Below, one piece after another: positions 1-64,000 of a DNA stretch of 64,000 nt. The position numbers and the translations under genes were made by a program. The stretch comes from an uncultured Bacteroidales bacterium (GTDB lineage: Bacteria > Bacteroidota > Bacteroidia > Bacteroidales > Muribaculaceae): the NCBI GenBank assembly GCA_902777835.1, contig CACYVC010000023.1:1-64000 (forward strand). Direction: 5' to 3'. Under the pieces are notes generated by a model. The model worked only from the letters and a program-made list of their open reading frames with translations, was not told where the DNA came from and did no database searches. Numbering within the stretch: the stretch's first letter is position 1; every line of letters starts with the position of its first letter.

Positions 1-143
1 CTCAATAGAAGGCCAAGGGAAAAACTAAATTTCTCAACACCAAAGATAGAGTTCTTCAAACATTTTGCCTAATTTTGCACTTGCCAGTTGACTCTACATA
101 ATGTGAACATAATAGAGAAATTGGGAAAAATCTATGAAAAAGA

Positions 144-175
144 TTTGGAACAATAAAAGGGATTTTATATTTTTG
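144..175 (+). promoter_or_regulatory. Promoter of hydE (Bacteroidetes type)
   Basis: TTTG at 144-147 and TATTTTTG at 168-175 are 20 nt apart, matching the Bacteroidetes -33/-7 consensus. The start codon at 188 lies only 12 nt after the box, so the leader is very short. A second TAnnTTTG at 70-77 lacks a spaced -33 element. On the opposite strand, TATCTTTG at 41-48 may drive a gene off the left edge. Confidence 0.6.
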
Positions 176-187
176 CAAGTTGCAATA

Positions 188-1231
188 ATGAGAGAACTTG
201 TTGACATCTTGCGAGAACAACAGCACTTGGATAGCAGTAGCTACCAGGCATTGTTGGAGTGTAACGACAAGAGCGTTGTTGCCTATCTGCATGGGCAAGC
301 CCGTGAGGTTGGCGATGAGGTGTTTGGCAAGGGAATCTTTGTGCGCGGACTGGTGGAACTGACCAATGTTTGCCGCAACGACTGCTTGTATTGTGGCATA
401 CGCAAGAGCAACACGGCGGTGGAGCGTTATGTGCTCACCACCGAGCAGGTGCTTCAAAGCTGCCAACAGGGGTATGAACTAGGATTCAGAACCTTTGTGC
501 TGCAAGGGGGTGAACTCCCTCGCGACAAGGCGCCATGGCTTGTGGAACTGGTCAGCGAGATAAGGCAACGGTGGAAAGACTGTGCTATCACACTGTCACT
601 CGGCGAATGGCCTAGAGAGGTCTATGAGGCTTTGAAACAGGCTGGCGCCAACCGTTATCTGCTACGCCACGAGAGCCACAATGCTGTGCACTATGGCAAG
701 TTGCATCCTGACGAAATGTCGATCACGAACCGACTTCAATGCCTAATGTGGCTCAAAGAATTAGGCTACCAAGTAGGCACCGGCATCATGGTGGGCAGTC
801 CATGGCAGTCTATTGATAACATTGTGGAAGACATTGAGTTCATTGAGCATTTTAAGCCCGAGATGATAGGTCTGGGACCGTTCGTGCCTCAGCACGACAC
901 ACCTCTGGGCAAGTATGCTACTGGAAGCGCTGACCTCACCTGTCGGCTATACAGCATCTTCCGCTTGATGTTTCCCAATGCCTTGATACCGAGCACGACA
1001 GCACTCAACACGATTGATCCCAATGGCAGGACGATGGGAATAATGGCTGGCGCAAATGTGGTGATGCCCAACCTCTCCCCTGTCAGCGTGAGAAAGAACT
1101 ATAATCTCTACGATGGCAAAGCAATCTCCAATGCTGAAGCCGCCGAGGGCATAGCGCTACTTGAAGCTCAACTCGCCACCATAGGTTATCACATCAACTG
1201 GAACCGCGGTGACTTTATTTTTAAGTGTTAA
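188..1231 (+). CDS. hydE: [FeFe]-hydrogenase maturase HydE, radical SAM
   Basis: This radical SAM enzyme acts after HydG in building the 2Fe subcluster of the H-cluster. The radical SAM cysteines are at about residues 62, 66 and 69 (CRNDCLYC), followed by the conserved LSLGEWPRE and RHES segments of HydE. The protein is 347 residues, the usual length. An upstream ATG at 134 is in frame, but family proteins begin near MRELVDIL and the promoter box lies between the two ATGs, so 188 was chosen. The C-terminus lacks the accessory-cluster cysteines found in some HydE proteins; that cluster is known to be dispensable. It is first of three maturase genes on this strand. Confidence 0.93.
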   Translation: MRELVDILREQQHLDSSSYQALLECNDKSVVAYLHGQAREVGDEVFGKGIFVRGLVELTNVCRNDCLYCGIRKSNTAVERYVLTTEQVLQSCQQGYELGFRTFVLQGGELPRDKAPWLVELVSEIRQRWKDCAITLSLGEWPREVYEALKQAGANRYLLRHESHNAVHYGKLHPDEMSITNRLQCLMWLKELGYQVGTGIMVGSPWQSIDNIVEDIEFIEHFKPEMIGLGPFVPQHDTPLGKYATGSADLTCRLYSIFRLMFPNALIPSTTALNTIDPNGRTMGIMAGANVVMPNLSPVSVRKNYNLYDGKAISNAEAAEGIALLEAQLATIGYHINWNRGDFIFKC

Positions 1232-1255
1232 GTTTACATCCAATACGTTTGAATC

Positions 1256-1273
1256 GTCCGACAAGTCCGACAT
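1256..1273 (+). repeat. 9-bp-period repeat, GTCCGAC type
   Basis: GTCCGAC occurs at 1256 and again at 1265, exactly 9 bp apart, between hydE and hydG. Similar runs are found at 23161 and 44689. Function unknown. Confidence 0.6.
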
Positions 1274-1275
1274 AA

Positions 1276-1307
1276 AACTATAAACTATTAACTCTGAACT
1301 ATTAACT
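1276..1307 (+). repeat. 7-bp-period AACT repeat before hydG
   Basis: AACT occurs at 1276, 1283, 1290, 1297 and 1304, an exact 7-bp period, ending 8 nt before the hydG start codon. It is A-rich and almost without G on the coding strand. Function unknown. Confidence 0.75.
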
Positions 1308-1315
1308 ATTTACAT

Positions 1316-2731
1316 ATGTACAACCCAAAATCATCTCATGCCGAGGAATTTATCGACCACGGCGAAATTATGGAAACGCTGGAATATGCTGCTAAGAACC
1401 GCAGCAACCGCTCTCTGATTGAAGAAATAATAAACAAGGCTGCTACATGCAAAGGCCTCACCCACCGCGAAGCTGCCGTGCTGCTCGAGTGCGACCAGCC
1501 CGACTTGGTGGAACGCTTTGAGAACCTTGCACGCGAAGTGAAGCAGAAACTCTATGGCAACCGCATCGTGCTCTTTGCTCCACTTTACTTGTCGAACTAC
1601 TGTGTAAATGGTTGTGTATATTGCCCTTATCACGGCAAAAACCACACTATTCCTCGCAAGAAACTGTCGCAAGAAGAGATACGCCAAGAGGTGATTGCTC
1701 TGCAGCAGATGGGACACAAACGCCTTGCACTTGAAGCCGGCGAGCATCCCAAGATGAACCCTATCGAGTATATCCTTGAATCGATCAAAACGATATATGA
1801 CACAAAAGTGGGTAATGGTGCCATCCGCCGTGTGAATGTGAACATCGCTGCCACAACAGTCGAGAACTACCGCCGTCTCAAAGAGGCTGGCATCGGCACC
1901 TATATCCTCTTCCAGGAGACCTATAACAAGGAGAATTACGAGAAACTGCACCCCACAGGTCCTAAGAGCGACTATTGCTATCACACCGAGGCAATGGACC
2001 GCGCTATGGAAGGTGGTTGCGACGATGTGGGCATCGGAGTACTCTATGGCTTGACGACTTACCGCTATGACCTAGTGGGACTGCTTATGCACGCTGAGCA
2101 CCTGGAGGCACGCATGGGAGTGGGTCCTCACACCATCAGCGTGCCACGCATCTGCCCTGCCGACGACATCTCGCTTGACCAGTTCCCCGACACACTTCCC
2201 GACGACATCTTCTGTAAGATTGTCGCCATTATCCGCCTTGCAGCTCCTTACACAGGCATGATTATTTCCACCCGAGAGTCACAAAAGGTGAGGGAGAAAG
2301 TGCTAGACCTGGGTATATCGCAGATTAGTGGAGGCTCGCGCACTAGCGTGGGCGGATACACAACCGAGGAGCGCCACGACGACACGGCTCAGTTTGACGT
2401 GAGCGACCAGCGCAGCCTCGACGAAGTGATTGCTTGGCTGCTCGACATCGACTATTTGCCAAGTTTCTGCACCGCTTGTTACCGCGAGGGCCGCACTGGC
2501 GACCGCTTCATGTCGCTAGTGAAACGCGGCAAGATAAGCTACTGCTGCACTCCAAACGCAATGATTACCCTCAAGGAATACCTCGAGGACTACGCCAGTC
2601 CAGCCACCCGCGAGAAAGGTGAGGCACTCATCCGTCGCGAGCTTGAGAAGTTGCCCGATGACCGCATCCGCAACCTTGCTAACCGCCGCCTTATCGACAT
2701 CGCCAATGGCGAGCGCGACTTTAGGTTCTAA
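1316..2731 (+). CDS. hydG: [FeFe]-hydrogenase maturase HydG, tyrosine lyase
   Basis: HydG is a radical SAM tyrosine lyase that releases the CO and CN- ligands of the H-cluster, giving p-cresol as by-product. The radical SAM cysteines are at residues 96, 100 and 103 (CVNGCVYC). The auxiliary cluster motif near the C-terminus is also present: CTAC followed about 20 residues later by a further Cys (SYCCTPNA). These C-terminal cysteines separate HydG from ThiH. The 471-residue length is normal. It lies 84 nt after hydE and 49 nt before hydF. The gap to hydE holds two short-period repeats and no clear promoter, so co-transcription with hydE is likely. Confidence 0.95.
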   Translation: MYNPKSSHAEEFIDHGEIMETLEYAAKNRSNRSLIEEIINKAATCKGLTHREAAVLLECDQPDLVERFENLAREVKQKLYGNRIVLFAPLYLSNYCVNGCVYCPYHGKNHTIPRKKLSQEEIRQEVIALQQMGHKRLALEAGEHPKMNPIEYILESIKTIYDTKVGNGAIRRVNVNIAATTVENYRRLKEAGIGTYILFQETYNKENYEKLHPTGPKSDYCYHTEAMDRAMEGGCDDVGIGVLYGLTTYRYDLVGLLMHAEHLEARMGVGPHTISVPRICPADDISLDQFPDTLPDDIFCKIVAIIRLAAPYTGMIISTRESQKVREKVLDLGISQISGGSRTSVGGYTTEERHDDTAQFDVSDQRSLDEVIAWLLDIDYLPSFCTACYREGRTGDRFMSLVKRGKISYCCTPNAMITLKEYLEDYASPATREKGEALIRRELEKLPDDRIRNLANRRLIDIANGERDFRF

Positions 2732-2780
2732 AACAAGTTCTGTCTGTCGCGTTGTTAACGCAACTAATAAAAAGCTATCA

Positions 2781-3968
2781 ATGAACTCTGCACCACAGTC
2801 GCTTAGACGTCACATCGCCATCTTTGGACGAAGAAACGTGGGTAAATCGTCCTTGCTAAATGCCATCACGGGGCAGCTGGTAGCCATCGTCTCGCCCGAG
2901 GCGGGCACGACCACCGATCCCGTGAATCGCGCCATGGAGATATTGCCACTTGGGCCTTGCATGCTCATCGACACCGCTGGATTTGACGACGAGGGCAACG
3001 TAGGTGAGCTGCGCAACGAGCGCACGCACCGCGTTCTTGACCAAGCCGACATGGCTCTACTTGTTATGGACCAAGCCAGCGACCTCAACTATGAGAAACA
3101 ATGGATTGACGAGTTGCGACGCCTCGAGATTCCCACTGTGGCGGTATTAAACAAAGTAGATGCCATTGGCAATAAAGAAGAGGTTGCTGAACAGATAAAT
3201 AGCATCCTTGGCATTATGCCAATAACTGTTAGTGCCAAGAATCATGAGGGCATCGACATCCTGCGCAATGCTCTTGCCCATGCCGCTGGCGATGACGAGG
3301 AGACGAGCCTTACTGCAGGTCTTGCCAAACCTGGCGACTCCGTGCTGCTTGTGATGCCACAAGACCCGCAAGCACCGAAAGGGCGCCTGATATTGCCACA
3401 AGTGCAGACCATCCGCGACTTGCTCGACAAAGGATGCATAGTAACATGCTGCGGAATAGACACTCTTCAGCAGACCCTTAAAGCAATGTGTCTAGCACCA
3501 GCACTCATCATTACTGATTCACAAGTCTTTGCGCAAGTTTATGAACAGAAGCCAGAAAATAGTCTTCTAACCTCGTTCTCGGTACTTATGGCAGGGCAGA
3601 AAGGCAATATCGATGTGCTGATTGAAGGAGCTAAAGCTATTGACCGCCTCACACCGCAGTCGCGAGTGCTCATCGCTGAGGCTTGCACCCATGCCCCAAT
3701 GAGCGAAGACATAGGCCGCGAGAAAATTCCGCGTATGATACGCAAGCGATTTGGCGAGACAATCACCTTCGACATACACGCCGGCAAGGACTACCCTGCC
3801 GACCTGAAAAAATATGACCTGATAGTCCATTGCGGCGCGTGCATGTTCAACCGCCGCCTAATGCTCTCGCGCATAGTACGTGCCCAAGAGCAAGGCGTGC
3901 CAATTACCAACTATGGCCTTGCAATTGCCCGTTTGCAAGGCATCCTCGACAAAGTGTCGCTGCCGTAA
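2781..3968 (+). CDS. hydF: [FeFe]-hydrogenase maturase HydF, scaffold GTPase
   Basis: HydF is the GTPase scaffold on which the 2Fe subcluster is carried to apo-hydrogenase. The N-terminal G domain has the P-loop GRRNVGKSS (residues 16-24), DTAGF and NKVD motifs. The C-terminal cluster-binding motif is CTH followed about 45 residues later by HCGAC. The open frame extends upstream to 2619 inside hydG, but the P-loop then begins too far in. The ATG at 2781, giving 395 residues, matches the family. It is last of the maturase operon, with its stop just before a strong terminator. Confidence 0.94.
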   Translation: MNSAPQSLRRHIAIFGRRNVGKSSLLNAITGQLVAIVSPEAGTTTDPVNRAMEILPLGPCMLIDTAGFDDEGNVGELRNERTHRVLDQADMALLVMDQASDLNYEKQWIDELRRLEIPTVAVLNKVDAIGNKEEVAEQINSILGIMPITVSAKNHEGIDILRNALAHAAGDDEETSLTAGLAKPGDSVLLVMPQDPQAPKGRLILPQVQTIRDLLDKGCIVTCCGIDTLQQTLKAMCLAPALIITDSQVFAQVYEQKPENSLLTSFSVLMAGQKGNIDVLIEGAKAIDRLTPQSRVLIAEACTHAPMSEDIGREKIPRMIRKRFGETITFDIHAGKDYPADLKKYDLIVHCGACMFNRRLMLSRIVRAQEQGVPITNYGLAIARLQGILDKVSLP

Positions 3969-3971
3969 AAC

Positions 3972-4013
3972 ACAACAAAAAAGTAACCAAAATTTTGGTT
4001 ACTTTTTTGTTGT
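3972..4013. terminator. Bidirectional terminator between hydF and hydrogenase gene
   Basis: This is a 21-bp perfect inverted repeat centred between 3992 and 3993, with A and T runs that make it a U-tailed hairpin in both directions. It separates two convergent genes, and the opposing stop codon starts at its edge. Confidence 0.9.
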
Positions 4014-5830
4014 TAATCCGAAAGTATAGACTTGTCGCGGAAATGAGTGTGAAGGAGTTTGTGTGACTTCTTGCCTAATGGCTCACCGAGAAACTCTTCA
4101 TATATCTCCATCACAGCAGGACTCTCATGGCTCTTGCGCACCATCTTAGTGACATCGGTGGCATACATGGCACGCTGTCTTGCTTCAAGCACCGAAATAT
4201 CGCCATGATGGTAAGGCTGACCAGTGCCACCAATGCAACCGCCTGGACATGACATTACCTCAACGAGATGGTAATCGAGTTCGCCAGCACGGAGTTTGTC
4301 CATCACAATACGGGCATTATTAAGAGTGTGCACAACACACACCTTAAGTTCAAAGCCATCCATGTCGATTGTAGCCTCGCGGATGCCGTCCATGCCTCGC
4401 ACTTGAGTGAACTCCAATTTTGGAAGCGTCTTACCTGTAAATCTCTCGTAGGCCGTCCTCAACACTGCCTCGGTCACACCGCCAGTAGTACCAAAGATAT
4501 GCCCAGCACCAGTAGCTTTGCCGAGTGGGTCATCAAACGCGCTATCGGGCAAGTTCACGAAGTCTATGCCATGATTCCTAATCATTTCGGCAAGTTCCAG
4601 CGTAGTGATACTGCAATCCACATCAGGGATGCCGTCATAGATAAACTCATCGCGAGCGCACTCATATTTCTTTGCCACACAAGGCATTATTGAAATTACT
4701 GAGATATTCTCACTTGGAATTCCAATCTTCTCGGCCCAATAAGATTTTGCCAAAGTGCCAAACATCTGCGCTGGTGACTTGCAAGTGGATGGGTATTCGC
4801 GTAGGTCGGGATAATCATTCTCAAAGAAATTAACCCACGCTGGGCAGCACGATGTTGTCATGGGCAACTTCACGTCGGGGTCACCAGCCATTTTACGCTT
4901 CAGGCGGTCAATGAGTTCGGCGCTCTCCTCCATTATGGTGAAATCAGCACCAAAATTGGTGTCAAACACGTAGTCAAAACCCAGTTGCCTCAACGCAGTG
5001 ACCATCTTACCAGTTACCACAGTTCCTGGCGCCAAACCAAACTCCTCACCCAGTGCAAAACGCACTGCCGGAGCGGTTTGAGCAACAACCAGTTTGTCAG
5101 TGTTCTTGATGTCGGCAAGCACATCGTTGATAGAGTTGCGCTCATCAAGCACACCAATGGGACCTTCGATAGCATCAAACTTACACTTAGTCTTGCACTT
5201 GCCGCAGCACGTGCATTTATATGGATTGATGACATGGGGCTGTTTTACAACGCCACTAATTGCATTGACCGGACAATTACGCTTACAAGCAGTGCAACCA
5301 CGGCATTTCTCTGAGTCGATAACGTAAGACAGCACATTCAGAAACGGCTTGCCACCAATCTCATAAATATAGTGGTTGAGCATTGAGTCAAGCGAAACAG
5401 GGCGTTTAAAGGAGCTCCATTGTTGTGACTCCACCTCAAGGTGATGAACTGCCGCTTCCACATATCTTAACTCATCAACGAGTTCGCCTCGCACAACATG
5501 TTTCTCTACAATAACGTTCACGTCCTCGGGTTTGACGTGCGTATAGGTGATATTATCAGGAAGAATGCGCACTATAGGACCTTTGGCACAGAAGCCAAAA
5601 CATCCCGAAGTCACAACATCGACCATATCGTCGATGCCGTGGGCATGCAACATCATCTTGAAAAGACTGATGATGCGCTCGCTATCGTTTTTACGACATG
5701 CTTTACCCGAACAGCACTGCACCTGAACATAGTCGTGAGCCTTCAAACCATAGTTTAATCCACTACTGACTTCCTGTGGCTCAGCTGGCATCTGTTTCAC
5801 TTGCGTTTTAGGTTGTTTGTTCTCTGGCAT
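4013..5830 (-). CDS. Stand-alone [FeFe] hydrogenase with N-terminal thioredoxin-like [2Fe-2S] domain
   Basis: This is a cytoplasmic catalytic [FeFe] hydrogenase of 605 residues. From the N-terminus it has a thioredoxin-like [2Fe-2S] domain (Cys 39/40, 45, 77, 81), then two [4Fe-4S] ferredoxin motifs (CRGCTACKRNC at 176-186, CTCCGKCKTKC at 206-216), then the H-cluster domain. The H-cluster motifs are TSCCPAW (326-332), MPCVAKKYE (382-390) and EVMSCPGGC (524-532). The N-terminal domain closely resembles that of the neighbouring HydB (shared CFGFC and VKPED segments), not a usual HydA N-terminus. It has its own promoter and a terminator separates it from the hydB operon. Partner and direction are unknown; a sensory role is possible. 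Confidence 0.9.
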   Translation of the reverse strand: MPENKQPKTQVKQMPAEPQEVSSGLNYGLKAHDYVQVQCCSGKACRKNDSERIISLFKMMLHAHGIDDMVDVVTSGCFGFCAKGPIVRILPDNITYTHVKPEDVNVIVEKHVVRGELVDELRYVEAAVHHLEVESQQWSSFKRPVSLDSMLNHYIYEIGGKPFLNVLSYVIDSEKCRGCTACKRNCPVNAISGVVKQPHVINPYKCTCCGKCKTKCKFDAIEGPIGVLDERNSINDVLADIKNTDKLVVAQTAPAVRFALGEEFGLAPGTVVTGKMVTALRQLGFDYVFDTNFGADFTIMEESAELIDRLKRKMAGDPDVKLPMTTSCCPAWVNFFENDYPDLREYPSTCKSPAQMFGTLAKSYWAEKIGIPSENISVISIMPCVAKKYECARDEFIYDGIPDVDCSITTLELAEMIRNHGIDFVNLPDSAFDDPLGKATGAGHIFGTTGGVTEAVLRTAYERFTGKTLPKLEFTQVRGMDGIREATIDMDGFELKVCVVHTLNNARIVMDKLRAGELDYHLVEVMSCPGGCIGGTGQPYHHGDISVLEARQRAMYATDVTKMVRKSHESPAVMEIYEEFLGEPLGKKSHKLLHTHFRDKSILSD

Positions 5831-5920
5831 AAATCAAACCTTTGATTTAATAAACAAGTTAATTATCTGTAAATCAACACCGTTGTGATAGAAACCAATT
5901 CTAATCACAACTTTGCACCA

Positions 5921-5928
5921 CAAAGATA
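5921..5928 (-). promoter_or_regulatory. -7 box upstream of stand-alone hydrogenase
   Basis: TATCTTTG read on the minus strand, about 90 nt before the ATG at 5830. No clear -33 element was seen. Confidence 0.5.
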
Positions 5929-5966
5929 ACAAAAAAAACTCATTGTCGAAATAATGATACCAATAA

Positions 5967-5998
5967 AAACGGTCATGCCCGCTTAGGCATGACCGTTT
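5967..5998 (-). terminator. Terminator of hydB-hydAC operon
   Basis: A 13-bp perfect stem (5967-5979 with 5986-5998) and a 6-nt loop are followed on the minus strand by a T-rich run. It lies 22 nt past the stop codon of the hydrogenase fusion gene. Confidence 0.9.
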
Positions 5999-6019
5999 AT
6001 TATAATAAGGTGTGGAAAA

Positions 6020-8203
6020 TTAGTTATCCACCTCTTCAAGAATCTTTTGAACGTCCTTAGGCTGGAGGCGTCCGTAAACCTTCTCGCCAATGGTTACCAC
6101 TGGAGCGAGACCGCAGGCACCCACGCAGCGCAAGCAGTCGAGTGAGAACTTGCCGTCAGGGGTAGTCTCACCAACCTCGATGTTAAGAACGCGCTTGATT
6201 TCTTCAAGCAACTTCTCAGAACCACGCACGTAGCACGCAGTACCGAGGCACACCGAAATTGGGTGCTTGCCCTTAGGAGTCATGGTGAAGAACGAATAGA
6301 AAGTCACAACACCATAAACCTTAGAAGCTGGGATATTAAGTTTGCGGGCGATAATGCGCTGCATCTCCTCGGGGAGGTAGCCGTGCATCGACTGTGCCTC
6401 ATGAAGGATATTAATGAGCTCACCTGGTTTGTTACCATGCTTGTCGCAGATGGCCTCCACCTGCTCAATGACATTACATGCCAATTTCATTTCTTTTGCT
6501 TTTGCCATAATATATAGAGGTTTGTAGAGCTTCTGGATGTCGGGATTCTCATGGCTCTTGCGCAATGGTTTGCCATCATCCTCAGCATAGAGAGCATCGC
6601 AACGTTGTTGAATCACGCTGAAGTCGCCATGGTGATAAGGTTGACCAGCACCACCAATACAGCCACCAGGACATGCCATCACCTCAACCACATGGTAGTC
6701 GAGCTCGCCAGCGCGGAGCTTGTCCATGATGATGCGTGCATTGCTGAGAGTGTGAGTCACGCAAACCTTGAGGTCAAATCCGTTGATGTCGATTGTTGCT
6801 TCACGGATACCATCAAATCCACGAACCTGGTCGAAGTTTATGCGAGGCAGAGTCTTGCCTGTGTAAACCTCATAAACAGTACGCAGAGCAGCTTCCATCA
6901 CACCGCCTGTAACACCGAAGATTGCAGCAGCACCTGTTGACTCACCGAGAGGACTGTCAAAGTCGCTTTCGGGCAGCTGAGCAAAGTTGATGTTAGCACG
7001 CTTGATGAGTCGAGCAAGCTCACGGGTCGAGATGCTATAGTCAACATCGGGATTGCCGTTAACCTTGAACTCGTCGCGTCCGCACTCATATTTCTTAGCC
7101 AAGCAAGGCATGATTGACACAACCACTAGTTTCTCGCGTGGGATGCCCATCTTCTCGGCCCAATAAGTCTTAGCAACAGCACCAAACATCTGGGCTGGCG
7201 ACTTGGCGCTCGAAGGATAGTCGAGCAGGTCGGGATAGTTGTGCTCAAAGAAGTTAACCCATGCAGGGCAGCATGAAGTCATAATAGGCAGTTTCACGCT
7301 CTTGTCACCAGCAAGGTATTTCTTGAGACGGTCAAGAATCTCGGCACCTTCCTCCATGATAGTGAGGTCGGCAGCAAAGTCGGTATCAAACACGTAGTCG
7401 AAACCGAGGTCACGCAATGCGGTAGCCAGCTTGCCGGTAACAATGCCAGGCACGCCAAACTCCTCGCCGAGAGCGAAACGCACTGCAGGAGCGGGTTGAG
7501 CAACAACAACCTTGTCGGGGTCGGTGATGTCGGCCATTAGCTGATCGGTGTAGTCACGCTCGGTGAGAGCGCCCACGGGGCAAACAGCCACACACTGACC
7601 GCAATAGGTACAGTCGGTATCAACAAACATGCGGTCGAAGGTTGGAGCGATAGTAGTGTCGAAACCACGACGGATGGCGCCAAGAACGCCCACACTCTGA
7701 ACCTCGTTACAAACACTCTCGCAACGGCGGCAGTAGATGCACTTCTCCATGTTGCGGGTAATGGCTGGAGTAACCTCGTTCTTACGCTGGCTCTTCTCAC
7801 CATCGTTGTAAGGCATCTCACGGATGTTAAGACGCATTACCAAGCGCTGAAGCTCACAGTTGCTACACTTGGGGCAAGTGAGGCAATCGTTGGGGTGATC
7901 ACTAAGGATGAGCTCGGCGATAGTCTTGCGAGCGCGAATCACGCGACCCGAGTTAGTGTGAACCACCATGTCGGGCATACAAGCAGTAGCGCAAGCAGGC
8001 GCCAAGTTGCGACGTCCCTCAACTTCTACTACACAAAGGCGGCAAGATGCAGGTTTGTTCTTCACACAAGTGCCTTTAAGATCGATGTGGCACAATGTGG
8101 GGATATCGATGCCGACGAGCTTGCCGGCCTCCAGCAATGTAGTGCCCTTAGGCACTTCCACTACGTGGTTATCTATAGTAAGTTTTATCAATTTCTCTTC
8201 CAT
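6020..8203 (-). CDS. Electron-bifurcating [FeFe] hydrogenase, HydA-HydC fusion
   Basis: This is the catalytic subunit of an NAD- and ferredoxin-linked hydrogenase, 727 residues. Domains in order: NuoG-like [2Fe-2S] (Cys 38, 54, 57, 71), His-Cys [4Fe-4S] (HPNDCLTCPKC, 103-113), two [4Fe-4S] motifs (CIYCRRC, CTYCGQC), then the H-cluster domain with TSCCPAW (309-315), MPCLAKKYE (366-374) and EVMACPGGC (507-515). It ends with a full NuoE/HydC-like [2Fe-2S] domain (about 570-727; Cys 652, 657, 693, 697). In Thermotoga-type enzymes HydC is a separate protein; here it is fused to the HydA C-terminus and no separate hydC was seen. The gene follows hydB by 21 nt. Confidence 0.93.
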   Translation of the reverse strand: MEEKLIKLTIDNHVVEVPKGTTLLEAGKLVGIDIPTLCHIDLKGTCVKNKPASCRLCVVEVEGRRNLAPACATACMPDMVVHTNSGRVIRARKTIAELILSDHPNDCLTCPKCSNCELQRLVMRLNIREMPYNDGEKSQRKNEVTPAITRNMEKCIYCRRCESVCNEVQSVGVLGAIRRGFDTTIAPTFDRMFVDTDCTYCGQCVAVCPVGALTERDYTDQLMADITDPDKVVVAQPAPAVRFALGEEFGVPGIVTGKLATALRDLGFDYVFDTDFAADLTIMEEGAEILDRLKKYLAGDKSVKLPIMTSCCPAWVNFFEHNYPDLLDYPSSAKSPAQMFGAVAKTYWAEKMGIPREKLVVVSIMPCLAKKYECGRDEFKVNGNPDVDYSISTRELARLIKRANINFAQLPESDFDSPLGESTGAAAIFGVTGGVMEAALRTVYEVYTGKTLPRINFDQVRGFDGIREATIDINGFDLKVCVTHTLSNARIIMDKLRAGELDYHVVEVMACPGGCIGGAGQPYHHGDFSVIQQRCDALYAEDDGKPLRKSHENPDIQKLYKPLYIMAKAKEMKLACNVIEQVEAICDKHGNKPGELINILHEAQSMHGYLPEEMQRIIARKLNIPASKVYGVVTFYSFFTMTPKGKHPISVCLGTACYVRGSEKLLEEIKRVLNIEVGETTPDGKFSLDCLRCVGACGLAPVVTIGEKVYGRLQPKDVQKILEEVDN

Positions 8204-8224
8204 GATGAAAATTATCGTGTGTCG

Positions 8225-10132
8225 TTAGAAAACTTTAATAGCATCGAAGTGGCAACGCGACTGACACATACCGCAGCGGATGCACTTGAATGGATTAATA
8301 ACATGAGGTTTGCGAACATCGCCCATAATAGCATCGGCAGGACAATTGCGTGCGCAAGCGCCACAGCCTTTACACTTCTCTGGGTTAACGGTGTAGGTCA
8401 AGAGAGCCTTACATTGCTTAGCGCGGCAAGTGTGCTTCTTAACGTGCTCTACATATTCATCATAGAAATTGTCGATTGTTGACAATACAGGGTTTGGAGA
8501 GGTCTGACCAAGTCCACAGAGTGCAGTATCCTTAATGGTTGCTGCGAGCGACTTCAGGTGATCAATATCTTCCATAGTGCCCTTGCCCTCAGTGATGCGG
8601 GTCAAAATCTCAAGCATGCGCTTATTTCCGATGCGGCAGGGAGTACACTTACCGCAAGACTCACCAACGGTGAACTCAAGGTAGAACTTGGCAACCGATA
8701 CCATACAGTCGTCCTCGTCCATAACAATCATACCACCCGATCCCATCATTGAGCCAGCAGCTCCAAGACTCTCGTAGTCGATAGGGATGTCAAGATGTTT
8801 CTCGGTCAAGCAGCCTCCTGAAGGACCACCAGTTTGAACAGCCTTAAACTTCTTGCCGTTTTTCACGCCACCACCGATGTCGTAGATAATCTCGCGCAAG
8901 GTAGTGCCCATTGGAACCTCGATAAGGCCCACATTATTGATTTTACCTGCCAAAGCAAATACTTTAGTACCCTTCGACTTCTCGGTTCCGATTGAAGCAA
9001 ACCAATCGGCGCCCTTAGTCAAGATGATGGGCACGTTGGCAAGGGTCTCAACATTGTTAACGTTGGTAGGATATCCCATGTAGCCACTCTCAGCTGGGAA
9101 TGGAGGTTTAAGGGTTGGCTCACCGCGCTTACCTTCCATAGAGTGAATAAGAGCTGTTTCCTCACCACAAACGAAAGCGCCAGCACCATAGCGAATCTCA
9201 ATGTCAAAATCAAAATCACTGCCCATGATTTGCTTGCCAAGCATGCCATATTCACGAGCCTGCTCAATAGCAATCTTCAGGCGGTGTACTGCCAATGGAT
9301 ACTCGGCACGGATGTAGATGAGTCCCTCACTGGCACCAATGCAGTAACCGCACAATGCCATTGCCTCAATTACTGAGTGGGGGTCACCTTCCATGATTGA
9401 GCGGTCCATAAACGCTCCAGGGTCACCCTCGTCAGCGTTACAAACCACATACTTGTGCTCGGCCTGATAGTTGCGTGCGAAGCCCCACTTCATACCAGTT
9501 GGGAAGCCTGCACCACCACGTCCGCGGAGTCCCGCCTTCTTAATGATGTCAATAACCTCCTCAGGGGTCTGGTTCTGCAATGCGTTAGAGAGTGCTGCAT
9601 AACCGTCGCGAGCAATATACTCAGCAATGTTCTCGGGATCGATAAGACCGCAGTTACGCAGTGCAACACGCTTCTGCTTGCGGTAGAAGTCCATGTGCTT
9701 AGAGTCGCTTACATGCTCTTGAGTCTTGGGGTCAACATAAAGCAGACGCTCAACGCGACGACCACCAATGACGTGCTCCTTAATGATCTCGTCGGCATCC
9801 TCGGGTTTTACCTGAGTGTAGAAAGTATTGTCAGGCATCACCTTAACAATAGGGCCTTTCTCACAGAAGCCGAAACATCCGGTTACAATCACATCAACCT
9901 TATTGGCAATGCCATTAGCTTCAATGGCAGCCTTGAGGTTTTCGACAATTTTCGCACTGCTCGAAGCCTTACAGCCAGTACCACCGCAGCAGAGCAACTC
10001 AATGTGCTCAGTGCCAACGGCCAGTCCACAGCTTTTCTCACTCTCAGCAGCATAACTCAGTTCACGAACATTCAGGTTCGCCTGAGCTTTTTTCCTGAAT
10101 TGAATCAAGTCTTCAAAGTTCAAGGTTTTCAC
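8225..10132 (-). CDS. hydB: NADH-binding subunit HydB of bifurcating hydrogenase
   Basis: HydB is the NuoF-like subunit that binds FMN and NAD(H) and passes electrons to HydA. The 635 residues contain an N-terminal thioredoxin-like [2Fe-2S] domain (Cys 48/49, 54, 86, 90), the NADH/FMN site (GLRGRGGAGFPTG, 201-213), the NuoF [4Fe-4S] motif CGKCTPC (493-499), and two C-terminal ferredoxin motifs (CKGCGAC, CIRCGMC). The start is GTG at 10132; no better ATG is in frame. It is the first gene of an operon with the HydA-HydC fusion. Together they resemble trimeric HydABC reduced to two polypeptides. Confidence 0.93.
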   Translation of the reverse strand: MKTLNFEDLIQFRKKAQANLNVRELSYAAESEKSCGLAVGTEHIELLCCGGTGCKASSSAKIVENLKAAIEANGIANKVDVIVTGCFGFCEKGPIVKVMPDNTFYTQVKPEDADEIIKEHVIGGRRVERLLYVDPKTQEHVSDSKHMDFYRKQKRVALRNCGLIDPENIAEYIARDGYAALSNALQNQTPEEVIDIIKKAGLRGRGGAGFPTGMKWGFARNYQAEHKYVVCNADEGDPGAFMDRSIMEGDPHSVIEAMALCGYCIGASEGLIYIRAEYPLAVHRLKIAIEQAREYGMLGKQIMGSDFDFDIEIRYGAGAFVCGEETALIHSMEGKRGEPTLKPPFPAESGYMGYPTNVNNVETLANVPIILTKGADWFASIGTEKSKGTKVFALAGKINNVGLIEVPMGTTLREIIYDIGGGVKNGKKFKAVQTGGPSGGCLTEKHLDIPIDYESLGAAGSMMGSGGMIVMDEDDCMVSVAKFYLEFTVGESCGKCTPCRIGNKRMLEILTRITEGKGTMEDIDHLKSLAATIKDTALCGLGQTSPNPVLSTIDNFYDEYVEHVKKHTCRAKQCKALLTYTVNPEKCKGCGACARNCPADAIMGDVRKPHVINPFKCIRCGMCQSRCHFDAIKVF

Positions 10133-10223
10133 TGGGTAAATTTCTTGTTTTAGTTATTAGTTGAAAAGTATTAATTTATCTTCATTCTATTACCCCAAAT
10201 AGTAGGGAATCCAAAAATTCCCA

Positions 10224-10231
10224 CAAAGTTA
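10224..10231 (-). promoter_or_regulatory. -7 box upstream of hydB
   Basis: TAACTTTG on the minus strand, about 90 nt before the GTG start. No convincing -33 element. Confidence 0.5.
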
Positions 10232-10337
10232 CGTACATTATTTTAAATAATGGTAAAAAAATAGTGATTTAACAACTTTTTAAGATTACTCTAAAGCCTT
10301 ATATAAAGGGCATATAATAAAACATTTCAATAAATAT

Positions 10338-10368
10338 TTTGATATTTGTCAAAGATGCTGTAAATTTG
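10338..10368 (+). promoter_or_regulatory. Promoter of polysaccharide export gene
   Basis: TTTG at 10338-10341 and TAAATTTG at 10361-10368 are 19 nt apart, in good agreement with the Bacteroidetes consensus. The predicted leader is about 40 nt. Confidence 0.65.
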
Positions 10369-10412
10369 CAAGCGGATATCTATTTCAGACATTAATTTAA
10401 ACCATAAATGAT

Positions 10413-11222
10413 ATGAAATCAAAATTATTATTACTCCTGTCAGTTGTAGCACTTTTTTTCTCTAGCTGCAACACCACTAAGGACATCCCCTACATGATTG
10501 GTGCCAACCAATTGCCACCAGAAGTGCTTCAGTCGGCCGCCAAAGCCAGTGACCCAGTTGTTATGCCAGGCGACATGCTGCAAATCAACGTCATCAGCTC
10601 CAACACCGAGGCTGTGAAACCATTTAACAAGATTGACTACGTCCACAACATTGGTGGCAACAGCAATATCAGCAGTGGTGGCGAGAACTCGATGTACTAC
10701 TATCTAGTTGATGAAAAAGGCAACATTGAATTCCCATTGCTTGGCACGCTACATGTGGGCGGTATGAGCAAAAGCGCTACCGAGAACTATATCGCCTCGC
10801 AAATCTATCCTCGCTACCTCACCGAGAGACCAAGCGTAGAGGTAAGATTCCAAAACTTCAGAGTCTATATTCTGGGAGAGATTAAAAATCCAGGTGAGAT
10901 TAAAGCAACAAACGGCCGTCTAAACCTGCTTGAAGCCATTGCAAAAGCTGGAGATCTCACCATTCATGGCCGCCGCGACAATGTGATGATTGTTCGCACC
11001 AATAGTGATGGCAGCCGCTCAATCCAAACTGTGAACATGAACGACAAGAACATGATCGTCTCACCAAGCTTCAATCTGCAGCAAAACGATATCATCTACG
11101 TTGAGCCCAACAGTTCACGTGCGCGCCAGTCTTGGAACGTACCCCCAGCGCTGTCCTTAGGAATGTCATCGGTAGGCACATTAATCTCAATTGCCACCTT
11201 CATCATCACATTGACCAAGTAA
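10413..11222 (+). CDS. Polysaccharide export lipoprotein, Wza/SLBB family
   Basis: This is an outer-membrane polysaccharide export protein of 269 residues. A signal peptide ends in a lipobox (FFSSC, Cys 19). It has a polysaccharide export domain (MPGDMLQINV through PLLGTLHVGG) followed by an SLBB-type segment (YILGEIKNPGEI, LLEAIAKAG). A C-terminal hydrophobic stretch near 245-268 resembles the outer-membrane helix of Wza. No Wzc kinase or glycosyltransferase genes lie nearby, so it is detached from any capsule cluster here. It has its own promoter and terminator and looks monocistronic. Confidence 0.9.
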   Translation: MKSKLLLLLSVVALFFSSCNTTKDIPYMIGANQLPPEVLQSAAKASDPVVMPGDMLQINVISSNTEAVKPFNKIDYVHNIGGNSNISSGGENSMYYYLVDEKGNIEFPLLGTLHVGGMSKSATENYIASQIYPRYLTERPSVEVRFQNFRVYILGEIKNPGEIKATNGRLNLLEAIAKAGDLTIHGRRDNVMIVRTNSDGSRSIQTVNMNDKNMIVSPSFNLQQNDIIYVEPNSSRARQSWNVPPALSLGMSSVGTLISIATFIITLTK

Positions 11223-11252
11223 GATTGATGTCAATTTTTTGAGAAAAAGAAT

Positions 11253-11289
11253 ACACCACCCTTCGCTATGAATGGGTGGTGTCTTTTTT
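11253..11289 (+). terminator. Terminator after polysaccharide export gene
   Basis: A 9-bp perfect stem (11253-11261 with 11274-11282) followed by a run of seven T. Confidence 0.9.
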
Positions 11290-11331
11290 TCTGCACTGGG
11301 AATATCACACCAGATTTGAGAGGTTGTTTTT

Positions 11332-11493
11332 TCAATTTGCTACGAAACCATCAAGTCCTGGCTCGCTGATTGCGGTAACGGTGTAAGCTCTAGCAAATTG
11401 CTTGAGGAAATTAATTGTGGAGAGCTTTGGTCCATGCTCTACTTGATCCTCGTGTGTTTGAAATTTTAATTCTTCGGTGTAGTTTTCTTGCAT
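11332..11493 (-). CDS. Small conserved-looking protein, 53 residues
   Basis: This short frame begins with ATG at 11493, preceded at normal spacing by AGAAAGG as a ribosome-binding site, and ends with TGA at 11332. The product starts MQENYTEELKFQTHEDQ and ends LDGFVAN. It is soluble, mixed in charge, and has a helix-like centre (INFLKQFARAYTV). Codon use resembles neighbouring genes and there is no other gene in this 430-nt gap. I do not recognise a function. Whether it is real depends on homologs in related genomes. Confidence 0.6.
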   Translation of the reverse strand: MQENYTEELKFQTHEDQVEHGPKLSTINFLKQFARAYTVTAISEPGLDGFVAN

Positions 11494-11651
11494 AGGCAGC
11501 CTTTCTTTAATGAGTTATACACATTTATAACGCACTTAACCACCTATTATTATTTCAAATAGAGATATTTTTTTGAAAAAGTTATTAACAGGTCAGAATA
11601 AAGAGAATTGAGTTTCTGGGGTTGGCAATCAAGGGTTAAGGCAGCCTATAA

Positions 11652-13349
11652 CTAAGGATACTGCAAATTATGCTTCCTGAACTGATCAATATCAATTTGC
11701 TTGAGCCCGCAACTGTCAAGCGGCAGCAAATCGTTATGGTCGTTGATATACAATCGTTTATGGGGCATAAAGGCCTTGTTGCTAAGCGACAAAGCATCTT
11801 CTTTGTATGGAGAATAAATACCGCTAAGATCGAGCAATGTATGGAACACCACCATATTGGTAGATATTGGCGCACTAACATGAGCCTTAAGTTGGGCGAC
11901 TGCATCAGGATAATTGCTGCTATAATATTGTGAAGTCCATACCAGCAATGGAACTCTTAATTGATAGTAGGTGGGCAACGGCGAAGCATGGAGGAAACGT
12001 CCTCTGTCGTCGTCAAAGATGTCCTCTCCATGGTCGCTAGTGAAGACAACAGCACTACTCACACCCTTAGCATCTACCAAGTGTATTATAGACGATAGTA
12101 CCTTGTCAGTATTTACAATGGAATTGTCATAGGCATTGACAAGCTGTTTGCGATATACCTTTTCGGCAGAAATCACATTATCTGGTTTGAAGACCGCATC
12201 ACTTTTAGGATAACGGTCCTTGTAATTGAAATGCGAGCCATACATGTGCACAACAATAAACAATTTGCCGCCTTTGTAACTGTCTAATCGTTGCTTCACA
12301 CAATCAACCAACTCATCATCATAATTATTGACCGCAAACGACACCTTATCTTTCAAGAATTTAACCTCGTGAGCCTCACAGCCAAAGGCATCGATAAACG
12401 AGTGATTGCGACGCTGATTGCTATAGAACGCCGTCTGATATCCTGCTTCTTTATAGGCTGTGATAATCCCCTTGCGATAATAAAGACTATCATATTGCTC
12501 ACTTCCAGCACACGACATGAGCATTGGAACACTCTTGTGGGTGGTGTTTGACATCGTTATTGCGTCACGATACACCACAAGCCCATTAAGTGAACTAGTG
12601 CCAGGATTGGTGTTTCGGTTGTAGCCATAGAGGCTCCAGTTGTCGGCGCGCGATGTTTCACCTATGACAAGGACATAAATTTCGGGCAAGGAATCTTGCC
12701 TTAAGTTTTTAGCTTGATAAGAGAAATTTCTTGACGTGAATTCATAATTCTGCTGCTTGGCAAAACGGTTAATGGCTATGCCCACGTTGTATGTGCCATT
12801 GATCGGGAATACATCGTTTTGTGCCTTAAACCTCCTATCGCTAAAAACGTTTATTATCATTAAAATAGCACCTATAGCCAAGACAGGCAATGACCATATG
12901 CGTTGGCGGCGACGGAAGCGGTCAGTAAGCGTGGTCTCGGCTCGCCATGACACTATCGACATAGCAATGCCAAAACCATAAACCACAACAACAAAAATCA
13001 CTGCCACAAGTAAATTCGACAGCAGTTCAGTCGCCTCACCAGGATTGGTAGTGAGCACATTAAGGAACATATCCACTGCTATTGGCGACTCGCCATATAG
13101 CCACAGCAGCACAATTTGGAAAGCGCCTACAAACATGAACCAAAATAAGCACCAAAACGGTTTTCCGGGTTTCTTAGCCAGTGTAAACACAAAGGCATAA
13201 AAACCTAGCGGCAACACAATCTGAACAATACGCGTAAGCAGCGATGTCGATTCGGTGAAGAACATGAAGATATTGGGCAATATCGCCATGATCACAAAGA
13301 GCCAGTAAATATAGCTCTGATTAGTGAATATGTGTTTAAAACGCTTCAT
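11652..13349 (-). CDS. Phosphoethanolamine transferase-like inner-membrane enzyme (sulfatase fold)
   Basis: Related to EptA-type lipid A phosphoethanolamine transferases. Several N-terminal membrane helices (about residues 10-150) are followed by a periplasmic alkaline-phosphatase-fold domain. Visible motifs are VIGETSRADNWSLYGY (metal-binding Glu), NTTHKSVPMLMS (nucleophile Thr region) and FTSDHGED (metal-binding Asp and His). The open frame reaches 13400, but MKRFKHIF at 13349 has GGA just upstream and matches family starts; this start overlaps the end of the upstream beta-barrel gene by 14 nt. The substrate is inferred, probably lipid A or another surface glycolipid. Confidence 0.85.
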   Translation of the reverse strand: MKRFKHIFTNQSYIYWLFVIMAILPNIFMFFTESTSLLTRIVQIVLPLGFYAFVFTLAKKPGKPFWCLFWFMFVGAFQIVLLWLYGESPIAVDMFLNVLTTNPGEATELLSNLLVAVIFVVVVYGFGIAMSIVSWRAETTLTDRFRRRQRIWSLPVLAIGAILMIINVFSDRRFKAQNDVFPINGTYNVGIAINRFAKQQNYEFTSRNFSYQAKNLRQDSLPEIYVLVIGETSRADNWSLYGYNRNTNPGTSSLNGLVVYRDAITMSNTTHKSVPMLMSCAGSEQYDSLYYRKGIITAYKEAGYQTAFYSNQRRNHSFIDAFGCEAHEVKFLKDKVSFAVNNYDDELVDCVKQRLDSYKGGKLFIVVHMYGSHFNYKDRYPKSDAVFKPDNVISAEKVYRKQLVNAYDNSIVNTDKVLSSIIHLVDAKGVSSAVVFTSDHGEDIFDDDRGRFLHASPLPTYYQLRVPLLVWTSQYYSSNYPDAVAQLKAHVSAPISTNMVVFHTLLDLSGIYSPYKEDALSLSNKAFMPHKRLYINDHNDLLPLDSCGLKQIDIDQFRKHNLQYP

Positions 13350-14520
13350 TAATTCCAAAAATAAACGCACTCTCTCCATCGCGGCCAAAGCCATAATCAA
13401 GCCTGATATTTACATGCTTGCGAAATGCCCATCTGAGCCCCACACCGGCATTGGGCAGGAAATGCATCGAATGAGAGTCGTGAAACACGGTGCCTCCGCC
13501 AGCCCACACCACCATGCCAAGCCATTTCCACACATTCTGACGCAGCTCTACCACGCCAGTCATCATGTGCTTGTCGCGGTAACGACCGTGGTAGTATCCG
13601 CGCATGTTGTTGCTATCGCCAAGCAGGGCCATCGTGGCCCAAGAGGGAGTGCCATAGTTAAACAATGCTCGCATGTCGGCTGCAATAATTGCCCCACGCC
13701 ATGCTTTTTTATATATAGAGAACCGTAAATCGGTCCTTGTAAATCCATAATCTCCATTCCACATAAATCTGGGGAAGAACACTTGACTAAAGTGGAGATA
13801 AACACCTTTTGTAGGTTCGGTAACGTAGTCACGAGTGTCGTAATCGAGAGTTAATCCCACTCCGTAGTTACGTTGATGCAGCGATTGACCCTCGATCAAC
13901 TCGGGTATTGCTATCGAGTCGGCGCGATTATACTCCCAATGGATATATGGTCCTGCATACAGCCCATCAGCGATACGAAACAAGAAGTTGGTGTTAAACA
14001 TCGCTCGGAACTGTTTCATACGAACCTTATTATCATTGTCTTTGCCATTGACAAAACGCATACCCCAAAAGTAGGCAGGCATATATTCCATCCTCAACAA
14101 GGTATTTATGCGGTATTTGTCGGCAGCGACAATCATATTATTTTGCGCATTGAACGACCAAAATTTTTTCGTCGACACATCAGCCTTAACCGAAAAGTTG
14201 GAAGGCGGCAAAGGAGAATGGCACCCCTTAATCATATAGCTATAATTACCAACGACACCTACTCCAAACCCCGCCATACTATCATAATGAGGACCGCCTA
14301 TTATGCTCAAACCAGTTGATGCTTCTTCATCATCAGCATCAAGGTCTCCAGCAATATAACTCAATACGGTCTTAAAAAAGCCTTTTTTACGAGCTAAAGT
14401 ATCGGGTGCAGTAACCATTGTTGTATCTTGAGCTTTAATCAAACTCACCGACGATACAACTATCAGCAATGACAATATTGACCATAGTTTCTTCACCTTT
14501 TGACACTGTTGTTCACTCAT
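13336..14520 (-). CDS. Outer-membrane beta-barrel protein, BamA/TamA (D15) C-terminal type
   Basis: A 394-residue protein with a signal peptide ending near residue 30 (SVSLIKAQ), followed by amphipathic strands typical of the bacterial surface antigen barrel. The family-like segment GDSNNMRGYYHGRYRDKH lies near residues 300-317, and the chain ends in Phe, as expected of BAM substrates. No POTRA domains are present, so it is not BamA itself. It overlaps the downstream phosphoethanolamine-transferase-like gene by 14 nt, which suggests coupled translation. Role unknown; envelope biogenesis is an inference. Confidence 0.8.
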   Translation of the reverse strand: MSEQQCQKVKKLWSILSLLIVVSSVSLIKAQDTTMVTAPDTLARKKGFFKTVLSYIAGDLDADDEEASTGLSIIGGPHYDSMAGFGVGVVGNYSYMIKGCHSPLPPSNFSVKADVSTKKFWSFNAQNNMIVAADKYRINTLLRMEYMPAYFWGMRFVNGKDNDNKVRMKQFRAMFNTNFLFRIADGLYAGPYIHWEYNRADSIAIPELIEGQSLHQRNYGVGLTLDYDTRDYVTEPTKGVYLHFSQVFFPRFMWNGDYGFTRTDLRFSIYKKAWRGAIIAADMRALFNYGTPSWATMALLGDSNNMRGYYHGRYRDKHMMTGVVELRQNVWKWLGMVVWAGGGTVFHDSHSMHFLPNAGVGLRWAFRKHVNIRLDYGFGRDGESAFIFGINEAF

Positions 14521-14530
14521 AAAAAACTTG

Positions 14531-14538
14531 CAAAGATA
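14531..14538 (-). promoter_or_regulatory. -7 box of beta-barrel gene, very short leader
   Basis: TATCTTTG on the minus strand ends 10 nt before the ATG at 14520, so the leader should be only a few nt. It is divergent from the box at 14581. Confidence 0.55.
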
Positions 14539-14580
14539 AGAATTTTTCTTGAAAACAGAGCAATGTTAAAAAGTAATGTG

Positions 14581-14588
14581 TAATTTTG
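14581..14588 (+). promoter_or_regulatory. -7 box of chromate transporter genes, very short leader
   Basis: TAATTTTG lies 9 nt before the ATG at 14598. No clear -33 element. An ATG within the frame at 14589 would fall at the transcription start. Confidence 0.55.
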
Positions 14589-14597
14589 CATGTTGTT

Positions 14598-15179
14598 ATG
14601 AGAACAAATTTATACTTGCAGCTATGGCTCACGTTCATGAAGATTGGTGCGTTCACCTTTGGCGGTGGATGGGCTATGATATCAATTATTGAGCGTGAGA
14701 TAGTTGACAACCACAAGTGGATTAACAAGGATGAGTTTCTCGACCTGCTTGCTATTGCACAGGCTATGCCCGGCATACTGGCGGTGAATATCGCTGTGGT
14801 AATTGGCGACCGGCTACGTGGAGTGAAGGGCAGCATGGCGGCCGCCTTCGGCACAATATTACCATCGTTTTTAATAATACTTGCCATCGCCATCTTCCTT
14901 ACCCCTGAGACCATCAAGAACAATGAGGTGCTCACGCGCATCTTCAAGGGCATAAGACCAGCAGTTGTGGCACTTATAATTGCTCCCGTTATTACCACTG
15001 CTCGCGCTGCAAAAATCAGTTGGAAAACCATCATCATCCCCGTGGCTGTAGCAGGATTAATATACTCTGGGTTACCTGTGGTATCAAACCCAATTCTCTA
15101 CATCATTTTAGGCGGAATAGGCGGCTACATCTACTACACCCACGTCACACTCAAGCAACGAGAGGAGGGTGAGCAATGA
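14598..15179 (+). CDS. Chromate transporter, first half (CHR domain)
   Basis: A membrane protein of 193 residues containing one CHR domain. The signature FTFGGGWAM near the N-terminus and QAMPGILAVN are typical. Chromate/sulfate transporters of this kind are either one long protein or two short ones with opposite membrane topology; here the second half follows with a 4-nt ATGA overlap, so the two are translationally coupled. ATG 14598 (MRTNLYLQ) was chosen over 14586 because of the promoter box. The substrate in this organism is unproven. Confidence 0.88.
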   Translation: MRTNLYLQLWLTFMKIGAFTFGGGWAMISIIEREIVDNHKWINKDEFLDLLAIAQAMPGILAVNIAVVIGDRLRGVKGSMAAAFGTILPSFLIILAIAIFLTPETIKNNEVLTRIFKGIRPAVVALIIAPVITTARAAKISWKTIIIPVAVAGLIYSGLPVVSNPILYIILGGIGGYIYYTHVTLKQREEGEQ

Positions 15180-15718
15180 GTATATACCTGAAACTCATTT
15201 GGGCCTACTTGAAGATTGGACTCTTCGGTTTTGGCGGAGGCTACGCTATGCTCTCGCTAGTGCAGAACATAATAGTGGAAAACGGATGGCTCAGCAGCCA
15301 AATGTTCACCGACATCGTCGCCATCTCGCAGATGACTCCAGGTCCCATAGGTATCAACAGCGCCACCTACATTGGCTATGTCACCACTGGCAACGTACTT
15401 GGCTCGATAATCGCCACACTCGTTGTTGTACTACCACCCTACCTGCTCACACTATATGCCAGCCATTACATCACCCGCCACAGCGACAGCACAATCATCA
15501 AGGGTGCCTTCATGGGGTTGCGGCCAGTAGTAGTGGGACTAATCGCCAGCGCCGCTTTGCTGTTGATGAACAAGGAGAATTTTGGCATTGCTGGCAGCAG
15601 CCAGCAGCTGATTTCCATCGCAATTTGCGTAGCATCATTTTGCACTGTGTATTTCACTAAAATTCACCCTATTATCGTAATAATCATGGCAGGAATCGCC
15701 GGCTTCTTTCTATTTTAA
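15176..15718 (+). CDS. Chromate transporter, second half (CHR domain)
   Basis: This is the paralogous partner of the preceding gene, 180 residues. It contains LFGFGGGYAML and ISQMTPGPIGINSATYIGY, the CHR signature, and about five hydrophobic segments. It starts inside the stop codon of the first half (ATGA). The two halves probably form the functional heteromeric transporter. The 7-bp repeat before folC follows. Confidence 0.88.
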   Translation: MSIYLKLIWAYLKIGLFGFGGGYAMLSLVQNIIVENGWLSSQMFTDIVAISQMTPGPIGINSATYIGYVTTGNVLGSIIATLVVVLPPYLLTLYASHYITRHSDSTIIKGAFMGLRPVVVGLIASAALLLMNKENFGIAGSSQQLISIAICVASFCTVYFTKIHPIIVIIMAGIAGFFLF

Positions 15719-15749
15719 AAAAATATTCTGTATGTTGCGATGTCATCGC

Positions 15750-15774
15750 AACTGACAACTCAAAACTGACAACT
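15750..15774 (+). repeat. 7-bp-period AACT repeat before folC
   Basis: AACT at 15750, 15757, 15764 and 15771, an exact 7-bp period, ending 2 nt before the folC ATG. The same family as the run before hydG. Confidence 0.75.
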
Positions 15775-15776
15775 CT

Positions 15777-17084
15777 ATGATATATCAAGACGCCATCAAC
15801 TATCTCTACAAGCAGTTGCCCGCCTTTGAGCGACAAGGAGCTAGCGGTTACAAACCAGGACTTGGCACTGCAATCGCTCTTGACAACTGGCTAGGCAACC
15901 CACATCGTGCCTACCCCTGCATCCACGTGGCGGGCACCAACGGCAAAGGATCGGTCGCCAATATGCTTGCTGCAACACTGCAAGCAAGCGGATACCGTGT
16001 GGGATTGTTCACATCGCCACATTTGGTAGATTTTCGTGAGCGCATCCGTGTAAATGGCAAGATGATTGCCAAGCGCACAGTGAGCCGATTTGTGGAGCGA
16101 TGGCTAGATAGCAATCTGCCGTGCGAACCATCATTCTTTGAGCTCACTACGGCAATGGCTTTTGAATATTTCAAGCAACAAAAGGTAGACTTTGCCGTCA
16201 TCGAGGTTGGCCTTGGCGGCCGTCTCGACAGCAGCAACATCATCACACCCATCCTGAGCGTGATCACAAATATTTCAATCGACCACACGCAGTTCCTTGG
16301 CAACACCCTTGCCGAGATTGCCAGCGAGAAGGCCGGAATTATCAAACCAAATGTTTCTGTGGTTGTGGGCGAAGCCGATAAAATCGAAGTTCGCGAGGTG
16401 TTTGAACGCACAGCGCGCGAATATCACTCCCCTATCATTATCGCTAATGATAAGCCCATTGTGAAAAAATCGACAAAAAACAGCGATGGCACTTTAGCAA
16501 TTTTCACCAATGACGACACTTTATCCTGCCAACTTAGCGGCGACTATCAAGTTACAAATGTCAATACTGTGCTTCACGCCATCAATGTACTGAAAAATAA
16601 TGGTGTGAAAATTAAGAAAAGTGCAATAAAGAAAGGCCTAGCACATGTGTGCCAATTCACTGGCTTTATGGGCCGATGGATGGTTATTGGCAAAAACCCC
16701 ACTGTGATTTGCGACGCAGGCCACAATGCTGGAGCGTGGAAGATACAGTCACGGCAACTGCAAGAGTTGGAATGTGACCATTTACATGTCGTATTAGGTT
16801 TTTCGGCCGACAAGGATATTGACACGGTGCTCGGCATGATGCCCAAAGATGCCATATACTATTTCACACAAGCACAATCATCACGCTCGATGAAAGCGCA
16901 AGAATTGCAGGCTCTCGCATCCAAACACGATTTGAAAGGCGATTATTATCCTATCGCACTTAATGCCTATAAAGCAGCCCTAAAAGCCGCCCAACCCAAC
17001 GATGCAATCTTTGTGGGTGGTAGCTTTTATGTGTTAGGAGACTTGTTCAAAAACAAATCAGTCCTTAAATCGATTCAGGGTTAA
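15777..17084 (+). CDS. folC: Dihydrofolate / folylpolyglutamate synthase
   Basis: A cytosolic Mur-ligase-fold enzyme that adds glutamate to dihydropteroate and reduced folates. The P-loop HVAGTNGKGSVANM lies near residues 50-63, followed by LFTSPHLVDFRERI (folate site) and EVGLGGRLDSSN. The later DAGHNAGAW and GGSFYVLGDL segments match the C-terminal domain. The 435-residue length is normal. The stop codon overlaps the convergent stop of the hybrid sensor gene by 3 nt, with no space for a terminator between them. Confidence 0.95.
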   Translation: MIYQDAINYLYKQLPAFERQGASGYKPGLGTAIALDNWLGNPHRAYPCIHVAGTNGKGSVANMLAATLQASGYRVGLFTSPHLVDFRERIRVNGKMIAKRTVSRFVERWLDSNLPCEPSFFELTTAMAFEYFKQQKVDFAVIEVGLGGRLDSSNIITPILSVITNISIDHTQFLGNTLAEIASEKAGIIKPNVSVVVGEADKIEVREVFERTAREYHSPIIIANDKPIVKKSTKNSDGTLAIFTNDDTLSCQLSGDYQVTNVNTVLHAINVLKNNGVKIKKSAIKKGLAHVCQFTGFMGRWMVIGKNPTVICDAGHNAGAWKIQSRQLQELECDHLHVVLGFSADKDIDTVLGMMPKDAIYYFTQAQSSRSMKAQELQALASKHDLKGDYYPIALNAYKAALKAAQPNDAIFVGGSFYVLGDLFKNKSVLKSIQG

Positions 17085-19867
17085 AGACTGTGCTTTTTGC
17101 GATATTCCGAAGGTGTAAGCCCTGTATGCTGCCTAAAAATCTTGGAGAAGTAGCTACTCGACTCAAAGCCACAGTTATATCCAATATCGCCCACTGGGTC
17201 TTCGGTCTCAAGTAACAGCTCTTGAGCTTTCAATATACGCATTTGCCTGATATAGCTTGCGGTATCGACCCCCAACACACTGCTCACCTTTCGGTTAAGC
17301 TGACGTTGACTCAAGTTCATGGCATCGGCAATTAGTGCTGAATTGAGTTCTGATTTTGCGATGTTCTTCAAGATAATACCTTTCACCTTCTCAATGAAGA
17401 TTTCATTCTTTCGGGCTATGCTGGAAAGAATCTTTGTTGTGTCAACCGTTTCGATGTTCTCCTCAGGCGCAACTTCTACAACCTCGGGCTCTTCGCCGGT
17501 AAGTTTAACCTGATATTTCATCTTGAGCAAATCGCGGGTGTGAAGCAGATTGTCGGCTATAGCTGTCAGTTCGTCACGCTTGAAAGGCTTTGTTAAGTAA
17601 GCATCAGCACCCGTGGAAAGACCCTCCAGACGATCTTTGTCGGCATCACGAGCTGTTACTATGATGATGGGTATGTGACTCACTAGTTCATCGTCGCGCA
17701 ACCGTCGGCACATTTCCAGACCGTCAACTTTTGGCATCATCAGATCGGTGATTACGATATCGGGAATTACTTCCCGAGCTTTCTCCAAGCCCTCTTGCCC
17801 ATCATGTGCAACAATCACATTGAATGTGCTTTCTAGCACATGCTTTATGTAAGTAGCGACATCCGAATTATCTTCTACAACAAGTGCTATGCGCTTGTCG
17901 TCGCTAGAGAGGAGAATCTCATTATTGGCCTTCTCCACAGCATCTTGCACAGGATCGGTAAAGTCTTCGGTACTTGTAGAAAGCATCTTAGGTATCCATT
18001 TGGGATATTCGCGATTTTTATGCTTTGCAGGGAGAGTGATAGTGAAAGTGGTACCTTCTCCCTCTTGAGTTTGAACTTCAACTTTTCCGTCCATTGCTTC
18101 GGTCATCTGCTTAACTAGTGCCAGGCCAATTCCTGTGCCAAGGTCTGATTTCCCACTATCACCTTGATAGAATAGGTCAAAAATGTGTGGCAAATCATTT
18201 TGATTTATGCCACAACCGTGGTCGCAGATAGAAACCATCACATTGTTCTTCTTGCGGCTCATGTCAACGATGATGTGACCATTAGGCGAGTCAAACTTGA
18301 TGGCATTTGAAATCAGATTGGTGAAAATGCTTCGGCAATATTCTGGCACAAAGTCGATGTTGAAGTCACTATCGTCGTGTCTGAAATCTATCATGGTTTC
18401 TTGCCGCCCGGCATACACACTCATATTCTCAACTATCATATTGACAAGCGCAGCCAAGTCACCATTTTTCCAAGGCAGGCTGCCTATCGCTGTCCTTACT
18501 TTAGAGATATTAAGAAGCTGGTTTACAAGCCTCAGCAAATGGTTGCCTTGATTGATTATGGCATTATACTTGGGCTTTTTTGTCTCGTCGCGCTCTTCGT
18601 TCTTAAGTTCTTCAGCCTCGCCAAGGATTACGGTAAGTGGTGTGCGGAACTCGTGAGTTACATTTGTGAAGAAGCGGTCGCGCAACTGCTCAGCGTTCTT
18701 CTCAGCTTTGCGGGCACGAGACCTCAGCATGATGATGACAAACAAGGCTATGCAGAGCACCAGCAGCGAAGAAGCCGCTATGATGGCAGCAGTGATAATG
18801 AGTCGCTGAACGGTGATAGAACTTTGCTGTTCCTCAATCTTGTGTTCCTTCTCCTTGGTTTGGAACTCCATGGCATAATATGATGTAAGCTTGCTGGTTG
18901 CCTCGTTATATATGCTGTCGGCAAGGCTGTTGCTCTGGCTCAGATATTTTGCTGCTTGCGAAGGGTTATGGTCACTCATGATATTGGCAAGCAGCAGATA
19001 ATTTTCCTTTAACACACTCTTAGCGTTACATTCTTTAGCAATATCGGTGCTCTGATTGAGCCATTTCATGGCTTGAGCCTTGTCGCCAATTTTCACATAT
19101 AGGGCTCCAAGATTTTTGTAGGCAAGCATCATGTTATACTTGTCATCGTTTTTCTCAAACATCTTGATTGCTTGCTGATAATTGTCGAGGGCTTTTTGCG
19201 TACTGTCGGTGGCAGCATATATATCGCCTAGAGTCAACATTCGTCGCATTATCTGCAATGAATCGTTGGCGGTGGTATCAATGTCAAGGGCCTTGTTGAT
19301 ATAGTCTAATGCCATGTCGGGTTCATCTAGCTTGAGGTAAATCTCAGCTGCCATACCATAACGATTCGATAGATGACGGCTATTAGGCTTTTGGATAGTT
19401 TTTTCCAGTTCAAGGGCTTTATTAATTAGACTCTTGGCTTCGTTAGGACGCTGGGCAGCTAGATAAATATTTGCGATGTTACTATACGACGCACTAATAC
19501 GCTCGTTATCCTTTAGTTTTTCGTCGATATTTAGTCCCGCAAAGGCATTGCTGAGCGCATTGTCGTTCATGCCAATGCGTTGATAGCATGCTGCCAGGTG
19601 TGAGTAGGCATCGCTCATCGCCACCTTGTTGTTTTTAGAAATCGACTTCATGGCATCTCGAGTGAGTTCTATCGACTTGTTGAAGTCGGCCCTATTGTAA
19701 CTTTCGTAGGCTTTGTGCATCAGACTGTCGTAGGTGGCGATATTGGAGGTGTTCTCTCCCGACGCGTTAGTTTGTTTTTTGCACGACACATCGATGAGTA
19801 AGCACAACGTGATAGTCAGTGCTAACGCAAATGCGGTTCTCAATTTATGTAATACTTCTTTTGCCAT
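17081..19867 (-). CDS. Hybrid two-component system protein with TPR sensor and AraC output
   Basis: A one-protein signalling system of 928 residues. An N-terminal membrane or signal segment (ALALTITLCLLI) is followed by periplasmic TPR repeats (about 40-310), a transmembrane helix (about 345-370), HisKA (THEFRTPLTVILGE, phospho-His), HATPase, a receiver domain (phospho-Asp in TDLMMPKVDG) and an AraC-type HTH at the C-terminus. Classical Bacteroides hybrid regulators sense sugars with beta-propeller domains; here TPRs replace them. The start at 19867 was chosen because the promoter box overlaps the upstream ATG. It may regulate the adjacent glycosidase gene. Confidence 0.9.
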   Translation of the reverse strand: MAKEVLHKLRTAFALALTITLCLLIDVSCKKQTNASGENTSNIATYDSLMHKAYESYNRADFNKSIELTRDAMKSISKNNKVAMSDAYSHLAACYQRIGMNDNALSNAFAGLNIDEKLKDNERISASYSNIANIYLAAQRPNEAKSLINKALELEKTIQKPNSRHLSNRYGMAAEIYLKLDEPDMALDYINKALDIDTTANDSLQIMRRMLTLGDIYAATDSTQKALDNYQQAIKMFEKNDDKYNMMLAYKNLGALYVKIGDKAQAMKWLNQSTDIAKECNAKSVLKENYLLLANIMSDHNPSQAAKYLSQSNSLADSIYNEATSKLTSYYAMEFQTKEKEHKIEEQQSSITVQRLIITAAIIAASSLLVLCIALFVIIMLRSRARKAEKNAEQLRDRFFTNVTHEFRTPLTVILGEAEELKNEERDETKKPKYNAIINQGNHLLRLVNQLLNISKVRTAIGSLPWKNGDLAALVNMIVENMSVYAGRQETMIDFRHDDSDFNIDFVPEYCRSIFTNLISNAIKFDSPNGHIIVDMSRKKNNVMVSICDHGCGINQNDLPHIFDLFYQGDSGKSDLGTGIGLALVKQMTEAMDGKVEVQTQEGEGTTFTITLPAKHKNREYPKWIPKMLSTSTEDFTDPVQDAVEKANNEILLSSDDKRIALVVEDNSDVATYIKHVLESTFNVIVAHDGQEGLEKAREVIPDIVITDLMMPKVDGLEMCRRLRDDELVSHIPIIIVTARDADKDRLEGLSTGADAYLTKPFKRDELTAIADNLLHTRDLLKMKYQVKLTGEEPEVVEVAPEENIETVDTTKILSSIARKNEIFIEKVKGIILKNIAKSELNSALIADAMNLSQRQLNRKVSSVLGVDTASYIRQMRILKAQELLLETEDPVGDIGYNCGFESSSYFSKIFRQHTGLTPSEYRKKHSL

Positions 19868-19891
19868 GAGTATATTTTTCTTTTCTAATTG

Positions 19892-19899
19892 CAAATTTA
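19892..19899 (-). promoter_or_regulatory. -7 box of hybrid sensor gene
   Basis: TAAATTTG on the minus strand, 24 nt before the ATG at 19867 and overlapping the end of the glycosidase gene's downstream spacer. It excludes the upstream in-frame ATG at 19894 as the start. Confidence 0.55.
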
Positions 19900-22599
19900 T
19901 TATGGTGTGGGTGTGCGCTTTATGATTCTAAGGTGATGAAGGCGCAAATGCTCTGGGAACCCCAATTGTGGAGATGCACGATGCAAGCGCAACTGCAAGG
20001 TGTTTTCACCCTTGAGTAGTCGAACGAGGAGACGACTGCTGTATGCCGTTGACAGCCACTGCCCTTCGCCTAGTGGCGGCGTGGCCACCACACCCTGAAG
20101 ATGGCCATTGGCGGTAACCTCTAGCATCTGGCAAGGTGCCCATAGTGTGGACTGTCCATTACCGTTACTGTAAAGCACATCTACCACATAGTCTCCAGCC
20201 TCGTTAGTAGTGACAGGTATCGACAGCCAGGAACATGTATCGGCTATCTCGATAGGATGATGCTTATAACAACCTGGCAATGGCTGCTTGATACTGAATT
20301 GTGGGTTGAACCTTGCAAATTCATGAGTGGTGGCTGTGGTGGTGATGAAGTGTGGCTTTGAAATGTAACTGAAGCTATATTTGTTAACCGCCATCAGCGA
20401 GAAACTGCGGTAGCTCACTGTGTCTCGAGTGCCAAGCACCGAGTCGCGCATCGAGTAGCGTGGCTCATCATTGATAAGGATTTTATATCCGTAATCACCA
20501 TTGTAGTTATAGGTTGTACCATAGAACCCATCCCATTGCCAAAGCGGTGTCTCGGGAATGCAATTCAAGTCTTTGGAAACAGTGATTTTACCCGAGCCAG
20601 TGTATATGTCGTTCATGGTAATAACTATTGTGTGATGTCCACTGATGTCCCCTCCTATGAAGTTGTCGTCAAGCACCTTGCCGTCCAGAGTTATTTTACT
20701 CAGCTCATTGCCAGTGCCTTCAATGGTGATATCTAGCACAGCATTGCGGTATTTAAATGACGTGATAGTCTTATTACCATCAAAGCATACTGGCACCTTA
20801 GGGCTGAACTCTATGCCATTAGGCAAGAATTTCATGCCTGCAATCACGTTATATATCATAGACAAATTGCCAGCAGCATTACCGCGTGGAAATGCACCGC
20901 TAAAGAGTTCGCCAGTAGTTGCCGAGGTGTACGCATCACAGCTGGCGAGCAGCGCTTGAGGCCTGATTTGCGAACCTATACCCCGCCGCAGCATGGCTAT
21001 GTTTCCATTACGGGCTGCTGCTAGGTTCCATAGTGCCTGCACCATTGGTATCACAGCATTGTTGAACTCTGGCTTCACACTCATGTTGATCGGATAAATA
21101 AGCGGAATGCCATAATATGAAAGATGCATCTCATTAACAAGAGTCTCACCTCGATTGTCCTCAGCAATATCCCAAAGGATACACAACGCCTGGCCCATAT
21201 TGTCGGAACATGGCGACATCATGTTGAGGATACCACCATAAAGGTATTGTGAATAATATCCTTTATACTCGTACCAGAGGCGGTGGTTAATAGCGTCTTT
21301 AAGCGACTCGGCTGCGGGGCTATGGTAATTCAACTCAAACTCATCGCTCATCATTTCAACGATGCGGTAGGCGTGCTCCATGATAGCGTTGGCAATCAAG
21401 GGCGTTGTCTCAAAGACGTCGGCTATACTAGCCCATGGCGGGTAGTATTGGCTTAAGCTGCTCACATGATAGGGGCAAGTTGCACGATAGAGGCCGATCT
21501 CGGTATTAAGGAGTCCAGAGTTCTCTATTATTTCTAAATTCTTGACAATGATGTTGTAGGAATACTTAAGCCATTCTTTGTCGCCAGTTGCGCAATACAC
21601 ATCCCAAGCGGCTGCAGCCCAAATCATCTTGTTAGCAAGTGAGTTGTAAACCTCGATACTATCGCCAGTAGTAATAATGTTGTCGGTAACCATTGACTTC
21701 AGAGTTTGCATCGACTTCTGTGGCTCAAGGTAGGCTAGCGACAATGCTATGGCATAACACTCTTGCGAGGCCATGAATTGGGGATCCGATTTCGGGGATT
21801 GCAGATCGGTGTCTGCAATTAACTGTGAACTCTGAACTGCAAACTCTGAACTGATAACAGATATCGACATGTTGTGTATCACGTCCATCAACTCTTGATT
21901 TGATTTATAGATAGGATAGTTAACATTAGTTATACCCATCTTCCATTCTTTTTTGATGTCGAGCTGCTGAGGTGATAAGTTTATTGTGGCATTGTAAATG
22001 TCGCCAATGCAAGGCATTGCATCAACAAGCAGTTCGGAGTGACTTGGACACTGTGATGCTTCAATATCAAGCGGTGCAAAGTCGGCGGTCATCCACACCC
22101 CTTTGTAGTCATCAGCATAGATGGTGTCGTGAGTTGGTGTGACAAAAAAGCCCTTGTCGTTCAGAGCGCTCTTAATTGAACTCAAGTCGATTTTCAGCCT
22201 CAACTCTTTGGGACGCGCTATTTTTTGTGTCGAATAATTCTTTTCGTCGGCAACGCAAGCTATAATAATATTATTTTCGGTATCACCTGTCAGGTCAATA
22301 TAATGATACTCGCCTGGTCGCAACTCATTGTCATGGCCATTGATGGCGAGTCGCAACTTAATGACTGCCGGTACCGAGTCGGGAAGAGGCTGCTGATAGT
22401 TGGTCACCAAATGCGTGCCGCTCTTAGCCTCGGCAACCCATTTTCCCTCAGTCACTTTGTCGGTTCCCACAGTGAACATCTCGTTCTGTGTAATCACATC
22501 CTTGGGAATAGAGTCGTGACGGCATGAAGCAAACGTTGTTGCCAGCAAAAAAATAGACAACAACATCACCACAAAACCTATTTTCCCTGTCAAGCGCAT
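19900..22599 (-). CDS. Six-hairpin glycosidase-like lipoprotein
   Basis: A probable surface or periplasmic lipoprotein of 899 residues with signal peptide and lipobox (LLATTFASC). The centre (about 210-640) has the helical repeats, Trp-rich segments and AFPRGNAAGN-type loops of alpha/alpha six-hairpin glycoside hydrolases, followed by beta-rich C-terminal domains. I cannot assign a GH family or name catalytic residues with confidence. The start at 22599 lies 9 nt after a promoter box; the upstream frame to 22701 precedes that promoter. No SusC/SusD pair is nearby. Residues about 247-260 are encoded by a 7-bp-period repeat. Confidence 0.65.
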   Translation of the reverse strand: MRLTGKIGFVVMLLSIFLLATTFASCRHDSIPKDVITQNEMFTVGTDKVTEGKWVAEAKSGTHLVTNYQQPLPDSVPAVIKLRLAINGHDNELRPGEYHYIDLTGDTENNIIIACVADEKNYSTQKIARPKELRLKIDLSSIKSALNDKGFFVTPTHDTIYADDYKGVWMTADFAPLDIEASQCPSHSELLVDAMPCIGDIYNATINLSPQQLDIKKEWKMGITNVNYPIYKSNQELMDVIHNMSISVISSEFAVQSSQLIADTDLQSPKSDPQFMASQECYAIALSLAYLEPQKSMQTLKSMVTDNIITTGDSIEVYNSLANKMIWAAAAWDVYCATGDKEWLKYSYNIIVKNLEIIENSGLLNTEIGLYRATCPYHVSSLSQYYPPWASIADVFETTPLIANAIMEHAYRIVEMMSDEFELNYHSPAAESLKDAINHRLWYEYKGYYSQYLYGGILNMMSPCSDNMGQALCILWDIAEDNRGETLVNEMHLSYYGIPLIYPINMSVKPEFNNAVIPMVQALWNLAAARNGNIAMLRRGIGSQIRPQALLASCDAYTSATTGELFSGAFPRGNAAGNLSMIYNVIAGMKFLPNGIEFSPKVPVCFDGNKTITSFKYRNAVLDITIEGTGNELSKITLDGKVLDDNFIGGDISGHHTIVITMNDIYTGSGKITVSKDLNCIPETPLWQWDGFYGTTYNYNGDYGYKILINDEPRYSMRDSVLGTRDTVSYRSFSLMAVNKYSFSYISKPHFITTTATTHEFARFNPQFSIKQPLPGCYKHHPIEIADTCSWLSIPVTTNEAGDYVVDVLYSNGNGQSTLWAPCQMLEVTANGHLQGVVATPPLGEGQWLSTAYSSRLLVRLLKGENTLQLRLHRASPQLGFPEHLRLHHLRIIKRTPTP
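21821..21859 (-). repeat. 7-bp-period repeat inside the glycosidase coding region
   Basis: On the plus strand AACT recurs at 21821, 21828, 21835, 21842 and 21849, with AACA at 21856. The run keeps the reading frame of the minus-strand gene and encodes a Ser/Gln/Val-rich stretch (VISSEFAVQSSQL). The same repeat family is otherwise intergenic in this window. Confidence 0.8.
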
Positions 22600-22608
22600 A
22601 TTCAACTG

Positions 22609-22616
22609 CAAATGTA
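22609..22616 (-). promoter_or_regulatory. -7 box of glycosidase gene, very short leader
   Basis: TACATTTG on the minus strand, only 9 nt before the ATG at 22599. Confidence 0.55.
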
Positions 22617-22742
22617 GATAGAAATTTCCAATATCTTTATAATAATGTGCCAAAAAAGTTGTGAACAATCGCCACAAAAGATAGGATATTGCCTCTTTCA
22701 CAAAAGAAATTGATTATTTTTCTTCAGTTTTAAGAAATATGT

Positions 22743-22773
22743 TTTGCAGTTCCAAAAAAAGTTCGTACCTTTG
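22743..22773 (+). promoter_or_regulatory. Promoter of rpmE2
   Basis: TTTG at 22743-22746 and TACCTTTG at 22766-22773, 19 nt apart. The leader of about 70 nt contains a short GGTGT/ACACC inverted repeat of uncertain meaning. Confidence 0.65.
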
Positions 22774-22845
22774 CGCGCCATTACAATGTTAGGTGTCTTA
22801 CCAACACCGTTATTGTATAACAAATTAATTAAATATATATTTAAA

Positions 22846-23100
22846 ATGAAACAAGGTATTCATCCTGACAACTATCGCGAAGTTGCTTTCAAGGACATGT
22901 CTAACGAAGAGGTGTTCATCACTCGCTCTACAGTCAACACTAAGGAGACTATCGAGATTGATGGCAAGACTTATCCACTGGTAAAACTTGAGATTACCAG
23001 CTCATCACACCCATTCTTCACCGGCAAGCAGAAGCTCGTCGATACCGCTGGTCGTGTTGATAAGTTCTTGAGCCGCTATGGCGATCGCAAGAAGAAATAA
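22846..23100 (+). CDS. rpmE2: 50S ribosomal protein L31 type B
   Basis: A ribosomal protein of 84 residues beginning [17 protein letters not shown], with the family segment [12 protein letters not shown] and VDKFLSRYG. It has no cysteines, so it is the zinc-independent (C-minus, type B) form. The frame continues upstream to 22744, but the ATG at 22846 matches the family exactly and lies downstream of the promoter. It is a single gene with its own terminator. Confidence 0.95.
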
Positions 23101-23130
23101 CCTCTTCAACAAGGTTAGTTAGTACTAATG

Positions 23131-23159
23131 AACCGTGGCAGTCGATGCCGCGGTTTTTT
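23131..23159 (+). terminator. Terminator after rpmE2
   Basis: A 10-bp stem with one G-U pair (23131-23140 with 23146-23155), a 5-nt loop and a run of six T. Confidence 0.9.
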
Positions 23160-23160
23160 A

Positions 23161-23178
23161 TTGGACTTGTCGGACTAA
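23161..23178 (+). repeat. 9-bp-period repeat, GTCCGAC type (reverse orientation)
   Basis: GGACT recurs at 23163 and 23172, 9 bp apart; read on the other strand this is the GTCCGACnn unit. It lies directly after the rpmE2 terminator. Confidence 0.5.
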
Positions 23179-23219
23179 TTGGTTCTGCACGACAAGATTG
23201 AAAACTTTTTTCTTCTGAT

Positions 23220-23237
23220 AACTGATAACTGAAAACT
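23220..23237 (+). repeat. 7-bp-period AACT repeat upstream of lipid kinase gene
   Basis: AACT at 23220, 23227 and 23234, exact 7-bp spacing, about 70 nt before the promoter box of the next gene. Confidence 0.65.
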
Positions 23238-23304
23238 TTTTGCTAATTTTGGATAAATTAGGCTGCACCTCGGAAATAAAAATGAAATTCTTTTTGCTTT
23301 TCAT

Positions 23305-23335
23305 TTTGTACTTCTCTCGGTTTGCACTAATTTTG
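23305..23335 (+). promoter_or_regulatory. Promoter of lipid kinase gene, apparently leaderless
   Basis: TTTG at 23305-23308 and TAATTTTG at 23328-23335, 19 nt apart. Only 4 nt separate the box from the ATG at 23340, so transcription should begin at or next to the start codon. Confidence 0.65.
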
Positions 23336-23339
23336 CAGC

Positions 23340-24221
23340 ATGGAAGAACGCAAAAAACTCATGGCAATCATCAACCCCTTCTCTGGCAACAGCAAGAAGG
23401 AGCATGTGCCACAACTTTTGGAAGACATTATTGATCACAATAAATTTGACCTGAAAATAGAGTTGGTGACTCGTGAGATGCGAGTGAGCGACCTTGCGGC
23501 AAAGGCTGTCGAGGATGGCTATTATGGCGTGATAGCCATTGGCGGCGACGGCACTGTGAACGGCGCAGCTTCAGCGCTGACCGACAGCGATGTAGCATTA
23601 GCGATAATCCCTTGTGGATCAGGCAATGGTTTAGCCCGTCACTTGGAGATTCCCATGAATATGAAGAAGGCCATTGAGATTATCAACCACGACCATGTAG
23701 AGGTGTGCGACTACTGCACGCTCAACGACAAGACCTTCGTGTGCACAGGTGGCATGGGCTTTGACGCCGAAATTGCCGACCGTTACGCCAAGCGCACCAA
23801 GCGCGGCTCGCTCAACTACATCAAGACGGCTTTCCAGGTCTATGCTCACTACAAACCAATCCATTGCTCGTTTGAGATTGACGGTGAAATCATTGATGAA
23901 GATGTGTTCGTAATCACTTGCGCCAATGCGTCGCAATATGGCAATAACGCCTACATCGCCCCACATGCCAGCCTCCAAGACGGATTGCTCGACATCACCG
24001 TAATCAAGCCCTTCAAGCGCATCGAGTGTGGCATAGTTGGCTGCAGCCTCTACACCAAAACTGTAGATAAAAACCGCCATGTAGATACCTACAAGGCACG
24101 CGAGATAAAGATTCACACTTCTGAGCCTCACGTCTATCACATCGACGGCGAGCCAATGGAACAAATCACCGACATGACAGTGACTTGCCACCCTGGAGGC
24201 ATCAAGTTTTTTGTGAAATAA
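23340..24221 (+). CDS. Diacylglycerol kinase-family lipid kinase
   Basis: A cytosolic or membrane-associated lipid kinase of 293 residues. It has the NPFSGNSKK nucleotide-binding start, the catalytic GGDGTVNG motif (near residue 68) and IPCGSGNGLARH, typical of the YegS/DagK family. Exact lipid substrate unknown. The promoter box ends 4 nt before the ATG. rlmH follows after 2 nt, so the two form an operon. Confidence 0.9.
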   Translation: MEERKKLMAIINPFSGNSKKEHVPQLLEDIIDHNKFDLKIELVTREMRVSDLAAKAVEDGYYGVIAIGGDGTVNGAASALTDSDVALAIIPCGSGNGLARHLEIPMNMKKAIEIINHDHVEVCDYCTLNDKTFVCTGGMGFDAEIADRYAKRTKRGSLNYIKTAFQVYAHYKPIHCSFEIDGEIIDEDVFVITCANASQYGNNAYIAPHASLQDGLLDITVIKPFKRIECGIVGCSLYTKTVDKNRHVDTYKAREIKIHTSEPHVYHIDGEPMEQITDMTVTCHPGGIKFFVK

Positions 24222-24223
24222 TT

Positions 24224-24697
24224 ATGAAAATCACTCTGGCAGTAGTGGGCAAGATGGCTGGTGGCTATCTGAGCAAGGGCATCGAGGAATACACCTCGAG
24301 GCTCAAGCACTATGTGCCGTTTGAGATTCTGTATATAGCCGATGCCAAGAACACCAAAAATCTCACCGAGGCGCAGCAGAAGGATGCCGAGGGCCGTAAC
24401 ATCCTCGCTGCCCTCGACAAGAGCGACCACGTGGTTTTGCTCGACGAGCACGGCAAGCAGTTCACCTCAGTTGAGTTCTCTCGTTATATCGAGAAGAAGA
24501 TGACGACCGTGCAGCGCAGGCTCGTCTTTGTAGTTGGCGGACCCTATGGGTTCTCACCCGAAGTCTATTCCCGTGCCAGCGAGAAAATATCGCTCTCCAC
24601 AATGACCTTCTCCCATGAGATGATACGCCTCATTTTCACAGAGCAGCTCTACCGCGCCATGACCATCCTCCGAGGCGAGCCTTACCACCACGAATAG
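24224..24697 (+). CDS. rlmH: 23S rRNA pseudouridine-1915 N3-methyltransferase
   Basis: A SPOUT-class methyltransferase that modifies pseudouridine 1915 of 23S rRNA with S-adenosylmethionine. The family segments VLLDEHGKQFTSVEF, FVVGGPYGF and LSTMTFSHEMIRLIFTEQLYRA are present, ending in RGEPYHHE. The protein is 157 residues, a normal length. The start at 24224 lies 2 nt after the lipid kinase stop; the longer upstream frame would overlap that gene. Confidence 0.95.
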   Translation: MKITLAVVGKMAGGYLSKGIEEYTSRLKHYVPFEILYIADAKNTKNLTEAQQKDAEGRNILAALDKSDHVVLLDEHGKQFTSVEFSRYIEKKMTTVQRRLVFVVGGPYGFSPEVYSRASEKISLSTMTFSHEMIRLIFTEQLYRAMTILRGEPYHHE

Positions 24698-25046
24698 AAT
24701 TTTCTTAGCTTTTGTCAGTGATTACACTTATTAAGGAACAAAGTCTGCCTTGTCCCCTTACTAATGCATTGGTGATTTAATCCTAAAATATTGTTACTAA
24801 TATATAATTAATATTAAGTATTGTGTGGCAACGCGAATTATTTGATTAATTTTACATTATAGAAAAGCGACTTGCTTTGATACTGAAAGGAAAAATACTA
24901 AACGGTTATATAAATGAGCCTATTAGCTCATCAAAATAGCATATTGCCCTTAAATCTCATATCTTTTTAAGACACATTCCAGCCTAGGCTGGAGCGTGCT
25001 GTTTTTATTGGAAAAAACCTATTTACTAACTAAAAATTTACAACTC
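24698..25046 (+). other. Gene-free region with two hairpins before a secreted-protein gene
   Basis: This AT-rich 349-nt gap has no credible frame. TTGCTTTG at 24873-24880 is a near-match to the -7 box. An ATGAGC/GCTCAT inverted repeat lies at 24914-24931 and a stronger hairpin at 24973-24998 is followed by five T. It may be a structured leader or a small RNA; neither is proven. Confidence 0.4.
24973..25006 (+). terminator. Terminator-like hairpin ahead of the secreted-protein gene
   Basis: The core is the 14-nt palindrome CCAGCCTAGGCTGG, extended by a few pairs with one mismatch, then TTTTT at 25002-25006. It lies 41 nt before the ATG at 25047, where it could end an upstream transcript or act as an attenuator. 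Confidence 0.5.
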
Positions 25047-26822
25047 ATGAAAAAAGTTTTACTAATTCTTGTTGCGTTGCTCACAACCGCCATGGTGTGG
25101 GCGAAAGACCCAATTATTCTCCAAATGGGAGAGAACGAAGAATTTGAAATCTCGGCAGGAGTTACCACGTTATCATTCACTCCCGAGGAAACCGACTACT
25201 ATGTGTTCTCATCCGTCAGCACTGTGGCACATGGCTTTTGCATCAACGTGTGGACCGACAGTCTTTACGAAATCTATTCAGAGCCTGCTCCAATACCAAA
25301 CTTACACGGCTGCAATCTTGGTTATCCCAAAAAACTTATTGCAGGGCAGACTTACTTGCTAGGAATCTTTCCACAACAAAGTGATGTAACTGCACAAGCC
25401 TTTGTGATTGTAAGCAAAGGCTACCTTGTCAGCACCGATGCCGAGAGCGAGGGCCTTAACCACCTGCTGGAGCCTCTGCCCGTTGCAGCTTACGAAGGCC
25501 AGGAAGTGAGACTCAACGCTATGCCAGGTACTGTAATCGACAACCTGACCGCGACTGCCAACGGCGAGCCCATTGATATCGAAACCAGCTTCAACACCCA
25601 TGACGGTAGCTCAGCATTCACGCTCATCATGCCTGCTGCCGATGTCACTCTCAGCGGTTCAGGACATCTGGCTACTAACGAAGTCAACTATGTAGATGGT
25701 GACGGAACAGTTCACACCGCCAATGCACTCCCTCTCACTGGCAATGAATCCACTATTGGTATGGAAGGAGAGGAGAGATGGTATATTGCTGATGGCACAC
25801 TCAACTACAATCAAACCCTCACCCTCAAAAGCGATGTCCACATCATCCTCGCCAATGGCGCAGTGATGAACATCGGCACCGAGACAGAACCCGTTAGCGG
25901 CCTTGGTATAGATGGCAGTTACACGGAATCATCTCTCACCATCTATGGTCAGACTCTTGATGACGACATAGCCGGACACCTGAACATAAACACCGACGAC
26001 GACTGCATCTATATTGATGGCGATTACGCCCAGCACAGCGGCAACGTTACAATGAACTCAAGTGATGGCGCCGGTGCTTGTCCGTGGTACAACTTCACTT
26101 TCACTGGCGGCACTCTCTATATTGCCGTAGATAAGAATGCGATATATAATGGTGGAAATGTTGACATTCTCGGTGGCAAACTCTCGGCCGTAAGTACGGG
26201 CTATTATTACGGCATCTACACCTATGATGGTAATGTCACCCTCGGTTGGAAAAACGCCGATGATGAAATTACCATTAGCAACTTGACTAACGGAGGGCCC
26301 ATATGCACCATGAAGATTGTTGAAGGGCAGGCATTTACCGATGGACAGAACATCTACGACAGCACTACCTCATCTGATGTCCTTTGGGCATTGACCAACG
26401 TCACACTACGCCCCGTTGTTCCTACATTTGCCATCAATTTGCCTGAGTCGTTTGAAAACGGCATGGTAATTTGCGACAAGACGACTGCTGCTCAGGGCGA
26501 GACAGTGACACTGACCGTGACCCCAAATAAAGGCTATGAGTTGGAAACGCTCACCGTCGCCACTATTGATGCAACTTCGGGCGCGCCACTTCGCGCTAAT
26601 ATTGACCTCACTGAGGGCGACAATGGCACCTACACCTTTGCAATGCCCGCCGCTCCCGTTACCGTGAGCGCCACCTTCAAGAAGAGCACTCCAACAGGAT
26701 TTGACTATCTCAACATCAACAATTCAAATAGCAACCAGCGCTATAATTTGATGGGTATACCTTTAGGCAAAGACTACCGCGGCATAGTCATTGAGAACGG
26801 CAAGAAAATTCTTGTAAAATAA
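25047..26822 (+). CDS. Secreted surface protein with repeat domains and C-terminal sorting-like end
   Basis: A 591-residue exported protein; the signal peptide ends near residue 20 (TTAMVWA). Two regions resemble divergent InlB B-repeat-like modules ending in FTLIMPAADVTLSG and FAMPAAPVTVSATF. Between them is a Gly/Asn-rich beta-helix-like part (about 240-440). The C-terminus (RYNLMGIPLGKDYRGIVIENGKK) resembles ends common on secreted Bacteroidales proteins and thought to act in sorting; T9SS dependence is unproven. ATG 25047 starts the signal peptide, so the upstream frame from 24996 is rejected. Function unknown, possibly ligand or carbohydrate binding. Confidence 0.75.
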   Translation: MKKVLLILVALLTTAMVWAKDPIILQMGENEEFEISAGVTTLSFTPEETDYYVFSSVSTVAHGFCINVWTDSLYEIYSEPAPIPNLHGCNLGYPKKLIAGQTYLLGIFPQQSDVTAQAFVIVSKGYLVSTDAESEGLNHLLEPLPVAAYEGQEVRLNAMPGTVIDNLTATANGEPIDIETSFNTHDGSSAFTLIMPAADVTLSGSGHLATNEVNYVDGDGTVHTANALPLTGNESTIGMEGEERWYIADGTLNYNQTLTLKSDVHIILANGAVMNIGTETEPVSGLGIDGSYTESSLTIYGQTLDDDIAGHLNINTDDDCIYIDGDYAQHSGNVTMNSSDGAGACPWYNFTFTGGTLYIAVDKNAIYNGGNVDILGGKLSAVSTGYYYGIYTYDGNVTLGWKNADDEITISNLTNGGPICTMKIVEGQAFTDGQNIYDSTTSSDVLWALTNVTLRPVVPTFAINLPESFENGMVICDKTTAAQGETVTLTVTPNKGYELETLTVATIDATSGAPLRANIDLTEGDNGTYTFAMPAAPVTVSATFKKSTPTGFDYLNINNSNSNQRYNLMGIPLGKDYRGIVIENGKKILVK

Positions 26823-26865
26823 TAGAGTTTTTTAATAAAATCGCATAAATAATTCTATTCAATAG

Positions 26866-26902
26866 AACACCGCAAGACAAGAATCTCTTGCGGTGTTTTT
26901 TT
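26866..26902 (+). terminator. Terminator after secreted-protein gene
   Basis: A 12-bp perfect stem (26866-26877 with 26886-26897) and a T run. Confidence 0.92.
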
Positions 26903-27042
26903 AAATTTTACCTTACCTCTCTACCAATATAAATTGTTCCTAATAACCCAAGCTGAATGACTACAAAACAGCCTTCTAATGAAATTGTTTGTAATTGTAC
27001 TTAATTGTTTGAGAAAACAGAGTCAAGTTTGAGAAAATGTAG

Positions 27043-27050
27043 TAACTTTG
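27043..27050 (+). promoter_or_regulatory. -7 box of nadC
   Basis: TAACTTTG, 26 nt before the ATG at 27077. Upstream, TTGTTTG-like runs are present but none is at the usual -33 spacing. Confidence 0.5.
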
Positions 27051-27076
27051 TAGCAGATTAATAAAACAATACAGAT

Positions 27077-27925
27077 ATGAAAACAAGAGACGAACTGATT
27101 GACGAGTTGATTGACTTGGCGTTTGCCGAGGATATTGGTGATGGCGATGCTACCACTTTGTGTAGCATTCCTGCCGACGAGATGGGGCGCTCGCGCCTGA
27201 TAATCAAGGAAGAAGGCATCCTTGCTGGCGTAGAGATGGCAAAGAGGGTCTTTGAGAAGTTTGACCCTGAGTTGAAGATGACGACCTACATTGAGGATGG
27301 CGCCCACGTGAAACCTGGCGACATCGCCTTCATTGTAGAGGGCAAGGTGCAGTCGCTGCTGCAGACCGAACGCTTGATGCTCAACATCATGCAGCGCATG
27401 AGCGGTATTGCCACTATCACCGCCCGTTACCAGAAAGAGCTTGAAGGGCTGCACACTAAGGTGCTCGATACACGCAAGACCACTCCTGGCATGCGCCTAA
27501 TGGAGAAGGATGCTGTAAAGATTGGTGGCGGCTGCAACCACCGCATTGGTCTCTTCGATATGATTCTGCTCAAAGATAACCATGTAGATTTCGCTGGTGG
27601 CATCACAGCAGCCATTGAGGGCGCAAAACGCTGGTGCAAAGAGAATAACAAGGACCTCAAGATTGAGATTGAGGTTCGCAACCTTGACGAGTTGCGCGAG
27701 GCACTTGCCGCTGGCGGAGTAGATCGCGTGATGTTCGACAACTTCACTCCCGAACTCACCCGTGAGGCAGTGAAAATTGTTGACGGCAAGGTTGAAACCG
27801 AGTCGAGCGGTGGCATCACCATCGACACTTTGCGAGCCTACGGCGAGTGTGGAGTAGATTACATTTCAGTCGGAGCTCTCACTCACAGCGTGAAGTCGCT
27901 CGACATGAGTTTCAAAGCATTCTAA
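27077..27925 (+). CDS. nadC: Nicotinate-nucleotide pyrophosphorylase (quinolinate phosphoribosyltransferase)
   Basis: This enzyme converts quinolinate and PRPP to nicotinate mononucleotide in NAD synthesis. The family segments LDTRKTTPGMR, GGCNHRIGLFDMILLKDNH and SSGGITIDTLRAYGECGVDYISVGALTHS are all present. The 282-residue length is normal. nadA and nadB are not in this window. A secreted-protein gene begins 15 nt after the stop, so they may share a transcript although the functions seem unrelated. Confidence 0.96.
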   Translation: MKTRDELIDELIDLAFAEDIGDGDATTLCSIPADEMGRSRLIIKEEGILAGVEMAKRVFEKFDPELKMTTYIEDGAHVKPGDIAFIVEGKVQSLLQTERLMLNIMQRMSGIATITARYQKELEGLHTKVLDTRKTTPGMRLMEKDAVKIGGGCNHRIGLFDMILLKDNHVDFAGGITAAIEGAKRWCKENNKDLKIEIEVRNLDELREALAAGGVDRVMFDNFTPELTREAVKIVDGKVETESSGGITIDTLRAYGECGVDYISVGALTHSVKSLDMSFKAF

Positions 27926-27940
27926 TATTTCAACTAAATT

Positions 27941-29944
27941 ATGAGAAAATTTTTGTCTTTAGTGGCTATTGTCTTAGTGACGATGGCTGCTTGGGCCGAT
28001 GAGGTGACTTTTGACTTCTCGTCGGAGGCCGGTCTGCAGGCTATGGGCATTATCGCTCCTGAGCAGAGCAATGGAGTTAACCTAACCGATGTGGGCACTA
28101 TCACGGTAGATGGCGTTAGCCTCACAGCAGTGAATGGTTCTACCGAAACCCGCGTTTGGAACTCACAGGGCAGCTACACGCTGCGCATCTATGTGGGCGG
28201 AAGCATCACATTTGCAGTGGAGAGCGGCAGCATCACTAATGTCACAGTCAATGCCGCAAACACGTCAAACTTTGACCTGCTTGTTAATGTGGGCAGCTAC
28301 AGCGTTAACGGTGCAATAGGCACATGGAGCGGCAGCACCTCGAGCGTGACTTTCACCCATTCCACCACCAAGAACGCCCAAATTGCCAGCGTAATAGTCA
28401 CCACAAGCGACGAGCCCCCCATCGATGATCCCAACGGTGAGGACCCCAATCCTGTTGATCCAAACATAACTAAACTCGACTCGCTTGCTAATATCAACAC
28501 CCTTGATGACGGCACCGAGTTCCAATTCACTACAGAGGCCTACGTGCAGTATCAATGGGGCAACTACCTGTGGCTTATGCAACTCGATGAGAATTATTAT
28601 GCCTACGCCGCAATGGTCTATGGTGACGTGCGCCAATATCCTGTAGGTGCTGTTATTCCAGCAGGATGGACAGGCGTTAAGACCACCTATAAAGGTCTTG
28701 TAGAAATTACTGACCCCACCCATTTCAACGCTGCGACTCATCTTGTTGATGACATGTTCACCGAACCGTTCGACATGACGGGTTATGTTTCCTATATTGA
28801 GAGCGACCACTACGAGAATATGCGCGTGAAGATTAATGGCATAACCTTAAGCGAGATAGACTCTCAAGGCAATTTCACCATCACCAGCAACGAGGAAGAC
28901 GCCGATGGCAACGCCACTACAGTCACTCTCGCTGGCTTCAACAAGTTTGGCATCGACTATCCTACTATTGACCCCGCCGAGAAATACAATATCGATGGCA
29001 TGGTCACAATCTACAATAACAACTATCAGCTCTACCCTATCACTATTGAAGAGGCACCTGGCACTCGCTTGTGGAAAGTGACCTACGAAGGGCTTGAGGG
29101 AAATATGAAAATTGCCGATTCGCTCTATGTGGTGATGCCGCTGACCGACAATCAGATTCTAGTAACCGACAATGCTACACAAATCCTAGTCGACACCTAC
29201 GCCGAGTGGGGCTACACCTGGTATCAAGACTGGTATCCAACTTGGATCGCACTCGATTGTGGCGACAACACCGACCTTTACAGCAACATTTGCCAAATGC
29301 AAGTGCTGGCTCCTAACACAGTGAAAGGCGAGGTAGTTGATGTAGCCACCAACCCACGAATGATTCTCAGTTCGGTACCCACAGGAATTACCGACCCAGA
29401 TTTCACTGATTATCAAACTTACACTTACAACTTGAGTTATGACAAGATTCAAGCACTTGGCAATGAGCTTGGTGTGGCGCGTGGCAAGTATAAACTCTTG
29501 GGGGGTGAACCTTATCTTTGCAGTGCTGAAGACACAGTGAAAGTGCGCCTTGACTTCAGCCTCAATCCCGAGCTGCAAAGCAACCTTGTTGAGGGTACCC
29601 GCTACGAAATGATGAGTGTATTTAAGGTTAACGAACCCTGGGAGGCCGAAGATTATAACTCGGTGCCCAAACGCTCGTTCAAGAGCGCTGTCAGCAAAGT
29701 CATGAAGGCTCCAGCACTTAAGGTTCACTACAGCGACACCGATTATTACACTAACTACACTATCATGCCCGTAAGTGCCGATATTGTAACAGCAGTCGAA
29801 AACATAAATATCACTAAGCAAGTGGTCAAGATTAGTTATGTAAGCCCTACTGGCGTAATAAGCAACAGGCCATTCACTGGCATGAATATAGTAATCACCG
29901 AGTTCAATGACGGAACAAGCGTTGTGACAAAAACTGTGAAGTAA
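27941..29944 (+). CDS. Secreted protein of unknown function
   Basis: A 667-residue exported protein with signal peptide (MRKFLSLVAIVLVTMAAWA). It is Thr/Asn/Asp-rich and predicted mostly beta. A Pro/Asp linker (EPPIDDPNGEDPNPVDPN, near residues 165-182) joins an N-terminal beta-sandwich-like part to a larger central part with many Tyr and Trp. The end (GVISNRPFTGMNIVITEFND) resembles a terminal module seen on other secreted Bacteroidales proteins. It begins 15 nt after nadC and ends before a strong terminator. I do not recognise a specific domain. Confidence 0.75.
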   Translation: MRKFLSLVAIVLVTMAAWADEVTFDFSSEAGLQAMGIIAPEQSNGVNLTDVGTITVDGVSLTAVNGSTETRVWNSQGSYTLRIYVGGSITFAVESGSITNVTVNAANTSNFDLLVNVGSYSVNGAIGTWSGSTSSVTFTHSTTKNAQIASVIVTTSDEPPIDDPNGEDPNPVDPNITKLDSLANINTLDDGTEFQFTTEAYVQYQWGNYLWLMQLDENYYAYAAMVYGDVRQYPVGAVIPAGWTGVKTTYKGLVEITDPTHFNAATHLVDDMFTEPFDMTGYVSYIESDHYENMRVKINGITLSEIDSQGNFTITSNEEDADGNATTVTLAGFNKFGIDYPTIDPAEKYNIDGMVTIYNNNYQLYPITIEEAPGTRLWKVTYEGLEGNMKIADSLYVVMPLTDNQILVTDNATQILVDTYAEWGYTWYQDWYPTWIALDCGDNTDLYSNICQMQVLAPNTVKGEVVDVATNPRMILSSVPTGITDPDFTDYQTYTYNLSYDKIQALGNELGVARGKYKLLGGEPYLCSAEDTVKVRLDFSLNPELQSNLVEGTRYEMMSVFKVNEPWEAEDYNSVPKRSFKSAVSKVMKAPALKVHYSDTDYYTNYTIMPVSADIVTAVENINITKQVVKISYVSPTGVISNRPFTGMNIVITEFNDGTSVVTKTVK

Positions 29945-29972
29945 TAGTTTTGATTATTGATTATTCCATAAT

Positions 29973-30018
29973 TGACCAGTGAATCTTACTTTCTTAACGG
30001 TTCACTGGTCATTTTTTT
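29973..30018 (+). terminator. Terminator after nadC-secreted protein unit
   Basis: An 11-bp perfect stem (29973-29983 with 30001-30011), 17-nt loop, then seven T. Confidence 0.9.
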
Positions 30019-30069
30019 ATGTCATTAAAATTGTTTTTAATTGTTGGCAATTGTTTGATAAAAAAACAT

Positions 30070-30077
30070 TACCTTTG
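30070..30077 (+). promoter_or_regulatory. -7 box of RNase P RNA gene
   Basis: TACCTTTG about 25 nt before the RNA's P1 stem. TTTG motifs lie upstream but not at ideal spacing. Confidence 0.55.
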
Positions 30078-30099
30078 CAGCCGCAAAACGCGATTTGAC

Positions 30100-30466
30100 A
30101 TCAAGCAGTGGAGTGGCTTGTCGCTCGCGCCACTGGAGCGCGAGAGGAAAGTCCGGGCAACACAGAGCATCGCATTTCTTAACGGGAAGCTGGGGGCGAC
30201 CTCAGGGTTAAGGTGACAGAAAACAACCGCCGACACTTGTCGGTAAGGGTGAAAAGGCGGGGTAAGAGCCCACCGGGCGCCACGGCGACATGGCGCGCCG
30301 CACTACCTGCGAGTTGCAAGGTCAAGTACACCGTCAGGGCTGCTCGTCTATTGGCGGGGGGTAGACTGCTATACTGGCGTGGCAACACGTCCAGACAGAT
30401 AAATGACAAGCGGCGTCACCTACGGGTGACGGCCACATAACCCGGCTTACAGCTCCACTGCTTTTT
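30100..30466 (+). ncRNA. rnpB: RNase P RNA (type A)
   Basis: The catalytic RNA that trims tRNA 5' ends. Conserved regions are visible: GAGGAAAGTCCGGGC at about 30140-30154, ACAGAAAACAACCGCC at about 30217, GTAAGAGCCCACC at about 30262, AGATAAATGAC at about 30396, and ACATAACCCGGCTTA at about 30434. The P1 stem closes the molecule: AGCAGTGGAG (30104-30113) pairs with CTCCACTGCT (30453-30462), followed by a T run. Exact mature ends are approximate. Open frames across this region are spurious. Confidence 0.95.
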
Positions 30467-30500
30467 CTATAGTATGTTATACTGTAAAAGCTATAAAACA

Positions 30501-30529
30501 CAAGAGGACGCCAAATTGGCATCCTCTTG
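30501..30529 (-). terminator. Terminator of lipoprotein gene, minus strand
   Basis: CAAGAGGA/TCCTCTTG arms with an inner GCCAA/TTGGC stem and one mismatch; a TTTT-containing tail follows on the minus strand. It lies 26 nt past the stop at 30556. Confidence 0.7.
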
Positions 30530-30555
30530 CGCTATTTATAAAAACGTTAAACGTT

Positions 30556-31209
30556 TTATTTCTCTTTCTTCTGTTGTGCGGCCTGCAAACTCTTGTTGAA
30601 TTTCTCGCGCATCTTGGCATAGGCATTGTAATCTATCTCTTTGCACTTATTGAACTCTTTCTCATAGATGTCCTTGTGCTGCTCATTGTCGTAGATTATT
30701 TCAGCTTTATCCTTTACTTTCTCTTGGAACTCCTCAAAACTGATTTTCTTGTCAATAAAATCTTGCGCTACTTGGCGAGCACCCTTGTCGGTTATTCTAT
30801 AGAGTTTGAAATTAGGTGTACTGTTTTTAGGGTCAAGAAGTTCAGGATAGTTATATTCTCCTGCCTCATCAGAATCGCCCGTAGGCAGCAATTCTCCTAC
30901 ACCATCGGTCTCGCTAACAGGTATTGCACCCTGATCGGCCTCGTCGCTCTCGCAAGCTTCGCTTCCACCTTCAAAAACCTCTTTAGTCTTTAATATCTCA
31001 TAAAACACTTTATCGTGTTTATTGCTAGAGTATTCATCAAATGACTTATAGAATGCCGACACATCGTCATCAGCCACCACCAATGATGGTTTTGGCTCAA
31101 GCTCGAGTGTCTCACAGTCGATATATACATACATAGGCTTCTCATTATTGCAGCTGCCTATGACTAGAATCATTATTGTCGTGAGAAGTAGAAAAGATGT
31201 CTTTTTCAT
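30556..31209 (-). CDS. Lipoprotein of unknown function
   Basis: A 217-residue exported lipoprotein with signal peptide and lipobox (LVIGSC, Cys 20). After an N-terminal region it has an acidic Gly/Ser/Glu/Asp-rich linker (about 78-120) and a charged, probably helical C-terminal half rich in Lys and Glu (about 135-217). No recognised domain. It has its own promoter and terminator. Confidence 0.7.
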   Translation of the reverse strand: MKKTSFLLLTTIMILVIGSCNNEKPMYVYIDCETLELEPKPSLVVADDDVSAFYKSFDEYSSNKHDKVFYEILKTKEVFEGGSEACESDEADQGAIPVSETDGVGELLPTGDSDEAGEYNYPELLDPKNSTPNFKLYRITDKGARQVAQDFIDKKISFEEFQEKVKDKAEIIYDNEQHKDIYEKEFNKCKEIDYNAYAKMREKFNKSLQAAQQKKEK

Positions 31210-31247
31210 AATTGCATGGTTTTTATTATCTAAAGAAATTTCGAGTG

Positions 31248-31255
31248 CAAAGATA
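31248..31255 (-). promoter_or_regulatory. -7 box of the unknown lipoprotein gene
   Basis: TATCTTTG on the minus strand, 38 nt before the ATG at 31209. Confidence 0.55.
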
Positions 31256-31328
31256 TAAATTAATTTTTATAATCAAAAAACTGACAGAATATTAAGCCAA
31301 TAAAAAGGCCTTTTATAGTAAATAACGG

Positions 31329-31961
31329 TTATTTTTTATGAATATTTTGCAAGTTTTTACTAGTTAAGGTCTTTACATAACGCTCGAAGATTATTGTAGA
31401 AGCAACAGTCCCACGATTGATGGCATCAACAGTGATGCGCTCTAGTGAGTCGGTAAGCATACTGTCGCGGGAAAAGTACTGGCGCTCGAGCTTGACATCG
31501 ATGGTAGAATCAGGGGCGACGTGGCCCAGATACTCCTGATGCAGCCTTTGCTTTTCGTTGGCAATAGCTTTTCGAGTTTTCAGGTAGGTCATATATTCGT
31601 GATTGGCATCTCCACCGCTAATCACCAGTCCGTTGGGAGAGATGTCGATCTGTGTCAAACCTGGCTCAACAACAAAGAGCATGGGCACAGTGTCGTTGCT
31701 AAATTTAAGGTAGGCGATGGTAGGTGCCTCAACATTTCCCTCAAACACAAAGGCTTGACTATCATTATCGCGAGCCACAGTCGCAACACGATACACACTG
31801 TTATAGTCGTCCATCACAAGCATTAGCGACACACTGTCGGTACCAAGCTCAGAGGCGATTTTGCACTCCACCCTATAATGCGACTCGTCAAGGTTCTCAA
31901 CACATCCTGCAAGCATCGTCACTGCAATTGCAGCCATTATCAGTCGTGAAATAAACTTCAT
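31329..31961 (-). CDS. DUF4369-like lipoprotein
   Basis: A 210-residue lipoprotein with a signal peptide and lipobox (VTMLAGC). The segment FVFEGNVEAPTIAYLKF followed by FVVEPGLTQIDIS matches the DUF4369 pattern often found at the N-terminus of thioredoxin-like Bacteroidales proteins, but no thioredoxin domain (CxxC) follows here. The start at 31961 gives a proper signal peptide; the upstream ATG at 31982 would add seven residues. It lies 35 nt downstream of mscS and may be co-transcribed with it. Confidence 0.7.
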   Translation of the reverse strand: MKFISRLIMAAIAVTMLAGCVENLDESHYRVECKIASELGTDSVSLMLVMDDYNSVYRVATVARDNDSQAFVFEGNVEAPTIAYLKFSNDTVPMLFVVEPGLTQIDISPNGLVISGGDANHEYMTYLKTRKAIANEKQRLHQEYLGHVAPDSTIDVKLERQYFSRDSMLTDSLERITVDAINRGTVASTIIFERYVKTLTSKNLQNIHKK

Positions 31962-31979
31962 AGTTCCTAATTTACTTAA

Positions 31980-31997
31980 CACTTTACACTTAACACT
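31980..31997 (-). repeat. 7-bp-period repeat between mscS and DUF4369 gene
   Basis: CACT at 31980, 31987 and 31994, exact 7-bp period. It spans the mscS stop codon region and the short spacer. Confidence 0.6.
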
Positions 31998-33121
31998 TAT
32001 TTAAGATGCACATCGAGTTGTGGGAATGGGAATTGCACCCCATTTGCTGGCAACTGCTTATACACTGCCTCATTGATATCGTACAAAACAGCCCAATAGT
32101 CACCAAAAATGCACCATGCCCTTACCACTAACACGATAGAGCTTTCGTCAAGATTCTCAAGAGAGACATAAGGCGTGAAGTTAACTTTAGGCAACTTTGC
32201 ATCTAGTTCTTGACGTTTCTCCTCACGCCATTCATCTAATTTCTCACGATGCTTCTTATGCTTGTAAAACAATCGTTTATACCACGGCATCTTATTAATC
32301 TCGCTATCCGAAGGCAAATCGTCATGGCTGCTGTCATTGTTGCTGTTGGCATCCTCGCTACCTGGCTTAAGGATGCGGTCATCGGCCTCAAGAAGGTCGA
32401 GAATCACTTTACGGGCAACATCAACATCCGAGCCATAAGCCACCGACACACGCCATTCCACTCGGCGAAACTTCTCGCGTGAATAGTTGTTGATGGTGCC
32501 AGTCGAGAGCCCGCCATTGGGGATAATGATTGACTCGTTGTTGTAGGTGGTGATAATGGTGTGGAAAATTTGTATTTCCTTGACAAAACCCTTATACTTG
32601 TCATACTCGATATAGTCTCCCACCTTGTAGGGCTTGAGCAGTAATATCAGCACACCACCAGCAAAGTTCTGCAAAGTGCCGCTGAATGCCATACCAATGG
32701 CGATACCTGCCGAGGCAAAGATGGCAATAAACGAACTGGTCTCAATTCCAACTATGCTAATGACAATTATAGTAAGGATAAAGAAGAATGTAATCTTAAA
32801 GAGGCTTAGCAAGAAGGTGGTGAGTGAGCGGTCAACATTGCGACTGAGCATAAGGGTTCGTAGCAGGTTGTGGATTTTTATTATTATGAATCTTCCTGCT
32901 AAGAATACTAAAATTGCCGCAAGCAGATGCAAAGCCAAGCTCACGCCTGTGTCAACAAGTTTTGATATCACGCTGTTCCACTCAAAGTTCTGAAGATTCT
33001 CTTGAAGCTTCTCGGGAGACACAGCGATTGAGTCGGTTAATGCTTTCAACTTCTCGGCATGTTTAGGCAATGAGTCGGGATTGACCATTGGCACCTGAAG
33101 CATGAGTGATGATAATGACAT
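31997..33121 (-). CDS. Mechanosensitive channel, MscS family, with an insertion
   Basis: A small-conductance mechanosensitive channel in the inner membrane, 374 residues. Three hydrophobic segments (about 55-85, 105-128, 130-165) precede the pore and beta domains, with the family-type segments GIAIGMAFSGTLQNFAGG and KPYKVGDYIEYDKYKGFV. The C-terminal domain ends AVYKQLPANGVQFPFPQLDVHLK. A hydrophilic stretch at about 254-312 interrupts the C-terminal alpha/beta domain, where other MscS proteins have a short loop. The ATG at 33148 lies within the promoter, so 33121 was chosen. Confidence 0.9.
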   Translation of the reverse strand: MSLSSLMLQVPMVNPDSLPKHAEKLKALTDSIAVSPEKLQENLQNFEWNSVISKLVDTGVSLALHLLAAILVFLAGRFIIIKIHNLLRTLMLSRNVDRSLTTFLLSLFKITFFFILTIIVISIVGIETSSFIAIFASAGIAIGMAFSGTLQNFAGGVLILLLKPYKVGDYIEYDKYKGFVKEIQIFHTIITTYNNESIIIPNGGLSTGTINNYSREKFRRVEWRVSVAYGSDVDVARKVILDLLEADDRILKPGSEDANSNNDSSHDDLPSDSEINKMPWYKRLFYKHKKHREKLDEWREEKRQELDAKLPKVNFTPYVSLENLDESSIVLVVRAWCIFGDYWAVLYDINEAVYKQLPANGVQFPFPQLDVHLK

Positions 33122-33145
33122 TGTCTTTATTTTTGGTTTAAAATG

Positions 33146-33153
33146 CAAAATTA
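33146..33153 (-). promoter_or_regulatory. -7 box of mscS
   Basis: TAATTTTG on the minus strand, 24 nt before the ATG at 33121. Confidence 0.55.
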
Positions 33154-33166
33154 CAAAAAAGTTTTC

Positions 33167-33191
33167 AGTTTTCGCTTTTCAGTTTTCAGTT
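33167..33191 (-). repeat. 7-bp-period repeat upstream of mscS promoter
   Basis: AGTT at 33167, 33181 and 33188, with a degenerate unit at 33174. Read on the minus strand it is the AACTnnn unit. Confidence 0.55.
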
Positions 33192-33303
33192 TTTTACTTA
33201 TCGTTAGATTACATAATTAATAATTGCATCTATATGGATGTTCCCAAAATATAAACATTTATAAAAATATTAAACAACCGGAAGTCATTATTGTGTGGAG
33301 TTT

Positions 33304-33311
33304 TATCTTTG
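33304..33311 (+). promoter_or_regulatory. -7 box of TPR gene, short leader
   Basis: TATCTTTG, 16 nt before the ATG at 33328. Confidence 0.55.
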
Positions 33312-33327
33312 CCAAAAATATAATGCA

Positions 33328-34251
33328 ATGAAACGCTTAATCAACATAACAATAATGCTTTCCTTAGCCATAGTGGCATGGGGGCAGGCGGGTGTGGCAC
33401 TCAACCAGCAGAACATGAAGTTTGAGAAAGGCATGAAACCCGACCCAATCAAGGTGAAGCCAACGATTGACAACACCATTCCCATTGATACTAGCACCGT
33501 GTATTTCGCGCTGGTCGATTCGGCACAAAGATACATTAAAGCTGAACAATGGAAAAAAGCAGAGCATTTTTTACTTCAAGCAATCAAGAGTGAACCGTCC
33601 AACCCAAGCAATTCACTGCTTTTGTCTAATATAGCCACAATTCAGCGACGACAAGGACGACTCAACGAGGCCATTCGCAACTACTCTATGGCAATCGATC
33701 TCACCCCTAATGCCGTGACATTGCTCCACAACCGCGCCGCAGCATATATCCTTCTCGACAGCATTGCGCTGGCTCAGGCCGATTATGAGCGCATCATGAT
33801 GATTGATGAGAGCGACGTGGAATCGCGCTACACACACGGGATGCTTGCCCTGAACTTGGGCGACACTAAGACTGCTCAGAAAGATTTTGACGACATTCTG
33901 CGCATAAATCCCAACTCTGGAATGGCAAAACAAGGACAAGGCTACCTGCACAAGCATGCTGGCGAATATGAGAAGGCGGCACAATGCTTTAGCGAGGTAA
34001 TCAAGGTGAGACCCACAGCTACCCTACTCGCCAACCGTGCCGACTGCTATCTCACCACAAAGAGATTAAACGACGCGTCACTCGACATAGCTAATGCACT
34101 TGAGCTTGACCCCGATGATCCCTACATCTATATCCTTCGCGCCAAGCTCAACAAACTGCGCTTCAACCGCGAGGACATGGAGCGCGACATTAAGCTTGCC
34201 ATAGCCCACGGCCTTGACAAAGACGAAGCAAAGACCCTTATTGGGGAATAA
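33328..34251 (+). CDS. TPR repeat protein, exported
   Basis: A 307-residue protein with a signal peptide (MKRLINITIMLSLAIVAWGQ). Five or more tetratricopeptide repeats follow from about residue 60 (ALVDSAQRYIKAEQWKKAEHF, RLNEAIRNYSMAIDL, and so on), ending near the C-terminus. The repeats suggest a protein-binding scaffold in the periplasm. The ATG at 33328 is preferred over the upstream frame because of the signal peptide and the promoter position. No specific partner is evident. Confidence 0.85.
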   Translation: MKRLINITIMLSLAIVAWGQAGVALNQQNMKFEKGMKPDPIKVKPTIDNTIPIDTSTVYFALVDSAQRYIKAEQWKKAEHFLLQAIKSEPSNPSNSLLLSNIATIQRRQGRLNEAIRNYSMAIDLTPNAVTLLHNRAAAYILLDSIALAQADYERIMMIDESDVESRYTHGMLALNLGDTKTAQKDFDDILRINPNSGMAKQGQGYLHKHAGEYEKAAQCFSEVIKVRPTATLLANRADCYLTTKRLNDASLDIANALELDPDDPYIYILRAKLNKLRFNREDMERDIKLAIAHGLDKDEAKTLIGE

Positions 34252-34260
34252 GGCTTTTTA

Positions 34261-34302
34261 AGTGATAAGTGATAAGTGATAAGTGATAAGTGATAAGTAT
34301 TA
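34261..34302 (+). repeat. Perfect heptamer tandem repeat
   Basis: Five perfect copies of AGTGATA (34261-34295) and a sixth degenerate copy (AGTATTA). This is the cleanest member of the 7-bp-period family in the window and a candidate for length variation. It lies 9 nt after the TPR gene. Confidence 0.9.
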
Positions 34303-34314
34303 AGTTTCAAATTC

Positions 34315-34359
34315 CTAGTATATCTAGTTCCACTAGAAAGTCTAGTTAATCTAGATGCT
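34315..34359 (+). repeat. 9-bp-period CTAG repeat
   Basis: CTAG occurs at 34315, 34324, 34333, 34342 and 34351, every 9 bp exactly, with variable bases in between. CTAG is usually rare in bacterial DNA. It lies between the heptamer array and the HU-SPOR gene promoter. Confidence 0.85.
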
Positions 34360-34396
34360 CTTTACTATATAAAAGACTAAAAACTTATCAACACCC

Positions 34397-34428
34397 CTTG
34401 CATGAGTGGTTAGAAAGCAGTAATTTTG
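34397..34428 (+). promoter_or_regulatory. Promoter of HU-SPOR gene, apparently leaderless
   Basis: CTTG at 34397-34400 and TAATTTTG at 34421-34428, 20 nt apart. The box ends 4 nt before the ATG at 34433, so the transcript should begin at or near the start codon. Confidence 0.65.
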
Positions 34429-34432
34429 CACG

Positions 34433-35383
34433 ATGATTTCACTTACACAACATATAGAATACCTAATGATGCAGAGCGACTGCGTGGTCGTTCCTGGATG
34501 GGGAGCACTGGTAGCAAGCCACGTGCCGTCAAGTAGCACTCAAAGCTACATCAACAGGCCGTCACGACTAATCGCATTCAATCCTAGCATCACGCACAAC
34601 GATGGGTCGCTGGCAATGTCGGTGGCACGACGTCACAACATCAGCTATGATGAGGCATGCAAGGTGATTGCCGACAATGTGACTGTTTTCCGCCGCCAGC
34701 TGGCAACGGGTTCCGAAGTTCCTTTTGGGCGCTTAGGATTCTTCAAAAATGATGACAACAGCAAGTTGATCTTCACTCCGACCATTATCGACGAAGCAGG
34801 CGACGAGTTCTTCGGACTGCACAACTTCGATTTCCCCACGCTATCCTCTCTGTCTCAAGTCAGCGACAACGAGCGTGGCGAGGTGGCACCCAACATCTTC
34901 TCCGGCCGAGGTTGGAGGACCGCAGCTGCGATTGCCGCTCTCGTTGGTATCGGCGCACTGCTTTCTACACCTGTCATTGTTGACAAGAGCATTGACACGG
35001 CGAGCCTAAACATAGCCGATGTCAAGACCAAGCCCACTGCAATTACAGTGAAGCCCGCTACTCAGGCAACAACTGCCGACAACCAGATTGCTGTCATCGA
35101 GAGTCCCTCTACAGAACCTGCTATAGCTAACGAGTCGGCTTTCAACGACGGTATGCCAAGCGATGAAAGTGGAGCTTATTACCTCGTCATAAACACCTGC
35201 AAGAAGCAGCATCAGGCACAGACGCTTGCCAAGCAGTATGCCAAGAAAGGCATAAAGTGCAAGATTATTGCACGAGGTGGATATCACCACATGGTAGTGG
35301 CTCAAAGCAACAACAAGCAAGAGCTAATAAAGGCCAAGAAGCTCCTACCCGAAAAATACCGCAAAGCATGGGTTTGTAAATAG
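34433..35383 (+). CDS. HU-CCDC81 and SPOR domain protein
   Basis: A 316-residue inner-membrane protein. The N-terminal part (about 1-130) resembles the HU-CCDC81 bacterial domains (LTQHIEYLMMQ, VVPGWGALVA, GRLGFFK). A membrane helix follows (about 160-182, AAAIAALVGIGALLSTPVIV), then a Thr/Ala-rich linker and a C-terminal SPOR domain (about 248-316), which binds denuded peptidoglycan at division sites. The combination is known in Bacteroidetes and points to cell division or envelope work. A terminator follows the gene. Confidence 0.88.
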   Translation: MISLTQHIEYLMMQSDCVVVPGWGALVASHVPSSSTQSYINRPSRLIAFNPSITHNDGSLAMSVARRHNISYDEACKVIADNVTVFRRQLATGSEVPFGRLGFFKNDDNSKLIFTPTIIDEAGDEFFGLHNFDFPTLSSLSQVSDNERGEVAPNIFSGRGWRTAAAIAALVGIGALLSTPVIVDKSIDTASLNIADVKTKPTAITVKPATQATTADNQIAVIESPSTEPAIANESAFNDGMPSDESGAYYLVINTCKKQHQAQTLAKQYAKKGIKCKIIARGGYHHMVVAQSNNKQELIKAKKLLPEKYRKAWVCK

Positions 35384-35404
35384 ATGTCAGAAATCTAAAA
35401 TACA

Positions 35405-35442
35405 GAGTGGCGCAAGAAATTTCTTTCGCCACTCCCCTTTTT
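35405..35442. terminator. Terminator between convergent HU-SPOR and small lipoprotein genes
   Basis: A 15-bp inverted repeat with one mismatch (35405-35434), centred on AAATTT, followed by CCCCTTTTT. On the opposite strand a weaker T run follows. Confidence 0.8.
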
Positions 35443-35454
35443 AATCAATCATCA

Positions 35455-35670
35455 TTAATAACCATGATGTCCGCCAGGATGATGTCCACCACCGGGATGG
35501 TGACCTGGATGGTGTCTAGGTGGCGGAGGAGGTGGTGGACCAGGACGTCCCCTATAGGGGTAGTCGTAATAATAACCATCGTCATACCAATATGGACTGC
35601 ACGAAGTTACTGCTACCGATGCTATTATCGACAGCAGAACAGCCACAATCAATGCCTTCTTTCTTTTCAT
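35455..35670 (-). CDS. Small His/Pro/Gly-rich lipoprotein
   Basis: A 71-residue lipoprotein with a clear signal peptide and lipobox (SVAVTSC, Cys 24). The mature part has a Tyr/Asp-rich segment (YWYDDGYYYDYPY), a run of seven prolines, and repeated His-His-Pro-Gly units to the end. The histidines could bind metal, but this is inference. A terminator-like hairpin with a run of T lies 20 nt upstream of its start, so its expression may depend on read-through or a promoter not recognised here. Confidence 0.7.
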   Translation of the reverse strand: MKRKKALIVAVLLSIIASVAVTSCSPYWYDDGYYYDYPYRGRPGPPPPPPPRHHPGHHPGGGHHPGGHHGY

Positions 35671-35690
35671 TTCTTAATCAATTAACCAAT

Positions 35691-35718
35691 AAAAAAATCA
35701 AATCATTTGCTGATTTGA
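35691..35718 (-). terminator. Terminator or attenuator upstream of small lipoprotein gene
   Basis: TCAAATCA/TGATTTGA perfect 8-bp stem (35698-35705 with 35711-35718) and 5-nt loop, followed on the minus strand by a run of T. It ends transcripts from the YcxB-like gene or attenuates the small lipoprotein gene 20 nt downstream. Confidence 0.75.
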
Positions 35719-35799
35719 CTTCTCTTGGCAATTAAAGTTTAACGCACCACTATCAATCGATATTTGTAATAGACTAAAGCCTGTTTTTTATCTACAAAT

Positions 35800-36267
35800 T
35801 CATGCAATTTTCTCCCTTACCATAACAACAAAGTGGCGCAATTCTTCCTCGCTTGAAAAAGCATCCAAAGGTATTGCGAGAAAGGTGTAACTGTTTTTCT
35901 TGAAGCGCAGCACATAGCAATGGTTCAAAACAGAGGTCGAAGCAATATCGTTCCACGCAATGAGATGCTGACGCATCTTATCGCTTGTGAAGTCGAGCCT
36001 CAGTCCCTCATCAGTAACTGTCACTGTCTTTTCCAATATTGACCACCGGGACTCCTGCGTCAAGGCAAAATAATAAAGCACAGGAAACGAGAGCATCACC
36101 ATCGCCATTGCTACTATAAGCGCCACAAAGGCGAAACGAGTATCTAATGCAATCAGCCCCAAGCACACCACCACAGGCAGCAGCAACAACCACCACCATT
36201 GCACAAAGAACAGTCGATAGAGTATCGACATATAGGTGCCCGAAGTTATAGAATTTGCATCAATCAA
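35800..36267 (-). CDS. YcxB-like membrane protein
   Basis: A 155-residue protein with two N-terminal membrane segments (about residues 22-42 and 48-68) and a cytoplasmic beta-rich tail (ITEEGLRLDF-like VTDEGLRLDF, IAWNDIAS, YTFLAIPLDAF) as in YcxB-like proteins. The longest frame starts with TTG at 36267, 5 nt after the preceding gene; ATG at 36231 would give 143 residues. The choice is uncertain. Function unknown. Confidence 0.65.
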   Translation of the reverse strand: MIDANSITSGTYMSILYRLFFVQWWWLLLLPVVVCLGLIALDTRFAFVALIVAMAMVMLSFPVLYYFALTQESRWSILEKTVTVTDEGLRLDFTSDKMRQHLIAWNDIASTSVLNHCYVLRFKKNSYTFLAIPLDAFSSEEELRHFVVMVREKIA

Positions 36268-36272
36268 CGAAA

Positions 36273-37412
36273 TTATTTAGGTGCCCGTTTCCTTATGAAC
36301 CAGTCTTTCAATGCAGCACGAGTGTTGTATTCGCGTTCATACATCAACATATTACGCTTCACCATTTGCTGGCTATAACCTGTACCCTCCTCATTATAGA
36401 GTTTGCTCAGGTTGAGATAATGCTGGCCATTGCCACGCTTAATAGAGAACACCTCTGCCTGGCGGGCACGAACCATGTCGCATTGTGGGCTATGATGGTT
36501 CTCGCCAGTGCCATTAAGCACACTGGGCACGCCGCCTGCCGCATCCACATGTGCAGCAAAAGTCTCGGCGCAAGGAGGATAGCCAAGTGAAATCCACATC
36601 GTGGTCAGTGCTGGAGGCTCACCATGTTCTATCCCCTCAATGACAATCGATGCTGTGGAGATGCGACGAGGTATGAAGTCTTGATCTACAATCCATTCTT
36701 CTCCGCTATGTGTAAAGTCTTTGCCAAGAAGGCTATGATAGAATGTGCGGGAAATCTCTTCGGTAAACACTGCTGGAGTAAAGTCACCAGCAGCAATGTG
36801 TGGAGCTAGCAGATGATTCGCATTTTCATGACGCACATATCCCATACCCTCATCGGGGCGACCACTATAGGAGTAGTTAGTACGAATGAGCACACCTTCG
36901 GGAGCATCGGCAAGGTCATATTTCTTATATGTGTAATTACCTGTCTCGAAATAAGCACCATGCCCTAAAGCATCAATAACACCGAAATTTGCCTCCACAC
37001 CAAGCGGTTTGGGCATCGATTGCAACAATCGCTCAAAGTCATCTACAGTGACACAGTGCTCCAGTGCAAGCTTCATCACCACTCCCTCCTTGTCCATTTC
37101 GCTCTCGGGGACATTGTCATCATTAAGGTTATAGGATGCCGTGTTCATAATGGCAAAGCCTTTTTCGTTGAAACCCGTCCATGCTGCCGTATCGTTGGGG
37201 TCGGTAGCGTCAAATATCGCCACAAACTCATAGCAGTCATCATGAGCCTTTATTAGTTCCACACGATTATCAAGGCATCCGGTGTCACGGTGTTTCCATA
37301 GTAATGGCCTACCCGAAACAGTTTTTTTTCCTGAGATTATAGCCGAAGTGCAAGCCATAGCAGCAAAGCCGCCCGCAAGCATCAGAAGGAGTATTAATAC
37401 CTGTTTTTTCAT
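36273..37412 (-). CDS. Exported Ntn-hydrolase, C45/choloylglycine-hydrolase-like
   Basis: A 379-residue exported enzyme of the N-terminal-nucleophile amidohydrolase kind. The signal peptide (MKKQVLILLLMLAGGFAAMA) is followed directly by CTSAIISGKKTVSGRPLLWKHRD, in which Cys becomes the N-terminal nucleophile after cleavage. WTGFNEKGFAIMNTAS and LIRTNYSY are consistent with the fold. The substrate is not known; acylamide or bile-salt-like activity cannot be assumed. The start at 37412 follows from the promoter at 37435, which excludes the longer frame. The YcxB-like gene lies 5 nt downstream. Confidence 0.8.
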   Translation of the reverse strand: MKKQVLILLLMLAGGFAAMACTSAIISGKKTVSGRPLLWKHRDTGCLDNRVELIKAHDDCYEFVAIFDATDPNDTAAWTGFNEKGFAIMNTASYNLNDDNVPESEMDKEGVVMKLALEHCVTVDDFERLLQSMPKPLGVEANFGVIDALGHGAYFETGNYTYKKYDLADAPEGVLIRTNYSYSGRPDEGMGYVRHENANHLLAPHIAAGDFTPAVFTEEISRTFYHSLLGKDFTHSGEEWIVDQDFIPRRISTASIVIEGIEHGEPPALTTMWISLGYPPCAETFAAHVDAAGGVPSVLNGTGENHHSPQCDMVRARQAEVFSIKRGNGQHYLNLSKLYNEEGTGYSQQMVKRNMLMYEREYNTRAALKDWFIRKRAPK

Positions 37413-37434
37413 GATTTCGTTGATTTTAATGCCC

Positions 37435-37466
37435 CAAAGGTAGTATAAAATCGCATTGTAGGCAAA
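37435..37466 (-). promoter_or_regulatory. Promoter of Ntn-hydrolase gene
   Basis: TTTG (minus strand, 37463-37466) and TACCTTTG (37435-37442), 20 nt apart. It is back to back with the rho promoter; the two -33 elements form the palindrome-like GGCAAA/TTTGCC at 37461-37476. Confidence 0.65.
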
Positions 37467-37470
37467 AAAA

Positions 37471-37501
37471 TTTGCCAATTAAAATAAAATTACTACCTTT
37501 G
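37471..37501 (+). promoter_or_regulatory. Promoter of rho
   Basis: TTTG at 37471-37474 and TACCTTTG at 37494-37501, 19 nt apart. The start codon lies about 225 nt downstream. Confidence 0.68.
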
Positions 37502-37506
37502 CACCT

Positions 37507-37730
37507 GAATTAAGCACACCCAATCAAAACAAATCATTATAAATCACCTTATCTTTTTTATATGGTGTGCGATTTCCACATTTTCATTTATTTCTAAATT
37601 ATCTCAATCTCATTGAGGGCATCTTCCATTTAATGCTAACAATAACGCACGTTATTTTTACTATTGCATGTGTAGGTACACTACACATTTTGCGCGATTG
37701 AGATTTTCACGATTATTCATTTTTATCATT
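37507..37730 (+). other. Long 5' leader of rho
   Basis: A leader of about 225 nt with no gene but several possible structures: GCACACC at 37514 can pair with GGTGTGC at 37564, and AATAACG/CGTTATT (37639-37654) is followed by T residues, as in a weak terminator. The first part is C-rich and G-poor, as Rho loading sites are. It may mediate autoregulation of rho, as in other bacteria, but that is inferred. Confidence 0.5.
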
Positions 37731-40019
37731 ATGTATAACATTAACGAACTAAGTTCAATGACCAATGCCGAGTTAAAAGACTTGGCTAAATCTATGGGTA
37801 TCAAGAAAGTCAATAGCACACCCAAAGAAGACCTGGTTTACCAAATCATCGACCAGCAAGCTATCGACGCCTCGATAAACGCTCCCGAAGAGCCCAAGAA
37901 GCGTAGAAGTCGTGCTAAGAAGAACGCAAATGATACCGGTGAGACACAATCCTCTAACGAAAAAGACAACAAAAAGAAAAAACAGGCAAAGGCCGCTGAT
38001 GAAAAGCCCAAAAATGTGAAGGATAAAGCCGATGAGACCGCACAAGTCGAAACTAACATTGAGACTCCTGTGAAACTCCAAGTAGAGCCAAAAGACGCAA
38101 CAACTGCCGATGGGGTAGCTACCGAGGCAACTGAAGCTGAGGCTCCCGCAAAGCGCAAGCGCGGCCGTCCACGCAAGAGCGAGCCCAAAGCCTCCCAGCA
38201 AGAGCAACTGCCAGGATTGGAGGTTGCTACTCCTGCGACCGAGGCCAAAGATGAAGCCACCAACGATGAGGACATCTCAAAGAAAACCACTAAGCGTGCT
38301 CGCCGCGAGCGCATAGAGCGCAACGTCACAGCACAAGAGACCATCAACTATGGCGAGCAGGTGGCCAGCTCCGACGGCATGCCTCTTCCAGGCGATTTCA
38401 ACCCCTATGAGGTACAGCCTATGCCCAACGACACCCTACCAGCAGCTTTGCAACCTTCGCTTGCGCCCATCGAGGAACAAGAGCAGCAAGATGAATTAAT
38501 TTCCAACGAGAGACAAGATATGGAGCCAGAGCCCGAGTCACCAGTCTTCGACCCCAAGGAAGACGACTTCATGAGCCTGTTCAACACTAACCCAAATGCC
38601 ACTATTGGCAAAAAGAACAAACGCGACAACAGGGGGGGCGAGCAACAGGGCAATTTCTTCGGTGCTGGCACAATGACCTTCAAACCACGTACTCCTGAGG
38701 AGCGTGAAGAAGCCGCTCGACGTGCCGAGCAACAGCGACGCATCGCCGCCGAAGAAGCAGCTAAAGCACCTATCCTCATTCAGGAGCCAAAGGCTGAGAA
38801 GGAACAACAAAACAAGCAACAGCAGAAGAAGAAAAAAGGCAAGAATCAGCAACAGCAGCAACCCGAATCGTCGCTACCCTACGCCGATATCTCTTACAAC
38901 TTCGACGGTATCCTAAACGGCATGGGCGTACTAGAAGTAATGCCCGACGGATACGGATTCCTGCGCTCAAGCGACTATAACTATCTTAACTCTCCCGACG
39001 ACATTTACGTGCCACAGGCACAAATCAAGAATTATGGTCTCAAGACGGGTGACGTGGTGGAATGCACCATCAGGCCTCCAAAAGAGGGCGAAAAATACTT
39101 CCCACTTGTAGATGTAAGACTTATCAACGGCCGCACACCAGCGTTTGTACGCGACCGCATACCATTTGAACATCTTGTGCCATTGTTCCCCAACGAGAAA
39201 TTCAACCTCGTGAGCCCTACTCGTCCCAACATATCCACACGCATCGTGGATATGTTCTCGCCCATAGGCAAAGGACAACGCGGACTCATTGTGGCACCGC
39301 CTAAAACAGGTAAGACAGTACTGCTCAAGGACATCGCAAACGCCATCTCAGAGAATCATCCCGACACTTATATGATTATCTTGCTCATTGATGAGCGCCC
39401 AGAGGAAGTTACCGACATGGCACGTAGCGTTAACGCCGAAGTAATCGCTTCGACATTTGACGAGCCCGCCGACCGCCACGTGAAAATCGCCGACCTCGTG
39501 CTCCAGAAAGCTAAACGCATGGTGGAATGCGGTCACGACGTGGTGATATTGCTCGACTCTATCACACGACTGGCTCGTGCCTATAACACCATTGCACCTG
39601 CAAGCGGAAAGATTCTGAGTGGTGGCGTTGACGCCAATGCCCTACAGCGTCCTAAACGCTTCTTTGGTGCAGCACGTAACATTGAGAATGGAGGTAGCCT
39701 CACCATCATTGCTACCGCACTCATTGAGACTGGAAGTAAGATGGACGAGGTAATCTTTGAGGAATTCAAGGGTACCGGTAACATGGAGCTGCAGCTCGAC
39801 CGCAAGCTCTCCAACAAGCGCATATTCCCAGCGGTTGACATTATGGCATCAAGCACACGCCGCGATGATCTGCTGCTCAAGCAAGACACACTCAACCGAA
39901 TGTGGATACTGCGTCGATTCCTCAGCGACCGTAATTCCATTGATGCCATGGAGTTCATCAAAGACCGCATGGAACGCACACGCAGCAATGAGGAGTTGTT
40001 GCTCACTATGAACGACTAA
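37731..40019 (+). CDS. rho: Transcription termination factor Rho with long N-terminal insertion
   Basis: An ATP-dependent RNA translocase that ends transcription. The 762 residues comprise a Rho N-terminal helical segment ([15 protein letters not shown]), a disordered Lys/Glu/Ala/Gln-rich insertion (about 50-385), the RNA-binding cold-shock fold (about 390-460, [11 protein letters not shown]), and the ATPase core with Walker [11 protein letters not shown] (about 522-531) and Walker [16 protein letters not shown]. The insertion includes an AT-hook-like KRGRPRK near residue 143. E. coli Rho has 419 residues, so the insertion accounts for the excess; such insertions are known in Bacteroidetes. 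ATG 37731 is preferred to the frame from 37668. Confidence 0.95.
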
Positions 40020-40078
40020 GTAAAGCTCTATAGTTGTTTAGGGACTTTAGTCTCAGCTACTAAACTGGCTTTATTTCT

Positions 40079-40140
40079 ACACGGAGTAGGTGGAGATTTG
40101 GAGTTTTTAACAACTCCATTTTTACCTACTCCGTGTTTTT
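40079..40140 (+). terminator. Terminator of rho, compound hairpin
   Basis: A 13-bp perfect outer stem (40079-40091 with 40124-40136) encloses a second inverted repeat (GGAGTT/AACTCC), then a T run. Confidence 0.92.
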
Positions 40141-40336
40141 GTGACTCACAACTTTCAAATATCAAAAAAACGCCCCCATTTAAGATTTTTTAAGAAATAC
40201 TGCATTATACACCCAGACAAGCCATAACACTCTGCTTTTCAACAGTATTACATGTAAATAATGCTACATTTCCCGCAATAACGTACTTTTCGGTTATTTC
40301 AAATAATTAATTTGTTGAAAAAAAACCAAAAAAATG

Positions 40337-40367
40337 CTTGCAGTTTCATACATTTTAACTACATTTG
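40337..40367 (+). promoter_or_regulatory. Promoter of the lipoprotein array
   Basis: CTTG at 40337-40340 and TACATTTG at 40360-40367, 19 nt apart. The first ATG is at 40458. Confidence 0.6.
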
Positions 40368-40457
40368 CATTTAGTATTTAATATTTAGTCGCTAAATTAG
40401 TAAAAGAATAAACCTTGCGGCATATACTTAAATATAGTGTATGAAATTTGTTTTATT

Positions 40458-40820
40458 ATGAAAAAATTTTTATTGTTTGCTACCAGCGCACTTTTCTCGC
40501 TAACCATGATTACCTCATGTGGAGGTGGTCCTAGCGGTAACCCACAAAAAGATGCAGAAAATTTCAAAGACCTTTATAATGAGATTGAAGAAATCAAGCT
40601 TAAAATAGAGGAAAAGAAACTTGAGGTTCACCAGTATTATGCCGACAATAAAGATTCTACAGAATACAACAAATTTGTAAGGGAAGTTGATGAAGTAGCG
40701 ATTGATGTTCCTGTTGATTTCAAAAAAGAAAACAAGGAGAAATACGACAAAATAAACGAAGGCAATAAGATTGCCAACGAAAAGATCTCAGGAAAATCAG
40801 AATCCAAAAACGAAGAATAA
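40458..40820 (+). CDS. Array lipoprotein 1
   Basis: A 120-residue lipoprotein; signal peptide and lipobox MITSC (Cys 20). After the Cys comes the family motif GPSGNPQKDAENFKDL, then a Lys/Glu-rich, probably coiled helical part to the end. It is the first of six paralogs sharing P-[ST]-G-[DN] followed by an acidic or Asp-Ala step shortly after the lipid anchor. Function unknown. It was started at 40458 because that ATG begins the signal peptide. Confidence 0.75.
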   Translation: MKKFLLFATSALFSLTMITSCGGGPSGNPQKDAENFKDLYNEIEEIKLKIEEKKLEVHQYYADNKDSTEYNKFVREVDEVAIDVPVDFKKENKEKYDKINEGNKIANEKISGKSESKNEE

Positions 40821-40838
40821 AAACAAGACAAAGAAACC

Positions 40839-40864
40839 GCCGAACCGCTTGAAAGGGTGTAGGC
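40839..40864 (+). promoter_or_regulatory. 26-nt conserved leader element, copy 1
   Basis: It begins GCCGAA, contains CGCT and GAAAGG, and ends GTAGGC. It lies 28 nt before the ATG of array lipoprotein 2. Outer GCC/GGC and a small inner hairpin with a four-base purine-rich loop are possible. Three further copies occur at 41323, 41905 and 44847. Confidence 0.7.
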
Positions 40865-40892
40865 AAAACAATTAAAACTCTAAGGCTTAATT

Positions 40893-41267
40893 ATGAAGAA
40901 ATACTTATTAATTGTAGCAGCGGCGCTGCTGGCATTACCAGCTCTCAACTCCTGCAACAAACCTAGCGGAGACCCTGAAAAAGACGCTGAGGCATTTCAG
41001 GGTTTAATTGAGGATCAACTTGAAATAGAGCTAGAAGCACAGCAAAAAATTGCTGACCTTGCCGAATACTATGCCGAGAATGAAGATTATGATGCTTACA
41101 AAGATCTTCAAGATGAGTTTTTTGAAATGAGCAAGGACTTGCAAGAGCAATATGAGGATCAAATTAAAGACCTCAATAAAGCAATCTCAAAAGTTGAAAA
41201 GAAAATCAACAAAAAGAAGAACAAAAACAATGACGAGGATGAAAGCACTAACGAGGATGAAGAGTAA
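40893..41267 (+). CDS. Array lipoprotein 2
   Basis: A 124-residue lipoprotein with lipobox ALNSC (Cys 21), the family motif NKPSGDPEKDAEAFQGL, a helical acidic middle (LAEYYAENEDYDAYKDL, which matches the equivalent part of lipoprotein 3) and a Lys/Asn then Asp/Glu-rich tail. It is preceded by leader element copy 1. Function unknown. Confidence 0.75.
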   Translation: MKKYLLIVAAALLALPALNSCNKPSGDPEKDAEAFQGLIEDQLEIELEAQQKIADLAEYYAENEDYDAYKDLQDEFFEMSKDLQEQYEDQIKDLNKAISKVEKKINKKKNKNNDEDESTNEDEE

Positions 41268-41322
41268 TTATCATTCACCTAACTCTTTATCATCCAAGTG
41301 ACACATCATCATCAAGAGAAAA

Positions 41323-41348
41323 GCCGAATCGCTCTGAAGGAAGTAGGA
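41323..41348 (+). promoter_or_regulatory. 26-nt conserved leader element, copy 2
   Basis: The most divergent copy: GCCGAA, CGCTCTGAAGG, then AGTAGGAA, losing the final C. It ends 31 nt before the ATG of array lipoprotein 3. Confidence 0.65.
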
Positions 41349-41379
41349 ACAATTAATAACTAATAGAGAAAAATATATT

Positions 41380-41742
41380 ATGAAAAAATACTTAATAATA
41401 GCAACGGTTGCAATCATCAGCTTACCATTGATCTCCTGTGACAAACCCACAGGAGACCCCAAAAAAGACATAGAGAATTTGAAAGGGTTGGCTGAAAAAG
41501 CTATGGATACCCAAATTAAACAGATGGAGCAACAACTGGAATTTGCCGAATTCTATGCCGAAGATGGCGATTATAAAGGATACGAAAAATTTGGGAAGAA
41601 ATTAGACAAACTTGAAAGCGCAATTCGTAAAGATTTCAAGAAAGAACATAAGGCAGAGTTTAAAGATGCTGAAAAACGCATAGAAAAGGCCGAAAAGAAA
41701 TTAAACAAAAGTAGAGACAAAGACGAAGAAAATGAAGAATAG
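41380..41742 (+). CDS. Array lipoprotein 3
   Basis: A 120-residue lipoprotein with lipobox PLISC (Cys 20), the motif DKPTGDPKKDIENLKGL, then FAEFYAEDGDYKGYEKF and a Lys-rich helical tail. It is closest in sequence to lipoprotein 2, and is preceded by leader element copy 2. Function unknown. Confidence 0.75.
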   Translation: MKKYLIIATVAIISLPLISCDKPTGDPKKDIENLKGLAEKAMDTQIKQMEQQLEFAEFYAEDGDYKGYEKFGKKLDKLESAIRKDFKKEHKAEFKDAEKRIEKAEKKLNKSRDKDEENEE

Positions 41743-41904
41743 CCGATAAACCGCCACCTGCTTTTTCTCAAGAAACATGACTTTTCATGAGCCCAGAGGA
41801 AAGAATATACAACCAACCTCTTAGCACTATTCAAGAAAACAGCAAGTCTGGCGATATCGACAAAACAAATCAATATTGTTTAACTAAAGAAACAACAAGA
41901 AAAA

Positions 41905-41930
41905 GCCGAAACGCTTTAAAGGGAGTAGGC
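41905..41930 (+). promoter_or_regulatory. 26-nt conserved leader element, copy 3
   Basis: GCCGAAACGCT, then TTAAAGGG, then AGTAGGC. It ends 29 nt before the ATG of array lipoprotein 4. Upstream lies a 160-nt stretch without a credible gene. Confidence 0.7.
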
Positions 41931-41959
41931 ACAAATTTTTAAAACCATATTTTTTTATT

Positions 41960-42277
41960 ATGAAGATTAAATTTTTATCAATCGCATTTGCACTTTTTAT
42001 TGCTGTATTGTTCACTGCCTGCAGTAAAGGCCCTAGCGGCGATCCCGCAGCTGACGCTAAACAATGCGCCACTGAGATGATTGACCTCATGAAGAATGTT
42101 GACGTAAGCAACCTCAAGACTGCTGAAGACGCCGAGAAGTGGGAGAAAGAGTTCTCAAAACAAGTAGAAGATCTCCAGAAGAAATATGAGGACTTCTACA
42201 AAGAGAAAGGCGAGGATAAACTGAAAGAGTTCCAAAAAGCTGTTGAGGATCTGGAGAATGACCCAGAGATCGGATAA
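41960..42277 (+). CDS. Array lipoprotein 4
   Basis: A 105-residue lipoprotein with lipobox LFTAC (Cys 21) and motif GPSGDPAADAKQCATEM. The rest is a charged helix (KKYEDFYKEKGEDKLKEF). Its last 80 residues are almost identical to lipoprotein 5, also at the DNA level and into the downstream terminator, indicating a recent tandem duplication. Function unknown. Confidence 0.78.
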   Translation: MKIKFLSIAFALFIAVLFTACSKGPSGDPAADAKQCATEMIDLMKNVDVSNLKTAEDAEKWEKEFSKQVEDLQKKYEDFYKEKGEDKLKEFQKAVEDLENDPEIG

Positions 42278-42328
42278 TTTTTTATCTAAACTTTTCTTTT
42301 TGACTATCTCTAGATAATCATTTCACAT

Positions 42329-42388
42329 AGAGTGTTGCATTAGTGTATACGTTAATTTTTTAAACAGTAAATGCAACACTCTTTCTTT
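42329..42388 (+). terminator. Terminator after array lipoprotein 4
   Basis: A 13-bp perfect stem (42329-42341 with 42370-42382), 28-nt loop and T-rich tail. The same hairpin recurs at 42905. Confidence 0.85.
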
Positions 42389-42441
42389 AAAAAATACAAT
42401 TAACCACAAAAATTTAACAAATAATTTTAGATCATCACATT

Positions 42442-42828
42442 ATGAAATTCAAATTTTTATCTATCATCATGGCCGTTGCAGTAGCATTGGCATTCACCTC
42501 ATGCGACACCAAGAAAGCTAGCGCAAGCGACAAGAGCGAGAGCGCAAGCACAAGCGAGCAAGTTGAAGAAGAAAAAGTTCTTGAGCCAACTGGCGATGCT
42601 TCTGCCGATGCAAAGCAATGCGCCACTGAGATGATTGACCTCATGAAGAATGTTGACGTAAGCAACCTCAAGACTGCAGAAGACGCCGATAAGTGGGAGA
42701 AGGAATTCTCAAATAAAGTAGATGAACTCCAGAAGAAATATGAGGACTTCTACAAAGAGAAAGGCGAGGATAAACTGAAAGAGTTCCAAAAAGCTGTTGA
42801 GGATCTGGAGAATGACCCAGAGATCTGA
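42442..42828 (+). CDS. Array lipoprotein 5
   Basis: A 128-residue lipoprotein with lipobox AFTSC. It has a Ser/Lys/Glu-rich linker (about 22-48) absent from lipoprotein 4, then PTGDASADAKQCATEM and a tail almost identical to lipoprotein 4. No copy of the 26-nt element precedes it. Function unknown. Confidence 0.78.
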   Translation: MKFKFLSIIMAVAVALAFTSCDTKKASASDKSESASTSEQVEEEKVLEPTGDASADAKQCATEMIDLMKNVDVSNLKTAEDADKWEKEFSNKVDELQKKYEDFYKEKGEDKLKEFQKAVEDLENDPEI

Positions 42829-42904
42829 AACTCATGGGTGAGACTAAGGAATAATTTATTATCTTACTTTTCTTTTTGACTATCATTAGATAATCATTTT
42901 ATAT

Positions 42905-42957
42905 AGAGTGTTGCATTAGTGTTTACTTTCTAAACAGTTAATGCAACACTCTTTTTT
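42905..42957 (+). terminator. Terminator after array lipoprotein 5
   Basis: A 13 to 14-bp stem (42905-42917 with 42940-42952) and a run of T; sequence nearly the same as the terminator at 42329. Confidence 0.88.
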
Positions 42958-43004
42958 AAAAAACTACGACAACCAATCAACAAACACCTAAGAATCATTA
43001 CATT

Positions 43005-43454
43005 ATGAAGATTAAATTATTATCAATCCTTATGGCAATCGCCCTGGCGTTGGCTTTCACTTCTTGCGATGAAAAGAAGAGTCGCTCACACGACGACAGC
43101 AGCAAAAGCGAGAAAGTAGATAAAGAAGATGTGGAAGATGAGGTGGAGTACGAAGTGAAAGAAATACACCCCACTGGCGACATCAACAAAGACGCAGAGG
43201 CGTTAACCCAAAACGTGATTGCTTTTTATAAAAAAATCAACACACAAGAAGATGCACTAAACATTCAAAAAGAATTTACCGAAATCCAAAAGGAATTTCA
43301 AGAGTTCTATAAGAAAAAAGGTCAAGATAAAGATTTCAACACGGCATACTTCAAGATGATGCAAGATCCCAAATATGCCAAAGACATAAAAGAGGGCCAA
43401 CAAAAAATAATGAAATTTGTCAGTGAGACCCTAAAGTCAGTTGATAACAAGTAA
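43005..43454 (+). CDS. Array lipoprotein 6
   Basis: A 149-residue lipoprotein with a lipobox (AFTSC) and signal peptide like lipoprotein 5, an acidic linker (about 22-55), the motif HPTGDINKDAEAL and a longer helical tail. It is the most divergent array member. Function unknown. It ends at a strong terminator and faces a minus-strand gene. Confidence 0.75.
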   Translation: MKIKLLSILMAIALALAFTSCDEKKSRSHDDSSKSEKVDKEDVEDEVEYEVKEIHPTGDINKDAEALTQNVIAFYKKINTQEDALNIQKEFTEIQKEFQEFYKKKGQDKDFNTAYFKMMQDPKYAKDIKEGQQKIMKFVSETLKSVDNK

Positions 43455-43481
43455 AAAAATCCCCTCGCGAAGGGGATTTTT
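43455..43481. terminator. Terminator between array lipoprotein 6 and PH-domain gene
   Basis: An 11-bp perfect stem (43455-43465 with 43471-43481) with A and T runs at both sides, so it can act in both directions. Confidence 0.9.
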
Positions 43482-43502
43482 ACTTTATGACGAGAGGACT
43501 TT

Positions 43503-43958
43503 TCACTCCTCTTTTAAATGCGAAATCTGCTCGTGGATGTTGGTAGAGAACCTAAGCGGATGACTGATGTACTTATAACTATTGGTAACCTCACCAGTGG
43601 TAACTGTCACTGTTCCATAGTCAAATATTCGTCCGGGAATAGACTGATCCACCTGCACACCCTCACACTTCTTAAGCAGCAGCTCGTGAGAGTTCCTATT
43701 TATGATGCCACGCTTGAAAATCAAGCGGTTGTTAGTCACAACATATTGTCTACCGCCATAGATTGATATGCCCCAAAAAAGAGCAATCAACAAAATCACA
43801 AGGCAGATGCAAGCATTTATCCACGCATCAGCGGGAATAAAAAACGCGCAAAACGACAAAAGTCCTAAAATAATAGGCCCTGTATAGATAATACCATGCT
43901 GCTTTGCCTCATAGGCGACAAACTCACCACTCATCAAGTTCTTTTGAATATAGCCCAT
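43503..43958 (-). CDS. Membrane protein with bacterial PH (YdbS-like) domain
   Basis: A 151-residue protein with two membrane helices (about 24-42 and 47-65) and a bacterial PH domain (YVVTNNRLIFKRGIINRNSHELLLKKCEGVQVDQSIPGRIFDYGTVTV segments match the bPH2 pattern). The role is unknown; such proteins sit in the inner membrane. It has its own promoter. Confidence 0.82.
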   Translation of the reverse strand: MGYIQKNLMSGEFVAYEAKQHGIIYTGPIILGLLSFCAFFIPADAWINACICLVILLIALFWGISIYGGRQYVVTNNRLIFKRGIINRNSHELLLKKCEGVQVDQSIPGRIFDYGTVTVTTGEVTNSYKYISHPLRFSTNIHEQISHLKEE

Positions 43959-43995
43959 AACTTTTATTTTTATTTATAATTATGATTTATCGTCG

Positions 43996-44003
43996 CAAAG
44001 TTA
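43996..44003 (-). promoter_or_regulatory. -7 box of PH-domain gene
   Basis: TAACTTTG on the minus strand, 37 nt before the ATG at 43958. Confidence 0.55.
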
Positions 44004-44068
44004 GATAAAAATCCCAATTATTATACAAATATTGAATGAAATAATGCATTATCGAGGGAATATTTGAA

Positions 44069-44650
44069 TTATGCGTCAATCTTGATGCCTCCTTGTTTAC
44101 CGCAGATATAGTTGATGGGGTGATCGATGCCCTTATGCATCAGGCCGTTGATAGTCAGTGGTTGACCAGGGATGAAACCCTGGCATTTGAAGGTGTCGCC
44201 CTCGGTGAGTTTGGCGTTCAGGGATTCTATCACTACATACACGTTGCAGCCACGGTACTCAATCGTCACCATGCGCTCTGGATGCCACCGCAGCGTGAGG
44301 CGTGTTCCAGGTTGTAGGGTGTCGCTGTCAATGTAGTGAGAGTCGAAGATTTGTGACGCAGCGGTGTTACTGAGGTTATGGCAGAAGTCATCCCAGTCGC
44401 GGCACCCAGCATAGCGTGCGAGCACATTAAGTGTGAAGCGGCGGCTAGTGCTATAGCTGTCTATATATCCCCACAGGCGCTTGAGAGTGTTGGTGGAGAT
44501 ATGTTCGCTGGTAGCGTCAGTGACGGCAATTGCAAGCATGTTGAAATCGCTGGGTAGCCGCATGGTGCGTCCTATCTTTTCTTCTACTTGCTTCTTCAGG
44601 GCATTAAGAGACTCCTGAACTTCGGCTATTATGATAGTTTCTTTTACCAT
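44069..44650 (-). CDS. Protein of unknown function with HTH-like region
   Basis: A soluble 193-residue protein. The N-terminal half includes HISTNTLKRLWGYIDSY followed by LNVLARYAGCRDWDDFC, which resembles a helix-turn-helix fold; the C-terminal half (from about 110) is beta-rich (RLTLRWHPERMVTIEYRG). It might be a regulator, but no domain was recognised with certainty. It is divergent from the LRR gene across a region with a 9-bp-period repeat. Confidence 0.6.
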   Translation of the reverse strand: MVKETIIIAEVQESLNALKKQVEEKIGRTMRLPSDFNMLAIAVTDATSEHISTNTLKRLWGYIDSYSTSRRFTLNVLARYAGCRDWDDFCHNLSNTAASQIFDSHYIDSDTLQPGTRLTLRWHPERMVTIEYRGCNVYVVIESLNAKLTEGDTFKCQGFIPGQPLTINGLMHKGIDHPINYICGKQGGIKIDA

Positions 44651-44688
44651 ATTAAGTTATTTGACAAGTTAACAACACAATCGATATC

Positions 44689-44715
44689 GTCAGACGAGTC
44701 CGACCAGGCTGACTT
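44689..44715 (-). repeat. 9-bp-period repeat, GTCCGAC type
   Basis: Three degenerate units, GTCAGAC, GTCCGAC and GGCTGAC, at 44689, 44698 and 44707, exactly 9 bp apart, upstream of the HTH-like gene. Confidence 0.65.
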
Positions 44716-44823
44716 AGTTTATCGCTTGCCATTCTCACCTGCAAATTTACAACTTTTTTCCCAATCCACGACCTATTCATAAATAAGGACTTGAAAGGAT
44801 AAGGTTTTCTCGTGCAGAACGAT

Positions 44824-44831
44824 TATATTTG
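44824..44831 (+). promoter_or_regulatory. -7 box of LRR gene
   Basis: TATATTTG, so transcription should start near 44836; the fourth copy of the 26-nt element then sits about 10 nt into the transcript. Confidence 0.55.
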
Positions 44832-44846
44832 CGAAACAAAGAGGCA

Positions 44847-44872
44847 ACCGAAACGCTCGAAAGGGAGTAGGC
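44847..44872 (+). promoter_or_regulatory. 26-nt conserved leader element, copy 4
   Basis: ACCGAAACGCTCGAAAGG followed by GAGTAGGC. It ends 24 nt before the ATG of the LRR gene. This copy has a promoter just upstream, so it is part of a short 5' leader rather than an intercistronic spacer. Confidence 0.75.
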
Positions 44873-44896
44873 AAGAAAAATATATAAATTATTACT

Positions 44897-45793
44897 ATGA
44901 CAATTGAAGATTATGACTTATTGTCAGGTGCAATCTCTTTTTTTGATATAGATGAGTTTCAGATGAAAAGAGAGGAAGAGATTCATGCTGGTATGGTGAG
45001 TATTGAGAAAGACAGCTTTAAGTTTGAACTTTTTGAAGATGAGGCTATTGTAAAAGAAGTCTCAGCTCGCATGGAGGATATCATTATCCCTGATTTTGTG
45101 GAACATAATGGAAAGAATTACAAAGTTACTTGTATTAATTGTGTCTTTAGTGGCGATGAATACAAGACTTTAGAGTTGGGGGCAAATGTCAAGTATATAA
45201 GACCCTACAGCTTTGCCGAATGCAAAAATCTTGAAAAAGTCAAACTAAATGATTGTCTTGAAGTTATTGGTGAAAATGCGTTCTATCGCACGCAAATCGA
45301 TGAAGTGATTATCCCTCAAAGTATAAAACGACTTGACGATAATGCGTTTTTCGATTGCAGATATTTGACTGTTTACTTGCCAAAAAGATTACAGGCAGGT
45401 GCAAACGTCTCAATTGATGGAACAGAACCGCTTGTTCAAAGAGTTTTTAAAAATGTAGATGTAGCGTTTATTCACTATTATGATGAATCTGATAACATGG
45501 AAATACTGCCTCTTAAGAGAATGCAGGATATATTTGATTCTTGTTCTTATTATGCTTTTGATACAATTCGTACTTATATGAATTTAAGTAACCAAAACTG
45601 GGACTCAAATCAATCTTATTATATGGGGCATCCTGACATGAGAGCTAAACGATATGTAATTAGGAAATCTACAAACGAAGAAATTATTGATGACGAAAAT
45701 GATCCTATAATTGCAACTTATAAATCCATGGAAGAAGTCTTGCGTGATGGTTGGAAATTAGATTCAGTTATAAAACACACAAACTATTACTAA
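44897..45793 (+). CDS. Leucine-rich repeat protein, intracellular
   Basis: A 298-residue protein without a signal peptide. Its middle (about 55-160) carries BspA/LRR_5-like leucine-rich repeats (YIRPYSFAECKNLEKVKL, VIGENAFYRTQIDEVIIP, RLDDNAFFDCRYLTVYLP). N- and C-terminal parts are acidic and unrecognised. Base composition is AT-richer than most neighbours, which could indicate transfer. It is first in a probable three-gene unit and carries leader element copy 4. Confidence 0.75.
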   Translation: MTIEDYDLLSGAISFFDIDEFQMKREEEIHAGMVSIEKDSFKFELFEDEAIVKEVSARMEDIIIPDFVEHNGKNYKVTCINCVFSGDEYKTLELGANVKYIRPYSFAECKNLEKVKLNDCLEVIGENAFYRTQIDEVIIPQSIKRLDDNAFFDCRYLTVYLPKRLQAGANVSIDGTEPLVQRVFKNVDVAFIHYYDESDNMEILPLKRMQDIFDSCSYYAFDTIRTYMNLSNQNWDSNQSYYMGHPDMRAKRYVIRKSTNEEIIDDENDPIIATYKSMEEVLRDGWKLDSVIKHTNYY

Positions 45794-45802
45794 TTTTCCC
45801 TC

Positions 45803-45946
45803 ATGTTCTCGATAATTTTTTGGTTCATAGTAGGCTTTGTTGTCACCTTTGTAGTTGGTGGGATTGCTGTGCTTCTCATAGCGGGCATTGGCTACTTGTT
45901 GGTAAAGTTGCTAGAGTGGTTCTTCTTTGACTATCTTAATATCTGA
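45803..45946 (+). CDS. Small membrane protein, 47 residues
   Basis: ATG at 45803 to TGA at 45946 encodes MFSIIFWFIVGFVV and further hydrophobic residues to the end (EWFFFDYLNI). It is nearly all membrane-spanning, one long or two short helices. It lies 9 nt after the LRR gene and 22 nt before the next. The tight spacing and the strongly hydrophobic composition suggest a real gene. Function unknown. Confidence 0.55.
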   Translation: MFSIIFWFIVGFVVTFVVGGIAVLLIAGIGYLLVKLLEWFFFDYLNI

Positions 45947-45968
45947 AAACAGTCACATAGAGAGACGT

Positions 45969-46904
45969 ATGACACTAAAAGTATTAAAAGAGTTAATTAA
46001 AGGTAAGCGCATTGACCGCGTTGCTGGATATTGTAATAGCTATGAGCAGATGATTGACCGCTGCCGCTTGGATGTTCACAATGGCTCAGTCGAAATCGAC
46101 ACCAGTGATGATGGCGACAATGATGATCAGTTTGAGCCTGTGCCCAAAGTGATTGACCAACTGCTCGCTATGCCCAGCAAGTATGATGACTATCCTGTCT
46201 TGAAATCTGGTTTTGACAATAACTTTGACAACGAAATCCTTCTGCGTCAAGTGATTGGTATCAGGTTTGAGCACTCACAAAATGATAGTGTGGGACTTTG
46301 CCTGCTCGGTCGTGAGCCAATTAGGTTTGTTGATGATGAAGATTTCCTTGACTTAGGTGATATGTATCATGTTGAGATTGTCATAGAAGACCCCAGAGCA
46401 AAGAATCTGAATGAGAAATTCGATGATTTCATCCATGCCAGCTGCAATTGGTTCCGTCCTGATGAAAATTGCTACGACGAGGAAAATTGGAGCATCTACA
46501 GCAAGAAAAACTTCACAGTAATCACTTTCGTGACCGATGAGGTGTCAAGTTCAGCACTTATCGCTCTGATTGCAGGTGCTTTTGATGGCGTTTATTTTAC
46601 CCGCACACTGTTAAACAAAGATGTTGATGAACGTCTAAGCAACGACAGTGAAGGCAAGTATTTCGGTCCTTGGCAAGCTGTTATTTTCCCTGCTTGTACT
46701 TATTTTTATGACAAAGACATCCCCCGTCTCAAGCCAGGATTGACAGCGATTGCCGGTTCTGGATGCTTTGTTAAAGAGTGCGCCAGCAAGGATGAGATGG
46801 AGCAATTCATCGCCAGCCACAACCCCGACGAGGCTGTGGGCGACATGGTGCTACGCATCACCACACGCTATATTGATGACCCACTTACCCTTATCCTTGA
46901 ATAA
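45969..46904 (+). CDS. Unknown protein downstream of the LRR gene
   Basis: A soluble, acidic 311-residue protein. It has no signal peptide and no recognised domain; visible features are a Lys-rich N-terminus (TLKVLKELIKGKRIDRV), an Asp-rich stretch (about 40-50) and a Phe/Tyr-rich C-terminal half (KYFGPWQAVIFPACTYF). The frame opens at a TTG (45927), but the ATG at 45969, after AGAGAGACG, clears the preceding small gene. A strong terminator follows. Confidence 0.7.
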   Translation: MTLKVLKELIKGKRIDRVAGYCNSYEQMIDRCRLDVHNGSVEIDTSDDGDNDDQFEPVPKVIDQLLAMPSKYDDYPVLKSGFDNNFDNEILLRQVIGIRFEHSQNDSVGLCLLGREPIRFVDDEDFLDLGDMYHVEIVIEDPRAKNLNEKFDDFIHASCNWFRPDENCYDEENWSIYSKKNFTVITFVTDEVSSSALIALIAGAFDGVYFTRTLLNKDVDERLSNDSEGKYFGPWQAVIFPACTYFYDKDIPRLKPGLTAIAGSGCFVKECASKDEMEQFIASHNPDEAVGDMVLRITTRYIDDPLTLILE

Positions 46905-46924
46905 GGATTTTTTAAAAACAACAT

Positions 46925-46968
46925 CTCAAGCACCGCATTGGTATTACCTGTTGCGGTGCTTGAGTTTT
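46925..46968 (+). terminator. Terminator after LRR unit
   Basis: A 13-bp perfect stem (46925-46937 with 46952-46964), 14-nt loop and TTTT. Confidence 0.9.
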
Positions 46969-47104
46969 GTGTGGGAGACCTATGGCAATGTAGTTGCTAA
47001 CACAGACGAAAGGACCTTGTGATGATTATTTTTTGGCAATTAAGAATATGATGAGATCCGCAAGAAAAATGCTCAGAAAAGTTTGTCGTTAGGAGTATTT
47101 TTCT

Positions 47105-47112
47105 TATTTTTG
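47105..47112 (+). promoter_or_regulatory. -7 box of pseudokinase gene
   Basis: TATTTTTG; the predicted leader to the ATG at 47207 is about 90 nt. Confidence 0.45.
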
Positions 47113-47206
47113 GGAGTTGGTTTTGATTGAAAATCACAAGTACCACTTTAGTTTATTTTGGGAAACCCAAAGTGAGAAACGACAAAGTGTTTGTTTACAG
47201 CCAATT

Positions 47207-48643
47207 ATGCAAAACAGCAACATATATAACTCGTCGAGTTTTTTTGAGACTGAGGAGGGGGCAATAGATGCCCATTTCACTGATTTCTCGAATATCACGT
47301 GCCAGCGGTCGTGGCTGTGCCTCAAGCGTGTGAAGCGTTTTGGGCAGTGGTGGATTGTCAAGGGCGTGAACCCACAGTTTGAGCCACGAGCAAAGGCACA
47401 GAAAATGCTCGACAAGGAGTTTGAACGTTGCATGACGCTATGGCATCCGAGCATTGTGCGCATGATAGCGCAGCAAGAGGTTCCCACTATGGAAGGGCGC
47501 TGCATCATCGAGGAGTGGGTCGATGGCATGAGCCTCGATGCCTTTCTCGCCACAGAACCATCAGTGGAAGTGCGGCAGGACATTGCCTCACAGCTTGTTG
47601 AGGCGGTGCGTTACTACATGAGCAAGGGTGCGACTCACGGCAATCTCAAGGCAAGCAATGTGCTTATTACCCACAATGGCTCAAGGGTGAAAATTATTGA
47701 TTTTGAACCAGAAAGCACCGACCGTCAAGCCGATTTTGCCGCTCTCGCCACGCTGTTGCGAGGGTTAAGGCTACCTCGCAAGTTTGGCAAGGTAATAAAG
47801 CGTTGCAAGCGAGGGGAATATCCCTCGGCCGAAGTATTGCATCACGATTTTGTTGATGTGGTAAAGAGCAACCATCGCCGTTGGCTACTGCCCACTTTTG
47901 TGGCTGTGGTAGCTATTGGTGCAATTGCTGCCACTTTCCTGTGGGGAAGGCAGCGTCAGCAGACCGACGAGAAGAAGTTGCCAGCGGGTTATCTGGTCGA
48001 TAGCATCGCTCCAGCCGGGGCTTCAACGATTTTCTCCACTGTCTCTAATGCCGACATCTATTGGATGTCGTTCGACTCTATCACTCCTGGCAATATCCCC
48101 GATAATATTGCAGTTGACTTGGGACTTAGCGTGAAGTGGAGCAAGATGAATATGGGTGCCAATCATCCGTCGGTGAACTTTGTGGGAAGCTACTATGCCT
48201 GGGGCGACACTACTGACAGGGGTCAGTGGGGCGGACTTGACAAATATTGGCCTGAGAACAAGGCGATGCCCACAAAACCTATTAGCGGCACAGACATCGA
48301 CTATGCACGACGGCGCTGGGGAGGCAAGTGGCGACTACCCACCCAGGAGGAGTGGCGCGAACTCATTGACCATTGCGACTGGAAATACCGCAACGCGGGC
48401 GACGGAGCGGCAGGATATGTGGTGACGGGTCCTAACGGAAATAGCATTTTCCTGCCTTTTGCAGGCTGGAGCGATGACGGCATCAACATGACGGATGTGG
48501 GGCGATTTGGCTACTACTGGACTGCAAAACCAGTCGCCAACGGCAAACGCATGGCGTATTATGTGCTTCTCGACGAGGGAAAAATCCTCGCCGACCAAGC
48601 CCAGACCGTAGACCGCATGATGGCTATAAGGCCAGTTCAGTAA
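47207..48643 (+). CDS. Transmembrane pseudokinase with FISUMP-type surface domain
   Basis: A 478-residue membrane protein. The N-terminal part (about 30-220) has a Ser/Thr kinase fold, with Lys 52 (WWIVKGV) present. The catalytic loop reads HGNLKASN (144-151) in place of HRDLKxxN, so the catalytic Asp is Asn, and the DFG motif reads DFE (165-167). The activation segment is very short. Loss of these residues predicts no phosphotransfer. A membrane helix (226-247) is followed by an extracytoplasmic FISUMP-type domain (VDLGLSVKWSKMN, WRLPTQEEW). The start is the ATG at 47207, since the upstream TTG at 47117 would add an unlikely stretch. Confidence 0.8.
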   Translation: MQNSNIYNSSSFFETEEGAIDAHFTDFSNITCQRSWLCLKRVKRFGQWWIVKGVNPQFEPRAKAQKMLDKEFERCMTLWHPSIVRMIAQQEVPTMEGRCIIEEWVDGMSLDAFLATEPSVEVRQDIASQLVEAVRYYMSKGATHGNLKASNVLITHNGSRVKIIDFEPESTDRQADFAALATLLRGLRLPRKFGKVIKRCKRGEYPSAEVLHHDFVDVVKSNHRRWLLPTFVAVVAIGAIAATFLWGRQRQQTDEKKLPAGYLVDSIAPAGASTIFSTVSNADIYWMSFDSITPGNIPDNIAVDLGLSVKWSKMNMGANHPSVNFVGSYYAWGDTTDRGQWGGLDKYWPENKAMPTKPISGTDIDYARRRWGGKWRLPTQEEWRELIDHCDWKYRNAGDGAAGYVVTGPNGNSIFLPFAGWSDDGINMTDVGRFGYYWTAKPVANGKRMAYYVLLDEGKILADQAQTVDRMMAIRPVQ

Positions 48644-48724
48644 TTTTCAATGCAGAATTCACTATCATAATGCACAATCCTTAATTACTTATATTTTCTG
48701 TCACAGCGATTTCAAAATATTGTT

Positions 48725-50227
48725 TTGCTTGAGCATCAGGGGGCGTTTAACCTGCTGGCTAGAGGAGAGCGTTACGGGCAACAGTGGTTATTGAAAGGAT
48801 TGAAACCTGAGTTTGCTCAGAGAAAACTCTATATTGACCTGCTTCGAAAGGAGTTTGATATTGCTATGCTGCTTCATCACCCAAACATTGTGGGTGTGGT
48901 GAGTCTAGAAAGAGTAAAGACTCTTGGCTCACTGTGCATAGTGGAGGAATGGATAGATGGCGTTATGTTGCAGCAGTGGCTTGCTGGCAAGCACTCACTT
49001 GACGAGAAACTGCATGTTTTGCGACAACTGCTCACCGCTATTAAGCACTGCCACAGCATGCAAGTGATTCACCGTGACCTAAAGCCTTCTAATATAATGA
49101 TAACACGTGAAGGCAATCAGGTGAGAATAATCGACTTCGGTCTTAGCGACACCGACAGCTACTCATCGCTCAAAGCTGCGGCAGGCACTGTCCATTATGT
49201 AGCACCCGAAATTCTCGAAACAGATGGTGAGATTACCGCCCAAGCCGATATCTACTCGCTGGGCATGATAATGAAGGACATGGATTTGCCAAGGCGTTAT
49301 AACAATGTGATTGACAAAGCTGTGGCGGTTGACCGTGAGGCTCGGTTCAGCAATATCGCACAAGTACAGGAAGCGATAGAAAGCGCAAGAAATAGAAACA
49401 CACAAAAGAAATGGCTTGTTACAGCAATTGTCGCAGTTGTGATGCTATGCTTGGCAGCATTTTGGGGTGGTTATCACTTCAGCACCAAGCTTTTCAGAGG
49501 GCAGACGGACTCAACAGCCCGCAGTGATTTTGACTCCGAGCAACATCGTGCCGACAGCCTTGCGCTTGCCTCTGATACTACACTCACAACAATGACGGTT
49601 GCCGAGAAGGGATTGACAGTTTTTTACCCCAAGCCAGTTGTTGCCGTGGCAGTGTCACCTATTGCTGAAAGCGATGCCGTGGACTTAGGTCTCAGCGTTG
49701 ACTGGGCACCATGCAACATAGGTGCCGAGCACACTATGGGAAGGCTCATGCCTGGGGCATTCCTGCGCACAATGCCCAATCCGTATCAAGTCCTTTTCTA
49801 TGGAAGAGATTACCCCGATAGCATTTTTGTGAGAAATCAACCAAGTCTTGAAGGCAGTCGGAATGATGTGGCTATGCGACTGTGGCACGGACGATGGCGC
49901 TTGCCGCTAAATAGCGATTTCTACGAGCTTACTGAGCGTTGTCAATGGCAATATTTAGAGCCGCCAGGCGACCTGCCTGGGTATCTTGTTACAGGTCCCA
50001 ACGGCAATAGCATCTTCTTGCCGCTGGGGGGATTTCTCTATGACACGCACTATTTCTCAATAGCTGAGAGAGGTTATTACTGGAGCTCATCATTGTCACC
50101 TGCTGGCATAAACGACCCCAAGGAGTGGGCACTTGTTCTTGACCGATATATGGTTCAGATAGAGCCTCATAGCCGTCTCAACGGCTTCCTTGTGAGACCA
50201 GTCATCGACAAAAGACCGCAAAAATAA
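48725..50227 (+). CDS. Transmembrane Ser/Thr protein kinase with FISUMP-type surface domain
   Basis: A 500-residue paralog of the preceding gene that keeps the catalytic residues: Lys 24 (WLLKGL), HRDLKPSN (116-123), DFG (137-139) and VAPE (159-162). A membrane helix at about 230-250 leads to an extracytoplasmic FISUMP-type domain (VDLGLSVDW, WRLPLNSDFYEL, GYLVTGPNGNSIFLPLGG). The N-terminal lobe is short and the glycine-rich loop is poorly formed. The only start in this frame is TTG at 48725; homology to the pseudokinase continues upstream of it (FQNI versus FSNI), so the N-terminus may be truncated. Confidence 0.8.
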   Translation: MLEHQGAFNLLARGERYGQQWLLKGLKPEFAQRKLYIDLLRKEFDIAMLLHHPNIVGVVSLERVKTLGSLCIVEEWIDGVMLQQWLAGKHSLDEKLHVLRQLLTAIKHCHSMQVIHRDLKPSNIMITREGNQVRIIDFGLSDTDSYSSLKAAAGTVHYVAPEILETDGEITAQADIYSLGMIMKDMDLPRRYNNVIDKAVAVDREARFSNIAQVQEAIESARNRNTQKKWLVTAIVAVVMLCLAAFWGGYHFSTKLFRGQTDSTARSDFDSEQHRADSLALASDTTLTTMTVAEKGLTVFYPKPVVAVAVSPIAESDAVDLGLSVDWAPCNIGAEHTMGRLMPGAFLRTMPNPYQVLFYGRDYPDSIFVRNQPSLEGSRNDVAMRLWHGRWRLPLNSDFYELTERCQWQYLEPPGDLPGYLVTGPNGNSIFLPLGGFLYDTHYFSIAERGYYWSSSLSPAGINDPKEWALVLDRYMVQIEPHSRLNGFLVRPVIDKRPQK

Positions 50228-50285
50228 TGAGACTTACAAGCATCCTCCAGAGTAAAATTATCGTCACTTTCAACGAAAAAATCAA

Positions 50286-50316
50286 AGGGTGATCCAAATA
50301 TCACTTGGACCACCCT
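50286..50316 (-). terminator. Terminator of the lysine fermentation cluster
   Basis: A 12-bp stem with one mismatch (50286-50297 with 50305-50316), followed on the minus strand by a run of six T. It lies 31 nt past the etfA stop and ends the long operon. Confidence 0.85.
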
Positions 50317-50346
50317 CTTCAATATGAAACATTCAACTATTTGTTG

Positions 50347-51363
50347 TTATTTCTCCAGCTCTTTCTTTATGCGCTCGGTGAGCATGGGCACGATCTTGTG
50401 AAGATCGCCCACGATGCCCAGGTCAGCAACGCTAAAGATGGGAGCAAACTTGTCCTTGTTGACGGCGATGATGAAATCGCTCTCCTCCATACCGGCAAGG
50501 TGCTGGATTGCACCGCTGATACCGCATGCCATATAGAGACCTGGACGCACGGTCTTACCGGTCTGACCTACTTGGCACTCATGAGGCATCACGCCATTGT
50601 CAACCATAGCACGCGACGAAGAAACTTGTCCACCAAGCACGTCGGCAAGAGCCTGAAGCTTGTTGAAGCCTTCCTTGTCGTGCACGCCACGTCCACCCGA
50701 AACGAGAATCTTAGCCTCTGAAATGTCGGCTACACTCTTGTCGGCCTTGATGGTCTCAACAACCTTCACTTTAAATTTAGAGGTGTCAAACTTAGGCTCA
50801 AACACGGTGATAGTTCCCTTGCGGTTAGCGTCACGCTGCATCTTCTGCATCACACCTGGACGCACTGTTGACATCTGTGGACGGTTATCGGGACAAACGA
50901 TGGTTGCCATGAGGTTTCCACCAAATGCGGGACGAGTCATGCAGAACTCTTTCTCTTCGTCCTTAACGGGCTGAATCTCGAGCTTAGTGCAGTCGGCAGT
51001 AAGACCAGTCTTGAGGCGTGATGCCAAGCGTGGAGCCAAGTCACGGCCAATGGTGGTAGCGCCGTAAAGCACAATATGAGGCTTGCGGTCGAGAATAATC
51101 TGCGACACAGCCTGTGAATACTGCTCCGAGAGGAAATCCTTGAGTTCTGGAGTGTCAACAACGATTACCTCGTCGGCACCAAACTCAATGAGTTCCTGAG
51201 CCTTATCTTTGATGCCACATCCCAAGAACATGGCAACAACTTTCTCCTCAAGCACATCGGCGAGGTCGCGAGCCTTGCCCAAAAGTTCAAAAGCAACGGG
51301 CTGGATTACACCTTCGCGTTGTTCAGCAAAAACGAATACGTTCTTATAATCTTTCTTTTCCAT
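50347..51363 (-). CDS. etfA: Electron transfer flavoprotein alpha subunit
   Basis: The FAD-binding subunit of the electron-transferring flavoprotein, 338 residues. The C-terminal FAD domain shows LVSGGRGV, SSRAMVDNGVMPHECQVGQTGKTVRPGLYMACGISGAIQHLAGM segments typical of EtfA. Gene order bcd-etfB-etfA matches butyrate producers, where Bcd/Etf couples crotonyl-CoA reduction to ferredoxin reduction. Whether this Etf bifurcates cannot be read from the sequence alone. It is last in the cluster. Confidence 0.95.
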   Translation of the reverse strand: MEKKDYKNVFVFAEQREGVIQPVAFELLGKARDLADVLEEKVVAMFLGCGIKDKAQELIEFGADEVIVVDTPELKDFLSEQYSQAVSQIILDRKPHIVLYGATTIGRDLAPRLASRLKTGLTADCTKLEIQPVKDEEKEFCMTRPAFGGNLMATIVCPDNRPQMSTVRPGVMQKMQRDANRKGTITVFEPKFDTSKFKVKVVETIKADKSVADISEAKILVSGGRGVHDKEGFNKLQALADVLGGQVSSSRAMVDNGVMPHECQVGQTGKTVRPGLYMACGISGAIQHLAGMEESDFIIAVNKDKFAPIFSVADLGIVGDLHKIVPMLTERIKKELEK

Positions 51364-51374
51364 AGCTTTTACTT

Positions 51375-52157
51375 TTAGATGATGTGTTTCTCTTTCAGTT
51401 TATTAATGATAAGCTCTACAGCCTCTTCCTCGCTCACTTCGTGAACCTCTCCAGGCTCTTTCATGGGCTTGGGGAACGAGCGGAACACCTTTGTAGGTGA
51501 GCCTGCGAGACCCAACTTGCCTTCTTCAACGTCGATCTTGTCGGCGCCCCACACTTCCACTTCCTTGTCGTAGGCAGCAACGATGCCGCTCACGCTCATG
51601 TAGCGTGGCTCAAAAGCCGAAGCGAGCACTGTCAAGAGGCACTTGCCCTCAACTTCCAGCACTTGCACGCTGTCCTCGTTCTCTTTGTGAACGAGCAGAT
51701 TGCCATTGTCGAGGCGCTTAGCGTCGGCAACATAAGTAATCTGTGGCAAGTCAAGGTGCTCAGCGAGCTCGGGACCAACCTGAGCAGTATCGCCATCGAT
51801 AGCCTGGCGGCCAGCGATAATCAGGTCATAGTCGAGAGTGCGGCACAGGCCTGAGAGAGCATAGCTGGTAGCCAATGTGTCGGCACCAGCAAACTTGCGG
51901 TCACTCAGCAGGATGGCACGGTCGGCACCCATAGCGAAAGCTTCGCGCAGGATAACATCGGCCTGAGGAGGACCCATCGAGATTACAGTCACATGAGCAC
52001 CGCACTCGTCCTTGAGACGAAGAGCGAGTTCGAGACCGCCCTTGTCATCAGGGTTCATAATGCTTGGCACTCCATCACGAATCAAAGTGCCCTTTACGGG
52101 GTCAATCTTGATTTCAGTGGTATCGGGAACTTGTTTTACGCAAACTATAATATTCAT
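51375..52157 (-). CDS. etfB: Electron transfer flavoprotein beta subunit
   Basis: The partner of EtfA, 260 residues, beginning MNIIVCVKQVPDTTEIKID. DKGGLELALRLKD and AGRQAIDGDTAQVGPELAEHL match the nucleotide-binding part of EtfB. It lies between bcd (18 nt upstream) and etfA (11 nt downstream). Confidence 0.95.
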   Translation of the reverse strand: MNIIVCVKQVPDTTEIKIDPVKGTLIRDGVPSIMNPDDKGGLELALRLKDECGAHVTVISMGPPQADVILREAFAMGADRAILLSDRKFAGADTLATSYALSGLCRTLDYDLIIAGRQAIDGDTAQVGPELAEHLDLPQITYVADAKRLDNGNLLVHKENEDSVQVLEVEGKCLLTVLASAFEPRYMSVSGIVAAYDKEVEVWGADKIDVEEGKLGLAGSPTKVFRSFPKPMKEPGEVHEVSEEEAVELIINKLKEKHII

Positions 52158-52175
52158 ATCTTATGTCCTCCTTGA

Positions 52176-53315
52176 TTATTTAAATAAATGACCAGCAATC
52201 ACCATGCGCTGAACCTCTGATGTACCTTCATAAATCTCGGTAATCTTGGCGTCGCGCATCATGCGCTCTACAGGATACTCACGAGTGTAGCCATAGCCGC
52301 CATGGAACTGAACGGCCTTGGTTGTCACCTCCATAGCAGTCTCGGCAGCAAAGAGCTTGGCCATAGCGGCATCGGCACTGTAAGGAATGCCGTTGTCCTT
52401 CTTCCAAGCAGCGCTGCGCACGAGCAAGCGGGCTGCCTCAACCTTAGTCTTGAGGTCGGCCATTTGGAACTGGGTGTTCTGGAACTTGGCGATAGCACGA
52501 CCAAATTGCTTGCGCTCTTTGGTATATTTAACAGTCTCGTCCATAGCACCTTGCGCAATACCAAGTGCTTGCGAAGCAATACCAATGCGACCACCATCAA
52601 GAGTCTTCATTGCAATGCTGAAGCCCTTGCCGAGTTGACCGAGCAGGTTCTCTTTAGGCACTTCACAATTCTCGAAAATGAGCTCACAGGTAGCACTACC
52701 GCGAATACCCATCTTCAACTCTTTCTTGCCGATAGAGAAACCAGGCATACCCTTCTCAACGATGAACGCCGAGATGCCCTTTGTACCTTTTGACTTGTCG
52801 GTCATCGCCATTACGATGAACACGTTAGCGTAAGAAGCATTGGTGATGAAAATCTTCGAGCCATTGAGAATCCACTTATCGCCAGCATCAACGGCTGTAG
52901 TCTGCTGCATAGCAGCATCGGTACCTGCATTAGGCTCAGTGAGACCGAAGGCACCAATCCATTCACCCGATGCAAGTTTAGGCAAATATTTCATCTTCTG
53001 CTCCTCGGTGCCATGCTCCATGATTGGAGCCATGCACAATGAGGTGTGGGCCGAAAGCACAACGCCTGTAGTGGCGCAAACTCTAGAAAGCTCCTCAACA
53101 GCCATGATGTACATTTGCACAGTGCCACCAGCACCGCCATATTCTTTGGGCACGGGAATTCCCATGATGCCCAGCTTACCCATCTTCTCTACTGTCTCGA
53201 GAGGGAAGCGCTCCTGCTCATCAACCTCAGCTGCCAGAGGCTTTACCTCTTTCTCGGCAAACTCCCGAATCATCTGCAGGAAAAGTTGTTCTGTCTTTGA
53301 ATAGCTAAAATCCAT
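52176..53315 (-). CDS. bcd: Butyryl-CoA dehydrogenase-like acyl-CoA dehydrogenase
   Basis: A short-chain acyl-CoA dehydrogenase of 379 residues that reduces crotonyl-CoA to butyryl-CoA with Etf. The catalytic Glu is in EIYEGTSEVQRMVIAGHLF near the C-terminus; FGLTEPNAGTDA and FHGGYGYTREYPVER are the expected FAD and substrate segments. Position next to etfBA and hbd supports a fermentative role. Confidence 0.94.
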   Translation of the reverse strand: MDFSYSKTEQLFLQMIREFAEKEVKPLAAEVDEQERFPLETVEKMGKLGIMGIPVPKEYGGAGGTVQMYIMAVEELSRVCATTGVVLSAHTSLCMAPIMEHGTEEQKMKYLPKLASGEWIGAFGLTEPNAGTDAAMQQTTAVDAGDKWILNGSKIFITNASYANVFIVMAMTDKSKGTKGISAFIVEKGMPGFSIGKKELKMGIRGSATCELIFENCEVPKENLLGQLGKGFSIAMKTLDGGRIGIASQALGIAQGAMDETVKYTKERKQFGRAIAKFQNTQFQMADLKTKVEAARLLVRSAAWKKDNGIPYSADAAMAKLFAAETAMEVTTKAVQFHGGYGYTREYPVERMMRDAKITEIYEGTSEVQRMVIAGHLFK

Positions 53316-53325
53316 ATATGTTTTT

Positions 53326-53370
53326 AGTTTTAGTTTTTAGTTATCAGTTCTAAGTTTTTAGTTATTAGTT
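53326..53370 (-). repeat. 7-bp-period repeat upstream of bcd
   Basis: AGTT at 53326, 53332, 53339, 53346, 53353, 53360 and 53367; all but the first gap are exactly 7 bp. Read on the minus strand this is the AACTnnn unit, ending just before the bcd start. Confidence 0.75.
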
Positions 53371-53383
53371 TTCTAATCACTAA

Positions 53384-54220
53384 TCAATATTTATAGAAAC
53401 CTTCACCAGTCTTGCGACCGAGCAAGCCAGCGCGAACCATCTTTCTCAGCAATGGGTGAGGACGATATTTGGGATCGCCAAACTCGTTGTAAAGAACCTC
53501 CATGATAGCGAGGTTTACATCGTTACCGATGAGGTCGGCAAGAGCCAAGGGACCCATTGGATGGTTAGCGCCAAGCATCATGCACTTATCGATGTCCTCA
53601 GCACTGGCAATGCCATCGGCTAGGATACCTACTGCCTCGTTGATCATTGGGATGAGGATGCGGTTAACCACAAAGCCGGGAGCCTCGTTCACTGGCACTG
53701 GAGTTTTGCCAATCTCTGTAGCGAGGTCGATGATGCACTTTGCAGTCTCATCGCTGGTAAGCTGACCACGGATAACCTCAACGAGCGCCATGCGGTCGGC
53801 AGGGTTGAAGAAGTGGCAGCCAATGAACTGTGCGGGACGGCTGGTGCATGCTGCAATCTCAGTGATCGACAGCGACGATGAGTTGGTAGCGAAAATTGTT
53901 TCGGGCTTGCAGATCTTGTCAAGCTCCATAAACACGTCTTTCTTCAACTGCATGTTCTCAACGGCAGCCTCAATTACGAGGTCGGCGTCGGCAAATGTAG
54001 CATAATCAGTAGTTGTAGTGATGTTTGCAAGGATTGCATCTACCTTGTCTTGAGTCATTTTACCTTTCTCCACGAGTTTGTTGTAACCCTTAGAGATTGA
54101 AGCTATAGCCTTCTCAAGGCTAGCATCGGTGCGGCTCTTCATGACAACAGGCATCTTAGCGGCAAACGCCTTGACGATACCTTTAGCCATTGTTCCGGTT
54201 CCAATTACACAAATTTTCAT
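53384..54220 (-). CDS. hbd: 3-hydroxybutyryl-CoA dehydrogenase
   Basis: An NAD(P)-dependent enzyme of 278 residues that reduces acetoacetyl-CoA to 3-hydroxybutyryl-CoA. It has the Rossmann motif [11 protein letters not shown] at the N-terminus, the catalytic His segment [13 protein letters not shown] and the C-terminal [17 protein letters not shown]. It lies 68 nt upstream of bcd on the minus strand. Confidence 0.94.
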
Positions 54221-54249
54221 AGTGTTTTGTTATTTAATGATTATTGAAC

Positions 54250-55029
54250 TTATTTTCCTGTAAATTTGGCTGGACGTTTATTCAAGAACGCGTCCATGCC
54301 CTCTTTTTGGTCGGCAGTGGCGAAGCACTTGCCAAAGAGTTTGCTCTCAAGCTCGAGAGCTTCGGGAGCATTGAGATCGTAATTCTCGTTGATGCTCAAC
54401 TTGGCGAGGCAGATAGCCACAGGAGCGCAGGCAAGCATCTTCTTTGCCATCTCAACGGCTGCGGGCATCAGTTCCTCAGGCTCATGGATTGAGTTAACCA
54501 AGCCTATGCGCAGCGCCTCATCAGCACGTATCACCTTGCCTGTATATATCATCTCCTTGGCATAGCCCTGGCCAATAAGCTTGGGAAGACGATAGGTGCC
54601 CGAGAAACCTGGGATAATACCCAAGCCAACTTCGGGTTGACCAAACTTCGCCTTTACCGAAGCGATGCGAATGTCGCATGCCATAGCGAGCTCGCAGCCA
54701 CCACCCAGTGCAAAGCCATTGACAGCGGCAATCACGGGAATTGGCAACACCTCAATCTTGCGGAACACTGCAGCTCCAAGTTTGCCAAACTCGTATCCCT
54801 CTTGTTCATCGAGATGCGCCATCTCGCTGATATCGGCACCAGCAACAAACGATTTCTCGCCATCGCCAGTGATAATAAGCACGCGAGTGGCAGGGTCAAT
54901 ACTGTCAACAAAGCAGTCAAGCTCTTTCAAGATGTTAGAGTTGAGTGCGTTAAGCGACTTAGGTGCCGAGATTTTAAGGATGGTGATACCACCATCAATA
55001 TTCTCAATCTTCAGGAAATTGTAATCCAT
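54250..55029 (-). CDS. crt: Enoyl-CoA hydratase (crotonase)
   Basis: A crotonase-family enzyme of 259 residues. The oxyanion-hole segment GGGCELAMACDIRIAS and FGQPEVGLGIIPGFSGT carry the two catalytic glutamates. In this context it interconverts crotonyl-CoA and 3-hydroxybutyryl-CoA in the route to butyrate. It lies 29 nt before hbd. Confidence 0.93.
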   Translation of the reverse strand: MDYNFLKIENIDGGITILKISAPKSLNALNSNILKELDCFVDSIDPATRVLIITGDGEKSFVAGADISEMAHLDEQEGYEFGKLGAAVFRKIEVLPIPVIAAVNGFALGGGCELAMACDIRIASVKAKFGQPEVGLGIIPGFSGTYRLPKLIGQGYAKEMIYTGKVIRADEALRIGLVNSIHEPEELMPAAVEMAKKMLACAPVAICLAKLSINENYDLNAPEALELESKLFGKCFATADQKEGMDAFLNKRPAKFTGK

Positions 55030-55036
55030 AATAATG

Positions 55037-55071
55037 TTAGGTGTTAAGTGTCAATTGCTAAGAGTTAAGTA
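55037..55071 (-). repeat. 7-bp-period repeat upstream of crt
   Basis: Five units such as TTAGGTG and TTAAGTG at 55037, 55044, 55051, 55058 and 55065, exact 7-bp period, just before the crt start. Confidence 0.7.
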
Positions 55072-55102
55072 TTTACGAATCTCAATTTTTCGAAGAAAAA
55101 TA

Positions 55103-55134
55103 AACTTAAAACTTAGCACTTACAACTTAAAACT
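55103..55134 (-). repeat. Second 7-bp-period repeat between atoA and crt
   Basis: AACT at 55103, 55110, 55124 and 55131, with CACT at 55117; exact 7-bp period. With the run at 55037 this fills most of the spacer. Confidence 0.72.
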
Positions 55135-55137
55135 GAA

Positions 55138-55797
55138 TTAAACATCCATTGGTTTGAGATTTGGGTCGATAATGAGAGTGGCACCAGTAGCCTCTTGCAC
55201 TTGCTCTACGGTGAACTCAGGATGCAGCTCACGCAGCACGATGCCCTCGGGAGTGATGTCCATAACACCCATCTCGGTGATAATCATGTTGACCTGACCA
55301 GCAGCGGTAAGTGGCAGAGTGCACTCTTTCAAGATCTTGTGGTTGCCCTTCTGAGTATGCTCCATAGTGAGGATTACACGCTTGGCACCTACAACGAGGT
55401 CCATAGCGCCACCCATACCGGGAGCCATCTTGCCGGGGATAATCCAGTTAGCAAGGTTACCCTTCTCGTCAACCTGCAGCGCACCGAGGAACGACACGTT
55501 CACGTGTCCACCACGGATGATGGCAAACGAAGTTGCTGAGTCAAAAGTGCAAGCACCGGGTTCCAATGTGATGAAACCTCCACCTGCGTTAATCAAGTTC
55601 TTGTCTTCCTCGCCTTCGGCAGGTGTTGGGCCCATGCCCATAGCGCCGTTCTCAGTCTGCAGAGTAACCTCTACACCCTCAGGCAAGTAGTTAGGAATTA
55701 ATGTTGGGATACCAATACCCAAATTCACTACGTCACCGTCGTGCAACTCTTTAGCTGCACGCTTAGCGATGACCTCTCTCATTTGATACTTATCCAT
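55138..55797 (-). CDS. atoA: CoA transferase subunit B
   Basis: The beta subunit of a class I 3-oxoacid (butyryl-CoA:acetoacetate or acetate) CoA-transferase, 219 residues. The catalytic Glu lies in the QTENGAMGMGP segment; NLGIGIPTLIPNYL and GGHVNVSFLGALQVD are family marks. The alpha subunit (AtoD) is not in this window and is expected upstream of kce. Substrate preference is not visible. Confidence 0.9.
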   Translation of the reverse strand: MDKYQMREVIAKRAAKELHDGDVVNLGIGIPTLIPNYLPEGVEVTLQTENGAMGMGPTPAEGEEDKNLINAGGGFITLEPGACTFDSATSFAIIRGGHVNVSFLGALQVDEKGNLANWIIPGKMAPGMGGAMDLVVGAKRVILTMEHTQKGNHKILKECTLPLTAAGQVNMIITEMGVMDITPEGIVLRELHPEFTVEQVQEATGATLIIDPNLKPMDV

Positions 55798-55939
55798 AGT
55801 TAATTACGGTTTATGATATTAATATTATTTTGTTTAAATATTCTCTTAGCGAACAAGCTGACAAGAAGAAGAGCAAAAAGTCAATTGTCATTGCTTCTGA
55901 TTTCTGAAATCAGACTTCTCAACTCTCCCCTCTCAACCA

Positions 55940-56728
55940 TTATTTCATCCCGCGTTTCACCATTTCTTGAACGATGAACGATGCCACATCGTCGGCATAG
56001 GTGTTCATGCCAAAGCCTGCGTCAAAGCCAAGTTCCTTGGCAAGCTCGTGGGTAACACGTGCGCCGCCGCAGCAGCAAATCATCTTGTCACGCAAGCCTT
56101 CGGCCTCCATCAGCTCGATGAAATTAGTCATGTTCTGGATGTGCACGTCTTTCTGTGTCACGGTCTGCGACACGAGCAATGCATCGGCATGAAGCTCGAT
56201 GCCACGGGCAATGAATTCCTCGTTAGGCACTTGCGAGCCCAAGTTATAGGCTTCGATCATCTCGTAACGCTCCAGTCCGTAGTGTCCGGCATAACCTTTC
56301 ATGTTCATGATTGCGTCGATGCCCACAGTGTGAGCATCAGTGCCAGTCGAGGCTCCCACTACCACAATCTTGCGACCGATGTTCTCCTTGATGTACTCAT
56401 CGGTCTCATACATGTCCATTGTGTTTGACTCAACTTTAGGGACATAGATATTGGTGTAATCCACCGTGTGGGTGCAACTACCATAGCAGTTGAAGAAGGT
56501 GAAGCCAGGTGTAAGCTCCTGATAGAACACCACGCTGGGGTTCTCAAGACCCATTTTACGTAGCATCTGCTTGGCGGCCTCTACAGCCTCGGCACCACAT
56601 GGCACTGGTAGGGTGAAACTAAGCTGCACCTTGCCATCGTTCATGGTGTCGCCATAGGGTTTAATCTTCGATAAGTCTAAGGTTTTGTCAAAATCCTTAG
56701 CTTCCATTGAATATAGTCCTTCGCTCAT
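55940..56728 (-). CDS. kamE: Lysine 5,6-aminomutase beta subunit
   Basis: The cobalamin-binding subunit of the lysine 5,6-aminomutase, 262 residues. The B12-binding motif DAHTVG (DxHxxG) and the terminal CCCGGARVTHELAKELGFDAGFG are characteristic. The enzyme moves the terminal amino group of 3,6-diaminohexanoate, using adenosylcobalamin and PLP; a candidate PLP Lys is in IYVPKVES, but this is inferred. It follows kamD by 21 nt. Confidence 0.93.
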   Translation of the reverse strand: MSEGLYSMEAKDFDKTLDLSKIKPYGDTMNDGKVQLSFTLPVPCGAEAVEAAKQMLRKMGLENPSVVFYQELTPGFTFFNCYGSCTHTVDYTNIYVPKVESNTMDMYETDEYIKENIGRKIVVVGASTGTDAHTVGIDAIMNMKGYAGHYGLERYEMIEAYNLGSQVPNEEFIARGIELHADALLVSQTVTQKDVHIQNMTNFIELMEAEGLRDKMICCCGGARVTHELAKELGFDAGFGMNTYADDVASFIVQEMVKRGMK

Positions 56729-56749
56729 ATCTATTTCTGACTTCTTAAT

Positions 56750-58306
56750 TTAACGTTTGCCTTTCATTAACTCAATAAACGGATTCAGGTAGTTGGCGCC
56801 CTTCATGGTCACGCCCGACAAACCTTTACCTCCGTTCTTTGGACGCTTAACGTCGCCAAAGATACCTTTCTCAAGTGCTGTGAAGAGTCCTTCTTTAGTA
56901 ATGTCCTCAAGCAACTTGATAGTGTTGCCGAGCACTTCTTTCACACGGTTGCGGCAGATGCCATCCTCTTTAAACTCCATCTCGTCGCCAATGCTCTTCA
57001 TATTATTGAAGATGTACTTAGCGTTCTCTATCGAGAGGTAGCGGTCACTCATGAATGGTGTGTGGATGGCCTCGGTGGGCATACCAAGCAACTGAATTCC
57101 CTGATGAGTCCAGATGCCAATCATGTTGAACAAAGCATCCTGGATGTGACCACGGAATATGTTACCAGTCATGAACTTTGTGGGTGGCATATATTTGAGC
57201 GTTGCCTTAGGGAAGATTTCGCGGGTCATCTGTGCCTGAGCAAGCTCCAGCAGGAATCCGTTCTCAAGCATGGGGTCCATCTCAAAGGCGTGACCCAGGC
57301 CCATCTGCTCCTCGGGCAGACCAGCCATCAATGCCAACTGCTCGTTGATGAGGTCGCTGGCAAGCACGGTGTGGGCTGCCTCAACTGCATCGGCAGTAGT
57401 GAGATAGTTGTCCTCGCCAGTATTGATGATAACGCCTGCAAAGCCGTTGATAATACGGCTCATATACTGGTCAATGAGCGTGCGCTGCATGTTGATGTCG
57501 CGGAACAAGATACCATAAAGCGCATCGTTGAGCATCACATCCAGACCCTCGAAGGCGCCCATGATGGCAATCTCGGGCATACATAAACCAGAACAGTAGT
57601 TACACAGGCGAATGTAGCGGCCTTGCTCCTCTCCTACTTCGTCGAGCGCCTTGCGCATGATGCGGAAATTCTCCTGGGTAGCGAAGGTGCCGCCAAAACC
57701 CTCGGTGGTAGCGCCGTATGGCACATAGTCGAGAAGACTCTGACCTGTGGTGCGAATCACAGCAATCACGTCGGCACCCTGACGGGCACCAGCCTGTGCT
57801 TGCACCACATCCTCATAGATGTTACCAGTGGCAACGATGATGTAGAGATAGGGCTTGGGGCCCTCGCCTATTGTCTCGAGGTAATGCTCGCGGCGAGAAC
57901 GGCGGGCACGAATGCGTGACATGCTCTCGTCTATTACTGGCTGAAGCACGTCGGCAATGGCTTTGGGATCGGTAGTTACCACTTTGGTGATATCCAACTC
58001 GTCTTTAGCCACTTTCTCGGCAATCTGCTGCGGATTCAAGCCAGTCTGTATCATTGCGTTGGCAATAAAGAACAAAGCACCCTCGTTGAGCACGCCTTTG
58101 TCCTTTAGAGCCTCAACTACCACATTTGGCAGTGGCACATCGTTGTCGTCAACACCATCAATGCCCATCAAGCGGCATAGGGTGCGTTCCACAGCGACAG
58201 TGGTGTACTGCTCTACAAAGGTCTGCACATCTTGTGCAATGCCTTTGGCCAAACCTCTGGCATATTCCACCTTTTCGAAATCTAATCCTAATTTACTTTT
58301 CTGCAT
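56750..58306 (-). CDS. kamD: Lysine 5,6-aminomutase alpha subunit
   Basis: The catalytic alpha subunit, 518 residues, an adenosylcobalamin-dependent PLP-barrel protein. Family-like segments include GPKPYLYIIVATGNIYEDVVQAQ, ADVIAVIRTTGQSLLDYVPYG and GLGHAFEMDP. It starts 21 nt after kamC and pairs with kamE. Confidence 0.93.
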   Translation of the reverse strand: MQKSKLGLDFEKVEYARGLAKGIAQDVQTFVEQYTTVAVERTLCRLMGIDGVDDNDVPLPNVVVEALKDKGVLNEGALFFIANAMIQTGLNPQQIAEKVAKDELDITKVVTTDPKAIADVLQPVIDESMSRIRARRSRREHYLETIGEGPKPYLYIIVATGNIYEDVVQAQAGARQGADVIAVIRTTGQSLLDYVPYGATTEGFGGTFATQENFRIMRKALDEVGEEQGRYIRLCNYCSGLCMPEIAIMGAFEGLDVMLNDALYGILFRDINMQRTLIDQYMSRIINGFAGVIINTGEDNYLTTADAVEAAHTVLASDLINEQLALMAGLPEEQMGLGHAFEMDPMLENGFLLELAQAQMTREIFPKATLKYMPPTKFMTGNIFRGHIQDALFNMIGIWTHQGIQLLGMPTEAIHTPFMSDRYLSIENAKYIFNNMKSIGDEMEFKEDGICRNRVKEVLGNTIKLLEDITKEGLFTALEKGIFGDVKRPKNGGKGLSGVTMKGANYLNPFIELMKGKR

Positions 58307-58327
58307 ATTACATTATTTATATAGTAG

Positions 58328-59671
58328 TTATTCTGATTTTTCCAATTCTTGTCTTGCCAAGTCAATCCACTCGGGGTCGATGCCGAGGCTCTGAGCGATG
58401 TTGAGTGCCTCATGAGGCACCTCGCCATCTTCTACCTCAACAAGTGAGTAGTTCATCAAGCCATTGTCAAAGCCTTTAACTCGCAGGCAATGAGCAGTGC
58501 CTGGTTCTATATCGTAGTGCGTTGTCATGACGAGACTCATCTGCTTGGTGGCAAGCACCTTAAGCAATGCCTGCACAAGTGCCGTGCCCTCGGTGGGGTT
58601 GGTAGTGCGGGCTGGCTCGTCGATCAACGCCAATAGTTTTCTATTTTCGCGTGATGCCTTGATAACGGCATCGATGTTCTTCATCTCGGCGGCAAATGAT
58701 GACAGTCCTTTCTCTATCGACTGCTCGTCGCCAATGCAGAACATTATATCATCTTTTATCGCAATGCAAGCTTCGCTTGCGGGAATACCAAAGCCAAACT
58801 GGAACAGGTACTGGCATAACGTGAGGGTCTTAAGAACCACAGTCTTGCCACCCATATTGGCTCCAGTGATAAGTGTTGGTCGATAAGCAAAGCCAATGTT
58901 CACTGGCTGGAACTGCTTGCCGGCACGACCTAGAGCATCTTTCACTTGTGGATGGAACATTGCAGAGTAACAGCTTGAGCCATCGATGGAGATTGCAGGG
59001 AAACATAGTCCCTGCTCTACTACCTGACGCGCTTTGGCTACGCCAATATCAACTTTTGCAAGTGCCACAAGAGCACGCTCTATGTCATCAACATGAGAAT
59101 GTAGCTGGCGTGTGAGGTCTTGTCTCACGCCCTCCTCAATATCGGCAGCCTCTACAAGCAAATCTTCTTGCTTCTCGGGATTCTTGCGCATCTGCACTCG
59201 CAAGTCCTTGAGTTGCTCGCAGTAGCTGTCATAAATATAAAATGTGGCAATCTTCATCCCATCGGGGTCGAGGATGGTAATCACCTCATTGAGCGATGGA
59301 ATATCGACTACCTCATCAAGATTGTGCTCTTTGAGCAACTTCACCACCTCGGTAGAGAGGATGGCAAGATGCTTCACTTCAAAGAGCTCTATGTCGTCGA
59401 GTGTTGACGACTGACGTAAGTTCTTAATTGTAGTGCGTATATCCTTCACTCCCTGTAGTCTAAAAAGTAACGTGTTGAGGAATGAAGGCTCGATAGAACG
59501 CACAAAATCAACAAAATGTTGCAACACGCCATAGCAAGCAGCTATTTCTTCCGCGTTGGTCATCATCTCGGTGTCAAGCAGCCAGCGGCGAGCAAAACCC
59601 GACTGTAGGTCAAGCCCATCGAGCATGAACCTCAATCCGCAAGGTGATTCTATGACGTTCTTAAGTTGCAT
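58328..59671 (-). CDS. kamC: MutS-like ATPase, likely aminomutase reactivase KamC
   Basis: A 447-residue MutS-family ATPase that in lysine fermentation clusters is associated with lysine 5,6-aminomutase reactivation. It has the Walker A LITGANMGGKTVVLKTLT (about residues 252-269), and ALIDEPARTTNPTEGTALVQAL with MTTHYDIEPG. DNA mismatch-recognition domains are lacking, so it is not a repair MutS. It overlaps kamB by one nt (TAATG), and precedes kamD. The reactivase role is taken from family knowledge, not from this sequence. Confidence 0.85.
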   Translation of the reverse strand: MQLKNVIESPCGLRFMLDGLDLQSGFARRWLLDTEMMTNAEEIAACYGVLQHFVDFVRSIEPSFLNTLLFRLQGVKDIRTTIKNLRQSSTLDDIELFEVKHLAILSTEVVKLLKEHNLDEVVDIPSLNEVITILDPDGMKIATFYIYDSYCEQLKDLRVQMRKNPEKQEDLLVEAADIEEGVRQDLTRQLHSHVDDIERALVALAKVDIGVAKARQVVEQGLCFPAISIDGSSCYSAMFHPQVKDALGRAGKQFQPVNIGFAYRPTLITGANMGGKTVVLKTLTLCQYLFQFGFGIPASEACIAIKDDIMFCIGDEQSIEKGLSSFAAEMKNIDAVIKASRENRKLLALIDEPARTTNPTEGTALVQALLKVLATKQMSLVMTTHYDIEPGTAHCLRVKGFDNGLMNYSLVEVEDGEVPHEALNIAQSLGIDPEWIDLARQELEKSE

Positions 59672-60690
59672 TAGTTTTTTAATAAATCATATACAGGCAG
59701 GTTTATAGCCTGTGAGAGTTTGTCGCAAAGCACGTCTGAGTCAAGCACATATCCACTGGGAGATGTTGGGTTTACAGTAACGGCTATGAGTTTGCTCTTT
59801 TGCAGTACTCTTATTGTGCCGCCCATTTTCTCAAACAATCTCAACTGCTGTGGAGTGACAAAAATCTTTGTAAAGTCGCGCACCACAAGTTCCACATGCT
59901 TAAGGTTCTTGTTTTTACGCACCTTTTCAAGAAAGGCATCGACTAATGCGCCTGCTACATAAAGGGTGGAACAGTTCTCCATTCCCTGAAACTCCACCTG
60001 CTGTGATAGCGAGGTCACCATCGGCATCTCGTGCAGCTGCCCATCAGTGTCAATCCACCACATGCCGCTCTCTAAGGGGGTGAGAAGCGCAATATTGCTG
60101 TCACTGGTCAAATCTAAATTAATGAGATCGACCACAAATGCAGTGCGTTGTATAAGCTGACTCATGTTAATTGAGTAAGCTGCTCCAGTAGCAAGTATCA
60201 TCGACTGGCTAACAGCAGGAGAGGCTAAGCTCAACCTCGATAAAGCGCCATCAACAATCGCAAGGTCTATCTTGTGGCGTCGCATGTCATGCATCCAACG
60301 CTGCAATCCCAAGGTTGACGAAGGACCAGAGAGCAAAATTTTACCCTGAGTCAATGCGCGTGCAGTAACCACACGTCCCAAACTAGTGCTCTCGTCGCTC
60401 ACGTCAATGAGTTCTGAGACTAACCGACGCTGGCGGTAGTGCGCCTCGCTGGTGCCGAAGTACATGCCCTCGCGCAACACTATTTCGGGTTTCTGCGTGC
60501 GAGTCACCTGGTCGGTGGTCTCTCCATCAATGCCAATCGAAGTCACTGCCACTCGCTTTTGCTCCAACGGAAGTCGAGCGAGAACATACTTCAAACACTC
60601 GGTCTTACCTGTGTTCTTTTGCAGTCCCACAATCGAGAGGCTGTTGTAATTCAATATGTCATCGATGAAGGTCAACGCCAGCGCAATCAT
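59671..60690 (-). CDS. kamB: Putative aminomutase reactivase subunit KamB
   Basis: A 339-residue protein that precedes kamC in lysine fermentation clusters. An N-terminal P-loop-like segment (IVGLQKNTGKTECLKYVL, about 19-36) suggests nucleotide binding. I rely on conserved gene order for the name. Its stop overlaps the kamC start by one nt, so translation is coupled. A perfect 11-bp hairpin lies 10 nt upstream of its ATG. Confidence 0.75.
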   Translation of the reverse strand: MIALALTFIDDILNYNSLSIVGLQKNTGKTECLKYVLARLPLEQKRVAVTSIGIDGETTDQVTRTQKPEIVLREGMYFGTSEAHYRQRRLVSELIDVSDESTSLGRVVTARALTQGKILLSGPSSTLGLQRWMHDMRRHKIDLAIVDGALSRLSLASPAVSQSMILATGAAYSINMSQLIQRTAFVVDLINLDLTSDSNIALLTPLESGMWWIDTDGQLHEMPMVTSLSQQVEFQGMENCSTLYVAGALVDAFLEKVRKNKNLKHVELVVRDFTKIFVTPQQLRLFEKMGGTIRVLQKSKLIAVTVNPTSPSGYVLDSDVLCDKLSQAINLPVYDLLKN

Positions 60691-60700
60691 CCGTCGCAGG

Positions 60701-60730
60701 ATGGTGATGGCGGCTATTTGCCATCACCAT
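60701..60730 (-). promoter_or_regulatory. Hairpin immediately upstream of kamB
   Basis: An 11-bp perfect stem (60701-60711 with 60720-60730), 8-nt loop, 10 nt upstream of the kamB ATG. No T run follows on either strand, so it is not a simple intrinsic terminator. It could slow ribosomes, protect an mRNA end or lower kamBC expression. Confidence 0.55.
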
Positions 60731-60751
60731 CGCTGAACGGAATACTAATTA

Positions 60752-62032
<1,281 letters not shown>

Positions 62033-62100
62033 GATAAATTTCATGTATTTTTAAGCTATAGAGACGCACATGAGGCACGCCTCTACAGCATAATGACTAA

Positions 62101-63174
62101 TTAAGCATAAAGTTCCTCAAAAATCTTGCGCAGTGCAGGGCACTCACGGAGCTCTTGCAGAGTGAACTCAGCGTGGCCCTTAGTGTAACCGTTACCAATA
62201 ATCATATTGGTGTCGGCACCTATACCTTCAGCGCCAAGAGCAGCCTTGGTGAAGCTGGTAGCCATCGAGAAGAAGTAAACAACACCGTCGTCACGGGTGC
62301 AGAGCACAGCTGTCATCTCGCAATCGGGAACGTTTACGCAGTTAATGGTAACGTCGGCCATCTTGCCATCGGTGAGCTTGTTAACGAGCTCATAAACTTG
62401 AACTGGAGTCATACCGGCAACGCTCTCTACAACATCGCAGAAACCCAGGTCTTTAATGCGCTGAGTTGATTTGGGGCTATTGGCAAGACCAATCACCTTA
62501 CCGGTAACACCAACACGCTTCTTAGCCTCATAGCAGCACAGCATACCACTCTTGCCACCAGCGCCAAGAACTACTACGTTCTGGCCATACTGGCACAACT
62601 TAGCGGTCTGAGCAGGAGCACCTGCTACGTCGAGTGCGCTCAAAGCAAGCTTCTCGGGCATGTCATCGGGAATTTTGGCATAGATACCACTTTCGAAGAG
62701 GATAGCCTTACCCTTGATGTCAACCTGGTCAACATCGGCCTTGATGTTAAGAATCTCGTCGATGCGCAGTGGGGTGAGCGACAACGACACGAGAGTAGCG
62801 ATGCGGTCGCCCTCTTTCAGGTCGATTTTGCCTTTCAAAGCGTCACCAATCTTCTCTACAGTACCAAGGAGCATACCACCAGAACCAGTGCGGCGGTTAC
62901 GGTGCTTGCCCTGGAGCTCAACGTTAAGGAACATCTCCTTCTTGATCTCCTCCATTACCTCGGACTCATCATCAGGATTCTTGGCCTGGCTCTTGGCGTA
63001 GTTGTGGATGTCGGTAAACGAAGCAGAGTCGATGTTAAGGGTTTGAACGTCGATCAAGATCTCGTTGTCGTAGATCTCGTCCATGTTGTTGTCAAGCTTG
63101 TTGGCTGGTTGTGGCAGTACGCCTACTGGTTCAATCACTCGGTGTGTACCGAATCTATTTCCATGTTTTTGCAT
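62101..63174 (-). CDS. kdd: L-erythro-3,5-diaminohexanoate dehydrogenase
   Basis: An NAD-dependent dehydrogenase of 357 residues that oxidises 3,5-diaminohexanoate to 3-oxo-5-aminohexanoate and ammonia. The Rossmann-type motif VVVLGAGGKSGMLCCYEAKK lies at about 202-221, and HRNRRTGSGGMLLGTV near the centre matches Kdd. It lies 62 nt downstream of kce and 68 nt before kamA; the second spacer has a hairpin-like element. Confidence 0.92.
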   Translation of the reverse strand: MQKHGNRFGTHRVIEPVGVLPQPANKLDNNMDEIYDNEILIDVQTLNIDSASFTDIHNYAKSQAKNPDDESEVMEEIKKEMFLNVELQGKHRNRRTGSGGMLLGTVEKIGDALKGKIDLKEGDRIATLVSLSLTPLRIDEILNIKADVDQVDIKGKAILFESGIYAKIPDDMPEKLALSALDVAGAPAQTAKLCQYGQNVVVLGAGGKSGMLCCYEAKKRVGVTGKVIGLANSPKSTQRIKDLGFCDVVESVAGMTPVQVYELVNKLTDGKMADVTINCVNVPDCEMTAVLCTRDDGVVYFFSMATSFTKAALGAEGIGADTNMIIGNGYTKGHAEFTLQELRECPALRKIFEELYA

Positions 63175-63236
63175 TGTTTCTTTAGTTTTTGTTTATTGTT
63201 AATATTCTTTTTATTTGCTTGCAATAGTGTTGAGGC

Positions 63237-64000
63237 CTATTTTCTTGGGGGAAGACCAAGTATTTCGCGGGCCTCGTCGCTGGTTGCGACAGGACGGCCA
63301 AGTTCCTTAGCGATGCGAACTACTTTCTCAACGAGTTCGCCGTTAGACTTGGCAAGAACGCCTTTCTCAAGGTAGAGGTTATCCTCAAAGCCCACGCGCA
63401 CGTTTCCACCCATAGCGATGGCAGCGGCTGCCATTGGGAAGGCATGACGTCCAACACCGGTAACGGTCCAAGTAGAACCAGCAGGGATGCCATTCACGAG
63501 CCAGCACAAGTTAGCAACAGTGGCTGGTGTACATCCAGGCACGCCAAGCACAAAGTTGAACTGCATTGGTGCTCCAGGAGCCTCGCCCTTCTTCGCCATC
63601 TTTAGGATGGTGTCGAGGTGGCCCATCTCAAAACACTCATACTCGGGCTTGATGCCACGCTCCATCATGCGCTTGCCAAAGGCACGCATTGTGGGCATTG
63701 TATTGTCGAAAATCTCATCGCCAAAGTTGCAGGTTCCACAGTCGAGAGTTGCCATCTCGGGAAGAGGAGTGGTATCGGTCGATTGCAGACGCTCATCGGG
63801 GCTCATGCCCACAGCACCACCAGTCGATGGAATCAATATCACATCGGGGCAAACTTTGAGGATTGCCTCTTCGCACTCCTGGAAACGGGCACGGTCCTGA
63901 GTTGGAGTGCCATCATCCCAGCGCACATGCAGGTGAACAATAGCAGCACCAGCGTCAACTGCGCTCTTGGCTTCGCGAACTATCTCCTCAACGGTATAAG
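63237..64000 (-). CDS. kce: 3-keto-5-aminohexanoate cleavage enzyme, partial
   Basis: A zinc enzyme of the BKACE family that cleaves 3-oxo-5-aminohexanoate with acetyl-CoA to aminobutyryl-CoA and acetoacetate. The window cuts off its N-terminus; the frame continues in phase to the edge and includes the metal-binding HLHVR near 63924-63938, upstream of the apparent GTG at 63926. The C-terminal GVGRHAFPMAAAAIAMGGNVRVG segment is typical. The start codon lies beyond base 64000. Confidence 0.93.
   Translation of the reverse strand, partial: YTVEEIVREAKSAVDAGAAIVHLHVRWDDGTPTQDRARFQECEEAILKVCPDVILIPSTGGAVGMSPDERLQSTDTTPLPEMATLDCGTCNFGDEIFDNTMPTMRAFGKRMMERGIKPEYECFEMGHLDTILKMAKKGEAPGAPMQFNFVLGVPGCTPATVANLCWLVNGIPAGSTWTVTGVGRHAFPMAAAAIAMGGNVRVGFEDNLYLEKGVLAKSNGELVEKVVRIAKELGRPVATSDEAREILGLPPRK

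Follow-up and report, generated by a model that had tools for sequence, protein, structure and literature searches.

Why does one 26-nt sequence recur four times in a Muribaculaceae genome, each time a short and similar distance before a start codon? In the window (the whole stretch of DNA that was analysed, 64,000 nt), the repeats lie on the forward strand at 40839–40864, 41323–41348, 41905–41930 and 44847–44872, and end 28, 31, 29 and 24 nt before ATGs at 40893, 41380, 41960 and 44897, so that the copies and distances given by an earlier, sequence-only reading were recovered. The pattern CCGAANCGCTNNNAAGGNNGTAGG, at ≤3 mismatches, matched the window four times against 0.02 expected, and 0/100 shuffles reached four. 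At ≤2 mismatches just the same four matches were found in the organism's own assembly (2.89 Mb, 90% complete), where the reversed pattern had none.

Four copies and their relatives

The copies, the genes behind them and the one nearby promoter element are as follows.

40831..40864, forward strand: copy 1, putative leader pseudoknot; helix P1 pairs 40831–40833 (AAG) with 40848–40850 (CUU), stem P2 pairs 40839–40841 with 40862–40864, and the inner pairs are 40845:40857 (C-G) and 40846:40856
40893..41267, forward strand: gene behind copy 1, encoding a small lipoprotein-like protein of 124 aa that matches no Pfam family at E≤0.1
41315..41348, forward strand: copy 2; possible P1 of 41315–41318 (AGAG) with 41332–41335 (CUCU); P2 of the inner two pairs only, the outer G/A being unpaired; inner pairs U-A and C-G
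41380..41742, forward strand: gene behind copy 2, encoding a small lipoprotein-like protein of 120 aa that matches no Pfam family above the cut-off
41897..41930, forward strand: copy 3; P1 AAG/CUU and P2 GCC/GGC; the sole window copy matched by Rfam DUF805b
41960..42277, forward strand: gene behind copy 3, encoding a small lipoprotein-like protein of 105 aa that matches no Pfam family above the cut-off
44824..44831, forward strand: candidate −7 box TATATTTG of the leucine-rich repeat (LRR) gene, Bacteroidota-type; 16 nt before element position 1
44839..44872, forward strand: copy 4; P1 AG/CU, P2 CC/GG, outer A/C unpaired
44897..45793, forward strand: gene behind copy 4, encoding a 298-aa leucine-rich repeat protein of the BspA type (PF13306, E 1e-16)

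Copies 1–3 are indeed spacers of the small-gene array, lying between cistrons ∼10, 47 and 154 nt past the preceding stop, respectively, and inspection of the sequence 11–30 nt upstream of them revealed no −7 box. Copy 4 is in the LRR leader, as had been proposed: the predicted box TATATTTG, of the Bacteroidota type, puts it near the probable start of the LRR transcript. The element is longer than the repeat, since the letters AGA at −7 to −5 (positions 0 to 25 being the 26 nt), which lie outside the search pattern, are conserved (A in 87, G in 88 and A in 88 of 91); in window copy 2 they sit one base further upstream. Single-strand folding energies of the window copies were unexceptional and uninformative (z −1.32 to +1.11), and the predicted fold contained the stem in 2/4.

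Relatives were collected by pattern. From a scan of 297 genomes 72 regions were taken, apparently all hits with 0–1 mismatch plus six with 2; the reversed pattern scored 34 hits over the same 297 genomes, 3 of them in the genus, and the other 2-mismatch hits, nearly all from outside the genus, were therefore dropped as probably due to chance. A later pattern scan yielded at least 120 loci, 80 of which (L122–L201) were used, giving 87 copies, while L202–L241 were left out. Alignment A1 comprised 85 rows from 86 unique copies, without the copy at L077:2049–2084, whose 3′ arm is damaged, and identical sequences were merged before counting. The ∼34-nt RNA element is present in at least 154 distinct gut Bacteroidales loci. 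Model R1, run against 247 genomes of the order, returned the own genome and two weak matches, one a true DUF805b and the other apparently in coding sequence; R1 scored 27 candidates per genome, and each family was represented by few genomes. This probably explains the absence of Prevotella from its matches, although the pattern scan does detect the element in that genus.

A stem, a probable crossing helix and kinship with DUF805b

The sequence-only reading had recognised no known element, and at gathering score Rfam reported RNase P alone in the window and one tRNA alone in 20 related loci. Below that threshold, copies of the element nevertheless prove to have a relative, DUF805b (RF02914), which Rfam files as cis-reg in clan CL00115. 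RF02914 matched copy 3 at 41896–41931 over model positions 1–35 of 35, in register, with 15.2 bits against a cut-off of 35.6 (E 0.36 in 1,181 nt; 0.018 when the search was confined to 61 nt selected after that result), and no match was listed for copies 1, 2 and 4. The gathering score of 35.6 bits was reached by no window copy, and the best copy among relatives scored 23.3 bits. Across 12 genomes of the family the matches ranked 5–7, immediately after four true DUF805b, were element copies in register (E values 3.4e-4, 6.5e-4 and 0.004), and 8/34 known element copies were among the matches listed. Homologous genes carry either form in 4 gene families. Judged by sequence, we take the window element to be a sister form of the DUF805b leader that has not been described before. 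A separate 17.3-bit DUF805b match in the own genome (G000:C16:86939–86972) was rejected, as no convincing element could be seen by eye. The literature that we searched contained no paper on the DUF805b RNA, which was reportedly described by Weinberg in 2017.

Covariation supports the stem P2 (0:25, 6:18 and 2:23), and supports the crossing helix P1 weakly in the window's form, so that a test proposed earlier for related copies came out in favour of a structured RNA. When all position pairs at least 3 apart in a 50-nt span were ranked over 153 unique sequences, 6:18 came first, 0:25 third, −8:11 eighth and 2:23 eleventh; the letters at 0, 25, 6, 18, −8 and 11 had been left free in the search pattern. 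For P2 and P1 together (85 rows) 89.6% of cells were paired, with a covariation of 0.104 against 0.055 when shuffled, a value that 0/500 shuffles reached. Pair 0:25 forms in 144/153 sequences and 2:23 in 150/153, and in each of these pairs both partners change across the set. The P1 pairs −7:10 (146/153) and −6:9 (143/153) hardly vary in the window's form, and −8:11 is paired in 97/153 (best shuffle 96). The non-structural pairs −8:−2 and −19:−1, as well as the neighbours 6:19, 5:19 and 5:18, outrank −8:11, indicating that relatedness adds a signal that shuffling does not remove. The GAR/GUA letters are nearly invariant, but the search pattern fixed most letters of positions 1–24 (including 7, 17, 9 and 10), and their invariance is therefore partly imposed.

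True DUF805b, which occurs in 129/247 genomes of the order, in 51/198 of the phylum and in many virus contigs, shares this pseudoknot, its crossing helix being clear, and lies at a similar distance from the ATG. Over 77 rows its P1 pairs form in 74 (−7:10), 76 (−6:9) and 59 (−8:11), although these rows were found with RF02914, whose model includes P1, and were kept if three P2 pairs form, so that their pairing is partly imposed. Among 102 distinct virus copies, found by a pattern that leaves the tested pair positions free, −8:11 is paired in 67, −7:10 in 84, −5:8 in 90 and 0:25 in 87, each more than in all 2000 shuffles (maxima 59, 66, 67 and 71). Taken together, the covariation of P2 and a P1 that is strong in DUF805b and weak here favour an H-type pseudoknot. 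Of the hairpin first proposed, the outer GCC/GGC pairs stand; the simple GAAA-like loop is probably incomplete as a description, since the DUF805b comparison favours a loop that pairs with the upstream AG. A nested hairpin (C9-G16, U10-A15, NNRA loop) can be drawn on paper, and the counts do not speak against it because its columns hardly vary; it was set aside on the same comparison.

In our model, pairs 6:18 and 7:17 would extend P2 (GCC/GGC) beyond an internal loop of GAA/NGUA, and the apical loop (G8 C9 U10 N11) would pair back with (N)AG just upstream to form P1.

Placement before start codons and probable role

Conservation, P2 covariation, the crossing helix (strong in DUF805b, weak here), placement and gene diversity are all computed. 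An ATG lay 14–44 nt past the element in 147/155 loci (median 25), compared with 251/890 random positions; DUF805b copies have one at 8–59 nt in 152/169 (median 22). Since paired positions covary and the copies in relatives keep a nearly constant distance to the start codon, the doubt raised by the sequence-only reading, that copies might fall at random relative to starts or be missing from related genomes, falls away. The same spacing, together with covariation of paired positions, makes it very improbable that the copies are scars of mobile DNA (a cassette recombination site or attC, an IS end, a repeat element) lying before genes by chance, for all that they are multi-copy, occur in small-gene arrays and in several cases lie near contig ends. 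A further argument against such scars comes from 25 leaders grouped as one family by protein start (MDEEMK type), not by tree: identity is 89% at positions −8 to 0, which the search pattern did not cover, against 27–49% in the flanks, with 36–38% in the spacer and 77% in the first 45 coding nt.

Boxes of the −7 type cluster 10–29 nt upstream of the element (74 in two bins, 0–8 in other bins), the nearest at least 12 nt away. Such a box directly precedes 74/154 copies, which places these near a 5′ end, whereas 80/154 have no consensus box nearby, non-consensus promoters being possible. An element acting on transcription (a put-like antiterminator RNA, a pause site or a DNA operator) would suit the roughly half of copies at transcript starts, but is improbable given that paired positions covary, that copies exist without a consensus promoter, and that their place is tied to the AUG rather than to the promoter: spacing to the ATG is alike with and without a promoter nearby (medians 25 and 24.5). 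A knot at the 5′ end, whether that end is natural or arises through intercistronic processing, might instead cap the mRNA against decay enzymes. The 74/154 copies right behind a −7 box speak for this, and cleavage could turn intercistronic copies into 5′ ends; however, a cap could work at any distance from the AUG, whereas the observed spacing falls in a narrow range that is the same with and without a promoter nearby, and the 80/154 copies without a consensus box count against it in so far as they lack their own promoter. We regard this as unlikely, if considerably less so than a transcriptional role.

The genes behind the element are diverse, the 168 downstream proteins forming 55 clusters by similarity, and a specific link between the lipoprotein array and the LRR gene, as once suggested, is not borne out, since the same element precedes many unrelated families in other species; what survives of that suggestion is an RNA leader element with a near-fixed place. 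Pfam was consulted for 97/108 representative variant proteins and 68/73 DUF805b proteins, and the families listed (the best 25 where lists were longer) share no common pathway. DUF805b is presumably named for DUF805-domain genes downstream, and that domain is not among the best 25 of 54 families for the 97 variant-downstream proteins, nor among the best 25 of 29 for the 68 downstream of DUF805b. A tiny RNA resembling a riboswitch could serve unrelated genes by sensing a broadly used signal, for instance a second messenger, and adjusting their translation; c-di-GMP riboswitches elsewhere control many unrelated genes. The compact form of the pseudoknot, its conserved unpaired letters (GAA...GUA), the presence of several copies in one genome before unrelated genes, tandem copies (a pair 46 nt apart in L300 and a set of three at 139-nt spacing in L307) and the cis-regulatory class given to DUF805b by Rfam would all be in keeping with a sensor. 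Against it, no expression platform is visible between knot and AUG, where the spacer is A-rich and mostly unstructured (78% with an MFE above −1 kcal/mol), the listed families lack a common pathway, and wide use in virus contigs suits a general device more than a sensor of a host metabolite. On balance a sensor seems unlikely, though it is the strongest of these competitors. The wide virus use is that of DUF805b: in virus contigs the strict variant pattern found 0 stretches and a relaxed one 2, and a phage-specific origin of the variant was accordingly rejected. Three Flavobacterium/Leeuwenhoekiella phage regions (5.5–6.9 kb each) had no DUF805b copy by pattern.

The reading that we prefer, at slightly better than even confidence, is that the ∼34-nt H-type pseudoknot leader, as a sister form of DUF805b, promotes or gates translation initiation. 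Each copy would be a 5′-leader element of the gene behind it, with an effect confined to that cistron. Its knot would end ∼21–33 nt before the AUG, just beyond the expected footprint of a starting ribosome, where it may dock the 30S subunit or a common RNA-binding factor and so promote or gate initiation; protection of the start region against degradation may be a second role. That the element acts on translation, through which partner and in which direction, is what we infer here. Bacteroidota are not known to use functional Shine-Dalgarno (SD) pairing. In Prevotella bryantii SD pairing is apparently unused, and a −9 kcal/mol hairpin at −21 leaves translation uninhibited (NucB 1.34-fold) (PMC3155529).

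A bolder proposal, which we hold tentatively and think rather less than probable, is that both forms are a phylum-wide, SD-independent ribosome-recruiting element, a portable IRES-like translation enhancer of Bacteroidota and their phages for secreted, peptide-precursor and stress-type proteins, in which the Muribaculaceae/Prevotella form would have swapped P1 pairs for P2 pairs with function kept. A portable RNA of 34 nt at a near-fixed distance from the AUG, present before unrelated genes across the phylum and in virus contigs, makes the SD-independent choice and rating of start codons testable with one reporter, and is a potentially useful engineering part for gut Bacteroidales.

Comparison with known RNAs

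Among other small RNAs, H-type riboswitches such as PreQ1-I and SAM-II are similar in size, topology class and 5′-leader place, but the element matches none at gathering score, and shows neither a coherent metabolic gene set nor an SD or terminator platform. The sarcin-ricin or loop-E (bulged-G) motif fits on paper, with GAA opposite NGUA by a helix, whereas all four letters occur at position 19 of the element (A 63, G 11, C 10 and U 7 of 91).

The closest likeness is to DUF805b, with which the element shares the GCC-GAA...GUA-GGC stem, a crossing helix with an upstream AG, a length of ∼34–36 nt, an AUG ∼20–25 nt downstream, multiple copies and the same phylum. The two differ in how pairs are divided between the helices. 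The four-bp P1 of DUF805b (−8 to −5 with 8 to 11) is incomplete here, −5:8 being paired in 0/153 sequences against 72/77. Conversely, 7:17 is A.A in 76/77 DUF805b rows and C-G in 150/153 here and in all four window copies (letters fixed by the search pattern), and 6:18 is A.G in 76/77 there, compared with standard pairs in 69/153 and A.G or A.A in 81/153 here. Relative to DUF805b, then, P1 would have been cut to 2–3 bp while P2 gained two pairs. With this variant, an entire branch of the class is seen to escape the Rfam model.

Copies in the window and in related genomes

Re-examination of the sequence bore out the four positions that the sequence-only reading had assigned to a 26-nt repeat, and the distances of 24–31 nt that it had measured to an ATG; three copies do lie in the lipoprotein array, in intercistronic gaps between small lipoprotein-like genes. 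Copy 4 lies directly behind the Bacteroidota-type −7 box of the BspA-type LRR gene.

40839, + strand: element, copy 1
41323, + strand: element, copy 2
41905, + strand: element, copy 3
44847, + strand: element, copy 4
30105–30465, + strand: RNase P RNA, class A (Rfam)

These four were the only matches to the element pattern in the window at ≤3 mismatches (0.02 expected), and the only copies at ≤2 mismatches in the bacterium's own 2.89-Mb assembly (90% complete), where the pattern read in reverse (the backwards control) gave 0. No copy precedes the other genes of the lipoprotein-like array (ATG at 40458, 42442 and 43005). The genes starting at 41960 and 42442 are each followed by an inverted repeat with T runs (GTGTTGCATT...AATGCAACAC; 42320–42390 and 42900–42960). 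The two repeats are nearly identical and are probably terminators duplicated along with duplicated genes.

The search of related genomes proposed in the same reading found the pattern (≤2 mismatches) in 78/297 family genomes; by our count from the result table, 34/40 genomes of the own genus had a match, with 1–4 copies each. The backwards control matched 34 times in the 297 genomes, 3 of them in the own genus, so some element matches outside the genus are due to chance. A pattern scan of named genomes returned at least 120 stretches with the element; the 80 matches listed, many of rumen and gut origin, include records labelled Muribaculaceae, Prevotella (among them isolates P2-180 and P5-92), Paludibacteraceae, Candidatus Sodaliphilus and other Bacteroidales.

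Pairing in the element and in DUF805b

The element is a leader RNA of ~34 nt, here also called the variant, in which positions 0 and 25 are the first and last bases of the repeat and negative positions lie upstream. In 91 copies (72 fetched regions plus the window), AGA at −7..−5 was conserved in 87, 88 and 88, G0 in 84 and C25 in 81; as these positions fall outside the search pattern, their conservation is independent of it; for most letters at 1–24 the invariance is partly imposed by it. Co-varying positions were 6 and 18 (A.G, U-A, G-C, C-G), 0 and 25 (G-C, A-U, U-A), and 2 and 23 (C-G, U-A), all in P2, the GCC/GGC stem (0:25 to 2:23, extended by 6:18 and 7:17). When all column pairs of 153 unique sequences were ranked blind, 6:18 came first and 0:25 third; −8:11 was eighth and 2:23 eleventh. 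Ranks 2, 4 and 5 were neighbours of 6:18; ranks 6 and 7 (−8:−2 and −19:−1) are unexplained by structure, and relatedness therefore adds covariation signal. With relatedness left in by the shuffling, the covariation of the proposed structure was reached by 0/500 shuffles. For 0:25, 6:18 and −8:11 the number of paired sequences was reached by 0/2000 each, and for 2:23 by 10/2000. The pair −8:11, part of P1, a helix crossing P2 (−8..−5 with 8..11), formed in 97/153 sequences, barely over the best shuffle (96/153). On this ranking and these shuffles P2 is well supported in the variant, and support for P1 rests mainly on comparison with DUF805b (Rfam RF02914), a cis-regulatory RNA.

In 77 distinct DUF805b copies the crossing helix paired at −7:10 in 74, −6:9 in 76, −5:8 in 72 and −8:11 in 59, with covariation of 0.553 vs 0.152 shuffled, in a set biased because the Rfam model contains P1 and only copies with three P2 pairs were kept. 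An independent set came from virus contigs, using a sequence pattern with −8, −7, −5, 0, 8, 10, 11 and 25 free: among 102 distinct copies, −8:11 paired in 67, −7:10 in 84, −5:8 in 90 and 0:25 in 87, and none of 2000 shuffles reached any of these counts. In 80 of these copies the outer P2 pair and P1 (≥3/4 pairs) were both present, in 14 neither was, and 8 were mixed. Judged by these pair counts, the independent set gives the same answer on DUF805b pairing.

Placement, downstream genes and proposed mode of action

Both forms keep a narrow distance to the ATG. The variant was followed by an ATG at a median of 25 nt in 147/155 loci (5–95%, 21–33 nt), against 251/890 random positions in the same loci, and DUF805b at a median of 22 nt in 152/169. 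Boxes of the −7 type cluster 10–29 nt ahead of position 1, where two bins hold 48 and 26 of them against 0–8 in any other bin, and the closest box ends 12 nt upstream of that position, placing P1 within the transcript. Such a box was near the element in 74/154 loci and lacking in 80/154; an upstream stop codon lay within 120 nt in 25/74 and 40/80 of these, respectively. Spacing to the ATG was the same with and without a box (medians 25 and 24.5), so the element tracks the start codon, not the promoter. Among 25 leaders of one gene family, −8..0 was 89% identical, the spacer 36–38%, and 1..25 94%, the last partly imposed by the search pattern. The spacer after the element is 79% A+T and 47% A.

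In six loci from six genera (L039, L040, L044, L048, L052 and L102) the element is preceded by a conserved region that looks structured and is up to roughly 300 nt long. Its end is formed by a GC-rich hairpin, in most cases with a run of T; the region had no Rfam match at gathering score.

The most economical reading of these sequences would be a local translation-initiation element, acting on translation initiation of the next gene. No SD sequences are detectable in Bacteroidetes. In the Prevotella bryantii constructs of PMC3155529, sequestering the SD region in a structure of −5.2 kcal/mol lowered reporter output to about one fifth, the least efficient construct had a hairpin 14 bp upstream, and a hairpin of −9 kcal/mol placed at −21 caused no inhibition (1.34-fold). 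The element lies mostly just beyond the hairpin-distance limit seen in those constructs.

The main rivals are that the element protects the mRNA from decay or senses a ligand. A pathway-specific riboswitch is made less likely by the breadth of downstream genes: behind the variant are small lipoproteins, acidic coiled proteins, YtxH/DUF883/MT0933-antitoxin-like proteins, LRR_5, PDDEXK nucleases, Sel1, DUF4332 and possible peptide precursors, no family matching more than 7 of 97 proteins (best 25 of 54 families), and behind DUF805b outer-membrane beta barrels, GG-leader peptides, and SprB and lectin-type secreted proteins, none matching more than 7 of 68 (best 25 of 29 families). Homologous genes follow one form each in the variant/DUF805b locus pairs L072/L250 (65% identity), L194/L250 (57%), L041/L250 (37%), L104/L292 (42%) and L182/L297 (28%, E 9e-16); a sixth, L103/L251, is weak (E 0.002). 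The two gene sets overlap, with both forms used equally.

Distribution of DUF805b and its relation to the element

At E≤1e-6, true DUF805b occurred in 129/247 genomes of the order (in 113 of them above the RF02914 gathering score of 35.6 bits), 51/198 of the phylum (39 over), 23/149 of the family (21 over) and 0/14 control genomes. Two tandem copies 46 nt apart precede one gene (L300:2934–3013), and three stand in a row, spaced 139 nt (L307:1143–1456).

Its core pattern was found in at least 120 stretches of a virus contig collection in which, by our estimate, chance alone could yield some tens; some of these virus-labelled contigs may be host DNA. The 120 loci listed held 129 matches, of which 102 kept the outer P2 pair and ≥3/4 P1 pairs (27 did not), 89 of the 102 also having an ATG with an ORF of ≥25 aa at 15–35 nt. 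Of eight virus records compared with Rfam, the six picked for carrying the DUF805b pattern exceeded the cut-off and the two carrying the variant fell below it. The regions searched of three named phages held no DUF805b. In one genome locus and two virus-labelled contigs (L055, L446, L447), a conserved ORF of ~20 aa (MSIRIVFKVWKIRIAFEIAV, MCFKITFRIWKVRFSFEIAI, MTAKFIFKIWKIRFTIEIAI) begins 25–26 nt after the variant; it may encode a micropeptide that belongs to a mobile element.

Searched against all of Rfam, copy 3 was matched by RF02914 over the whole model, at 15.2 bits vs the cut-off of 35.6 (E 0.36 in 1,181 nt; 0.018 in a 61-nt stretch chosen after seeing that match); no match of the model was listed for the other three copies (1, 2 and 4). 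Twelve family genomes held four true DUF805b copies above the cut-off, and the next three RF02914 matches there were element copies, in register (E 3.4e-4, 6.5e-4 and 0.004); of the 34 element copies known from these twelve genomes, 8 were among the matches listed.

In L301, L302 and L303, small GG-leader peptide genes form arrays in which every gene has its own DUF805b leader, a layout resembling that of the window's lipoprotein array. The variant scores below the family cut-off and differs in two structural features: DUF805b has a four-pair P1, and unpaired A7/A17 beside A6.G18, and the variant is without both. On these grounds we call the element a sister form of DUF805b, not a member.
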